Below, in pieces: positions 1 through 64,000 of a stretch of 64,000 nucleotides of DNA. Where the stretch lies: NCBI RefSeq assembly GCF_032854445.1, contig NC_088304.1:8381704-8445703 (forward strand), written 5' to 3'. A program made the position numbers and the translations under genes. The notes under the pieces were generated by a model that did not search any database, had not been told where the DNA came from, and was given only the letters and a program-made list of their open reading frames with translations. How positions within the stretch are numbered: position 1 is the stretch's first letter; every line of letters starts with the position of its first letter. Source of the stretch: Liolophura sinensis (Eukaryota; Mollusca; Polyplacophora; Chitonida; Chitonidae).

Positions 1-48
1 AGATATGACACCGAAGCCGTGACAATAAGCAAGAAGCGAGTGACTCAC

Positions 49-3000
49 CTGGTATTTGCCCTGCAGCTGGTGATGCAAATGAGCGGTGCCAGTGAACGCA
101 CCGGCAATGTGCTTGCTCTCCTTAATCTCCAGTGATATCCCCGTCACCAAGGTAACTAAAGCACGCTCCACAATCACCTTGTCTTTACTGACTCTGATTT
201 CTTTGGCGGCCATTACACGACCACTTGGTGAAAGAACCTGCACAGATGAGGACAATGAGATATGGTTCAAAACAGACTCAAGAATTTTTCCCTTACACTA
301 TGCCGGTCAGTTACAGGTGTGGAAGGGATGTCAACATCTGACACAGACTTACACATATATGTATTACTGAACGAAGGAAGACGGAGGATTTTTCGCATTC
401 TTTTCAATTACTGTAAAGTACTTGTTATTTGCTGGAATTTATTTTCGCAGATTTTCTCCAAAAATATGTTTGCGGGAATTAATTTTCGCGTATTTAAGAG
501 AATACTGAAAAGAAATCTTAAAATTTTTCAAGACATAATATAGCCGAAATTATTCAAGCATGTAAAACAGGTATCAACATGAGTGGCTTTAATCCTCCTT
601 AGTTTTCTGCGGTGTCTGCGCTAATCCTTGTGATCTGGATATCACTACGTAAGAAGATTACTTCCAAACCTACCGTGTGCAGTATTCAAAGACATGTCAC
701 TTCTTTTTGAATCATTGGTGAGTACTTTTAAACACCTGTCAATGTGACCCGTCACCTTTTGAGCAGTTCAACGCAAAACATTGAATTCAACATTATCGAT
801 GCCAGTCGCTCACTCTTTATCACTCAACACGGTAAGTTATGCATTGTTTTCAGATTCAATCATCCTCTGCAGCAGGTCAGAAACTGCAAACATTGCTGTA
901 GCTGTCGAACGGCCATTATGATGTTGTATACACTTCACAGTTTGTTAGAAGCTCACTCATTGGGCCACAGGAGAGACACAGCCAATGGGATAACGTGTAT
1001 CAGAGCGACATTCATTAGAAGCCACCACATGTTGGTATCTACTTTTCTTTAACTTTACCGGCATAGTGAAGACTAATCAAACTAAAGACGAATGAACTCC
1101 CACTTTGTTTCATACCTACCTGGCCTTAGCACCAGAGTTTGTATTTATTTAAATTTCCCTTCCCTGCTGTTAAAAAAATTTCGCTGGCCCGTCAGGCTTT
1201 CTTAGTGCAACTTCCGTTAGCCTGGCAAAGATTTCACTTCATTATTACTACTGCCTGTAGTATATGGTTCAATGTTGAATACCGTTGAAATTATTCTGAC
1301 CATAAAATCCGTGAAAATTAGTTCCACGTGAAAATTAAGTACTTCACAGTATTTATTATGTTTATCTGATTAGTGTTGTACGCTGTACTCAAGAATATTT
1401 CGCTTATATCATGGCTTCTAGCACTATGGTGGGAGGAAACTGTTTCACCAGTTTACCACAAGCTCAAGGCTCACACGAATCTACAGTATGTGATTTCTGT
1501 GTGTACCATCTCCTAAATTTTACCTGAATCTCGGTCCTGCCTGGCTGTTTCCCGTTGATCACCTGACCCTGGTCCAGCTCAGCTATGCGTGGGTCAGACA
1601 CACGGATTCGGCCCTTTACCAGGTCTGTGATGCGGAAATTGGCTTTGCTGTTCCCATAGAAGATGGACCTGTCAGCCTGCGGGTAGTGGAAGCGGGCATA
1701 GACCTCAAGCATAGCCTGCTGGTAGCGTAGAGCACAACGCTGACTGGGTGTGTCCACATCGCCATCAGCGCTTGTGGAGCGCTCAGACAGAACAGTCCTG
1801 AAACATCAGCACATTCGCATTTAATCACCAGGACTACATGTCTATTTACCATATTCACAAAACAAATTTTAGACTTTATATATATATATATTGTTTATCT
1901 AACCAGGCACATGGGCCCTAGTTTGCAAAACTTCATAAATCCATGTTTCTTGTAAATGACGTCGCCTTATGGCACTACAACCCAATATGACTTACGAAGT
2001 TTAGTGAAAGTGGTCCATGCTCCATAAATGTCTTCTGTGCAAAGTATGAGGTTTGTTCAAATAATTTAAGCTGAAATTCTGCCCACTATGCTTTATATGC
2101 ATGTGAAATTTCAGGTTATTACATACACTACTCTTTAAGATACCAACCCTAACATTCTGTTACACAGTGATACTAATTCACAATACACTAAGTCAGGAAT
2201 TCAGTAATTTATGGTATTTAACATGCCAACACCCAATTAACAATGAAACAAGCCCCTCATGCTATCTGCTCTTCATGTGTGCAAACCCTGAGCTCAATAC
2301 AAGGATTACTTTTTGAGATACCAACTCTAGCACTTTGTTTAAAATTGATTCTTACACACTCTACACTAAGCCAGGAATTCAGTCATTTACGGTGCTTAAT
2401 ATGCACACATCCAATCAACAATGGACTATCACCCTTGTGGCATTGTGCTCAACATGTGAGCAATCCCTGAGCTCAATACCTGCAGTACTTCTGAACATAC
2501 CACCCCTACCATTTTGTTTAACATTGATGTTTCTATTATTACACGCCTACACTAATGCTCAGGGTATGACATAAGCTACGTCTGTTCTATATACAGGCAA
2601 GTTAAAAACTGTAGACGCGCTAGCGCAGCGTAATGACCCAGTAGTCTCTCACCAATGCGGTGGCTGTGAGTTTAAGTCCAGCTCATGCTTGCTTCCTCTC
2701 CGGCCGTACATGGGAAGGTCTTCCAGCAACCTGCGGATGGTCGTGGGTTTCCCCTGGGCTCTGCCCGGTTTCCACCCACCACAATGCTGGCCAATGTCGT
2801 ATAAGTGAAATATTCTTGAGCACAGCGTAAAACACCAATCAAATAAGAAAAAAATAAATAACAAGGGTAGAAGGACAATAATCACATAATGACATGAGTA
2901 GCAAGCTCCTCACCTGTCTGCGGGCTGGGTGGGCACCCTCCAGCTCTTCACCTGGCTCAGCTTAACATCTGACAGCTGGATGTCCAGTCTCTGCTCCGGC

Positions 3001-6000
3001 ATCCACACCCTCACATAGGTGTAAGCTGTCTGTTGAGCAAACTTCACCACAACAGAGACATTACCTGAGCCTGCTGTCTCTGTGCCGTCCAGGTAAACAC
3101 TGTGGCAGTCCTTAGACACCTGTGAACACAAAGAACTTGTTACAGTAGTTTGTAAATTGACCTTGGCCAAACGTTCAACAAAAATATTCCCAAAGTACTG
3201 TAAATTTTCAACCTTTTCAACCTCTGAAGCACATTTTTGGGTGATATTTATGCATGTATAATGAATGAATGAATGAATGAATGATTATGGTTTAACGCCA
3301 CATCGGCAATATTTCAGCCATATCGTGGCGAGAACAAGGTGAAAACTGGAGACGGTTAAGGTTTTCGAAATGATGGTGAGAACATCAAAAGTAAAACAAA
3401 AAGTACAGACATGTTTAAAATCAGATAAGAAAAAAAGAAAACAGTTAAAATTCGAAAACCCATGTATAATGAAGATGACAAGAAAATGATTTGCTTGTGG
3501 TACTAAAGAGGCAAGCTTCATAAAACTGCACACTTTATTTCTGTACCCCTATAGTTCCCCTAAGGATGTTTCAAAATATTGGTAACAGTGGTGGTTGTAA
3601 AGGTAGGGTGGTCAAACCAAAAAAGAATACAGAGAGAGTTACAATGAATTCTTCAACCGTGTTTTTCCCCACAAAGTTTTGTTGATTGCAAGCATGTGAA
3701 CGAAAGCAGAAAGGCTGAATGTGATTAGCACATGAAGAGGTCATGCAATATTAAAAGAGAAACACGAGTGGGCTGTCCTGTGTTTCCAGTAACACACAAG
3801 TATCTGAAGACATCTAGAATGAGTGATTGATTGCTGCGGGGCTTAAAGTCGTACTAAACAATTTTTCAGTCACATGACGACGAGTCCTTAGAGTGTATGT
3901 ACGTGTAATGTGCCTCCTTTTTGCAGGACAGATTTCCACTGCTCTTTTATCTAGTGATACTTCACAGAGACAACTTACCAAAGGCAAGTAAGCTGCCCTG
4001 CAGGAGCACACTGATATCGGCCAACCAGTCGTTGCACTGCTTTAATGCTAATGCCAAGCAAGGGAGCTGCAATTTCCTCTTTTTAAGGTCTTAGTCGTGA
4101 CCCGACCCATGAATGACCCTGGACCTATCGCTCCGGAAGCGGACGCTCTACCAACTAAGCTATCGGGGCTGGTGAAGACATTTTGAAGGTCACAGTATCA
4201 CACTATGCCATGAAATCTAAATTTGCCACACCAAGAAATATCAGACATATTTACAATGTGATGAATTGCTAATAGTTGTTGTTAATTACAACACGAAAAC
4301 AGTTTTGTAGCTCCTTCCTGAAACCAAGGAAAACTGAATCCTCACACATCCAAATTGACAAACTTAGACTTTGGATACTTTGGTTAGACTGTTTAACCAG
4401 TCAAATTTGAATTTTGTCCTCAATTACATCTGGGTACAACTGATTTTTCTTTCTTTTAGAACAATAATCATTTGTCCACAAATGTAAGCCCATCCAAATA
4501 CCTAATACAAAATAAGATGTAATTCGATGCCAAGAAATGAAATGGCCGGAAAATGAAAAATTTCTTCTGACCTTGATGACTGATGTGTTAGCTGAGTGGC
4601 ATGATGCAGCATCTGTGACCTCAACGACCTTTCTGTCATGACTGACTGTGTAGACATGGAGTGGGTAGACCTGCTGCTTCCCTGTCAACACAGCTAGATT
4701 CAGAATTTCAGCCACCTACAACAACAACATGCATATTGGAATAGTATAAATGTGGACAACATTCATGAGATACTGTCGCAGCAAGCTAGAAATGAATATG
4801 CAATGTCAAAACTTTCAGAACATTTTGTTTTAAGCAACATTTGATAGGAGACAAAGTTATTTTCAAGAAATAAAACATATGTTGTTGACAAATATTTATT
4901 CATTTATTTATTGGTGCTTTAGGCAGCACTTAAAACACTTATACAACAAAGGCTAGCATAAACCGGGCAGAACCTATGAACATCTGCTGGTTACGGGCAG
5001 ACCATCCCACAAACCACCACCCAGCCCTGAAATATAGGCTGAACATAAGATAATCAGCTCCTACATGTACACGTAAAATGATATGTTCTGCAACATTTAT
5101 TTATTCATTTCTCTGATTATTGTTTAACACCATACTCAAAAACCATGCAAAGATAAAAGGAAATCAGAAATGTTAAAATTGCAAATGCCAAGGGAAGTAA
5201 CTCTTCTGAAAAGGAAAGTAACTTCTAATTGTGAAAGCTCTACAATTAGATGATGGTGAGTGGCAGAAAACACTGGTCTCAGAGTATGTATGTCTCTCAA
5301 GGATGGTACAGCGTACAATAACAAGGAAAAACAATTAGAACTGAATAAACTGAATGCGATATAGTTTCCTGCGTAACTGCACATTGGGTCCTAGCTGAAA
5401 TTACCAATGTTCTCTTGCCCTCACTGAGTACTAGTTACTAGTTTGCCCACAAAATGGGCTTACAAAGGCAGGAAAAAAGAATAAAGCACAAAGCCTAGGC
5501 CACAAATGCCGTACACAGGATAGGCTCTCCATTGTTCTGGAATAGTTTCCTTTTTAACTTAGTCGCTTAAACTACTTGTACCCTTTCATGTTTTTATAGA
5601 TAGAGAAATATGTAAACTGACCTTCAGTACTGGCAAAACCTTAACAGGTTCCTCATCTGTTCCAATGGCAATATGCGAGACAATGCGAGAGGCTGACACA
5701 TCTGGTGTCCCACTATTTTCATATTCTATACTCCAGATGATACGGCCATCCTCTACAGGTGAATCTAATGTATCTTCCACTTCAAACCACCACATGAAAA
5801 TGTCCTGAACCCTGCAAAAATAGGTATCATTGTTATTATGCTTCCAGAAAAGTCTTTGGACTTTCTAAGCCTCTTCTGCCCAAATACTACTCTTAACTAA
5901 TAACATTACTATGGTATAATGTGTGGACTTATTCAGAATTACACAGGTCATGCTGTAGTGACTTTTTGATTACCTCTGCTACGCCCATGGAGATACATGG

Positions 6001-8189
6001 GAATTTTTTCAACAAATCTCCAGAGGCTTTTCAAGTGCTGATTCAATACCATTGGATATTGCCATACTTCTTTCCTTTGGGGTACATCTTAAATGTACAG
6101 GTGTGCTGTACAGTAGTATCTACAGGTACAATATACATGTTGACTGCCCGTTTCTACAGTTTTTGGTCACTTTCAATTTTTTAATTGTCCCAGTTTCGCA
6201 AGAGCTTTGCACTGTTTCAAAAATATCAATTGCTTTCTCTGTAAGAATGTTACATACTAATATTACATGGGGTTCCTGCGGATGGTCGTGGGTTTCCCGC
6301 GGGCTCTGACTGGTTTTCTCCCAGCATAATGCTGGCCTCTGTCGTACAAGTGAAATATTCTGGAGTACCGCATAAAACACCAGTGAAATAAAATAAAATA
6401 CATCGGGTTCTGCAGTTCCACTTACGTACCTTGTACATGAACCGAGGAGCTATACCATTACAGCCTTTAATACTGTGGACTGTGCTGTGTGGGGTTTTGC
6501 TCTTTGTTTATGCAGACTTACCCTGGGGTGTTGATTTTATGCTGACTTATCACAAGGTTTTGCTGTTTTTACGCAGACTCATCATGGGGTTTTGCTCTTT
6601 ACATAGATTTACCATGGGGTTTTGGTGTTTATGCAGATTTACTATGGGGTTTTGCTGTGTACAGACTTACCATGGGGTTTTGGTGTACTCCCTGCTGTCC
6701 TTGATGTAAGCCCTGACCATGGCACTCCTCTGCTGACTGTTTATGTCCACTTCAATTGTCCACTTGCTTTTTGCACTGATTTCAGCACTTAAAATTTTTA
6801 AACCATTTCTAGCTTTGGCTCTAAAATGCAAATATGAAGCATGTGCTAATTGTAAATATACCCGATTTAAAGTTAAACAAAATTTACATATTACAGGTAC
6901 AAGTATATGTTTATGGAGATACTATTTTTCTACCAGAAATTTTTCTTTTCAGACTCCTAAGTAACTGCTACTTAATACAAGAAGCACAGGGTGTTCAAAA
7001 AGGGCAAGTAGGAGGCTGCAGACAGCTGTCTACCTCCGTTCCATTTGCTTTCTACTTTGAATATTATTACAATTTAAATCAATAGTAACTGTGAAAAATT
7101 ACTTTCAATTCAGACGCCTACGTCTGAACTCTGACCACCTGCTCCAATTCTACATGAAAACCCTGGAAGCAGTGAATTATTAAACTTTTCTTGTACAAAC
7201 AAAGCCCTAAATGCATACAAACATGATTAACCCTTTTAACTGTTCAATACTCAGATCATTAAATAAGTAATACAATTTACAATATATGTATTAAATAAGC
7301 TATTTTAAATATATGAAAATGTTTTTTCTGTTTGTGACGACAATCAATTCAAAACAGTGAGTGACCACCTACTTGACAATAAATGATTGCAGACTAGCTT
7401 CAGCTTCCAGTTTAACAGGAACTTCAAACCTTGCCCCTGGCCTGAATGGTTTTGTGGGGACATACAGCAGTACAAACTGATCCTTCTTCTCCTGGTAACT
7501 ATGAATAGGGCTCAGCGTGTTGATGTTTGTGAAATAGATTTTTTCATCCTGTTCCCAGTCACGAAAGACAGAATTTGGCCGGATAGAGTTAGAGGATCCA
7601 ATGCAACGCCTGTTGTAATCCAAGCGCGAGACAGCGTAGTATACATCGACGTAGCTAAGACTACTCTTCCACCAGTCTGTTGGGATGACAATTTCGGCCA
7701 GACACGCCTCTTTTGATCTGCTCAGAACGCACACGGCGGAAATCTCCCTAGAGAAGTACTGCACGAATATATGTGCACACCACTGCTGGTTGGGATCTTT
7801 TGGCAGTGCGTAATCAAAACGTGTGTCTATGGCTTTAGGATCCGGATTTTCTGACGCGTGCACAAGAATTTGGAGTTCAGGTTTCTCGGGGCCGGTGGGA
7901 CGCGACACCACTTGAACACTGACCTCCTGGTCTTCAATTTGTGAGTGGTGTCGCAATCGTGACACATTCCCCCACTCCGTATCGTCAGAGAGGTAAATAC
8001 TGGGCACCGACTGATAAACTTCGAAAGGCCCGAAGTCTGCCTTGATTAACTGAGACTTATACATGTCAGTCAAGAAAAACGTCTCCTTTTCCATATTCGG
8101 ATCATAAGCTTTGTATTTGTTGTATGGGGATTTGACGAAGAAGCCATCTTTCTCATTCTCAAACTTCATATCCACACAATAGGCACAGC
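49..8189 (-). CDS. TMEM132: TMEM132-family single-pass membrane protein, partial (internal exons)
   Basis: Seven exons in transcription order: 7373-8189, 6671-6820, 5622-5811, 4572-4715, 2914-3119, 1524-1797 and 49-237. All junctions keep frame and give about 656 residues. Family landmarks in order: the N-terminal block ending ADFGPFEVYQSVP, the AKARNGLKILSA segment, VAEILNLAVLTGK, VIKVSKDC, SWRVPTQP, ITDLVKGRIRVSDPRIAEL and TEIQVLSPSGRVMAAKEI. All align with vertebrate TMEM132 proteins. These are type I membrane proteins with a large Ig-like ectodomain, thought to act in adhesion or actin coupling, mainly in neurons. The transmembrane and cytoplasmic part lies beyond the left edge. The 5' exon, which should encode the signal peptide and end in phase 1 upstream of 8189, was not found. 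The exon at 6671 ends inside a tandem repeat. Which paralogue A-E it matches cannot be told; invertebrates usually have one pan-TMEM132 gene. Confidence 0.93.
409..1351. mobile_element. Inverted-repeat DNA element (MITE-like) in the TMEM132 intron
   Basis: TACTGTAAAGTACTT at 409-423 is matched in reverse complement at 1337-1351 with one mismatch. The similarity extends inward on both sides through tracts rich in attttcgc / gtgaaaat. The element is about 940 bp and lies in the intron between the exons at 1524 and 237. No long ORF suggests a transposase, so it is probably non-autonomous. No clear target duplication was seen. Confidence 0.6.
1358..1450 (-). mobile_element. SINE family A, 3' fragment
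   Basis: The stretch reads tttatctgattagtgttgta followed by a copy of 'actcaagaatatttcgctta' and 'tatggtgggaggaaac'. This is the reverse complement of the common tail and distal body of family A (full copies at 15395 and 42554). The head is missing. Confidence 0.7.
1917..2015. mobile_element. Short inverted-repeat element, related to 47513-47643
   Basis: Contains gttt(g)caaaacttcataaat, 'cgccttatggc' and, at the far end, gaagtttagtgaaagtgg, so the ends are complementary. The same core (gcaTCGCCTTATGGCgttag) and ends occur at 47513-47643. It is a small MITE-like family with copies in two genes of this window. Confidence 0.5.
2130..2575 (-). repeat. Tandem satellite, ~175-180 bp unit, locus 1
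   Basis: About 2.5 diverged units. The landmark ctgagctcaatac occurs at 2288 and 2467 (179 bp apart), and caggaattcagt occurs near 2193 and 2373. The sequence is the reverse complement of the 174-bp array at 37195-37975. It sits in the TMEM132 intron between exons 2914 and 1797. Short ORFs here are products of the repeat. Confidence 0.8.
2613..2853 (+). mobile_element. SINE family A, near full length
   Basis: Starts at gcgctagcgcagcgtaatga, keeps the tRNA B-box-like 'gtttaagtccagctc', the conserved body (cctgcggatggtcgtgggtt) and ends in aaaacaccaatcaaataag. It is in TMEM132 intron sequence, antisense to the gene. Confidence 0.85.
3262..3350 (-). repeat. (AATG)n microsatellite plus SINE-like 3' end
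   Basis: Six or so aatg units at about 3260-3283 are followed by tatggtttaacgccacatcg and gcaatatttcagccatatcg. This looks like the reverse-complemented 3' tail of a SINE, with the aatg units as its terminal simple repeat. The 5' extent is unclear. Confidence 0.5.
3832..4170 (-). mobile_element. SINE family B (tRNA-like head with CGG anticodon position)
   Basis: Reverse complement of the element also at 18451, 26520 and 50482. The head at 4120-4170 carries 'gtagagcgtccgcttccgga' in antisense. The body has the gaggaaatt / cttggcatt motif. The tail at 3835-3880 reads cttaaagtcgtactaaacaa then tttttcagtcacatgacgac. It lies in the intron between TMEM132 exons 4572 and 3119. Confidence 0.8.
4890..5145 (-). 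mobile_element. Degraded SINE family A pieces
   Basis: Antisense tail-like sequence (ttatttattggtgctttagg, then cttatacaacaaagg and ctagcataaaccgggcagaa) is followed by a second short tail fragment at 5105-5145 (ctgattattgtttaacacca). The copy is strongly diverged, so the boundaries are approximate. Confidence 0.5.
6269..6402 (+). mobile_element. SINE family A, 3' half
   Basis: Begins inside the body (ttcctgcggatggtcgtggg) and ends cataaaacaccagtgaaata plus A-rich tail. It lacks the tRNA-like head, is inserted in TMEM132 intron sequence and is 270 bp from the exon at 6671. Confidence 0.8.
6478..6690 (-). repeat. Minisatellite made of copies of a TMEM132 splice-donor junction
   Basis: Seven tandem units of about 28-33 bp. 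Read on the minus strand, each contains (C)AAAACCCCATG followed by a GTAAGTCTG-like or GTAAATCTG-like string. The exon ends within the first unit at 6671: the coding bases ACC CCA TG are followed by GTAAGTC. The remaining copies run into the intron down to about 6478. Confidence 0.8.
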
Positions 8190-11100
8190 CTGAAAACATA
8201 CCAGAGAAAGAGTAATTTGAAGATGAAAACATACTAGAACAGACGTGCACATGTATCTTCTACAGGCCACTGTCCACAAAATCTGCAGTAATGTTTAATA
8301 GATGGAGACAACTATGAACCTCTGAGAGACGTCAACATTCAAACTGCTGAATTAACTTACTGTACATGTGTATCATATTTTAAAGGTAGAGTCACACTCC
8401 TGCCCCTGTGAACTTCACACCACGATATGTGCCTTGCGTCTTTTTGTTCAATGAAAAGCCACGGGAACAGGGTGATCTACTTTCATTACAAGAAAAGTCT
8501 TGTACAGGAAGTCTGGTACATTTTATACAAATGTGGTTTTCACATGAAGCGATGTTTTGAAGTAATTTGACGTCTTTCTTATAAATAAAAGACGCAGCTA
8601 TAAATCCACTCGAACTCTAGTTTGGGAAACTGATCAAAGAAGCAAAATTTCATGTATGTGCAAATTTTCTTGTCCGTGCTGCACATAAAGTTTTTTGCCA
8701 CCTGACAAGTCAATGTTACTTCTGAACTGAGTTTCCGAGTTTTCTACAAGTGTGTCAGATGTACAGGCTTGTAATGCATCAAACCACATTGGCAATTTGA
8801 GACAAACCGTCTCGACAAGAGTAACACTGATACTAAATGGCCTCGTAAATCCTGTCGACAACTAAGCTGATTTTATCACATCCAAAGGAAGGAGAAAGTG
8901 GTGAAACCTAGAAATTCTATGTCTAAGACAGACATTGAACCCACACGTCCCTTAATGCTTTATCTTCATAGTTCCCTGTGCAAAACCCCTAGATATATAA
9001 TGAAAAGACATAAAAAAAAAATTATGAAATTCTTTGTCAGTTTTCTCTGCTGACGTCACTTCACGATGCGCATATATGATATACATAAAAGCAGTACATT
9101 GAATACGTTTGCAGTGTGTATTCTTTTCTTGTCAAACTATATGTACCGGAGACAGACATGAAATTGAGGCATTACGTGCACTGAACTATGTCTTCCACAG
9201 AGACGTTATGTCTTCTACTATTTGCTATTGTAGTTTAGATACAAATTACTTTGTGCTTTGTGTTCCTGGTCCTCGTCTGTCTTTCTAATGTATCTGTAAA
9301 GTCAACAGAGACAATAATACATATTGTGTGATTATGTATTCTGCGTATACAGACCTCTCAGTACAAGTTTTGTGTAGACGTGGACATCTATGTATTTATC
9401 TCCCGGGCAATGTTTGTGGTGTCTGAGAGACAGGTTGGGCCAGTCAGAAGTTAACTTCAACAACACTCCCGACACACATGTTAATGTTCAGGTGTCAAAA
9501 TTAACTACAAAATGTCACTGGCCAAAAGGATCTGCTCTTGGTGTTATCCGATATCAGTTGGTTCTTCACGTAAATAACACAAAACATGATTAAACTGTTT
9601 ACTATTTATTTTCATCCGAATTTAAGGGACCTAAATTCTTTATAAATGAAAGTTTGGTCAATGGGAACCGAATTAAATCTGTACAGTCCACAGTTTACAT
9701 TTACACAGCCATATCTACAGTCACTTCAGTTCTGCAAAACGTTTGGGCTCCCAAACTGTTGGCCACCCAAACTAACCAAGCTGTATTAAAAATAAAACTA
9801 TAACAAAAATATGATGATTTACCAATAAAAGGCTAAAGTTTTCATACAAATTTCTTTCATTCACAGACACAAAAGTCTGCACTTTTAAAATTTCTTCATG
9901 TAACCATTGAAGTCTGGGATCAGAAACTTTAACACAGAATGAAGAGATATATCACTATAGTAAATGCAGCTGATGTATCATTGCAACTGCTTTGTAAGAC
10001 AGGCCCAAGGTCTTAGAGATAAGACTCCATCTGGTCTTTGACAATAAAGACATGAACACAAATGTGACAAAGAAAAAGTAAACGCAGACTGGTAGACCTC
10101 TAAAATTTGAAGGGGACATGATAACATCTCTTAAAATTAACACTGATAAAGTTGCTTATTACCTTCTGGATTCTGTACCGAAGTCATGATGAAATTTTTA
10201 GATTTCTAAGTGTGAAACTGGAAATCTATCTAAGAAGGTTAAAATGTATCTTGGACACTTGAACATACATGAATATGCTTGCTTTAATTATCGCAAATGT
10301 TTAAGGTTGCTTACTGACACCCTGTTCTAGATCCTAGCTCTGCCACTTCTGTAGACAACTGAACAGCCAGCTGCTCGCTTTGACCAAAGCTCTTGGCAAG
10401 GTTTTATCAATAGTTTTGACATAAATAACTGTATTTCACCTGAAGTTTAGTATGTAAAAGTGCCCATTCAGAAGCACATGAAGGCCTAAAAATGAAACTT
10501 TTGATGCCTTGGGTTTTTCTGGTAAGAAATTAATCACAGTTCACAAATACGTCTTATGTGGTCCTATTAGCTGGATGAACAGGAAAGAATCAAAATGTGT
10601 CACTTGAAACATGCCACACTTTTGGTGAAATACAGTATTCATTCTGACTGTTATGCTCAGGTGCACTTTGTCTAGTTGAACTCCTGTGCTTAATATCACG
10701 AGTCGATATTGGCCAGGCTTAATGTATGTATATATCTATTGCCAACTGCACTTTTTGTCTTGACCGTTCTTGGTTTCTCAGTTGTCAAAATGTTGTCAGA
10801 TAAGGAATAACAATAACTGCAAATGTTTCATCACACTAGCCAAATCACATGCCCGAAAAATACACTTAACTTTGACTGGCTTAGCAAACACCTCCTGTTA
10901 TTGAAATTTATTTTAATTATTTATTTGATTGGCGTTTTACGCCCCACTCAAGAATGTATATGTTCCGACCCTGTCCAATATACATGTAAATGAAACATTC
11001 ATGTAGGAATAATAATACAGAGCACATTCACACCTTTACAACCATTTCACTGGTGAACCTTCTCAGTCATGTGATAAATCATCGGCATACACTGCTCTTA

Positions 11101-14099
11101 CAGATACTAGCTCTATACCAATGAAGCTGTGAGTTCAAATCCATCTCACGCTCACAAGGTACATGATACATTAATGTATGTTTATATAGTACAGAGCCTT
11201 GTTTGCTTTATGTGCTTGACGTCATTGTCTCACAACATTGCTTTTCTAGATGTATATGTACTTGATGCTTGAAATGACCTATTTCACCTTATCCAAATGG
11301 CTGGAGTGGGCTATTTTACAGCACTGGTAGGCCTTTAAAATGTAGAAAATTCCTACCAATACTTGATACGTGAGCCTGTTAAGCATTAAAAACTAGGTAT
11401 ATACGTGTGTACTGATCTCCCATGTTACAGTCATGGATTTCTATTGGTTTTAAGTACTGTAATTTTCTGTACACACTGGTTCAAAAGCCACTGGTACATG
11501 TGCACGTATCCTTCTCTCTTCCCAAGCAAATTAACATAGATATTGATACAGGTCTCATCATAGGACATTTACCCGCAAAATGTTCAGTTTTAACAGGTGA
11601 CAACTTGGTACAGACGGCTTGTTGTGATCAATTCTGTTGCCATTCCTATTCCCACGCACGTTCAAAGAGATCGAAGGTGTCAATGGACAACAGTGTAACA
11701 AGGTAAATGCTACAAGAGCTACAGAGCTATCAACATGTGTTACTATTTACCAATTGTATAGCACATAAACTAGCCGACAGAGTGCACATTGGCGGAGAGA
11801 CAGTAAGATTTCGTGCAAATCTTAAGGGTAGGTACTGAAGTATGTCATTAACGACTCGAATACAGAGGAAGTTGGCGAATTCCATCAGTCAAAATGAGTC
11901 AGTGTCCATGGTAGCATTGGAAATCGGTCTTACCTATCAACCAACCCATGCCAATAAGCACTGTTATTATACGTCTTTCATCCATGTTTTCATCTGTCAA
12001 GTCACCAGATCGTCACAGAAGAAAGCATATGGCGTAGACCATCACAGCAAACCCCTCATCTCGAGCCGATGTTGCCGTGGTCTGTCATGGTACCATTCTA
12101 AGTCAGCCTCCATCTTTTCTCCTCTGTACATTGCTTCTGCTGGCTGTTATTAGATGCGCGGAACTACTTTCTTGCCAATTTCCAGGCAAAAGTTAAAATT
12201 CCATTCAACCACACCGCGTTTCACCTGCCAAATACCAGGTAAACTCAAAGCAGATGTGTACTGAACAAACATGTTCTGTATCTTTCTTAATATCTTCACC
12301 ACCAAGTCTGAAAATTTGGAACTCTTTTACCATGAGGTATCACATTCATTCGCCCTCAGACAGCGGTGATGCGGCGTGCATTTCGCTGTCACGTGACCTT
12401 TCTGTCGGGCGCTGCATGACAGTTCCCTAGACACACGTATACATGGACTTGCATATCGAGTACAGCGCGCCATCTGGGAAACATAATGAGTTGTTTTTAA
12501 TTATGACAGCACGTGGTGATACATCAGGAACGTCCTAGGGGTGGCAAACATATGAATCATCTCGGTGTAACTAGGCAGGATAGTTTTGAAGAGACATAAC
12601 TGTAGTACAATCGCATGACAAGTGTAGGCATATATGTAGTATTTCAATGTTGATGCGTACCTAAAGCCGACACGTGCTGTCCAACTTCGAACAAGATATT
12701 TAATTAAGACTTTAGAGCTTAGCCCACAATTAAGTCCATTTCATAAGTCCATCTACAAACACAATAAAGTTTACATGACAACAAAGAATATATCTATTAT
12801 ACAAAACTTGCACGTGAAATTATATCATTTAACTTGAATTTAGCTTAATTTGAATAAAATGAAACATTATTCTCTTTTAAAATATATCATATAGGTCTTG
12901 TTTTTTTTTACCGTGCTACTAGTAGATGTGGTGGCGTTGGGAAGGCCACAATGCAGCCTAAAGTACAACGGTGTATTTATATTCGCATGCCTATATTTAT
13001 ATAGGCCTATATTTTCTCTCAATTTTCAAAATGAATTCCAAGCGATTATTTATTTATTTGATTGCCTAACCGGACTGAACATTATTTTAAAGGTTAAATA
13101 AATTAATAATTCTTTTCATTGTTGTTTAATGTACTCTCAAGGCTTTTGTCAATTTACACATACAGCTGGAGGTAAGCGTTGGCGTATTATTTTCCTTAAA
13201 AAATACAGTATGAATAATAACATAGTCTTGATGAGGGTCGCTATGTATGACGGCCAGGCAATTCACTTGAAAAAAAAATAGATATAGGCCTTTAATGTGT
13301 CCACAATTTTTTACCTATGACATTAGCCATTCATATAATTAAGTTTGTTATGTTTGATGAGCACTGGCCTATCTCTACCAGTGAATCTGGCGATTTCGAT
13401 CTGCAATCAATGCTCAATTTAGTACGTACAGTACCGGTAGTACGTATATATATATTGTACAGTTTCTTTGCACGTCGATGATGCTCAATCGACGTGATTT
13501 ATAGACTACAATTTAATAACTTTAATACTGAGAAAATAATTAAAATATGTGTAGGCCTAATTCACCTTTTATATGCTGCAGTAGGTATACGTACGTAGTC
13601 TACATGTACTAGCTAGTACATATATGCCTATATATTTTTTAATGCCGGTATTGAACTTTTTAATGCATAAATCAAATAACCGTTCCAGCACAGTTAGCCT
13701 TTTATATAAATGATTTTGATGTCCTTTAAACCGTAGTTTTATCACACAACCATTATTTGTCAACAGCTTCCAGTTATGTCACCCCCACACCCTTCCGACA
13801 AGACAACTATATACTATACATAGGCGTACAGAATTGTACACATCAAAAAAAGGGGGGAACTAAACTAAAAAAAAAAAAAAAAGGAGGAGAAATGAATTTG
13901 CGGAAAATGCGTTCCCAGGTAATTGTGTGAAATTCGAATGATTTTGTGTTTTTAAAGTATTTACTCAAAAAAAAAAAAAACAGAAGAAAGGAATTCCATG
14001 GCTTATAGCTATGTTCAACATAAAATTCTCCGATTCCCACAGGGAATTCACCTGGGCGGAGTGATACGTTAACCTTGCCGAGTCGTTTGTCCAGGGGCC
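8190..14099. other. TMEM132 upstream intron/intergenic region without a supported gene
   Basis: No exon could be supported. The missing first TMEM132 exon should be here or further right. One candidate with the right phase reads MTSVQNPEG before a gtaata donor at 10162, but it has no signal peptide, so it is not called. The region has a SINE-A tail fragment at 10915-10965 and A- or T-rich tracts. The sequence around 12360-12480 is less AT-rich and holds an E-box-like cacgtg. Confidence 0.5.
10915..10965 (-). mobile_element. SINE family A tail fragment
   Basis: The short match ttatttgattggcgttttac followed by gccccactcaagaatgtat is the antisense 3' tail only. Nothing of the body remains. Confidence 0.6.
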
Positions 14100-14246
14100 A
14101 GCATGACGTCATCAGCCTTTACCGTTCATATCCATGACGTGAACACACGAAGCGACGGAGGGAACACAAATTTCGAAAATACTCTTGATTTTTCTGAATG
14201 TACACAAACCCACGTGTGTCACAGGTTAACTAAGACGTTTAACAGC
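14100..14246 (+). promoter_or_regulatory. Candidate promoter/5' leader with palindromic CRE
   Basis: A perfect CREB/ATF palindrome TGACGTCA is at 14104-14111, followed by a half site (tgacgtga) at about 14133. It lies 136 bp upstream of the chosen start of the zinc-finger gene. An in-frame ATG at 14103 overlaps the CRE, which argues for promoter sequence and for the downstream start. This is inferred from motifs only. Confidence 0.4.
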
Positions 14247-14733
14247 ATGAATACGTTTGTGGTAAGTGGCGGTTCTACGGTTTGGGAGAGAATTTGAGGT
14301 GCAAAGTGACATGAAGATTGCTGCTTTTGTGGCCGACTAGATCATCGGCCCCTGTTGATTTCAGCAGGTTCAAGGCGTCTCGTGTGGTCGGACTCAAATC
14401 GTCTATTCGTCATTTCAGGTGTGATCAGTTATTGAATGGGAACACCACTAAAATCGTTTAATTGCCTTGGCATGTGGACAGGTTTTAATATTACATCTGT
14501 GATAATGATTTGGCATAGAGGTCAAATTCTTTGTCGCTTGTTCCCACGGTGAATGAACTTTACATGTTGTCAGAATTATGTGTACATGCTACCTCAGCCC
14601 TACGTTATTGACTTGAAAGGAGATGAATGTCGAGTTCTCATGTTCATCTTTCCCTGCTGAACGTCAGAATTTTCAGCTAAACAGGGACCATGACTAATGA
14701 TGTTTTGTCCTTAAAGGAATGCATGTGCAGGTA

Positions 14734-14790
<57 letters not shown>

Positions 14791-17700
14791 GTATATATGC
14801 ACCAAAGTCAACATGGTGAAAGAGTTAGGAGATATAGATGTTGAAAATAACTACATTGTAACTGTATAAATCATCAAAAGACCTTAAATTAAAAACAAAA
14901 ATTGTTGCCATGGTTTTTCCTTATCAGTTTCTTTAAACTCTTTCATTTTTCATATATATATAGAGGATATTGCACAGTGAAGGTTGAATACCATAAATAT
15001 TGTTCGAGTGAGAGGTGGAAATGATAATCCACAAGACGTGAAGTAGTTCCGGCAAGGTCATCTTTGGACCTCGGGTCAAGGTCTTCAGCAGTGTAATAGC
15101 CAAATGTAATAACAAATGTGATATTTAACTAGTGAAGATATCATTTTTATCAGTGAAGGAAATACTGGGATTTGACTGATGTATAAATAATAAATATAAA
15201 ATAATTCACTCTCAGCCAACCCTATTTTTTTATAGTGTCACTATCAGGTATGATGAGCAGTCTGTTCGCAAAGATGTACTGTACTCTAGAAGTGTTAGTA
15301 TTTCATCTTGTTGAGCCAAGCTGAGATACGTCACCAAGTGCAGCATCGTATCTGTGACACTATTGAAGTTTTAAGTTAGAACTCTTTTAGTGTTGGGGCC
15401 TCCGTGGCTCAGTCGGTTAGCGCACTAGCGCAGCGTAATGACCCAGGAGCCTCTCACCAATGCGGTCGCTGTGAGTTCAAGTCCAGCTCATGCTGGCTTC
15501 CTCTCCGGCCGTAAGTGGGAAGGTCTGCCAGCAACCTGCGGATGGTCGTGGGTTTCCCCCGGGCTCTGCCCGGTTTCCACCCACCATAATGCTGGCCGTC
15601 GTCGTATAAGTGAAATATTCTTGAGTACGGCGTAAAACACCAATCAAAAAAAAAAAAAAATCTTTTAGTGTTAAGGGTGAATAAAGTTCTGCTTTATCAT
15701 GTGGCCGGTCAAATATGTCAGGCAGCTATTATTGAGAATTAAAGAGTTTGAACTAGAAAAACCTCTCTTGGCTGGTGAAGATGTTAAAATTCGGGCTTGA
15801 TGTCTTCTGTTTTAGACCCACCCCAGTATCCGGGTGAAAGGCACAGAAGCTAACTTCACCCCATCACAGTGTACAGATCCAGCCTGCACCTACAAGGCTC
15901 CCCATATGCACTGCCCCTTCTGCATGAAGACAGACAGCTATGTGGACCCTGTCATTCTCAAGATGCACTACAGGGTCAAGCATGTCGATAAGGGTGTTGA
16001 CTTTGCTGGTATGTTGTGGTAGTGTGTCTCTTAATTCATGTAGCTAACAGCAGCCACTGTCAGTCACTCACCTTGTTCTGGTTAAGGCCCTTGCTTACTC
16101 AGATGGTTAAAGCGCTGGTTTGCAGAAACCCATGAGTTTGTGTGTGGGTAATCAGCTCTTGCTGTTATGCCTCCAGCTTGACGTCAGATAAGGTACCTGT
16201 CAAGTGGCAGTGATGTGTGCCAGTTTCCTCTACCTATAAAGCCTGACTGCTGTCATACATCGTACATTTGTATTTTAAGTGAAAAATTCTAGAAAGCAGC
16301 ATGCTGCTCTTAATGTGTTTAGGGCCCTGGGGAAAAATAAGCCAGTGACAAGGCTCGTGTGACCATTTGCATAGTCAAGTGTTCATTTGCAGAGTCAAGT
16401 GGTCATTGAAGACCAATTGTCACACGTAGGAAAGTTAATCAGTAACTTGCCAAAAGTGGATGGTTTATACCCAGTATTCTGTCTTCCTCCTGACTGCCAT
16501 CATATAGGTGAACAATTCTCGAAGGACATCAGTGTCTGTAAATTAGGGAAATGACATACATGTGCATGTAACTTCAGGTGGATATTCATGCAGATTTACA
16601 TATGTGTACATGTATCATCGAGAGATTTTGTCCATATACATGCACATGTACTACGTGGGATGAAGTTGTAATGTCATTTTACCCCTGTATATTTAACAGG
16701 TCTGAAAATTCTGCGATGTTGTGATCGCTGTGAAATTGTGGGAGCTATCAAGGGAGAGAAAACATTCAAGGGAGCTCACTGGCACTGTTACAAATGTCGG
16801 AATGGCTTTAATCGACGAGATGAGGCTGTTAAACACTACAAGACTCATTTCAGAAACCCAGAGACGACATTTCAGATCCAGATTTCTCAAGTGGAGGTGT
16901 GTAATCTTTTGTTTTACATTTCTGGGGAGTTCAGGGCTTATCTTTGAAAGATAGATTTTGGGAAAGGGCCATTGAGCCCACACAGTTGGGAAGAATTTAA
17001 TGCTGACAGGCACGTGTTTGGAAAGAAGGTGTTGTGTGTTGGTTAACTGTTCATTTACACTCAAATGTAGTTAAGTGTTGTTTATAGCTATGTTTGAATG
17101 TGTGTCAATGCTCTCAAGGGCAAGGGGTCATGGGGCCTGTGTGGCCAAGGAGTTGCAATGACCCAGGAGCCTGTCACCAATACAGTCACTGTGAATTCAT
17201 GCTGACTTCCGCTCTGGACGTACGTGGGAAGGTCTTCCAGCAACTTGCAGATGGTCGTGCATTTCCCCTGGGCAGAGCCAAGTTTCATCCCACCATAATA
17301 CTGGTCATATAAGTGAAATAATTTTGAGTACAGCATAAAACACCAATCAAAGAAATGAGTCAAATGGGTAATATGGGGGCAACAAAAGCACATGTTGGTT
17401 TATAACATGTATGATGCAAAATTTGCAGTCTTCAGCAAGAACCCAGTGTTGAACTGAGCTGTTCAGTTTCTTTTAGTGTGTAACAGCATGGGCTGTTGTT
17501 CACTCTGCCCAAGACCTGGATTTGCCTCTGTACTCGAAACCACTATTTGGCTTGTTGAAAAGACAAACACATCTTTTTTACCAGGATTATGCATACCTGT
17601 ATTTAATTTCCTGATGTGGTTGATCTTGTTGTTGTTGACAGGAAAGCCTGCGCGGTCAGACAGAAGTCACATCGGGAGGTAACCTGATATCTGACCAGGG

Positions 17701-20700
17701 TCAGGACGTTACTATACACCCAGCCCTGACAGAGGCTGTTATGTCCTCATCAGCTCTTGCCAATGGTTAGTCTGCTGTTATGGTGGGAGATTGCTCTGTC
17801 TTTAGCTTCAGCAAAATTTTGTTTGGCCAAGTATGATCCAAAAACCAAATGTCAGAGCGCACTCCATTTATAAACCTGATGCAGTTGCCGTAGCAGTTTG
17901 TCAAGGTATTTGCAACAAAATCTACCTGTCCAATAAGTTTCCATGACCTGAAGTCACAAATTGTTCCTTATCTTTTTGCCTGCAGATTTCTCTAAAGCAC
18001 GGCGTCAATAAGTTATTTTTCACGTTGTATCATCCTGAGATTCTTTGGTATTGCTCAAAGTGACAAGGTGTACTGCCAAACTCGACATATTTGACAAGGA
18101 CAGGTAACTGCATTGGGTTTATGATGTATAATTCTAATAAATTTGCACCCTAAATACAGCTGGAAATTTTTGTACCTTTTACTGTTCCTGGTTGTCACAC
18201 TGGGCTTTGAAAAACTTGAAAGAATACAAATACTTGGTTTTTTTAATGCTAGATATCACATTACATTACATCTGAAATGGAGAGATCAATAAAGACTAAC
18301 TTGGCATACATAAATTTCCACATAAATGTATGTACTAAAATTGGTAGTTCCTTGAAAGTGCTGGATACAGCAGGATAAAACTGGTGGAAACCCTTTTCTT
18401 TCATGGTTGAGAATCCTGTCTTCTTCTTGTATTCCATTATGTTATAAATGTACCGGCCCGGATGGCACAGTTGGTAGAGCGTCCGCTTCGGGAGCGGTAG
18501 ATCCAGAATCAATCCTGGGTCGAGTCTAAGACACCTAAGACTTTAAAAGAGGAAGTTGTAACTTCCTCGCTTGGCGTTCAGCATGAAGGGGATAGTACAA
18601 TGACTGGTTGACCCGTATCAGTATAATGGCTCGGGCGGCATGGCTTACTTACCTTCAGTAAGTCATCTCAGTGAAGCAGCACTAGATAAAAGAGCGATGG
18701 AAATCTGTCCTGCGACAGGGGGCACATTACATACACCCTAAGGATTCCTTTGTCCTCATATGACTGAAAAATTATTGAGCACGATGTTAAGCCCCAAGCA
18801 CTCACTCATTCTTATAAATTTTAAAGAGGAGCCTCTATGGCTGAGGGGGTTAGCATGCCAGCATAATGACCCATGAGCTGTCGCTGTGAGTTCCAGCCCA
18901 GCTCATGCTGGCTTTCTCTTTGGCCATATGCAGGAAGCTCTGCAGCAACCTGCAGATGGTGGTGGGTTTTCCCTCGGGCTCTGCTCGGTTTCCTCCCTCC
19001 AAAATGCTGGCCACTGTCATATAAGTGAAATACTGGTATTCTTAAGTATAGTGTAAAACACGGATCAAATGAATAATTATAAATGTTAAAGAATGTAATA
19101 TTCCAATACACACCACGGACCACCAGTTACATGGATGTCATTTTGCTGTATGTAACATGCAGCATGCATCGATGTGAAAAAATTTACCAGGTCGGGTCAT
19201 ACCAAAGACTTTACAAAAGTGGTACTTGTTGCCGTCTTGCTAGGCGCTCAGCACTGAGAGGTTAAAGAAAGGAAACAGTGCTGGGTGGTCCAGTGCCAGT
19301 ATAATGTGACAGGGTGGGGGTGTCTTGTCTGCTATCTCCGGCACGACACTTCAGTGGCGGCAGCATTTTGCCAGCGAGGACTTGCCCTGCCACAAGAAGA
19401 CACTGTAGTGTATGTGTAGACACACCTAATGACTCCTCGTCTTCATATAACTGAAAAATTGTTATGTACAACGTTAAACTCCAAGCATAGATATGTACAT
19501 ACAAAGAAATTTAGCAACTGTCTTGGTAACCTGTTACTCAAAAAAATGATACCATTGAATCTTTCTCTTTTTCGTTTTTAAGTGAAATAATGTTTTGTTT
19601 GTTATGAAAGACCAGTTACTGGCAAATATATCAGAGTTATGGATGTTATCTTATGTTTTTTCAGGTGTTGGCAGAAGAAGCTCAACATCGACCAATGGGA
19701 AAGGAGATAGAGAAGTTCAAGTGCCTGTAGCAGCCAATGAAACAGTTGGGTCTACAGAGGGTCAGACAATCATGATCATACACGAGGCTGACATGGAGAC
19801 GACTCAGACCATAGACAACTCTTACACTGTTATCCCAGGAGAAGATGTATGCAAATTTGTGCTTTACTGAACCTTGCCGTGTGGTTATGGTGCTTACCTT
19901 TCAATCACTAGGTCATTAGTGACATGGACGTCCCATTCTCAGAGAAAGAAATTTTCAAGATTCCCCGTGTTTCTGCTGTTCTTGACTACCAAATAGTATA
20001 TTGACCAATGGCCAACTGTTTAATACAGAACATAACTGCCATGTAATTAACATTGTAATTTTTTTTTTTTTGATAATGTGAATAATAGTTGGAAATTTGG
20101 AATTATGTCCTGCTCAAACTGAAAAATGTTTTTCGAGTCTTGTTTTTGGACCTTGGTCACAATACCTGGTGGTTGGTGTTTTCTTTGTGTGGTATTGCAT
20201 AAAAGTTTGCACATATGTCACACAGAGGAATGTTTGTTTACTCTGAGGGCGTTCAAGTTTTCCTGCAGTGGCTACCGTTGCGAAAAATTCTTGAGTTTGG
20301 TTAAAAAGCATAACCAAAAAGTACATGTAACTTTTAAAAAAATTATCATCCTGAACCTTTCAGGAATTGTGACTAAAGAATTATTGCTGTGTAAAGGTTT
20401 GTGTTGTGTAAAGAATTGTCAAACTGATTGGATATTAGAAAATTAAAGTATTTGTCAGTTAGGTAAATATTCTTTCTGCAACCATTTTGATACTCCTTCT
20501 ACAGGGATTGAAATTAACTTTTTGAGAACTTGCCATTAAAAAATCCTGCATGCCTATAACCCTGATAAAACTACTTGCTTTCGACCCTTGCTCGTCTTAT
20601 TACAGTTTCTTTGTATCTTTGTTACAGTACAGTGATGATAACAGTGCTGTGGATAGTGTTTTGGAGGAGTTAGCAGTAAGCCAGGATCAAGATATCCAGA

Positions 20701-22738
20701 AAAAGTACAGACAGCTTCAGCAACAGTGTCGGCAACTAGAATCAGAGAAATCTGAACTGAAGGCTGAGCTACAAGAGCTAAGAACAAAGGTAGGTAACTC
20801 TTACTGACACCCAGCATGAATACAGATTGCTCCAGCAACAGTGACGGCAACTAGCTTCAGAGATACCTGCGCTTAAGGATGAGTTACAAGAGTTCAGAAC
20901 TAAGGTAGGTAACTCTTTCGTACACCCAGCAGAAATACTGACAGCTCTAGCAGCAGTGTCTGCAGTTTGAATCAGAGAAATCGTCAAAGCTTAGAACTAA
21001 GTTAGGTAACTCTGACTGACATCCATCAGAAATACAGATTTCTCCAGCAACAGTGTTGGTAACTAGAGTCAGAGAAACCCCGAGGCAATGAGGTAAAAGG
21101 GCTCAAAACATAAGAAGCCTTACCATAGGTGACTAACTGACATCAAACAGAATTGCTGACAGCTTCACCAGCAGTGTCAACAGCTAAGAGTAAGAGAATC
21201 TAACTACCCACTCTGAGATACAAGTGGTCAGAACTAAGGTAAATAACTCCTGCTGACATTCAACACAAATAGACAGTTCCAGCAACAGTGTCAACATCTA
21301 GATTGAGATGGCTGAGCCAGAAGAGCTAAGAACTAAGATACAGTAGGTACATGTATCTCTTACTAACATCTCCAACACTTAGTACAGAACTCTTCAGCAA
21401 GTGTTGGCAGCTGGAGTCAGAGAAATGTAAGAAAGCTGAGCTACAAGAACTGAGACAGGTAAACTGACATCCAACACAAAGAAATCTGAGAGTTCAGAAC
21501 TAAGGTAGGCAACTCTGCTCACAGAGGAAATGCAGACAGCTCCAGCAACAGTGTTGACTGCTATTACTATCATAAATTTGGATCAGAATACATGTTTGCA
21601 CATGTATTGAAGACCATTACGCATGCATTTACATGTAGAGGTGTGACATGAGGATTACCCTATATTCTGGTAACAGCCCAATCAGTTATTATTTGGAGTT
21701 GGGGGAGGGGGCTTAGTGGCTCAGTGGTTGGTGTGCTAGTGCAGCACAATGGCCCCAAGAGCTTCTCGCCAATATGGTCGTCATGAGTTCATTCAGCCCA
21801 TGCTGTCTTTCTCTCCTCATGCATGTGGGCAAGGTCTGCCAGCAACATGTGGATGTTTATTGGTTTCCTCCAGGCTCTGTCGAGTTACTTCCCACCTTAA
21901 TGCTGATTACTGTATTAGAGGTGAATAAATAAATAAATCAATTTTTGTTGTTGGTTAGTATTAAATTTTCATTTAAATTTACTGTTTTTTATTATAACAG
22001 CTTAAAACCCAAACAGAGATGTTGAGCAAGTGCCAAAGACGAGAGCAGGATTTATTGCAGCAGCTAAGCGTCCCTCTGGACAAAGCGACGGAGGATCTAC
22101 TGAAACAACTGGAGAAAAACCACAAGGAGCTTCTGCACCAGCAACTCGGGGCCCTGCGTCGTAGCTACCTCAATCAGCAGAGCAAAGAGCAACAGACTAT
22201 CACAATACCCAGCGCAGCATTGCAGAGTGCAGTTCTGGGTGCAGAATCAGGCTCCATTTCAATCACGATACAACGCAACGATATGGCTGGTGACGGACTT
22301 GGGGAGACACATGGCACTACATTAGCAGTACAGCAGTATCCAGACCATGTGCAGGACAGCCCTGGAGAGTTTGAGCCCAGCGAATCCTGCAAAGTGATCA
22401 GCACCGCAGATGGTTCTGTCGTTGGACTTTTTTCCGTTACGCAGCAGTCCCAGCTATCCGTTGCGCAGCAGTCCCAACTGTCCGTTGCTGCTCCGTTTGA
22501 TGCGTCGTGTGCCTCGTCAGACTCTCAGGCTGTAACACTCACCACATCAGCTGCGGACACTTATGACACTGGTTTGACGACGGTCATTGATTCCTCGGAT
22601 CTTACTTTTACTACAGTTCCAAGCATGCAAGTGGAACAGGCTTCCCCTGACATCCGAAGCTCAGAGTCACATGAACAGACGTCAGCAGAAGATCCGCCAG
22701 CAAAACGCAGTAAACATGATTCAAGGCAAGTCGTGTAA
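14247..22738 (+). CDS. Zinc-finger and coiled-coil protein, family not recognised
   Basis: Exons 14247-14261, 15816-16008, 16700-16896, 17642-17765, 19665-19846, 20628-20789 and 22001-22738 join in frame to 536 residues. Two zinc fingers share one layout. The first has C24, C29, then H35-x-H37-C38-x2-C41 and H56-x4-H61. The second has C76/C77, C80, then H96-x-H98-C99-x2-C102 and H115-x3-H119. A Thr/Ser/Gly-rich part follows. Residues about 238-320 form a Glu/Gln/Leu-rich coiled coil. The C-terminal part is Ser/Gln/Thr-rich with a duplicated QQSQLSVA and ends in a basic stretch PAKRSKHDS, a likely nuclear signal. A nuclear DNA- or protein-binding role is inferred only. An in-frame ATG at 14103 would add 48 residues but overlaps a CRE. 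The exon 3 donor could be 16890 or 16896; both keep frame. The first exon is the least certain part. Confidence 0.8.
14737..14786. repeat. (TA)n microsatellite
   Basis: About 25 uninterrupted ta units in intron 1 of the zinc-finger gene. Confidence 0.95.
15395..15660 (+). mobile_element. SINE family A, full length with target duplication
   Basis: Head gcctccgtggctcagtcggt has a tRNA A box, and gtgagttcaagtccagc a B box. The body and tail end in aaaacaccaatc plus poly(A). It is flanked by the 12-bp direct repeat tcttttagtgtt at 15383-15394 and 15661-15672. The exact duplication and intact head indicate a fairly recent LINE-mediated insertion. It lies in intron 1 of the zinc-finger gene. Confidence 0.95.
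16087..16300 (+). mobile_element. Possible SINE with a different tRNA-like head
   Basis: Starts gcccttgcttactcagatgg then ttaaagcgctgg, resembling a tRNA A-box region, with 'aacccatgagtttgtgtg' downstream. The end has ttttaagtgaaaaattctag, similar to the middle of other SINE tails here. It is in intron 2 of the zinc-finger gene and is diverged. Confidence 0.45.
17128..17356 (+). mobile_element. SINE family A, diverged
   Basis: The sequence follows family A from 'gggcctgtgtggccaagg' through gcagatggtcgtgcatttcc to acagcataaaacaccaatca. Several small deletions are present, for example in the head. It is in intron 3 of the zinc-finger gene. Confidence 0.8.
18451..18811 (+). mobile_element. SINE family B, full length
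   Basis: The tRNA-like head ggcccggatggcacagttgg tagagcgtccgc has CGG at the anticodon position. The body carries aggaagttgtaacttcctcg, and the tail reads catatgactgaaaaattatt then acgatgttaagccccaagca. Both sides carry ttataaat (18443-18450 and from 18812), consistent with a target duplication. Confidence 0.9.
18827..19076 (+). mobile_element. SINE family A next to the family B copy
   Basis: Flanked by a 15-bp direct repeat with one mismatch: ttataaattttaaag at 18812-18826 and ttataaatgttaaag at 19077-19091. The head is gagcctctatggctgagggg, and the tail ends gtgtaaaacacggatcaaat. The left target repeat is also the right flank of the family B SINE. Confidence 0.9.
19170..19490 (+). mobile_element. 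SINE family C, 5'-truncated
   Basis: Shares with 62915, 36000 and 40594 the body 'ggtacttgttgccgtcttgc', tggcgctcagcactgagagg-like sequence, the gtgacagggtgggggtgtct block, the cttgccctgccacaagaaga block and the tail actgaaaaattgttatgtac. Its tRNA-like head is missing. Confidence 0.75.
20790..21560 (+). repeat. Tandem array of decayed copies of coding exon 6 of the zinc-finger gene
   Basis: Starting at the exon 6 donor (20789/20790) there are about seven degenerate repeats roughly 115 bp apart. Each has a copy of cagctccagcaacagtgt, then of cagagaaatctgaactg and agagctaagaactaagg, and usually a gtaggtaactct-like donor string. Anchor positions are near 20833, 20948, 21043, 21163, 21277, 21393 and 21540. 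The copies have stops and frameshifts, so they look like pseudo-exons rather than used exons. Confidence 0.85.
21712..21945 (+). mobile_element. SINE family A, diverged copy
   Basis: Head gggcttagtggctcagtggt is tRNA-like. The body reads gcatgtgggcaaggtctgcc agcaacatgtgg, and the end is ggtgaataaataaataaatc. It sits between the pseudo-exon array and exon 7. Confidence 0.75.
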
Positions 22739-23054
22739 TTGTTCATCTTTTGCTGCTAAAGTGCACAGATTTATAGGGTTGTACAAATTACAAAACCTCA
22801 TGTTAACTCCTCATTTAAAACACTCTCAATTATTTTACACACTTGTCAGTGCAAGATTTGTTATATACTTTTGTAACGGAAAAATTTTGCTATGTTTGTA
22901 ACCTTGTAGCCTTGGCTGTGCTAGCGTTAGCCTTTTTTTCCCTTTCACCAATATGGCTAACCTGGTCAGAATTTTTTTAGGCATTTTGACAGCTATATAG
23001 TCATAACAAAATTCACAACATGAAAACTTCAACCAGAATCAATTAAAAAAAAAA

Positions 23055-23228
23055 AGCCCTGCACGACTCTCACCATTGCAGTCGCTGAGAGTTCTTTGAG
23101 CTCAGATTGACTTTCTCTGCGGAGGTATGCCTACAGATGACCATGGATTTCACCCACCATAATGCTGGCCCAATTCATACAAATGAAATCTTCTTGACGC
23201 CAAACATCAGTCAAATAAACAAATAATA
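23055..23228 (+). mobile_element. SINE family A, old diverged copy
   Basis: Recognisable from gactctcaccattgcagtcg ctgagagttc, then taatgctggcccaattcata and a tail gccaaacatcagtcaaataa. The head is missing and many bases are changed. Confidence 0.65.
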
Positions 23229-24633
23229 AAATGTGAAGTCAATATTTATAGCTCTAGTCTCTCCTATCCCCTCTTGAAGCATTGGCCGTTTTGAGACAAC
23301 ATGATCTTTTCCCACTCAAGGACGACACATGGGTCGCAAGTGCAAAGGGGAGCAACTCAATACACAGGCATACACATGTAAACGCACACAGACCGGATAC
23401 CTTTTCTTAGTTTATTTCCCATGAAAACGAAGTGCATGCGTTAACAAGTACAGGCTGAACTTCCGTAAGTTTCAGTTTGATGATGGACAGTGTAGAAGCC
23501 CTGGCCTCAACACAGTATTGAATAAATTAGGAATATACCTCTGAAATCAAATATTCTCGTAACACTGTTGGATGACACTGCGTTGCTTAGGTGGTGATGT
23601 TATCGGAAAATTATTTCGCAAAAATGGAATTATGTTCGTAAAATGCGCAAATGGCAATCGGTAGCGCTAGCACAGCTTGGAGTTATTTTTTTTTTTAATT
23701 TGATTCACATGTGAAGAGCATGAATACAAGAGCCGAATGCTTTTCAGTTTTGAATGTGGGAGGACATCAATTAAATGTCACAAGTTTGAAAGAGCAAAAC
23801 ACAAATTTATCAAACTTTAAAACTTCCATAAATCATTATTGTCTTTTGTGTTTCAACTGTTGGTATTGTCATGTAGAGACAACTTAAAACTGTATCAAAC
23901 ACTACCATTTTGATACATTATCATAATGTTTCTTTTCAATTCAGGTCATGACATAGTGGCGGAGGATGTCTGCTAGAAATCCTGTCCTGTAACTTGAACT
24001 ACCATACCAGGACTCTTCCCAACGCAGGCGGCGACTTTCAAATATATTTGATTTTCAAATGGTGTTGTTCACCTCCAAGCTGTATTAACTTTATAAGCCA
24101 AGACAAGCAGGGATGAGTTTTCTGCTCTCTGTACATGACTGCGACGTGTCTGTTACTCTGGTTCAAGTTAGATTACAGCCCTTGAGTGTCTATTAACATG
24201 AGGATTTAACTGCTTCCGTTTGGAGTCCTGCCATGTGGGCTTTTTCTTATGGTCCATTAATCACTACTGGTACAGTGTCTAATCTTGATCACCTAAATGT
24301 ATCTGTTGATGATATACACAGCTTTTACAGACGAGCACTTGCATGCCAATGATGAGTTTTCCACACCTTTTGCCATTTTCAAGCAGTAATTTGTGTGTCA
24401 CTGTTAAGTCAGTGTTTTTACTTTTGTACAGGAATGCAGAACAGCATCATTCAGAAAACTAAATATCAAAACTACATGTTAAATGTCAAAACTACGTTAA
24501 ATGTCAAAACTACATGTTTTGTAAGTGTTGCTGATTCCACCAATGTCCCCATGCTGTATCTTACAGGAAGAAATGTGGAACTATATGCAAATGTCTTTAT
24601 TCATTCTGTTACTTACCTGTGCGTTTCACCTTT

Positions 24634-25203
24634 TTTTAAAGGAGAAGAAAACTTAAAAACATGACACTATAGGCTGAAAAGAGCACATTTTTTTCTATCT
24701 GGAGGTGCCTGCTGCATAATTTTGCGATTTTTCCTTGCCATACACGTAAAGCCTGCATATGGCAAAGCTGGCATAGCATCTGCCATCTTTAACACCCTGT
24801 AATTTATGCTAGGGGTGTGTTGCCTCTCAGCCAGTGAGAGCCGTTAAAACGGCCGGCTTGTTCGTGTAAACTCAGAACCTACGTCCAATATTCCAGTTTC
24901 CCGATCATCAAGCGGAAAACAAACTGTGCTGTTGGTTACCTTTTGGGAACGAGTTCTGCCGGAAATGTACGAACTGCACTTCGGTGGTTTCCTACGGCAG
25001 TTCTCCTCCTAACACAGAAGACTTCAGAACTAGTTCTTAGGTAAAATTGAGTTGCCCACAGGGGATGTTGGCACAGACTTTATTTATAATTTATCACCTT
25101 GAGGAACATATTAGAATTTTTTATGGCATGCACCTGCAAGGAAATGCATACTCTTTTCAATGGTATTTGATTGATATTTAAATTTTCTTCTCCTTTAAAA
25201 TTT
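24634..25203. mobile_element. TTAA-flanked foldback (inverted-repeat) element
   Basis: The left end TTTAAAGGAGAAGAAAACTT (from about 24637) matches in reverse complement the right end AAATTTTCTTCTCCTTTAAA (about 25180-25199). Both ends sit on a TTAA. The internal sequence has no transposase ORF. The same end sequence is found at 49165 and, less well, at 39961. Confidence 0.6.
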
Positions 25204-25494
25204 CTGTTATGACACAGGTTATCAAAATTGGTATGCACCAGCAACTCTTTCACTAAACATCTTTACAGAGTTGTACACTCCAGGGTTAGGTGTAAAACAC
25301 CAATCAGCTAATGTAAATGAAACAAAATAGGGTTTGCATATGTCTAGCTCAGAGATCCAATGACTGATTAGAATCCACTTATCTGAGTACACTACCATGG
25401 TACAAGCTCCTTGGCAAATGACGCCATCTTTCCACTGCTCAACTAAGAAGGACATGCGCATAGTTGCCAAACGTGGCGGCATTCACCAAGAAGC

Positions 25495-25735
25495 ATATAC
25501 CGTTCTTAGCCTTCATGGCTATGATAAATCTATTCTAAATAGAGTAGGGACATATGGTGGCTCTACAGAAAGCAGGTCTTTAGGTTGGTGTCTTTTATTT
25601 GTGCGTTACTTGTTCGATAACAATGGGCCTGAACCTTCGTTGAGTACGAAATTAACATTGTAAGCGTCGAGACTCCACCGACGGTAGGCCAGTATAAAAA
25701 AAGGTGTTGGGGTCTTTCGTGGTAATGGTTTCACT
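25495..25735 (+). repeat. Dispersed repeat, unknown class, copy 1
   Basis: Shares with 33985-34245, in the same orientation, the landmarks ttcatggctatgataaat, aggtctttaggttg(g)tgtctt, a diverged gcctgaacctt block, gagactcca and ggccagtataaaaaaagg. About 240 bp are shared. No tRNA-like head or terminal repeat is seen. Confidence 0.65.
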
Positions 25736-26514
25736 GCCTCATAGTTCCAGTGTGGGGAGAGAAAGTCTGCATATATGACTACATTTGGTGACCCACAACA
25801 TTTCAGGAAACATATACCACACCACGTAAAAGATGATGAAAGTGGTTTCGTTTGATGAAGGAGAAAATATGAAGATACGAAACAAATAGATGGATGTTCA
25901 TATTCGGTCGTGGGAAGGCGACAATGTCACCGCTAGATACTTCCACTAAATTCATGGGATGTCCTATGGCAGAAGATATTCTAGAGACCTTATACAAAAA
26001 CATAAATGAAAAACATATTTTTTTCCAGTTTCTACCCAGGGTGGATCTCCATGAATTCTCTTCTGTTCAACTTCAGTGATAAGAAGGTTAAACCAGTGTT
26101 TATATTTCACGGTATATTGTTATTTTTAGTGCAATCGCGGGGTCTTAGTAAGGCTAAACAGTTTATAATGCTTGCGTGGCAACTTGCATAGTATATTATT
26201 CATTAGGATCACTTGTCTTGTCACCGAACACCTATTTGACAGTTTGAATTTTAACCATTGAACATCATGAAATGTAGTAATGATGGACTGGAAAATCATG
26301 GTATAATGGAATCATGGAATTTTAAAACCCCATTTATGTATGAACCCTGTTGAGTGCAAGTGGGGATCGTTTCAAGATTACCTAAGCACTAATTCTGTAT
26401 ACTAATCAATAGCAAGTAGCAGTACCATGTCATAAAACGGTAAATCATTTGGACACCATTCTATTCTCACACTGATGCCACTTCGAAACTGCATATAGGT
26501 GGGAGCCTTTTCAA

Positions 26515-26858
26515 ACTGTAACATCCACTTCGGGAGGCGGTAGATCCAGGGTCAATCCTGGGTTGAGTCACACTTAAGACCTTAAAAAAGGAAGTTATAA
26601 CTTCCTCACTTGGCGTTCAACATGAGGGGATTAGTGCAAAGACTTGTTGACCTGTATCAGTATAATGGCTCGAGCGGGGTGGCTTACTTGCCTTCGGTAG
26701 GGCTTCTCAGTGAAGCAGCACTAGATAAGAGCGGTGGAAATCTGTCCTGCAACAAGGAGGCACATTACATGCAATCTAAGGATTCCTTCATCGTGACATA
26801 TGACTGAAAAATTGTTAAATACGACGTTAAACCCCAAGCACTCAATCACTCAAACTGT
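26515..26858 (+). mobile_element. SINE family B, 5'-truncated
   Basis: Begins in the anticodon-stem region (ccacttcgggaggcggtaga), keeps the B box (ggtcaatcctgggttgag) and ends acgacgttaaaccccaagca. It is like 18451 and 50482. Confidence 0.85.
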
Positions 26859-27518
26859 AACATCTTAGTCAAAGGCTAATTTATTTACCTCTTTACTCAG
26901 TGTTCATGACCATACTCAACAATTTTTTTACAGCTTTTAGGTTTATTGGTGAAGGATTAAATGCAAGCACCTGTAGCAAAGCACCAACCTTCCCCACATA
27001 CATGTACCCACAAACCTGTGGATTCAGAAACAGCCTCGAAAGCTGGACTTACGGGCAACGTCAGGACTTGACCCAGAGCTAACAACTTGTGTGGGCTTCT
27101 TACGGCATTTTTTCTTTTGCAGAAAAACCAATTAACAGTTTGGTCGTGTAAGTTAGGTTCTTGGGCAAGTTTTGGTGTCAAATATTGCAAAAATGATATT
27201 CTGCCAAAAGATTACCTAAGCAATGATACTGTATACTTGTATTCAAACTTGAGTAGGCAAACAGCCCTAATGTGCTGCAAAACAGCAATGTCTTTTTTCA
27301 CTGAAGCAGAGAGGGGCCCCAACACTCACAGACCTAGCAAATGCTCATGACAACGCAGGCCCCAATGGCTCTTTAACTTGCGGGTAAACCTACTGACAGC
27401 TCGGCCAGAAATAAATTTAATTTAACACAGCAATACAACAAAAACTACGCTGTTTCAATTTCAGATTTTTTTTTTTTACTTCTGCCAATCGTCATGTACA
27501 TAGAGTTTCCTGATTAAT

Positions 27519-30500
27519 TTAGAAGGTCAGCTTGTGAGGAAACTGCTTGCTCTGTAATGAGAACATGGCACCCAAATAACCAAACAAGTATTTCTTTTCT
27601 GGGCTTTGTCTGATGGCGTCGAGGACCTGTCTGTCAACTTCCAGCTGATCTTCCTTTCGTTCGTCAGTGACGGTGTACCTCTGGAAAAAACAGAATTCAT
27701 TTTTGTTAACTGCACATGAAGATAACTCAGACTACTGTATTTACTTTGCATTTTAATTATGCAAAACACATAAAAAGCTGGTTATTGAACTTGATCTGAG
27801 GCTACACAAAACCAACCAGAACAGACTTTATCAAAGTTAACAATATTTTGAGCAATTCTTGGAGCACAGAAAACATCTGCCATTGAGAAACACAGAATTT
27901 ATCAAACATGCAAACAGAGATTGGTTTTAAATTTTACCTAAAGGGCCTATCACAATGACCCTGCACAATAAATTTGTTAAAAATTGGATCAGAGTTACTG
28001 TATGATGATCAAAGTGTGAGAGAGAAAGAATCCCATCACTCCAATTTTAAGAAGTGGGGTAAAAAATAAAAAAGGGAACAAGTGATTATGCTGTATTTAT
28101 TTCATTGGTGTTTTATGCCATACTAAAGAATATTTCACTTACAGGACAGCATTATACTGGGAGGAAACCAAGGGAAACCCACTACCATCTGCACGTTGCT
28201 GGCAGACCTTCCCACGTACAGGTGTCAGCACGAGCGGACACCAGAACTCACAGCGACTGATCACACTTTAGATTTTATTTTTATTTTATGAGCTAACCGA
28301 CATTTTAAAATCCAAAAATGGAATAAAACCAAAAGTCCATTGTTATTTCTTGTTCCATCTTGATGATTTTTTTTTATGAATTTCCTGTTTTTGCAAGGCA
28401 GGAAGAATTGGCTGAGATAGGAACAAATTTACCATAAATTAAAATGATTTATCCAACTTTATTTTGAAACCTTCCTCCAACACTTAATTTATTCTCCTTA
28501 TAAAACAACAATTTAAATCAAAAAATGGTGTGGAGAGATGAACATGTACTTCCTGTGTTCCCCAGAAATGTTTTCTTATCTTCTCTCACCTCTTTCTTTG
28601 TCTCAAAGAACTCGCCCTCTGGTTTTTTGTGTTTCTGAAGCTTGGTTCTCTTGAAGTACTGGTCGTTGACTCGCTCTGGCAGATTCATCTTGCTGATGTC
28701 CAACTTGGTTTTTGTGGCAATCACATAGATTTGGTTGATTCGCCTAAGTGGACAACCGTTCAAATGGTAGGGACCTGAAACACATCAACAGTAACATTAT
28801 AGCTGCTTGAACGAAAACGACAAGCACTGAACGGGAATGAAGTATTATGGACCCGTGCCACTATGGCATTATTGCAGTCATATGGTGGGGAATGCAAGGA
28901 GTATCAGGAAGTAATTAAGATGGCTCAGCTGCTAGCAATAAAGGAAGCCTGAAGAAATTTTGTTCTACTTACAGCCAGTGCTAAGATGAGAAGACTTATT
29001 CTATCAATGATAGGGTAAATGACCCCAAAATTTGCCAATAGCTATGCTGCACATTTTACTCAAGGTCCCAACGTATAAAAATACAAAAATGCTTCTCTGC
29101 CTTCTGCCTGGTCTAAAAAATTTATTCTTAAGGTACAGCAGTCAGTCCTAAATTTAGAGATCCTGATGTGGGGACAAGAACAGTGATAGCTGTCAAAACA
29201 ACTGTGTTGGATACAGAGACCAGCATGTTCATCTAGGACGTCATTTCTGATTATTCCCCACAACTGACGGAAAATACGCATAAATTAGAGGGGTTATTAC
29301 AAAAGGTATAAAATATGCCTCAAAACTGAAATATTTTTTCTCATTTCTGGGCTTCCTTTTATCATTCTCGTGAGAAAACACTTTATTGTACAACGCCTAT
29401 TCATGTACTCTTGAAGTACTCACCAGTAACAAGCAAGAGGCCAGACTCAAGCTGCTTCAAGAAAACCACTCTCTGAAAATAATTCATATATATTTCTTTG
29501 AATATTTTTTTTTTCAGAATGTTCAAGAAATTCACTTCCATTCCTAATGTAGAATTATGCTGCACAGATTCAGTTCTTTAAACAGTATTGACATGGATTT
29601 TGGTAATGCCAAAAAAGCTGACACATGGACAAGAGGAGTTAGGGACAATGCCATACTGTAATACATCCATACCAAACTTCGACACGGCGGCCAGAATATT
29701 TGATGTGTCCTACACTGACCTTTCCCTTGTGTCTACCAGCCAGGAGGATCAGCACTGTCCCTGGGGTGATAGAACTCCTCAGCCTACGCTTGTGCTGAGA
29801 GAACGGCTTCTTGTGGCTCCTCAACTTTCGGGGCTTGTCCTCGGTAGGGTAATATCTGGGCTGTAACCGCATCAGAGTGAAAACATCATTATATGAATGA
29901 TGGCTTATTTAATATTCAGGACTTTCATTTCGAGGAGAATCTGCAAATCCGATTCAAATCATGACTCCTGTAAAGCAAATTGACGAGAAATCTGCTTGGA
30001 TTCCTGTATGAAAGTCACAAAAATAAGTTTCAAAATGACTAAATGACCTCGAATTTCCAACTCATACTTATGCCTCCTCTCAATAAGAGGACGTACGACC
30101 ACAAATATCGCCATAAATCCATTACAAATTTCAGCAACTCATCAGCTACAGGTGACTTCTATAGCTGAAAGCTTTGATCTAAGGACTGTTTATAATTTAC
30201 TAAAATCATAGGGCCCATGTGAGGATCGCTGGCCCCCTAACATCTCATCCAATGTTAAAAGTTCACAGCTGATTTCTTACTTACAAACTTCTAGTACCTG
30301 AACTTCTTAAAAAAAGATTGTTCATATCATCAATAACCAGTAATCAAATAATTCTTTGAAAAAAGATAACAATAAACTATATTTATCAGATCAGCCTACA
30401 CTGTGAAACTTTATTGGCAAGGTTTTTCTATCATAAAGGGCCTTAAAAATTAAGGGAAGGGCCAAATGATTTCCAAGTCAACTGGCCCTGCTGGCCTTTG

Positions 30501-33500
30501 GATTTGTGGGGATTATTTCTACCCTGTATAGTGATAATTACGTTACCAGGAATCCCTAAAACTGTTTCATTTTACATATCACGTATAAAAATTTGGAGTT
30601 AACTGCATACTTTGTGGTACTAGATATTTGACCCCGACATTGGCGGATTCCCGCAAAGCAAACCTATGGGAATCCACTTAGATTCTGGTAAAGAATTATG
30701 AACGTAAGGCCCTGATATTGCAGCCATATTGTGACGATTTCAGCATGTCACAAAAGCAAAGCACATCCAAAAGTAATACTCTAACAAACAATATCAGCCC
30801 CTTATAAGAGCTAAATAGATACTTTAAAGAGCTGACAAATCTCATAGGTCTTTTAGCTTTCCGTCACAACAAATTATATACTGTAATTCTTCAATCTTTT
30901 GGCCTGTGTGCAAGGTGTTCATTTAACCATCTTCCAAAGGCATTATCCTGTGCAGACTAACAAAACTGTACTTTGTGAAGCCTCAAGTTTGGCCAATCAA
31001 ACCAATGTAGTTTTGTCTCCAAAATATAATTATAGATGCGCATACATTGCACTGAAAGTTGCTTTTTCATACGTGAAAGGTTGAGGAACTAAGGTAGGTG
31101 CAATACTCCACTACAATCTCATAATCAATACAATTTTTACATCACTTCCACACAAAAGAAAAATGATACCAATGAATAAAGTCCGGCAAATAAATAGTGC
31201 CAGTGCTTACCAGCCTGTTAATGCGGACGGTCCTCTGCCCTCCGTTCTTATCCCCACCAATGGGTTTGGTGATCATTCGCGCTGGTTTCAGCGAAGCATC
31301 TTTCTGGGATTTTTGGCCAGGCTTCTTCTTCTTGTAAATGGCTCGCTTCTTGTACATGCGAGACTGGGAGAAGCGCATTATCCCGCCTCCCAGGACATAG
31401 TTGCGCGGTTTGCGCGGCTCCCCGGCTTTTGCCTGACCCACTGGAAGCAAGAAAGGTAACAGTCAATTGACTGACACTTTTAAATTTATTCATTTGATTG
31501 TTGATTTATGTCATACGGAAGAATATTTCACTTCTGGTGACAATTAAATTCATGGGTGGAGGAAAGTGGTGCGCTTGATGTTGAGGAAAACATGAATGGA
31601 CCCAAAGGTAAATTGAAATATCAAGTTCAAAACCAAAACGGGATCAAGTCATGAGAGAACTTCTACGAATGTCGCCGATGGACGCCGCACATCGATCGTT
31701 GCTGACTCGCAGTTCTTTATCCCTTGTCGACTTGGGGGTAACAAAAAGGACAATGACCAGCACGTGTATGTGTCTTGGTAGTATCTTGGACAATCAACTT
31801 AGTGTGCGATCAGAATCTGGATTCAGATTTGGGTTTGAATTTCAACAATAATACTAAAATACATATCAAGCTGCCTGATGGTGCATGTGCGCCGTGAACA
31901 TGGCGGCCGTTCCATGAATGACAAGTGACTGCAGATGCTGGACTTTACTACTAAATATGGATGAATATTTTCCCTTCCGGTTATCGACATCTCAGGATTT
32001 TAACAGTCAGGCGCCCTTGGACTCTAAGCATTGTAAAGGAGTGACTGGGCGGGCTTGGTAGGTTAGTAATCGACTGTTTTCCGAAATTTAACTCACCGGA
32101 GCGAAGGGGACCCTGCCATGGCTATGCAAGCGTCGGTACAAATTTAAAAGAGCGTGGCGTAGTTATAAAGGGCTATCATCAACAATGAATTTTCTTAAGC
32201 CCAACTTTAGAAAGGCTACTCTGACAAAACTGATCAACCCTGCTGGTTTCTTCAGATGATCAGTGAATGTAACATCTCACCCACAACTCTGATTTCCCGA
32301 ACCAATACCATAGTTCAGTTTTCTTTACATCAAGAGAGAGCTTTTCCTCAAACTTATTCTGTTAACCAAATAAACAGGGAAGTAACAAATGTTGTGTCTA
32401 GCTCACAACCAGTATGAAACGTGCTATTTGAAGATAAAGAATTTTTACTGCAAAAATGGCACTAAATTATGACGTTGTTGTTGTTGTTGCTGGTCCACGT
32501 TTCGGTCAGATTACAACGCATGAAGTTTATTCCTATCAAAAAGTTCTGGCAATAAAATACGATTATCGCACAGAAATACGTCCGAATATTGTGTTACTGT
32601 ACTAAATTTTATCCGATGGATTGCTCTTGAGGAGATACAATTGGATTTGTTGCAAGTTTGCAGATCGTCAACACTCACTCTTGAACAACTGTGTTAAAAA
32701 GGAAGACAAAAAGCAATGACGTAGTACACATACACACACACACTGATGACGTATGGCACACCACTGGCGAATATGTCTACATCTTTGTTGCTTTGGTAAG
32801 GACCATATTTTTTATTCAGCAGATTATGGCGTCTCCTTCTGCCGGGATGTACAATGTAAATACGACAGAAGCCACAAGATTCATACCAGATGGAAAGTGT
32901 ATCTGCAAGATGGCACACTCTCACTTCAAAATCAAATCATCATTTATTAAGCGAAATTTAGTTGCTCGAAAGACATTAACATTTGTTTCTGATAAATGAA
33001 AACCTCATTACTTACCTTTAAAAATTAAGTACCTTAGCAAGACTGACTGCAAGCGAGAGCAGAGGTGTTGAGCACTCTGGCACTTATTGATGAGATCAAC
33101 TGGGGCCCGTTTCACAGTGCGCGCGTCATTCTACGTTCACGTAAGGTTCACGTAACTCTCATGGCGACGTAGTACCTACAGTACTGGCCCCAGGTGGCTA
33201 CTCCAATTACTCTCTTTATATTGGGCACAGGGGCAGTCAGTGGTAAACCAAACACCAATTCACACCATGTCCGATAAGTCCTTTCCAAACAATGGCTGCA
33301 GCTCACACACGCAACATCCATTAGGTAATTGTACACCAGCCCCGTATTCACGAAACAGAGGACCGTTTCTATACAAGGCGGCCATTAGGCATGTCTTTTC
33401 GGGGTGAATGCCTATGCACCATCTAGTAGCAATAACTTTTTCAAGACCCATAACTGTGGCGAAGGCAAACTGGCTGCCGCTTTCACGATGACTGTGAGGT

Positions 33501-33683
33501 GAATTTGGGTCTTGTGTGTCCTTACTAAGTGGAATGTGAGATGTTGCGCCTGCGGGCAAGCTGAGAGGTAAGGGCCAAAGATGACACCACTGTTGGACTG
33601 CAGCAGTTGTTTAAAAAAGGACTTATCGAGCATAGCGTGTATGGCTTACCATTGGTCCTCATGTGGCTATGATACTCCGCCAT
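27519..33683 (-). CDS. RPL6: 60S ribosomal protein L6 (eL6), complete
   Basis: Exons in transcription order are 33650-33683, 31211-31440, 29720-29860, 29424-29472, 28590-28774 and 27519-27680, in frame throughout, 266 residues. It is a structural protein of the large ribosomal subunit. Clear eL6 signatures are [101 protein letters not shown] and the C-terminal FPHKLTF. The lysine-rich N-terminal tail of vertebrate L6 is short here. The first exon codes only 11 residues ([11 protein letters not shown] plus one base). It was chosen because its phase fits, it has a gtaagc donor, and a pyrimidine tract typical of 5'-TOP mRNAs lies directly before the ATG. Exons 2 to 6 are certain; exon 1 is likely. 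Confidence 0.95.
28092..28270 (-). mobile_element. SINE family A, internal copy in RPL6
   Basis: Antisense tail ttatttcattggtgttttat, then gccatactaaagaatatttc, the ggaggaaaccaagggaaacc body and cccacgtacaggtgtcagca. It ends near the B-box region (actcacagcgactga). It lies in the last RPL6 intron in the sense orientation of the gene. Confidence 0.8.
31485..31575 (-). mobile_element. SINE family A tail fragment
   Basis: Diverged antisense tail: attcatttgattgttgattt, atgtcatacggaagaatatt, then a grade of the body (gggtggaggaaa). It is 45 bp upstream of RPL6 exon 2 on the gene strand. Confidence 0.55.
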
Positions 33684-33698
33684 GTATAAAGAGAGGAG
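33684..33698 (-). promoter_or_regulatory. Candidate 5'-TOP tract of RPL6
   Basis: On the minus strand the start ATG is preceded by CTCCTCTCTTTATAC. A C followed by an uninterrupted run of pyrimidines at the cap is the 5' terminal oligopyrimidine signature of ribosomal-protein mRNAs, through which mTOR and LARP1 control translation. If this is the cap site, the 5' UTR is about 15 nt. The cap position is inferred. Confidence 0.5.
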
Positions 33699-33984
33699 TT
33701 AAAGTTGCCATCTGGGCATCCTACAGTACTAGTCACCATGTAAGTTAAGTGCCTGTAACGTTGTGAAACGAGCCTTAGGTTATTATAAATAAAAGTTCTT
33801 ATACATGTATGATTCTCCTTGTCTTCCCCTGTGCTCGTAAATGGGTTTACCTTCACTGTTATGCTTGCCACCGTCTGGCCCCGAAAGATTCCAGCTCCTT
33901 TTCTCACGCTGGCCTAATGTCGTTGGAGTCAGGAAGCTGGACATGTGCGTAATGGCTCAAGAATGGCAACAGTGACCGAGGAAT

Positions 33985-34302
33985 GTGTGTACAATGGAAT
34001 TTTCATGGCTATAATAAATTTATTCCAAAGCGAGTAGGGGCTTATAACATGCATGGTGGGTGCGAAAAGTACATTGTAGGTCTTTAGGTTGATGTCTTTC
34101 ATTTGCATGAGACTTATTAGATAACAAGGACAATCGGCCTAGGCCTTCTTCAGGTGCAAAATTAATACTGTTAGCCTTGAGACTCCAATGGCGCTAGGCC
34201 AGTATAAGAAAAGGAGTTGGAGTCTTTCGGGGCTAGCTCACTTAGTATAGGTAATTATGCTTAAGCATGGCGTAAAACACCAAATGAATAAAAATAAATA
34301 AA
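33985..34302 (+). repeat. Dispersed repeat copy 2 followed by a SINE-A tail, between RPL6 and INO80E
   Basis: 33985-34245 matches 25495-25735 (see that entry). It is followed at 34258-34302 by gcttaagcatggcgtaaaac accaaatgaataaa, a family A tail only. Together they fill the middle of the 1.1-kb divergent intergenic space, leaving about 500 bp of unique sequence for the INO80E promoter. Confidence 0.65.
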
Positions 34303-34811
34303 TGTAAATAAAATATATACACTCAAGTGAATAATGTTTTGTACAGTCTTGCTTTTTAAGTGCTGTACAGCAGTGATAATAGTAAACTCAAAACACAGAT
34401 ATACATTTATATAAAGTACAGTCTGTGATTTTTGTAACTTTCGTGATTTCAGTATGAAATTCAGCAACATCAAATGAAACGTTTCTGTTCATTATCACTG
34501 TTTTTCATTTTAATGAAATTCATTTAAGCATGTGAACATGTTCATTTTGCTAATTGACTTATATTGTAAATCATGTCTCTGCTGTGTTAAACACGAATCA
34601 TATTGTAAATAAATATACATGTATTTGTCTCCCTGTCAAGGGCTTATTCATGTTATTTGTTCCATTTCTTTTCACAGATACATGTGCTGGTACATCATAT
34701 TATGTATCAAAGCCTAGAGCAGCAACATGCCCTATGTTCAGAAACACTCAAGGGTGTTTAGATTGCAGTGGTAGGGGACACCGGTGACAAGTGTGTGATA
34801 CGACGATTAAC

Positions 34812-37800
34812 ATGATGCCTACAGGTACACATACTCACACGTATATATGTATATAGTGGATATTTGCCTTAATACTGCCTGATATGTAAGGGGTGAAGGG
34901 GATTCCAGTGTACAAAAGTACGATTAAAAATTTTTTTAACAAATAATTACTTTCCGTATTGTATTTATTTGCTGTCTTGTTTTTCAGAGGTACTTAGCGA
35001 GCATCAAGTGGATTATAAACATAAATATAAGGCCCTCAAACGCAAACTCAAGTTTCTTGTTTATGTGAGTATTTTTGCTCTAAATGTGCACCTGTGTTTT
35101 ACTCCACAGGGGTGTTTTTGAGTGGTGTTTTACACTGTCCTCAAGAGTATTTCACTTAAACGTCATTGTGGTGGGAGGAAACCCACCAGAGCACGGGGAA
35201 TACGCATAACCATCTGCAGGATTCCGCCTCAGGGATTTGAACAGAACAGAATGCCTGATACATAACCGATATGTTGTAAACCTGTGGCCAATATGTTGTA
35301 AGCCTGTAACCAATATGTTGTAAACCTCTAATCATTATGTTGTAAACCTGTAACCAATATGTTGTAAACCTCTAATCAGTATGTTGTAAACCTGTAACCA
35401 ATATGTTGTAAACCTGTAACCAATATGTTGTACTCCTGTAACCAATATGTTGTAGACCTCTAATCAATATGTTGTAAACCTGTAACCAATATGTTGTAAA
35501 CCTCAAGTAGTGTGCTGTAATGCAGTTTGATGCAACATCAAGATTTTATTGAATGAAGTTGTAGTCTTTCTTATGCTGTTGTACATGTCCATTTAAACTG
35601 TGAATAGGATTTACTAATGGGCCAAATACTAGAACATTTTAATACCCTTTACATGTGCCCGAATTCTGTCATACCTTTAAAAAGATAAAATTATGGAGAA
35701 TGTTTCTTGATGAATTTAACTTATATTTCAGAATTTTTCTAAATTATTTATATTCATATGAACCAAGTGTACAAAGATTTATATGTAATATTTTAGCCCC
35801 AATTTAGCCTGCTAAAGGGGTTCCTAAATTCAAGAGCTGTATTTTTGCCATGGTACATGTATACATGCTTGTAAATTGAAAGAAAAAAAAATTCTACACA
35901 GGCAGGCTGAGACGTGTCAGTGATAATGAAGCAAACTGATATCATTTCTTTACCATATACAGTATGCATGCTGGCCATCTTGCTTACATGAAGTTAGACC
36001 ACCTTGGTGGCCTGATAGTTAGATTGTCTTTCTGAAGTCTGGAGACCGGGGGATCTAATCCAAAGCCAAAAATGGTACTTGCTGCTGCATCGCTTGGCGT
36101 TCAGCACTGAGAGGTTAGAGCAAGGAAGTATGACTGGTTGGCCCTGGTGTCAATGTAATTTGACTGAGTAAGGTGTCATGTCTAGTGTCTTGTGCATGAT
36201 GGGCACTTTCTGCCATATTAAATGTACCCACACCTAAGGGCTCCTCATTATATGACTGAAAAATTGTTAAGTACGACGTTAAACATCAAGAATACATACA
36301 TAAGTGTAGTTATTGTTTTTTTTCATGTCATGTTGCCCTAATTAGTGGACTGACTACCCTAACTCTTGTCTGACAGTGACATATTTACAGATATGTTGGG
36401 ACTGCTGGGCACCCTAACTGTACAGCTGATAATTGTTCTGTGGTCAATATTTTCAGGAGCAAGAATGTTTTATGGAAGAACTGAGAAAATCACAAAGGAA
36501 ACTTTTGAAAATCTCCAGAGACAGAAGGTGAGCATACTGAGATTATGTTAATTCTTAATGAATGGGATTTAATTAAGTAATAGATGCCTAAGCCAGTGAT
36601 CTTTGTAGCCGTGGTATTTTCCTGGCTTGGAACAAAGTACAAGGAGATAGACCTAGTATTGCTCTGCCCAGTGTCTGTGTACAGTGCACTTTGACTGGTA
36701 AAAGTGTCACGTACATGTACGATGTTTGCTGCATGGCATTCCATTGAGGCAGCACTCTGCAAGGAGGCACTGTTGTGATATGAGAATGAACAGAATGAAC
36801 AAGTGTGTTGTAGTCATTGGACATTTAAATCCATTCAGGCTCCCTAACGGGTAAATGTACAAAACAGGCCCTGCTCAGCAAATAGCAAAACACTTACTGC
36901 GAAAAGGCCGAGAAACAGTTTCTGTTAAAACACCCAAGTTATTCATATTTTGATTTGGATAAGTGTTTATTTACATGTATAGACCCTAAAATTTTGATAT
37001 ATTATAAAACAATAATACTAGTCATAATGGATAAAAAGAAGCACATTATTACATGTATTAGTCCGTGTTTTTTTTCCTTAAAGTTTAATAAGCAGTAAGT
37101 ACTGTTCAAAAAAGCTATGGAACTTTTGACGTAGATATGATACATCTAGTGTACCATTTTAGCTTGTCTGTATAAAGTACAGGGGTAGCTTATGTTGTAC
37201 CCTGAGAGTATTGAGCTCAGGGTTTGCACACATGTAGATTACAATAGCACAAGAGGGGGATATTCCATAGTTCATTGAATGTGTGTACATTAAGTACAGT
37301 AAATTACTGAATTCCTGACTTAGTGTATTGTGTATAAGAATCAATGTTAAACAAAGGGGTAATTTCTCAAAAAGTACCGCGTGTATTGAGCTCAGGGTTT
37401 GCACGAATGTAGAGTAGAGTAGCATAAGGGGGATATTCCATCGATTGATTCGGTGTGTACATATTAAATGCTGTAAGTTACTGAATTCCTGACAAAGTGT
37501 ATTGTGTATAAGAATCAATGTTAAACAAAGGGGTAATTTCTCAAAAAGTACTGCGTGTATTGAGCTCAGGGTTTGCACAAATGTAGAGTAGAGTAGCATA
37601 AGGGGGATATTCCATCGATTGATTCGGTGTGTACATATTAAATGCTGTAAGTTACTGAATTCCTGACAAAGTGTATTGTGTATAAGAATCAATGTTAAAC
37701 AAAGGGGTAATTTCTCAAAAAGTGCCGCGTGTATTGAGCTCAGGGTTTGCACAAATGTAGAGTAGAGTAGCATAAGGGGGATATTCCATCGATTGATTCG

Positions 37801-38576
37801 GTGTGTACATATTCAATGCTGTAAGTTACTGAATTCCTGACTAAGTGTATTGTAGGGGTGGTATCTTAAAAAGTATCGTATGTAATGATTTGAAGTTTAG
37901 ATGCATGTAAAGCACAATGACGCAAGGAAGATGTTCCATTGCTGATGTTCTGAGCAAGTTAATTACCGTAAATTACCACATTTTTATGCAATGAGATGAA
38001 GTTTTGGGTTCATATTCCTCGTACAGGCGAGCTTTTTGGTAGCCTTGCTACCAATTGTAAGTTTTTCTTCTTATTTGTACACCTAGCTTTCTCCTGGATC
38101 GTCTGTTACAACATGAGAAGATTGACGACTCTTCTGGTGATTCTGACGCCACGGCAACCAGTGACAGTGAAGGCGAAGGCCATGGTAGCCCAGCCAAAAA
38201 GTAAGGCTGCTCAAACTTCACATGTGTTTGCTATTGAATCTTTTTATTATTCGAGGGAAAGTACAAGTTTAAGAGTTTTAGGACATTCTCTAATTTATTA
38301 AAGAACTTTTAAAGAGTGCTTTTTACCACTGATTGCCCCCAAGGATTTCAACAAATGAAGATTCGCTGTCTTAGGCTGGACCAACAACTTGTGTGTCCAA
38401 GCAAGAAAGACAAGTGTATAACCACACTTGGCCAGAATCCACCCTACGTTGTTTATGCTTTTTCTTGAAAAACCCTTATTTAAAATATACATACAGAATA
38501 TGGTAATATGTAGTATCTTCTAGCCGTTCTCAACTATCATGCTCTCTCTCTACCTTGCCTGTTGAATATTATGTTG

Positions 38577-38613
<37 letters not shown>

Positions 38614-38945
38614 CGGAAAAAAAACCCTAATTATTTTATTTTATTGTTTCAAACAGAAAGAGATCATCTCTATCTCCCGGGGGACTTTCCATGCTTGGGG
38701 ATGCTTCAATGGCAGGTCTCTCCGGGTATAGTGGGTTACTGCAGGCACAGGCTAGCTTATTGGTAAGCTCCCATTTACTGAAATTAGGTTTCAAAATGTG
38801 TTACTTTTTTGTTATTGAATGTATTGTAATTCAGCACAGTCAAGAAAATATTGTATGCATCTATGTATGTATGTGTGAATGAATGTATGTATGTATGTAT
38901 CTATGTATGTATGTATGTATGTATATGTATATATATATGAATGTA

Positions 38946-38982
<37 letters not shown>

Positions 38983-41900
38983 AATGTCATACTTATTGCC
39001 TTCGACCCAGTTTTTCATTCATTTGATAACCAAAGAAAATGTTATAATTTTACACTTGACTGTCTCCATGTATATCTGTAGTCTGACATTTGTGCATTCG
39101 TGTTGTTTTATTATTGTGTGAAGTTGATTTTATAGCACACAAAGGTCAGATGGATATGGGCAATCTGGTCAGGTGGAATATTTTTGGCAGTTAGTTGGTA
39201 GTCTGTTTCTTTTACTGCTTTGATGTGTGAAACACAAGCTTGTCTTTACATATTAGGATGAGATTGTTCATTGTTGATTGGCCTTCACAGCGGTGTATTG
39301 TTTAAAGGTGGATAACACCATGTCCTTGACCTCCACAGATCTCATTTGACAACATGGACTGGAACAAAATGTGAAATATTGGGTCGAAGGCAAAGACATT
39401 TGACACATCGGTTGAAGGCAAAGACGTTTGACATATTGGTCGAATGCAAAGATATTTGACATAGCGATCGAAGGCAAAGACATTTGACATAGCGGTTGAA
39501 GGCAAAGACATTTGACAGCGGTTCAAGGCAAAGACATTAGACATAGCGGTTGAAGGCAAAGACATTTGACAGCGGTTGAAGGCAAAGACATTTGACATAG
39601 TGCTTGAAGGCAAAAACATTTGACATATTGGTCGAAGGCAAAGACATTTGACATAGCGGTTGAAGGAAAAGACATTTGACAGCGGTTGAAGGCAAAGACA
39701 TTTGACATAGTGGTTGAAGGCAAAAACATTTGACATATTGGTCGAAGGCAAAGACATTTGACATATCTGTCGAAGGCAAAGACATTTGACATAGCGGTCG
39801 AAGGCAAAGACTGCTCAACATATTCCACTTCTATTGACGAAATGTGCCTGACATTATTGTCATCATTATTGATGCTAAATATTGATATAATAAAAATACT
39901 ACAATGGCAGTCAAGTGGGAAATGTACATCTACATGTTCATGAGGGAATATTCTTCTTAAAGGAAAAGACCTCTAAAAATCAAAGTAGGTATCACTAAAT
40001 AGACACTCCAAACTATGCACAAATATACATTTATTTAGTTTTTTTAGATTTTTTGGGAAAAGAGTTAAAGGTGCTCAAGCATTTGAATTCTGAGGTGGGC
40101 TTTATAGACCATGCAATCAGAGGCGAGGAGCTCTGACGTCACAGGAATTTTATCCCACTCTAATCACAACGCTGAATGTTTGAATAACTCCTTTTACGTA
40201 TGAGTAAAACATTACTGAAATAATGTTCCCAAAAATTCCTTCCTTCTGGTGAACATCAGGAAAAAAAGGTGATGTGACGTCAGAGTTCCTAGATACCATC
40301 ACTATGGCTCATAAAACCCACCATTGTATTAAAATATTTGAATGCCTTTCAACACTCTTAAAAAAATCTAAAAAAATACATGCAAGGATTTTTACACATA
40401 GTCTCCAGTTGTCTGTATGTTGAATCTTACTTCATATTTTAGCTTTCTTTTACTTTAAGAGGTTAAAAAGCTGCTTTTTTGCACTGGCTCTTACCTGCAA
40501 CTTATAAGGTCAGCCATATATTCATCACATTCCCATTTGACCAGGCACAATGTATGTCAGGACTTTGGTCTCATACTTTACAAGGACAAGGAACTGCTCC
40601 AGTGGCCCAGTAGTCGAGAGACCTGGGATGCAACCTGAGAGGGGTAATATCGAAGACTTTAAAAAAAATGGTACTTGCTGTTGCCTTTCTTGGCACTCAG
40701 CACTTCAAGGTTGGAGAAAGGAAACAGGACTGGTTGGCCTGGTGTCAGTATAACATAACTGGATGGGGTGTCATATCTGAATGTCTTTGGCATGATACTT
40801 CAGTAATGGCTGCAATTTGTCAGCATGAATTCACACAGCCACAAAAACTGGAATATATATATACACTCACCAAATGACTTGCCGTCGTCATATGATGGAA
40901 AAATTGTTATGTACGACGTAAAAACCCAAGCATGTAGAATCAAAGTACGAGTCAAAGTGTATGAAGAAAATCAGTAAAATGAGTTGTTTTAATGAAAAAC
41001 CTTCTTTTGTACACAGCACTCCACACAAGATGGCAGCAGAAAAAGACCCAAGGCAAGTAACAAGCGGGCAAAGACAAGTAAGTTCAGCAATAATGTGTAA
41101 CTTCAGTAGCTTCTGTTTTATCACGCTCTACATTTCTGTAGAACCATGTGTTGAGAAAATAGTACTGCTTATTCATATACATGAAGATCAGGTAACTCAA
41201 AGACGTTTAATAAGGAATGCTAACGAGGCCATGAGATGGACCATGTTAGAGGAACTGGAAACACAATGTCGCACCACTTGTACCCTAAGGAAAAATGGCT
41301 TAAACACAGGTTGTATATACATCTCTCGTCTGATTGGATAAACTTATGACATGGCAGATCATTCAGTTCTCTCAAAAATAAGAAGTTGTGGTTTTTAAAC
41401 TTTCTGTGGGACACTTTATTGATGCATAAATAGATTTGGTCTAGTGCTGTCTTTTATTGTAAAGAGATGATGCCTGAAAAAAAAACTTAGATTGTATCCT
41501 TCCGCATCAGGCACTCCGAAACAGTCCCAGAGTAAAGTGGGGAGCGTTCACAGTGAAGAGAGTAACATGCCTGGCCAGATGACACGAGAGCAACTGGAGC
41601 GCCATCTGGAGACTCGACACTTCATCGGTATCGAGAAAGCACCCGCTAAACTCCCCATGGAAATATTTAGCAATGAAAACTCCAACCCTGAAAGGTATCT
41701 GGTCTCTAATTTCAGTAAATTGTTCAAGTTAATAATTTTTTAACTTAAACCCAACATGTAGTGTTTCTCCAAATGGCTGAAGACATTTCTTACTTAACGG
41801 CATATGTTGAACCAGGGAGGTGTCTCAGTGCCTTTGAGATGCCCAGTGCTCACAAAATTAACATGGGTTAGATAGGGAAAATAGGAGAAAATTGGAAATG

Positions 41901-43591
41901 ACACTGAGAAGTGAGATTTCAAATTCTGGCTAAATGTATGCTTAAAGGATACATGAAAAGTTACCATAAAACAAAGATTATGGTTTTATGCAACATGAAG
42001 AAGGATTTCCCATACAATGAGAAATTTTTTTTTTCATTTTTGAGGGATATTTAATGCATCTTCATAACCTCTATTTTATTCCTATCTTCTGCGAAGTTTT
42101 CGGAATGCATGACCTGCTTGACACCCCCATTTTAGGCTGTTGCCGCCAGAAAGCTTTTTTGACACCTATCACCAGAGCTGGCTAATTAATATCCGTACTG
42201 ACTACTGCGACCTTATGAATTATAGAGTAATTTTTGCCCCAAAAAGAAAGCTGAAAAGACGTTTGTTTTGTAAACTAAACCCTCAGCATTAAGAAATAAA
42301 AACCAAGGTTTTGATGGATCCTCTGATAAATATTGGTGGAAGAATTACGACAGTTGTGTTAAGCAAAAAAGTGGAACTTTGCCCTGACATTTGAGCAACA
42401 AATTGACAAAGCGTAACATTCCAAAAGCAGTCAAAAACCTTCCCCTGGCCTGTATTAAGAGGCTGATAGCAAACTGAGACCGCAGTGTGATGCGGAAATA
42501 ATTCAACATTACTTTTGTTGACTGATAGGTTACATTGTCCACCCTGTAGATTTTTTTATTTATTTATTTATAAAATTTATTATTTGTTTATTTGATTGGT
42601 GTTTTATGCCGTACTCAAGAATATTTCACTTATACAACGGCGGCCAGCATTATGGTGGGTGGAAACCGGGCAGAGCCCGGGGGAAACCCACGAGCATCCG
42701 CAGGTTGCTGGCAGACCTTCCCACGTACAGCTGGAGAGGAAGCCAGCATGAGCTGGGCTTGAACTCACAGCAACCACATTGGTGAGAGACTGCTGGGTCA
42801 TCACGCTGCGCTAGCGCGCCCTGTAGATTTAAACTGTGTATTCATGTGAAATTCATCTTCAGAAGTACTTGACAACTAAATTTGTGAAAGAAAATGGCAG
42901 ATTTTCACCTTGAACACTTAGTCACATCAGGAGTTCAGTGATGTTCATGCAGCTGTGTGGTAATACATGCAGTGTTCAATGTGAGGCTCAACAGGGAAGT
43001 TTGAAACTCAAACTCTTTTCTCATTGAAGGTAAAAAGTCCTCTTTTATCATGTGACCTCTGAAAAATGTCAGACAATCTCTGTAGACATTATTTACCCAT
43101 CACTTGTCTCACCATGTTCCAGAGTCACAGGTTACACCTCTTTCCTTTAGAAACTTTTTAAGTTCACAAATGTTCATCTCCTCCATTTTCTCCAGTCTTC
43201 TCTCAGTAACTTTTTGCACAGCGTTTTCAAGACACCCATGTAACCCCGCAAAGTTGCCTAACATTTTTGACAGGTCAATCATACATGAGGACTTTTTTTG
43301 CTTTTAGTGCTAAAAAAGTTTGAATTTGAAACTCTTCCATGTCACTAGTTCAACACTTAGCTTTTGCTTCCATACAAAGTGTCTCAATCAAAATTCAGAT
43401 TTTATCTTCTGCTAAACAGCTTCCATGAATCACTGAATGAATTTTGTGACTCTGAAAAGTATTCAAATACATTGTGGTATTCAAAATTAAGCTTAGTTAA
43501 GGGCTGATGAATTATGGTTGTTTTATCTTCCAGCGAACCAGTTACTGGAGATGAAGAAGATACGGATCTGGTCATCGATATGCCACAGTGA
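34812..43591 (+). CDS. INO80E: INO80 chromatin-remodelling complex subunit E
   Basis: Exons 34812-34824, 34988-35064, 36457-36527, 38087-38200, 38657-38762, 41017-41077, 41511-41694 and 43534-43591 join in frame to 227 residues, close to the ~244 of the human protein. The N-terminal half (VDYKHKYKALKRKLKFLVYE, ECFMEELRKSQRKLLKISRD, SFLLDRLLQHE) is nearly collinear with human INO80E and predicted helical. It is followed by an acidic Ser/Asp stretch (SGDSDATATSDSEGEG), basic patches (KKR, SRKRPKASNKRAK) and the conserved C-terminus DLVIDMPQ. INO80E is a metazoan-specific subunit of the nuclear INO80 remodeller. Exon 1 codes only MMPT plus one base. An in-frame TGA lies upstream at 34785, supporting this start. 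The stop codon lies inside a small tandem repeat. Confidence 0.95.
35128..35240 (-). mobile_element. SINE family A tail fragment in INO80E intron 2
   Basis: Antisense gtggtgttttacactgtcct, caagagtatttcacttaaac and ggtgggaggaaacccacc match the distal half of family A. It is truncated at both ends. Confidence 0.65.
35258..35515 (+). repeat. 22-bp minisatellite in INO80E intron 2
   Basis: About eleven copies of a unit like ctgtaaccaatatgttgtaa ac, with a common variant in which ctgtaacc is ctctaatc. The two variants are interspersed, some in alternation. Confidence 0.95.
36000..36297 (+). mobile_element. SINE family C
   Basis: The head ccttggtggcctgatagtta is tRNA-like. The body has ggtacttgctgctgcatcgc, ttggcgttcagcactgagag and ggttggccctggtgtcaatg. 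The tail is atgactgaaaaattgttaag then tacgacgttaaacatc. It lies in INO80E intron 2. A very degraded copy may follow exon 3 at about 36600-36790. Confidence 0.85.
37195..37975 (+). repeat. Tandem satellite, 174-bp unit, locus 2
   Basis: The landmark gtgtattgagctcagggttt begins at 37381, 37555 and 37729, exactly 174 bp apart. More diverged units lie on each side. Because 174 is a multiple of three, the minus strand shows a long open frame (37159-37773), which is not a gene. It is the reverse complement of the array at 2130-2575. It is in INO80E intron 3. Confidence 0.95.
38579..38611. repeat. (TA)n microsatellite
   Basis: About 16 ta units in INO80E intron 4, some 45 bp upstream of exon 5. Confidence 0.95.
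38858..38981. repeat. (GTAT)n, (TA)n and (GT)n compound microsatellite
   Basis: tatgtatgtatg-type units run into a short (ta)n, then tatgtatg, then about 12 gt units. It is in INO80E intron 5. Confidence 0.95.
39376..39815. repeat. 26/28-bp minisatellite in INO80E intron 5
   Basis: About 16 copies of a unit like gcaaagacatttgacatagc ggttgaag (28 bp). Some units lack 'ta' in acatagcgg (26 bp). Since 28 is not a multiple of three, open frames appear in three minus-strand frames; none is a gene. Confidence 0.95.
39957..40458. mobile_element. TTAA-flanked foldback element with ~100-bp inverted repeats
   Basis: TTAA at 39957-39960 and 40455-40458 flank ends AGGAAAAGACC and (antisense) AGTAAAAGAAAGC. 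The arms extend inward over about 130 bp: actatgcacaaatatacatt on the left against antisense tgcaaggatttttacacata on the right, and ttttttagattttttgggaa against aaaaaatctaaaaaaataca. Two copies of tgacgtcag lie in inverted orientation near the centre. No ORF. TTAA targets are typical of piggyBac-type transposases, so it may be a non-autonomous piggyBac relative. Confidence 0.65.
40594..40938 (+). mobile_element. SINE family C
   Basis: Head ctccagtggcccagtagtcg, body ggtacttgctgttgcctttc and ggttggcctggtgtcagtat, and tail catatgatggaaaaattgtt then acgacgtaaaaacccaagca. It is close to the copies at 36000 and 62915. It lies just upstream of INO80E exon 6. Confidence 0.85.
41942..42318 (+). repeat. 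Dispersed repeat (family D), copy 1
   Basis: Shares with 56370-56985 the start (aagattatggttttatgcaa, a few changes) and the end (agcattaagaaataaaaacc aagg). The middle differs in length. It may be an internally deleted transposon. It is in the last INO80E intron. Confidence 0.5.
42554..42818 (-). mobile_element. SINE family A, full length with perfect target duplication
   Basis: Reads antisense from the T-rich tail (ttatttgattggtgttttat) to the head (gctgcgctagcgcg). The 12-bp direct repeat ccctgtagattt flanks it exactly (42542-42553 and 42819-42830). The perfect duplication and near-consensus sequence indicate a young copy. It is in the last INO80E intron, antisense to the gene. Confidence 0.95.
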
Positions 43592-43676
43592 TGAATGTGT
43601 CGAGCATTGTGCCACAGTGACAGACATAGTGCCACAGTGACAAATATGTCTCACAGTGTCAGATGTGTCACAGTGA
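43580..43676 (+). repeat. Short tandem repeat built on the INO80E stop codon
   Basis: The last codons CCA CAG TGA (end 43591) are part of tgccacagtga, which recurs at about 43610 and 43631, with shorter versions (tcacagtg) near 43651 and 43667. The repeat therefore starts in the last exon and runs into the 3' UTR. Confidence 0.75.
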
Positions 43677-44711
43677 AGAGGTGGTGACATCTTCATGTCT
43701 CATGAGCAGTTGGTACAATGGGCAATGTTCTTGGTGCTGAGGTGGTGTTGGATAAATGTTACTGCTTCAACATTGTTGGCTGCAAAAGTGCAACTTTGTT
43801 GGTCACATGGGTCTAGACTGCTGTGTAGTTTTGAACACCTGTATCGTGGTGTTTAATAGCACTTGTACGAGCAAGGTGGAGTGATATGCTAACACATAAT
43901 TGTGTTATAGTCTGACACTAACACATAGTTGTGTTATAATCTGACACTAACACATAATTGTGTATGAATGCATCGGTGAGACAAGGATATTGGTTTCCCG
44001 TGAAATGACATTTGTGTGTACAGACACGTTAACCTTCCCGTAGGTGCACTATATTTACGTGGATAAGATGCCTGATCTTTGACCGAAGAAAAATGGACAG
44101 TACTGAGTAGAGGATGTTTTCCAGTGACATGAAGATTTCTATCCAGTGCACCTTAAATGCAATCAGGCTACATTCAGGTGCAAATAACTTGTTTTTAGTA
44201 TAAATTTTGATATCTTCGACCTGAAATGGGAGTTCCCATAAGAATAAAAATAGCATGCATGTAATACAGTGATACCCAGTACATGTGTGTTGTTTAGATG
44301 TCCTAGATGAACAGAATATGTCAGGATAAGCCAGTGCGAGCTGAACACATTTCCACAATACAGCAGTTTATTTGGTTAGGAGTGTACTTTAAGCATGTTA
44401 CAGTTGTCACATCTAAAGTTACATGGAAAACAAAATGGGTAGGTGTATTAATTTAGTAGGGTGGGAAAGGTTTGTTTCCAGTCTTAAGAGTGGGTTCTCA
44501 TGACACCAATGGAGAAATATACTCGTTTTGTTTAAAATTGTCATGCTTCTTTGTTACTTCGATCTCTGCAGTGTTAGAAACTTTGATCAGAATATGTCAT
44601 TCCGGGATTGTCGAATACCTGGTTACAGCATTGCACTTCCCTTCATAAAAGGCACAATGAGTATTTTTTTTCCTTTTATGTGCCTAGGAAAAACATAGGC
44701 TGTAGGAAGTC

Positions 44712-44717
44712 AATAAA
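44712..44717 (+). terminator. Candidate polyadenylation signal of INO80E
   Basis: AATAAA followed by a GT-containing stretch (gtgctctaagtgat), 1.1 kb after the stop and directly before a SINE. Placement is inferred; no cleavage site can be seen. Confidence 0.4.
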
Positions 44718-44757
44718 GTGCTCTAAGTGATATAGAATAGGCACAATAGTGTCAATG

Positions 44758-44972
44758 AGGGGCCTCTGTGGTTAGCACACCAGTGCGGCGCAATGACCCA
44801 AGAGCCTCTTAACAATGTGGTCGTGATTTCAAATCCAGCTCATGCCAACTTCCTCTCCAGCCATATGAGGGAAGGTCTGCCAGCAACCTGTGGACGGTTG
44901 TGGGTTTCCCCCGGGCTCTGTCCGCCTTCTTCCCACCATAATGCTGGCCATCATTGTATAAGTGAAATTCGG
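44758..44972 (+). mobile_element. SINE family A with truncated tail
   Basis: Head ggggcctctgtggttagcac accagtgcggcgcaatgacc, body cctgtggacggttgtgggtt and cataatgctggccatcattg, then tataagtgaaattc where similarity stops. The usual gtaaaacacc end is missing. Confidence 0.8.
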
Positions 44973-45914
44973 CCAAGACCACCTTTGCCTGGAGTTGCCT
45001 TCAGGTCAGTAATATCTCATTGCATGAGTGATAAACACAGATCTTGTCATCTCACCATGCACAGGGACATATCTATCAAAGGTCCCAGGACCTAAATATC
45101 TCCTCCAATGTCTTGTCAATTGAGAAACAAAGATCTGATCCACCCAGCCATGCTCTAATTCACTTCCTCTCATTCTCCCCCTTCCCTCTGTACAACTAAT
45201 CTTAACTGCCTGAGAGTAAAAAAAAAAAAAAAAAATTTACAACATACAAATAAAACTGTTTTCATACAGGTTTATGAAGCCTTTATTTATTTCCCTCATT
45301 TCATCAACCGATATACATGAATGTGTAATATGAAAGCTTTGCCATACCTTAATTTTTTTTTTTTTTTTTGCATATATACACGTATGATTAAATAGTTTAT
45401 CATTTCCATTTTAACTCCATAGTGTAATAAATACACTTGTACAGATGCAACAAAATGAAGTCAAATGATAAAATTACATATGTACATACTGAATACATAT
45501 ATATATTTACATATCATTTGCAATGAAATTCTGGTAGAAAAAAAACAGAAATCTGTTACTTAGCAACAGTAACCATGGTGACTTTGAGCAGCAGTTTTGT
45601 CGGTCTCAAAGGTGCTCTCTTTTTTTTTTTCCTATTCTAAAACTTTTCAATTTATGCACCTTCATAGTCTTGAGGAAACAATGACATTGTCAGTGATTCT
45701 TTAAATTCTTTACTATTCTACGCAGAATAATGATAACAACTGAAAAGTTTATAATGCATTTATTCAAACTGATGGGTGTACTGTCTGTCAAGTCATTTTA
45801 GTACACACAATTTTTCAACTCTTATATGTATTACAGATTTGTCATTAGAAGTGTTCAAGTTAGCCATCCAATATTAATTCAAGCTATACAGTTTTGAGGT
45901 TCTGTATTTACATG

Positions 45915-46350
45915 TATTTATTTGATTGTTGCTTAAAACCAGGCTAAGGATTTTTCACTTCTACCAAGGCAGTCCATGTTACAGGTGGAGGACACAGGAG
46001 TACCTTTGTTACAAATGAACACCTATGCACACTGTATTGGTAGAAGACAAGTGGTCTTCTATGAACAACCTTCATTCGCCTGAGCCTATGCATACTAGTA
46101 GACTAATACTAGTGGTACCTTCCTGGTGGACTTGTCGCAGACAGCCAGTGCATGCACCTGTACATTTGTCATCCATACAACCTTGATGTTGAAAGCAGGT
46201 GTAAAAGTGTGTGATCCTCAATTTCCCACAAATTTCTAGGAACTTCTGTAAATAAATAGGTAGCCAGCATGAGCTGGACTTAAACTCAAAGCCGCTGCAT
46301 TGGTGAGAGGCTCCTGGGTCATTGCGCTGTGTTGGCGTGCTAAACGCCAC
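45915..46350 (-). mobile_element. SINE family A, interrupted by ~230 bp
   Basis: The tail (tttgattgttgcttaaaacc) is at 45920 and the head half (gccagcatgagctggactta through gctcctgggtcattgcgctg) at 46262-46350. The DNA between them does not match the family and is probably a later insertion or rearrangement. Confidence 0.6.
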
Positions 46351-46749
46351 GATCACAAAGTCACTCTCTAAATTTTACACACCTTTGTACAATGTAGCTG
46401 TTAATCTGCCTTTGCAAATAAAGCTGGTCTATGGAATTAAAAGCTTACAATATAAGAAAGTATGACAAATGTAAATTTACATCTCAAGGAGATCATATCA
46501 TTTGTTCTCAGGCACAAGAATCACAGATAAAACTTCAGCCCTTGCTAGCTTGTGGCCTAAGACTTCATCAGTGCTACAGTTAAAAGCACCTGCCCTTCAC
46601 CAAACAGGATCAGTGTTTCAATCCAGCATGTATTAAGAAAGAGTTGTCTGCCCTTATACAAAACGCGCTTTCATTTCCATTTGGCTCTTGTTAATTTCTT
46701 TCTAAACCTGTAAATCACTGTGATTATCATTACATAAATATAGTTCATT

Positions 46750-46830
46750 TACACATTTGATTGCTGTTTAACACTTTACTCAAGAGCTTTCCACCCACAA
46801 CAGCAGTGGAAACCGGGGTGCCCAAAGAAA
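46750..46830 (-). mobile_element. SINE family A tail fragment
   Basis: Antisense cacatttgattgctgtttaa, cactttactcaagagctttc and gtggaaaccggg. Only the distal quarter is kept. Confidence 0.55.
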
Positions 46831-47255
46831 ACCATTGACTTTTGACATACATGTTCATTTAGGTCATATGGAAGTAGTCTCTCATGAACATCATGCAAGA
46901 CCACACAAGTGAAGCTTATTGCCACTAGGGCCTGGAGAACAATGGACATTAATATACATGTGAACAAAGAAGCTTTGCAAAAGTGCAATCTGTAACAGTC
47001 TGTTTGGTTCATTTGTACTCTGGGATATAACAGCAGACAGTCATTTTTTCGTGGATTCTGTAACCAATGAGGTCCCAGTTGTCCATCTTATCCAGTGAGT
47101 AGCGTCTCTAGCCAACAATGAACATCTTTTACCTCCTGAATTAAACCTAGCACTTCCGTCACATCAGGCTGGCCTACATGTATCTAGGCCAAATCCTAGA
47201 CAACTGTGGAATGGTGATTGGCTACATCAGAAAGCTATTTAAATATCCGCTCAGG

Positions 47256-50200
47256 TTAAGATGGAGGGTCAGGCAGCCGCCGTTTAGGGGTTGTTCTCTG
47301 GAAACAAAAACAGATTTATGTATTTATACTATATAATATTCTAGAAAACAATGCATATGGTTTAATAGTGTGATAATCTGATTTTACTACATGTGACATC
47401 TAGAGTACTACATGCAGATACCCATCATTCTCTAAGTCGATTAACAAAAACCACATAACTCCTAAACATGTGAACAACATGTAGTTCTAAATAAAATATA
47501 TTACCTCTCAAAAGCCACTTTCACAAAACTTCTTCCATAAATGGCATCGCCTTATGGCGTTAGAACCTATAAGCAACATCACTGTATGAGAAATCTTATG
47601 AGAAATATGACTTTTTGAAACTTTTTTGTGAAAGTGGTTTTGTATTTTTTTAATTTATTTATCTGATTTGTGCTTCACGCCGTATTCAAGAATATTTCAC
47701 TTATACCACAGCGGCCAGCATTATGGTGGAAGGAAACCCATGACCATCTGCAGGTTACCGCAGGACCTTCCCACTTACAGCTGGAGAGGAAGCCAGCATA
47801 AGCTGGACTTGAACTCACAGCGACCGCATTGGTGAGAGGCTCCTGGGTCATTACAATGAGCTAGTGCTCTAAGCAACTGAGCCATGGAGGCCCCCAGAGT
47901 GGTTTTGTAAGAAAACAAACTAAGTATTGTATTGGCTTTAAATATCTGACAAAAATAGCTGGTCTACTTAAAGCACTCCAGTTTCCTATAGAGCACTTAG
48001 CTAAGTAAGCCCTTAACTATATGTAACATGACAAAACACGTGTTGTAGCTATACATGTCACTCAGCTAAGTGCACAAAACGTGTTGTATAGCTATACACG
48101 TCACATAGCTAAGTGCACAAAACGTGTTGTAGAGCTATACACGTCACTTAGCTAAGTGCACAAAACATGTTGTAAAGCTATACAGGTCACTTAGCTAAGT
48201 GCACAAAACACGTGTTGTAGAGCCATACACGTCACATAGCTAAGTGCACAAAACACGTGTTGTAGAGCCATACACGTCACATAGCTAAGTGCACAAAACA
48301 TGTTGTAGAGCTGTACATGTCACTTAGCTAAGAGCACAAAACATGTTGTAGAGCTATACATGTCACTTAGCTAAGTGCACAAAACACGTGTTGTAGAGCC
48401 ATACATGTCACATAGCTAAGTGCACAAAACACGTGTTGTAGAGCTATACATGTCACTTAGCTAAGTGCACAAAACACGTGTTGTAGAGCCATACACGTCA
48501 CATAGCTAAGTGCACAAAACACGTGTTGTAGAGCCATACACGTCACATAGCTAAGTGCACAAAACATGTTGTAGAGCTATACAGGTCACTTAGCTAAGGG
48601 CACAAAACATGTTGTAGAGCTATACACGTCACTTAGCTAAGGGCCACTTGAAAATGAAAGCGGCCGTTCATCCCATGAGACACCTAGATGTAGATTTACC
48701 TGTATATCAATTCTCGTGTATTTTCTTGAGTGCAGCATAAACACTAATCTAAGAAATAAATAAATTTTTGTGCACAATTTCTAACAATACTAATTTCACC
48801 ACTTTTAGCATTCACTAATCAAGAGGACTGCATTTTTTGTGAGCAATCTTTCGTCATCTTTGTCTGAAAGATAATGCTGTTTAAGGACTGATTAAAGACT
48901 AAAATTGACTGAACACTGCATACCTTGGTTGGCCCGGAAAAAACTTGATTCCCGCTTCTTCTAGGGTTTGATGAAGACGTAGTGCTCCCTGGATGTCTTA
49001 CAGATGAGTTACTCTGTGCTTCTCGTGCCGACGTGTTACTCACTGACTGCCTAACCAATGAGCTACTTGGTGGTTGCCTTGATGACAAGCCTCTTACAGA
49101 AGGCTGGAATGACATCCCATTGGCTGCTCCTTCATCACTTCCTTCTCTCTGTCTTGATGTCCTACAAAGGTTTATTAAGGAGAAGAAAACATAAAAATCA
49201 TGCCAAAATCAGATGAAAGAGCGTCAAAACTTATTTGCAAATATGACATTTATTTATTTATACGATAAATGTTTATAATATTTTTTTTTTTTTGGGACCA
49301 ACTTTTGGTATTTATCGTTGTTGCATAAGAATGTTCTAAAAAAGGATGTGATGCTTGTCTAATAAATTTATCTGAATGTAAATTTGTTGTTTAAACTGAA
49401 ACATATGCATTTAACCTAAATTATCATAATATTTATGAACATATTAAAAATATAAATATGATCCAAATTGAAATTTAATACATTTGTTAGCTGAAAATAA
49501 CAAATTCTAGTGCAAAAATGTTTATTAAATGCAAAAATGTTTATGTGTTACGTCCACATTTATGACATTATTAAACAAATACTATAAATACCAAAAGGTG
49601 GTCCCAAATACCCACCATACAAAAATTATTTTCAAGCGTCTTTTTCTCCTTAAGTCTGGAAAAAATATTGAAGACAGCATTTAGGAATAACTTTTCGCAC
49701 TCTTTCATCTGAACTTCATGTCGTTTTTATGTTTTCTCCAACTTTAAAATTAAATTTTATTTCACAGCTTCACTTGTGTTCATGAAATTTATTATTGCCC
49801 ATAGTACACATATGTCATTGTAACAAAATTTGTATGTAAGCTTTAGACTTTAGTGCTGAATCATTACTTACATTACAACACTTAGACATAGCGGCAAAAC
49901 GAACAACTCCGGACAGAGGAGTTATGTCCCCATGGATCCGCCTGAAGTTTAACCTAATCCACCCTTTATTTCACTAACAAGTAGAACCTATGTATCTCTG
50001 TGGCTTGTGCTTTGTTATCTGCCACTGTCAGCCATAGAGAATAAGGAGGCCTGCTACTTTAACAAGGAGGCCACATATTTCCTAATCCCCCTAGGTGGCG
50101 CCCTTCTCAAGCCGGACCTTGAGCCATTCTTACGTCAAAAATGGATTTTAGCGTAATGTCAACAATATCACAATGTATCAACCATGATGATGAGGTGGGA

Positions 50201-53200
50201 AAGGAACATTTGACGTCAATAAAATGATGTCGAGGTCCTGTTGCCAGGCGTTTGACAGGTCCCCATAAAGATAACAGATAATTTTCACAGAACTAGTATT
50301 TTTTCTCTGCACCAAATCAAATGCGTATGCCATCTCAACTCAGCCAGAAGCACAAGGTCATAACTGCCATCAGTGCGAAAAATCAAACCAAAACAATAAT
50401 GTCAGCAATAAATTTCCGTCAAGCTCCGTCCACAATTACTTCAGGGTAATCCGAGTAGCAACATCATGGAAGTAGTTACCGGCCCCGATACCACAGTTGG
50501 TAGAGCACCCGCTTCCGGAGCAGTAGATCCAAGGTCAATCCTGGGTCAAGTCACACCTAAGACCTTAAAAGAGGAAGTTGTAATTTCCTCACTTGGCGTT
50601 CTGCATGAAGGCAATAGTGCTAAGACTGGTTGACCTGCATCAGCTCAGGCGGGGCGCCTTACTTGCCTTCGGTACAGCGTCTCAAGTGAAGCAGCACTAG
50701 ATAAAAGACCGGTGGAAATCTGTAGTGCAACAAGAAGGCACATTACATGCACTCTAAGAATTCCTTTGTCGTCATATGACTGAAAAATTTGTGGGATTTG
50801 TTACTATTTCATGCAGGACAAAATACTGAGGAGCGAAAATGTGTGTTTGATCTTAATTAAGCCAGCAATGTCTCTGTACATATCAGTGAAAGTATATGTA
50901 CAGAGTCTAGTGACAAAGATGCACAGTATGTACCCTAAGTGGGCACCTTACCTTGTCGATCTACCTTCTCCCAGAAGTGTCCGTTGACCTCCTGTTTGTT
51001 TTTCTCGATTATTTCTCTGTTTCACTGCTTTATGGGATGGCACCAGTTTGGGCTTCACTGCTGCAGAAGCAGAACTTTCTCCCAGTAAATCTTCATCAGA
51101 AATGTTGTGATGGATACTGCTTGAGGGCAGTTCTTCATGCGGATGGGCTTGTGACCTCTGACCTGAGTCATGTGACGAGATATTTTCAGTCTGGCTGAGT
51201 GGTTGACGGCGTCTTGTAACAGGCTGAGATGGCAATGTCTCTCTGTTGACCTTCATCTTCATCAAAAACGACGGCTGTGTAGTCGCCCTTTTTGCACCAT
51301 TAGTGCTACCTGCAACTGGCATATTTCTCAAATTTACTGCCTTTGTTGCTTTTTCTCTCCCACCAGGATTACAGTTAAACATTTGCAACTTGGGATCTTC
51401 TTGGTGCCGGCTTGACCGAGATCTTGGTGCATTTGATGATCTGGCAATGTTGGACACCTTCTCTTTTCTGGTGATGTTGTTGTTTTTCACCTTAGCCTGG
51501 ACTGCTGGGCCTGGAGCGTCAGGGGTGTCAGGTCTGGGAGCCCCTTCAGCCTCACACACAGCCTACAACAATATATCACAATCAGGAGCAGGTTGATGCA
51601 GGTACATGTACTGTTCTGCTCCAGCCTAACGATATATCTGGCACGCAGGTGGAACGGAACATCCGCATAGGAAGGGCGTAATATCAGAGCAAGGTGTTCA
51701 AATCATACGCCAATCGTACAGCCAAGACGGGTGTACCATCCGCGTATGATGGGCGCAGGATTTTATAACATATTCTAACATTCACACGTAAAATCACGTA
51801 ACTTATGACAAACACTGCGTTGTTCGACTCCAATATTATTTGTTCTCTCTGAATAAAAAAAAAATATTCACAAACAGCCTGGTTCCGACGTGGTCACTAA
51901 TTCGCACATAATCATGATAGTATGCAGATCATGTTTTGACTGATTAAGCAATCATTCAGTAGATGCAAGCCATAACCTACATGTACAATACACCATTTTC
52001 TTCAGTTCAAAATTTTCTGAGGAAGTCAGTCTAAGTACCAAATATAATTAACAGTTATAACAGAGCTTATGCATGTACATGATAAATTAGGCACCACGAA
52101 TAGCTAATTTGTAATATTACCACAGCTTTTGTTGCGCACTTGCATCACTCCGGTTGTCCAGGAATGCGGTTGTGATTTTACATTTCCACAAACGCTGATA
52201 ATCTTCATTGAGAAACGGGAAAGCAAAACTCGGAAGTCACGCACTTGGCTAGCTCACATTTTTACTAGCTTGAATGAGTGAGAGTGAAGCGAATGTCGGC
52301 CATTCAGTAATACTCACTATGTCTTGTCTACCTTACCAATACCACCTATACAGTACATGTATATCAGACATACATGAAGGATGGACGGATGATATGTGTA
52401 GAGTATATCGTTAGGATATAGGCTGTAGGCATGGTAGGACAATTTTATTTTCTTAATTCACAGTAACTAAAAAGATAGGGATTGTACGACACTGTATTAA
52501 GTTTCACAGAATCTTACTCAAGCCCATTTCCCTGGTCTCAAGGCTGGTTATCTATCATGTTTACACAGATATCATATGTATCATTTACGATTCATTCAAC
52601 CCTTCTAACTGAACATACATTTTGACCAACGAATTACAGACATACCTGGTGTTGAACCAAGAAGTCCAGAGGAAGTAAAGCTTTACAAAATTCACATGGT
52701 AACATGGTATCCTCGTGCTCCAGTCTGTCTGGAATATCAGCACCTCTAAAAAGGACAAAATAATACAAAATAGTCATGAACAATTGTTGCCAAGTTTCTT
52801 GGGCACCCACGTTACTGTGGAAACTTTGTGGACAAGTCACTGGGGCAACATTGTGGGCAAGTCACTGGGGCAACATTGTGGGCAAGTCACTAGGGCAACT
52901 TTGTGGGCAAGTCACTGGGGCAACTTTGTGGGCAAGTCACTGGGGTAACTTCGTGGACAAGTCACTGGGGCAGCTTTGTGGGCAAGTTACTGGGGCAATT
53001 TTGTGGTCATCATTGATTGAGGTAACTTTTTAGGCAACTTATTTGGAAAAGTGTGTGGGCAATTTTTTTCGGAAAAAATTCATGGATAAGTACCTTAATT
53101 ATATAATAAATAGTTTTTTTCTTTTCACTTTTCTTGTCAACCTTCACTACATCATAATGGTGATATTTATGCTTCTACAAAATACATGTACCAGATTTTC

Positions 53201-56200
53201 CATCTTAAATAAAAGACACTAGGAGGAAAAAGAGGAAACTAGATGAAATTACCTCAAGCACTTTAAACTTTTGTCATATTCACATGTAGTACTTCTAAGC
53301 TAATAGCAATGCTGACCCCAAAACATTCATTTAGTCAATCATTCTAAGCTAATATTCAGTGCATTTCTCTAAAAATAAACTGGAAAAAAGAAAAGGAGAA
53401 TACCTCCAAAATAAAAAGGAAATATTACATGCCTGTATATACACGAACAAAGCATATCCCAATTATGACGGGTCATATAGTATATACAGTGCTGTACAAA
53501 TGCTGTAAAATTAAAGCTCTCAAGATCAGTGGCCGTTAATACCCAAGTGCTAGATGTACTTGACATACCAAAGAACAAGACACAAGGTACATGTAATGCT
53601 AGTGATGAACAAATCAACAAAAAAACACGATGACTTACCCTAAATGACCTAAAATTTCGCCCACACATGTGCATTTTTAGAGGCAAATAAATGTCACAAA
53701 AAATTACTTTTGGCGCTGAAACTTACAATTTTCCAATAGAATAACATCCCATATTCCAAGCAAACCTTAAAACACCTTTCTAAAATCAATAGAACTCTCA
53801 GAATCAGGAAAAATGGGCAAGTTAGTCATGGACGAAATTTATGGTCATTTTGAATATTTACAAGGTTTCTGCTTCACAATGTATAGAAAACCATGACGAA
53901 ATTTGCAAAGTATAAAAACTGCACTTGAAACTCTTCAAACTACTTCAATTTCCCACCAAAATTTGTCCAGCTAAAGCTCTTCAAAGAAGAATGCAGAAGT
54001 CTCAAGAAGCACAGCTTGTTCCAAAAAGATCTTATCATACTAGAACTACGCAGAAAGGAAAGAGATATCCACTGAACCACTGCAGAATTGTCCCTGAAGA
54101 TGGGAGAAGTCTCTTCCGAAGCTTATGAGTAAGTCTTCATGTACAAAGTGTTTTTTGTTGTTTTCTTCATCACTAACAATGTCACTAATACTTGAATCTT
54201 CTCAAAGTACATACATGTATGTGTACATATACATACAGGCTATTGTATCTGAATGTACCTCATTGGTGCTCCTGTAAAGCTGAGGTTGTTAACTATCGGA
54301 ATCTGTACAGGAGGCTGGTTGGGGAGCGGACGAGAACTGTTGATATCCGAAGGGAGACTTCTGTCCCTTAACTCACTGTCTGAGTGACTCGAGGACAGAT
54401 GAAACTCACAACCACTCTGGAAAGGAAGAACAAACGTAAAAGGGTTAAAAGAAAACACGACACCAACCCAAATGTATTACATGTATGCATTGATAATGCA
54501 TGCTTTCTCATTTTTCCAAAGTTGCATATTGAGATATCGCAGCTTTAAGTCAGCTAAAATGCAGCCATTGAGAACATGTGGCATGTTATCAATTTTGCAG
54601 CTATTTCTGCTGAGGTCATGCGAACCATTTTTTTTAGCCTTTGACATGTGTGCTAGGTACAAGAGATACAACATTGTGTTTCTGGTAGCTCCCGCATGGT
54701 ACGTCCCATGGCCTAGAAAGAATTCCAGAGTGAAAGGTTGATTCATAGTGTTACCAAGCATGTCCAAAAAAGAAAAAAAAAAAAAGCCTGTGACATTTTA
54801 GGTCTTTTTTGCACCCATTTTCCAAAATAACGAAAGTTACATTGGTTGTTTTCTTTTCCTATTATGTCTTCATTTAAAGGATACACCTAGATTTGAACTC
54901 TCATCTCTGTATTCAGTTTACAGGTTCATAAATGTATATGTACATTGCAGAATGTAATTTTTTGGAAAGGATACACCTGGATTTGAACTCTCACCTCTGT
55001 ACTCAGATCACAGGTTCATACATGTGACACATAGCTTATCGCTATACCCCAAAATACTTCACTTACACACCTATATTCATGATCCTATATCTCAAACTTC
55101 CAGTCAAAAGCCCCTGCTGGGAAACTCTAAAACTCTCATCAAATCCTTCACCCTCAACATGTATACGTAGGTAAAAAATTCCCACAGTCTCCATTTACAT
55201 GTATCTGGAGAGACTTGCACAGCAGTAGCTTTCAGCTTAAAATGGAACTAGGAGCCTCCATGGTAGAGGGGGTTAGCACGTCAGCGCAGCGAAATGACCC
55301 AGGAGCCTCTCACTAATGCCGTCACCGTGAGTTCAAGTCCAGTTATGCTGGCTTCCTCTCCGACCATATGTGGGAAGGTCTGCCAGCAACCTCCAGATGG
55401 TTGTGGGTTTACCTGGGCTTTGCACGGTTTCCTCCTACCCTAATGTTGGCCATCACAGCATAAGAAAAATATTCTTCAGTACGGCGTAGAACACCAATCA
55501 AATAAATAAATAAATAAATAAATTTATAAAATGGAACCAAATTTTAAACAAGAATTAAGAACCTCACAATATATTTGTTGGGATACACTTTCTCTGCCAG
55601 TGATAAGTACATATCAGCACCTCCTGTGCAGTCGTTCTGCAGATACAGGTTTGCGCAAAAGTAGACGGATGAAGGGATGGACCACACCCTACACTGTACC
55701 ATAATGATGGGTTAAATGAGATATAACCATCACAAATATTCCTCACTTGGACAAATAAATTATGCACAGCTTTTGCCTTTGATCACATGCAATATATTCA
55801 CGATCTTTATTTTGATTGATTTATTTATTTTATTGCTGTTTTATGTTGTATTCAGGAATATTTCACTTCTACAAAGACGGCCAGCATTATGGTGGGAGCA
55901 AACCAATCTTTATTTTGCACATGTCATGTATCAGTTAAGCCACAGTTCCACAGAAATTGCTGACTCATCCACAGAATAATGAAAGCATGCCAACTCGTGA
56001 GCCTCAGAAATAGACTGACCTGGTGTTGTACAACCATGTCTGCTGGTAACGGCTCCCCACAAAACTCACACGGGATTTCTGCCTCCTCCACTGAAACACA
56101 ACCAAGTTGGAGTTAAGGTTGACGAATGAGAAAATAACTGTAAGGTGAGCAGCTTCCTAGTGGTTATACCAGCAGTAGCTTTGGGTAATTTAGCTTTAAA

Positions 56201-59200
56201 TTCCATGTAGCACTTGACGTGGTTTCATGTGTTTTGCTTTTGAAAGCAATATAATCCTATACATACGTAGGGTCTGATTTAAGATTTTTTCAAAAAATAA
56301 ATGTACTCCATGTACATGTAGGACTGAGGCAAAAAACTAACAACTGAACATAATTAAGCAATTTACTGAACATAAAGGAAATATGAAAAGGAGCTATAAA
56401 AAAAAGATTATGGTTCTATGCCAAATGAAGAAAATTATGCCCTGACATTTTTGATTACAAAATTTCTTTGCGGGTGTTTTTATATCTGTTAGTTACCGTT
56501 CTATATAATGTATATTTTCCATCAACAGTCAGGTTTTTTCATAAATTATGTCATCATTGATCTGGCTCGGAACTGGGTGAACAACCCCGAAGAGCCCCGA
56601 GCTTGGTGAACTATGTTGCTACAGTGTGGATAAGGTGATATGTACACATATACTGCACGGCTGCTTTAGGCCAGCTTAGCGCCCCCTCCGTGCCCATACA
56701 CCTGCCCCCATTCGATCTGTTCCCCACACCCCTCACCCACATTTGAACAGACCCATTCAGGCTGTCCCCCACAGAGTTCTTTTTAAGCAGGGATCATCGT
56801 TGATGTCAAGTTACTTAATCTCTGGACTGACTGGTGGGGGCTTAAGAAAACTGTACTTTGAAGCCATTTTTACCCCCCACCAAAACCACAAGCGAAAGTT
56901 GAAAAATCTGTTTGTTCTGTTACACGTTATTACACGTGACAATCAGCACATTAAGAAATAAAACCAAAGCGTTTCATGTATCAAACCTTTCGATGGTCAC
57001 AGCAGATTTCGATGGTCACAGCAGAGTAAATCCTTTTACTGAACCTTGAGTTCAATGCAAAATATTTGTTACAACAGCCAAAATATTCAGGAATATCATA
57101 CATGAATTCATAAAATGCTAATTTAGCAGATTGTGGACAGCACATGTTTGCATTATGATTCCATTACCTGTGCTGTCAGGGACTGTTGAGAAGTCGTCTG
57201 TACGTGACGAGGGAGACAACTCTGTCAAGGATAAGTGCTGAGTTGTTTCAACAAGCGGTTCCCACCTGTCGTCACCCTCATATGTGTTGATGGAGTCCTG
57301 GTGACCGTCAGCAGAGTTGAGATCTTGGGCTAAATGAAGCGCTAATAAGTAGTCCAGGTTCCCATCAGCTGAGCCAGATGGTGAGGTCAGGTCTGAAATT
57401 TCAAGTCCATGCTTTTACTATTGCTGAAAACAGTCAAATTAGATATTAGGGTTTGTTTGTTTGACGAGGTACAAAACAAGCTTCAGTGATATCGGTTACA
57501 CAGCAACCATCCAGACAAGTTTTGTGAAATTTAGACCAACTAATGGCAAGCTTAGGGCTAAGAGGGAGAGGGTCAAACCAACATGTAAATGGTTGTTTAT
57601 TTACTTTTCATTGTTGTTTAATACCATACATAAAAATTTTCACTCACAAGGTGGAAGTATAAGTGGAATATATTGGGCGGGATTAAACCATGATAAATAC
57701 CAAAGTAAACAGCCAACCTTTGGCAAGATATACAGGCAAAATTGTTCACATTTGCCACAAGTGTTACACTCCATACACAGACTACATGAGAGAGCACGAC
57801 TGACACTGATAGTTTCCTCCCAGCTCACACTAACATGGAAGCAAAGGAATCCTGTGTGATTCAGCCATTGAAAGACAAGCAGTACTCAGCCACAATCCAC
57901 TCCCTCAAGACTTTTTATACTTACTTATTTATTTATCTGACTGCTGTTTTATGCCAGACTATAAGATTATTTCACTTTTACATGATGGCGGCTAGCTCTA
58001 TGGTAGGAGGAAACCGAAACCCATGACCATCCACAGGTTGCTGGCAAGATGTTCCCACATATGACTGGAGAGGAAGCCAGCATCAACTGGACATTAACTC
58101 ACAGCAATTGCATGGGTGAGAGGCTCCTGGTTCATGGTGCTGTGTAGGCCAACCAGTAGGCCATGGAGTCCTCTAAAGAAATTGTGTTCTAAAGCAAAAC
58201 AAAAATGTACACGAATGACACGTGCTCTATACCCACCTTCCGCATCAACAAACTGTTCTGGACCAGGTCTGGATTGCCAGGTGTCAAAATTGTTACGCTT
58301 CGGTTGACTGATTTCATTCCGCCTTTCCAAAGGTTGGAAGTAGCTACTGGGATGTCCCACCAAGTCTGACATGTTTGAGCCCAGTACATGAGGTGCCACA
58401 GGACGGTTGTTCAGGAACCTGTTCATTTCATCCAGGACAAAGGGACTAATGTGTTCCTGAGGACTGAGCTGACCATAGCCTGCATGAGGAATTCCGAAAG
58501 GCACGCTTGATTGTGCGGAGTCCCCAAAAAAGTTGAACATGTCGGTCGCTGAGCTGTTGTCAGGGGTTGGTTTGGGGACCGGATAGGAGCAATCAGTTTC
58601 CTCATGCTGCAGTTGATCTCTGAACAAAATAAACTGTGAACACTTGGGGCACTGCTCTGTGCGACTCCCACAGTAGTCCAAGTGGGTTTTTAAATCAGAC
58701 TTGGGAAACTCTAAATCACAGTACAGGCATTTCTGTGGCTTTTTAGGACAGTCATCATTCTGTAACAAAAAATTAGCTGTGCAGGCTTACATGTAAAGTT
58801 AAAACTATCATAACTATAATGCATTTCTACATGTAATATTCTGATAAGTCTATTTCACACCAGTTTTAAGCTAGTTACATATGCAAACAGATTTCATAGG
58901 TCTGTGTGCGATGATGGAGATAGATATTCTTGGTAAAACAAAAAAAGAAAACCATAAAACAAATTCTTGCAAGACTACAGGAAAGACAACGGATAAATAA
59001 TGATAGTCTTCCCTTCCCTAACAAAATTAACATAGGAGAGAAATTTGGAAATAACGACACCCTGGTTTCAAATTCTTGCTAAAACTATGCCCATTACCTT
59101 TAATCAATCTGTTTCAACAAACTAGATTTCCAGGGTATAATAACATGTCCATCAGTCTCACCTCATGCTGTTCCAGATGCATTTTCTCTACTTGTTGACC

Positions 59201-60095
59201 ACATTTCTCACATGGAATCTTTTCATGCTGATCTCGGAAGTGTTGCTCAACTTCTGCTTTCGGTATGGGTTCTTCACAGTTCTTACACAAGACAATGTGA
59301 CGGAAACAGTGGGCTTCATGCATCACAAAATTGACAGCTGATATATCTTTTTTGCTGCAAACATCGGAGAAGCTCATCAGGGTTATGGTTATCCTTCATT
59401 TAATAATAACTTTTTTATTTATATGATCGGTGTTTTATGCCGTACTGAAGAATATTTCACTTATACGACGGCGACCAGCATTATGGAGAGAGGAAACTGG
59501 GCAGAGCCCGGGGGAAGCCACGACCATCCGCAGCTTGCTGACAGACCTTTCACTTAATAATAAAGACCATGAATACGCATGTGTAACACAAATGATTACT
59601 TCTGTTGACATCACCATTAGAAATTTACCATCTCTTCTAAAATTATATTGGCATGTTTGTTTATGAATCTTATTTCAGCATTTCTTAACATTTTCTTTCT
59701 CATTTTTTCAAAGCTACATGTACATGTAAATCTGCAACATTCAACTTTTAAGTCCCTCAGAGCTTCTTCATAACATTTCAAAAAGGTAACAGCTTTAAGT
59801 TCAAAGATGGTACATTCAGACAATTGCATAAGTTTTCTCAAGGTATTACTCAAAGCCAAGTACTAATGAAAACAACATTTGAATCAATCAAACATAAATT
59901 TCAGCTTCTGTAGCCTTGACACCAGTATAAAGCAGTTGTACAAATGATGTGTCAGAACAATTCTCGCCATATCCACTCTAAAACAGCTGCATATTACGCA
60001 TGTAGTCAGAGGTAGCTTGGATTGGAAAGTGAAAGTTGTAGGCCTACTTACCAGTTGCCACAAAACTTCATGACCTGTTCTTCCGAGTCGGCCAT
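47256..60095 (-). CDS. TRAFD1: TRAF-type zinc finger domain-containing protein 1 (TRAFD1-like), complete
   Basis: Ten exons in transcription order: 60052-60095, 59162-59354, 58237-58759, 57168-57392, 56020-56090, 54259-54416, 52646-52745, 50952-51562, 48924-49161 and 47256-47297. All phases fit, giving 734 residues (human TRAFD1 582). The N-terminus (about 12-150) is a run of Cys/His fingers: FCGNCKKD, VLCKNCEEPIPK, IPCEKCGQQ, KCLYCDLEFPKSDL, DYCGSRTEQCPKCSQ. Two later PCEFC fingers are IPCEFCGEPLPADMVVQHQ (about 334-352) and LPCEFCKALLPLDFLVQHQ (about 420-438), as in TRAFD1. An LDYLLALHLAQDLNS segment resembles the UIM-like LDFMLALSLQ of the human protein. The C-terminal third is Ser/Arg/Pro-rich and disordered. 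TRAFD1 (FLN29) is a cytoplasmic negative-feedback regulator of TRAF6 and RIG-I-like signalling. XAF1 is the alternative relative, but the PCEFC pair favours TRAFD1. Confidence 0.95.
47513..47643. mobile_element. Short inverted-repeat element, partner of 1917-2015
   Basis: The ends agccactttcacaaaactt and (antisense) aaccactttcacaaaaaagt are complementary. The core has gcatcgccttatggcgttag. It is in the last TRAFD1 intron and is interrupted at its right end by a SINE. Confidence 0.65.
47644..47897 (-). mobile_element. SINE family A nested in an inverted-repeat element
   Basis: Antisense full-length copy from tttatttatctgatttgtgc to gagccatggaggccccc. It is flanked by agtggttttgta (just before the insert, about 47632-47643, and again at 47899-47910). 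The target duplication lies in the end of the element at 47513, so the SINE is the younger insertion. Confidence 0.9.
47993..48645. repeat. 43/45-bp minisatellite with repeated CACGTG motif in TRAFD1 last intron
   Basis: About 14 units, each with two palindromes: cttagctaag and either acacgtgt (45-bp units) or acatgt / aacgtgtt (43-bp units). A typical unit is gtcacttagctaagtgcaca, aaacacgtgttgtagagcca, tacac. It lies in the 1.6-kb intron between exons 9 and 10. Confidence 0.95.
49163..49748. mobile_element. TTAA-type foldback element abutting the TRAFD1 exon 9 acceptor
   Basis: The left arm (TTAAGGAGAAGAAAACATAA, from 49167) and the right arm (antisense, ending ctttaa near 49748) share GGAGAAAACATAAAAA, ATG and CAGATGAAAGAG. 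An inner inverted pair, gggaccaacttttggtattt and antisense aataccaaaaggtggtccc, lies near 49295 and 49590. The left edge is within about 5 bp of the exon 9 splice acceptor (49162). Confidence 0.65.
50482..50790 (+). mobile_element. SINE family B, tail-truncated
   Basis: Head ggccccgataccacagttgg tagagcacccgc, body aggaagttgtaatttcctca, ending abruptly at catatgactgaaaaattt without the gttaaacc end. It is in TRAFD1 intron 8. Confidence 0.85.
52818..53035. repeat. 25-bp minisatellite in TRAFD1 intron 6
   Basis: About eight units of caagtcactggggcaacttt gtggg, with the last ones drifting (gttactggggcaattttgtgg). It lies 75 bp upstream of exon 7 on the gene strand. Confidence 0.95.
54870..55045 (-). 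repeat. Direct ~90-bp duplication with tRNA B-box-like sequence
   Basis: aaaggatacacctagatttg aactctcatctctgta at about 54878 recurs at about 54966 with few changes. On the minus strand each copy holds gagttcaaatcca, a good tRNA B box, so it is probably a duplicated SINE head. It is in TRAFD1 intron 5. Confidence 0.6.
55249..55526 (+). mobile_element. SINE family A, full length with target duplication
   Basis: The 11-bp direct repeat taaaatggaac flanks it (55238-55248 and 55527-55537). Head ggagcctccatggtagaggg, tail gtagaacaccaatcaaataa followed by an (aaat)n tail. It is in TRAFD1 intron 5, antisense to the gene. Confidence 0.95.
55808..55902 (-). mobile_element. SINE family A tail fragment
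   Basis: Antisense ttatttattttattgctgtt, ttatgttgtattcaggaata and ccagcattatggtgggagca. The rest is missing. Confidence 0.75.
56370..56985 (+). repeat. Dispersed repeat (family D), copy 2
   Basis: Ends resemble those of 41942-42318 (aagattatggttctatgcca at the left, cacattaagaaataaaacca aag at the right) with extra, less AT-rich DNA inside. It is in TRAFD1 intron 4. Confidence 0.5.
57922..58165 (-). mobile_element. SINE family A in TRAFD1 intron 3
   Basis: Antisense tail ttatttatctgactgctgtt, body gaccatccacaggttgctgg and head half gtgagaggctcctggttcat. It begins about 70 bp past the exon 3 donor (58236), so the open frame of exon 3 appears to run on into SINE sequence. A second degraded tail lies near 57600-57660. 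Confidence 0.8.
59413..59550 (-). mobile_element. SINE family A, 3' half
   Basis: Antisense ttatatgatcggtgttttat, gccgtactgaagaatatttc, cttatacgacggcgaccagc and ctgggcagagcccgggggaa, stopping near 59550. It is close to consensus and lies 60 bp upstream of TRAFD1 exon 2. Confidence 0.85.
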
Positions 60096-60678
60096 TCTGC
60101 TAACTTTTCACTCTGCCTACTGATAAATCACCGATAAATCACCTGAACTGCCTATAGGCTATAGCGAATCGATATATTCCACCATGTTTCAGATACGCCT
60201 CAATCAAGAAATGCCTGTCAAACGCTTGAATCAGGGCACAACAGAAGGAGGATTTGACGTTTGAAACAAGCAAAAGATACACTTTTGATTCAATCGAAAC
60301 TATTGTCCTCGTTAGAATTATTCAGTTAACGTCTCAAATCGTTTTGGGTCTGTCCGTCTTGTATCTGTCGACATTTGAATCCCAAACCAGACAAATTCAG
60401 GTTGATTTTTTTTTTTACCGGAGTCCAGACGTATCAGTCGTCCTGAAAACATTACACAGGCCAAAACCAAAACATTTTACCACTTCCTTCCCGTCCGTGC
60501 TACGTGGCTTTCGATTGGTTTATCCGCATGTATCACTAAATGGTATTGGCTAGGCTTCTGACTAGCCGCTAGATGGCGTTAAAAATTTCACTTCCGGATC
60601 GGCTGCACGTGTTGTCAGATTTTGATCCTGAAAATTTCATCAGTTCATTTTTTTTAAGGATTCGGGAGTAATAGCACA
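60096..60678. promoter_or_regulatory. Bidirectional promoter region of TRAFD1 and TIMM10
   Basis: Only 583 bp separate the two start codons. The TIMM10 side has an ETS-type site CACTTCCGGAT at 60589-60599, an E-box CACGTG at 60606-60611 and two ATTGG (inverted CCAAT) motifs near 60513 and 60545. ETS sites close to the cap are typical of nuclear genes for mitochondrial proteins. On the TRAFD1 side a gaaacaagcaaaag string near 60263 is a weak interferon-response-like match only. Confidence 0.55.
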
Positions 60679-61575
60679 ATGGCTGGTTTGAGTGAAGCAC
60701 AAATGAAGCTTGTTGGTGACCTGGAGTTAGAAATGATGGCAGACATGTACAACAGGTCTGTACGTGTATTTTTGCGGCTGGTTTACTTTTGTAAATTGAC
60801 GTTCTCTGATTCTGTAGACTGCTGAGCGCTGTTCATTATTTGATAGGAGGCCAGTATATCATTACAACATGTGTACACTCAGTGAATCGAATGCCTGATT
60901 CGTCAGACTGCAAGCTATGCCTGATTTATTTGGCTGGCTATGCGCCTTTTTTTTTCAAATCATTATGATGTCAGTATTCAATAAAATGTATCTGCTTGAG
61001 CGATTGTCCAGTTGTAAACACAGTACATATCTTTATGTGGATCTGTTACAGTCTGTTTGAATATAAGCGCTTTACTGTAGTATGATCTTAAGTCATAAAC
61101 ATCTAGCTCTCAAATACTAGCGAACATCTTCAAAACTTAAGTGAGTGGCAAGTACTCTAACTTACATGTAAATGTAAAGTGTAATTGGAAAATATAATTC
61201 TGTTGTGTGAGGTGCACTCTGAGTTTTTGTAAGTATATATATTTCTTACATATTAAAGGTCAATTGAGGCAATTTTTGACAATCTGAATATAAATTATCC
61301 CGTCGCTTATGGTAGTAAGAATAGCTTAACCTTTCACCATCTTTTCTGCTTCTGTCACCAGAATGACAAATTCCTGTCAGAAGAAATGTATCCCTCCAAA
61401 ATACAAAGACTCTGAACTGAACAAAGGAGAGGCAGTCTGCTTGGACCGGTGTGTAGCAAAGTACCTAGAGATTCATGACAAAATAGGGAAAAAATTGACA
61501 GCTATATCCCAGCAAGATGAACAGACAATGAAGAAGATGCAGGGACAGTTGCAAACTCCACAGACATTTACGTAG
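60679..61575 (+). CDS. TIMM10: Mitochondrial import inner membrane translocase subunit Tim10
   Basis: Exons 60679-60755 and 61362-61575 (gt/ag) give 96 residues, the usual size for the family. [16 protein letters not shown] and the second half [20 protein letters not shown] match human TIMM10 closely. The twin CX3C motifs are C31-x3-C35 and C52-x3-C56, which form two disulphides. Tim10 pairs with Tim9 as a hexameric chaperone in the intermembrane space, handing hydrophobic carrier proteins to the TIM22 complex. The start is the first ATG (acaatggct context), followed at once by the conserved helix region [10 protein letters not shown]. There is no cleavable presequence, as expected for proteins imported by the MIA40 route. 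The small-TIM paralogues TIMM9, 8 and 13 fit less well. Confidence 0.98.
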
Positions 61576-62914
61576 CTGTAGACACTTAGTGTGTTAGGAA
61601 CAATTGTTTGAATTCCACAGGTGACCGAATGTTTCCAGAGGTCAGGTGACAGGTGACAGTTTATATGAAAACATTTGTTCATGTGACAAAGCCTTCTGTG
61701 CTGGAGGCTATTTTATTTGAGACAGGCCAGATCTCTAGCCTCACAATATGTTGACACCACATTGTGATTTTCAACTCTCATTAATTAATGTGGCATATTG
61801 TGTGTCATATATAGAGGGTCATGCTAGCAGTAAGTGATAGGATTACCATAGGAGTGACTTTATTACCTGGGATATTTTTCGTTATGTGATGTGAGTTTAG
61901 AAGAGAAGGTATTTGTTTTGAGGCTGACAGACAAAGATACAGGTGATGATGTCCCTAGCCTTAAGACTTGTTAGAAACTCTGTAGCAGTGCGTGACAAAT
62001 GATTATCATCGAACCGTTAGTGTGTGAGAGTGACTTTTATTATACGGATCCATAACCAGTATTCCAAAGTATGTCAAAGATTTCCATTTTCGAAAACAGG
62101 GTATCTATATTCCAAAAGCATTCAATGTGGAACATTTATTGTGTCTTTACAATTACAAATTTGGCAAAGCTTTTGGATAACTCAGTGGGCCAGCTGTTGG
62201 GATTGACAACGAGATGTTTGAATAAGGATATTACATGATCAGTGTTCAATGCTAGCTGGGGAAATGGAGATACCTAGGGTTTGACAACACCACCCTGTGC
62301 AAATCATTTGCATGGTGCTTTTTTTTTGTGTGTCCTTTTTAGATATACAGTTTGAATCAAAAACCTAAATGCAACAGAGACATATTATCAGTCATGCAAA
62401 TTAGGTATTAAAATATACGTGTATATGGTTGAAAGAGTCAGAGTGTGTTTGCGATCATTGTGATATGGCATAGAGTCCAGAAATAAGGAAGGCCATCATT
62501 GAAAATATGTAGTGTTCCTGTAACTTGACCAGCCCTACTAAAATATGACCTACTATTCAAAATTTTATTCAAATTTTGGTAAAAGTTTTATTTTTTTTTT
62601 CTCATGGTTATGTTTCTTAAAATCCCTACTGTTTTCATGGGTCAGAATAATAAGAAAAAGATTCTCTGCAGACCTATCTTTTTTCTTTTGATAAGTTGTG
62701 CCCAACAAAGGTTTTTTTTAAGATGGCCTACAATAATTTTTATAGGGAATGCCTTCATGTGGAATCGAGCTAACCACTTTGTTACAATGTCATGACAACA
62801 GCTCTTTGTTAAGTATGGTATAAAGATATATTTATAAGTTAACAACAGGTGTTGTGGTGATGGTAGTTACTGTGTGAATGCTATTTCAAATTTTTCACCT
62901 TCATTTGCTTGTAG
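61576..62914. other. TIMM10 3' flank, no gene seen
   Basis: AT-rich sequence probably containing the TIMM10 3' UTR. No clear AATAAA close to the stop, no repeat with recognisable ends and no supported ORF. Confidence 0.5.
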
Positions 62915-63222
62915 GCCGCATCAGTGGCCTAATAGTTAGAGAGCCTGCCTTGAAGTCAGGAGACCTCGGGATCAAACCCAGGTTCGACGTTTTGCGGCCT
63001 GGCTTAGTGCTCAAGGAAACAGGATTGGTTGGCTCGGTGTAATGTGACTGGGTGGGGTGTCATACATGATACTTCAGTGGCGGCAGCACTTTGGCAGTAT
63101 GGACTTGCCCTGCCACAAGAAGACACATTATATGTTCACTCACCTATAGAATCTTCGTGATCATATGACTGATATTGTTAAGTGTGATGTAAAATCCCAA
63201 GTATTCATTCATTCATTCATTG
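62915..63222 (+). mobile_element. SINE family C, full length
   Basis: Head gccgcatcagtggcctaata gttagagagcct has GAA at the anticodon position, B box gggatcaaacccagg, block cttgccctgccacaagaaga and tail tgactgatattgttaagtgt gatgtaaaatcccaag, then (cattc)n. The flanking strings catttgcttg and cattggcttg may be a decayed target duplication. Confidence 0.85.
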
Positions 63223-63950
63223 GCTTGGAAGTATGTGAAAAGAATTGGAAATATTAGAGATCTTGTAGTGTAGAACAGGGGCAGATAACTGCATCAAGGG
63301 CACATTTCGTAGTCTGAAACAAATTCTAGGTCTGATATGTGGTGAATTTTTATTCATGGTTGTATAAATACATTTATATTGTTGAAATGGAGGCAAGGAT
63401 GATATAATAATAAGGAAATTTATCTTGAGAGTTCTGTTTTAGTTGCACTATAATGTTCATAAATCTGATCAAGGACAAGAAGGTTATGAACTCTGGTTCA
63501 CCTGCAAGAAGATCCCCATGATGGAAACCTCCTTTTTTGTAAGCAGTAGACCTGGCTTCGATTCTGCTGCTGGGGTGAGATGTTCCATCTGGTATCCTTG
63601 GTATGGAATTCAAATTTTAGCAGCAGTAAATATACAAAAATAATCATGCATCAGACAAATTCTGGTTTCATTGTACAGCAACAGTCGCATGCAAGATGTG
63701 TGAATTTCTGTATCCTTCAGTCTATGGCAGATGGATCTGTTGACTTTGTTATCTCCCACTGTTAGGCTGTTGGCAACAATGACGTCACCAAAACGATTCA
63801 TCAACACATCAGCCATCTGTGTTTTGATTGGTGGGACTTCTGCTCAATACATTCATTTTCTGGCTATTCGTTAAGAGTCTAGACATGTATGGTCAGTCTC
63901 GTCCAATATAATGGTTACGGACTTCTGCCATCTTGTCAATGAGTAACCGG
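63223..63950. other. Intergenic DNA, no gene seen
   Basis: No exon or repeat with recognisable ends. The short ORFs in this interval lack family similarity. The stretch gactttgttatctcccactg near 63741 has no assigned role. Confidence 0.4.
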
Positions 63951-64000
63951 GGGCCTCCGTGGCTCAGTCGGTTAGCGCGCTAGCGCAGCGTAATGACCCA
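63951..64000 (+). mobile_element. SINE family A, cut by the window edge
   Basis: gcctccgtggctcagtcggt tagcgcgctagcgcagcgta atgaccca matches the head of the 15395 copy almost perfectly. It is the best A-box example in the window. Confidence 0.9.

Follow-up and report, generated by a model that had tools for sequence, protein, structure and literature searches.

A decayed tandem array across the exon 6 donor junction of a Liolophura sinensis gene, and similar arrays at sampled exon edges

When pieces of a coding exon recur in tandem within the intron that follows, the copies could be former exons, spare splice sites, or the residue of a repeat that spans an exon-intron junction. This question is raised by a gene of the mollusc Liolophura sinensis that lies within the window, the whole stretch of 64,000 nucleotides analysed here (contig NC_088304.1). 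Exons 5, 6, and 7 of the gene (Table 1), read from 19667, make up 360 residues in phase 0, open as far as the terminal stop; exon 6 is bounded by the acceptor tttgtatctttgttacag| and the donor aag|GTAGGT. The portion of exon 6 that belongs to the repeat has a weakly heptad-like spacing of hydrophobic residues, which continues into exon 7 (best register 11/19 in a simple tally), and the coil part of the gene gives weak coiled-coil Pfam matches that fall below the curated cut-offs. A Pfam search with the cysteine- and histidine-rich exons of the gene returned no family, a PDB sequence search with the gene gave weak matches to C2H2 zinc fingers (best E 0.014), and an Rfam search of the window found nothing at the gathering score. 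Exon 7 carries a coding repeat of its own, a 24-bp unit present in frame in 2.3 copies at 22433-22488 (Tandem Repeats Finder).

An earlier note on this DNA had described all of exon 6, with the first bases of its intron, as recurring in decayed tandem copies. The repeat unit, 115 bp in length, does contain the 3' end of exon 6 joined to the start of the intron, but only the last 82 bp of the exon are included. Copies adjoin this unit without a gap from 20823 onward (six near-complete, one shortened, and one partial); the last of them ends near 21592 rather than at 21560. Counting the copy within the exon, it consists of about nine units of ~115 bp, which is of minisatellite size and comprises at least three units. 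Local alignment of 20700-20822 against 20823-22000, with 200 dinucleotide shuffles as the null, gives scores of 80-146 for the six near-complete copies and of 48 and 41 for the two fragments, compared with 44 for the best shuffle. Seven of the eight aligned pieces exceed this value, and c7 (41) alone does not. Tandem recurrence is therefore borne out, with the six near-complete copies far above the shuffles. The near-complete copies are 67-82% identical to the unit; the identities quoted are those of the local alignments, global pairwise values being inflated by free gaps. Tandem Repeats Finder covers the first part of the array alone (2.4 copies, period 115). Outside 20600-22000, the unit scores at most 36 against either strand of the window. 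In a genome search with the unit, all four scored matches, the query included, lie at the window locus, and among the matches listed, none outside this locus was a second copy of the unit or a paralogue of exons 5-7. Just downstream of the array, at about 21700-21930, is a tRNA-derived-SINE-like repeat, one of a set of mutually related dispersed repeats seen by eye also at about 15390-15660, 17090-17350, and 18830-19070.

Table 1. Exons and array units, in window positions. Identities (identical/aligned columns) are from local alignment to the unit.
Feature	Positions	Strand	Alignment	Identity	Remarks
Exon 5	about 19665..19846	+			approximate start; ends in phase 0 at donor gat|GTATGC; in-frame join to exon 6
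Exon 6	20628..20789	+			162 bp, 54 codons; phase 0 at both ends; open frame; coiled-coil-like 3' part
Exon 7	22001..22738	+			phase 0 join to exon 6; acceptor outside array
Unit c0	20708..20822	+			82 bp exon + 33 bp intron; functional copy
Copy c1	20823..20937	+		94/115	donor aag|GTAGGT retained at 20905
Copy c2	20938..21032	+	20940-21034	78/113	18 bp deleted; GT of donor now TT; displaced donor-like tag|GTAACT at 21006
Copy c3	21033..21149	+	21035-21149	82/122	11-bp insertion immediately 5' of donor
Copy c4	21150..21269	+	21151-21271	90/123	donor-like aag|GTAAAT at 21239
Copy c5	21270..21368	+	21272-21368	74/111	exonic 14-bp deletion, 11-bp insertion at donor, intronic 13-bp deletion
Copy c6	21369..21476	+	21381-21476	82/113	7-bp deletion immediately 5' of donor; cag|GTAAAC at 21459
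Copy c7	21477..21527	+	21489-21523	29/36	large internal deletion; donor-like aag|GTAGGC at 21505
Copy c8	21528..21592	+	21528-21588	44/62	partial last copy, end uncertain

The array is very probably an aged minisatellite that spans the exon-intron junction (a "mirage"), in which the outermost copy is functional and the others decay neutrally. Tandem duplication, presumably by slippage or unequal exchange, would have copied the 115 bp from within exon 6 to 33 bp into the intron, with every new copy landing within the intron. The first donor would still be used since, by exon definition, it would be the sole donor that a short, open exon links to the acceptor at 20627. Selection would then hold the outermost copy only, because the longer forms that extend to later donors all meet a stop, and the remaining copies would decay. 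When exon 6 is extended to any of five later donors, this stop is reached at codon 60, which is the sixth codon beyond the true donor.

The changes within the copies agree with such a history. Relative to the copy consensus, changes in c1-c6 are spread evenly over codon positions 1, 2, and 3 (32/142, 26/147, and 27/140, respectively), and 20/156 cells are changed in the intronic columns. At six exonic sites, some of which rest on few copies, it is exon 6 that departs from the consensus, and five of the six are third positions. Because exon 6 differs at third positions while the changes in the copies are even, coding constraint appears to have persisted on the first copy as the remaining copies decayed. 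A direct count of c1-c7 against exon 6 yields an excess at third positions (21/152, 17/155, and 38/162 at positions 1, 2, and 3), which we attribute to change in exon 6 itself, each copy then repeating the difference. The same differences bear on the idea that exon 6 acquired its 3' end by recruiting the first unit of a minisatellite already present in the intron. Tandem arrays are indeed abundant beside exons of this genome (see below); however, an exonic part that differs from the copies chiefly at third positions (5/6), and whose weakly heptad-like spacing runs into exon 7, makes this origin very unlikely. From the coding constraint alone, we infer that the direction was from exon to intron, and not that an intronic repeat was recruited as the end of the exon.

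Could the copies instead be relics of tandem exons that were formerly spliced to give a longer coiled coil? The earlier note had proposed remnants of an expanded coiled coil. The exonic part derives from a single coding phase of an exon that is in phase 0 at both ends, and the array allows seven stop-free pseudo-exons of 36-57 nt that preserve the frame. However, the units lack an acceptor. Neither the acceptor, as the earlier note had judged, nor the first 80 bp of the exon recurs in the array (score 23, compared with scores of up to 37 in 200 simple shuffles). Furthermore, a unit of 115 bp is not a multiple of three, a stop lies just 3' of the donor, every unit contains a stop in the exon-6-like frame (read by eye), and the exonic parts of neighbouring copies were separated by only about 33 bp. 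The pyrimidine tracts of the pseudo-exons are weak (at most 0.65 versus 0.76 at the exon 6 acceptor), and the changes in the copies show no preference for third codon positions. An expanded coiled coil is thus scarcely credible, though some past splicing of the pseudo-exons is conceivable. Whole-exon tandem duplication, which underlies mutually exclusive exons, also generates tandem copies of exon sequence; here the acceptor is not repeated, half of the exon is missing, and the copies contain stops and frameshifts. On the other side of the intron, exon 7 with 40-bp flanks gives a best score of 37 against the 1,500 bp upstream, which is within the range of shuffled scores.

The donors of the array suggest another role, also raised in the earlier note, namely that the copies act as decoys. 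More broadly, they might be decoy or U1-binding donors, partly selected, that regulate the splicing of exon 6 or guard the pre-mRNA from early cleavage. Donor-like sites are in excess: there are ten of at least 6 bits in 20791-21591, compared with a maximum of nine in 1000 random window segments, as scored by a donor matrix not trained on the Liolophura sinensis genome. In addition, the donor columns match the consensus in 41/48 cells, versus 329/450 for other exonic and 110/162 for other intronic cells. However, the excess is accounted for by homology to the first donor, because an array that copies a donor multiplies donor-like sites, and the donor columns are not uniquely kept. The donor block ranks only 10th among 106 nine-column blocks, and the best-kept block is exonic (around 20718-20729). 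Nor is the donor present in every copy, as had been thought; most copies have a donor or donor-like site, but one has lost its GT to TT and three of the six full copies have indels at or beside the donor, so that four of the six are affected in all. A decoy function therefore seems unlikely. We see no need to invoke selection on the array donors, and some selection of this kind would still be compatible with the sequence.

Is the array, if an aged minisatellite across a junction, an isolated accident? To place it within the genome, two samples of coding exons were used. Chaperonin genes, the source of the second sample, are essential. The kinase sample consists of the first 40 matches no longer than 345 nt, taken in the order of the 138 listed, with 1 kb on each side; 30 loci (L005-L034), mostly long open frames, were left out. 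The chaperonin sample consists of 40 of the 50 PF00118 matches listed, with 750 bp on each side, the omissions being the two longest matches, one of 366 nt next to one of these, and the final seven of the list. Tandem arrays are present at the exon edge in 7/80 sampled exons (4/40 kinase and 3/40 chaperonin), which belong to six genes by position. In the kinase set, L038 and L041 have arrays on the acceptor side, and L053 and L062 on the donor side; the chaperonin arrays (L079, L087, and L090) are all on the donor side. One further kinase locus, L042, was too weak to be counted (scores of 53 and 55; 84/137 and 107/179). Chaperonin locus L088 was dropped despite passing the numerical test, as its chaperonin match runs into the flanking arrays; with L088 the count is 8/80. 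The L088 exon apparently lies directly between two arrays, one with 27/333-bp and one with 41-bp units.

Two measures compare edges, interiors, and flanks, and both are rough, since the flank regions partly overlap and were counted as intron without recourse to annotation, and since some matches stop at the edge of a domain instead of that of an exon. Probes of 100 bases recur nearby at 9/160 edges, 1/53 exon middles, and 27/240 random flank places, and these counts are identical at thresholds of 50, 60, and 70. L088 supplies the sole exon middle and two of the edges, without which seven edges recur. By Tandem Repeats Finder (period of at least 20), arrays in the kinase set cover 7/6475 bases of the exon matches, 4/80 edges, and 6.4-8.8% of the flanks. 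The corresponding values in the chaperonin set are 305/4033 bases, 5/80 edges, and 10-13% of the flanks; here 236 of the 305 bases are from L088, 62 from L090, and 7 from L079, and two of the five edges are those of L088. Thus, exon edges are struck by arrays at about half the rate of the flanks, and interiors are largely spared. There is no sign that junctions are a special target. Because the flanks of exons are rich in arrays, and arrays in the samples cross exon edges and spare interiors, the window array would be one old member of a class that is common in this mollusc genome.

Several of the sampled arrays repeat a real donor. L079 has eight CAG|GTGTGT donors (9.5 bits), mostly 66 bp apart. 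In L090, AAG|GTGAGT (12.3 bits) occurs four times, and 142 bases of the exon edge are copied exactly. At the kinase exon of L062 (1211-1536 in gene orientation), a first donor of 8.2 bits is followed at intervals of 65 bp by four copies of 11.2 bits and one of 9.0. The chaperonin profile continues past the arrays of both L079, whose match ends at model position 385 and is followed by that of the next exon (L101) starting at 384, and L090, whose match ends at 395 and is followed by that of L096 starting at 392. This continuity without an insert would fit use of the first donor. In L079 (940-1424 in gene orientation), the 66-bp unit corresponds to whole codons, and the first unit looks stop-free in frame by eye; a later donor, if used, could add 22 residues per copy. 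The window array would represent the old end of the age range and L062, L079, and L090 the young.

Two studies of amphioxus (PMC3087553, PMC3902484) describe "mirages," minisatellite-like tandem duplications across an exon-intron boundary, at either edge of an exon, in Adh3 and the globins BflGb6 and BflGb9, with similar cases in PGBD5 and troponin C. The units are 10-160 bp, many contain splice signals, and for Adh3 and the globins normal splicing is reported despite the repeated signals. The window array is likewise tandem, of minisatellite size, and built on a unit that spans the boundary. This likeness is one of structure, seen in genomic sequence; one copy of the locus was found in the assembly. 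Unlike the amphioxus cases, its host is a mollusc, and it is more decayed than BflGb6, for which 81-100% identity is given. Intron gain by tandem duplication, as described in PMC4974935, also involves a duplicated segment that crosses an intron-exon boundary, as the segment in the window does. In the window, however, the acceptor of intron 6 at 22000 is outside the array, and no new intron has arisen. The accessible account of earthworm metallothionein, in which duplications of the fourth exon are absent from the transcript and intronic minisatellites are present, may concern a related case, whereas that of a Conus intron study contains nothing of the junction-array kind. In the open-access literature searched, the name mirage is confined to amphioxus and no report of mirages in molluscs was found; the present arrays, including those in chaperonin genes, are in a mollusc.

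Because similar arrays lie at 7/80 sampled exons, the formation of junction arrays looks like a common and little-noticed mode of change in the Liolophura sinensis genome. We entertain, at somewhat less than an even chance, the wider idea that junction duplication in the mollusc lineage is frequent and continuing, with arrays from fresh to decayed, independent of that in amphioxus, and that it keeps supplying alternative exon ends and new introns and provides a natural series of experiments on the choice among identical donors. Arrays that repeat the real donor exactly (L079 and L090) or in a stronger form (L062) could probe whether that choice is governed by the strength of a donor, its order, or its distance across the exon. 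Junction arrays, if common in molluscs, would matter as well for intron gain and for errors in the gene models of genomes rich in repeats. Among other domain searches, Haemocyan_bet_s (PF14830), which had no match in 14 prokaryote control genomes, gave eight matches, all on the same strand of a single contig and spread over some 11.5 kb. Eight such units in succession are the mark of molluscan haemocyanin, so that this result, too, very probably places the window in a mollusc. Arrays with a period of at least 20 cover 4.5% of the window (Tandem Repeats Finder). Other arrays in the window, with periods from 12 to 176 bp, lie at 35263-35503, 37208-37853, 39382-39811, 48031-48641, and 52814-53006.
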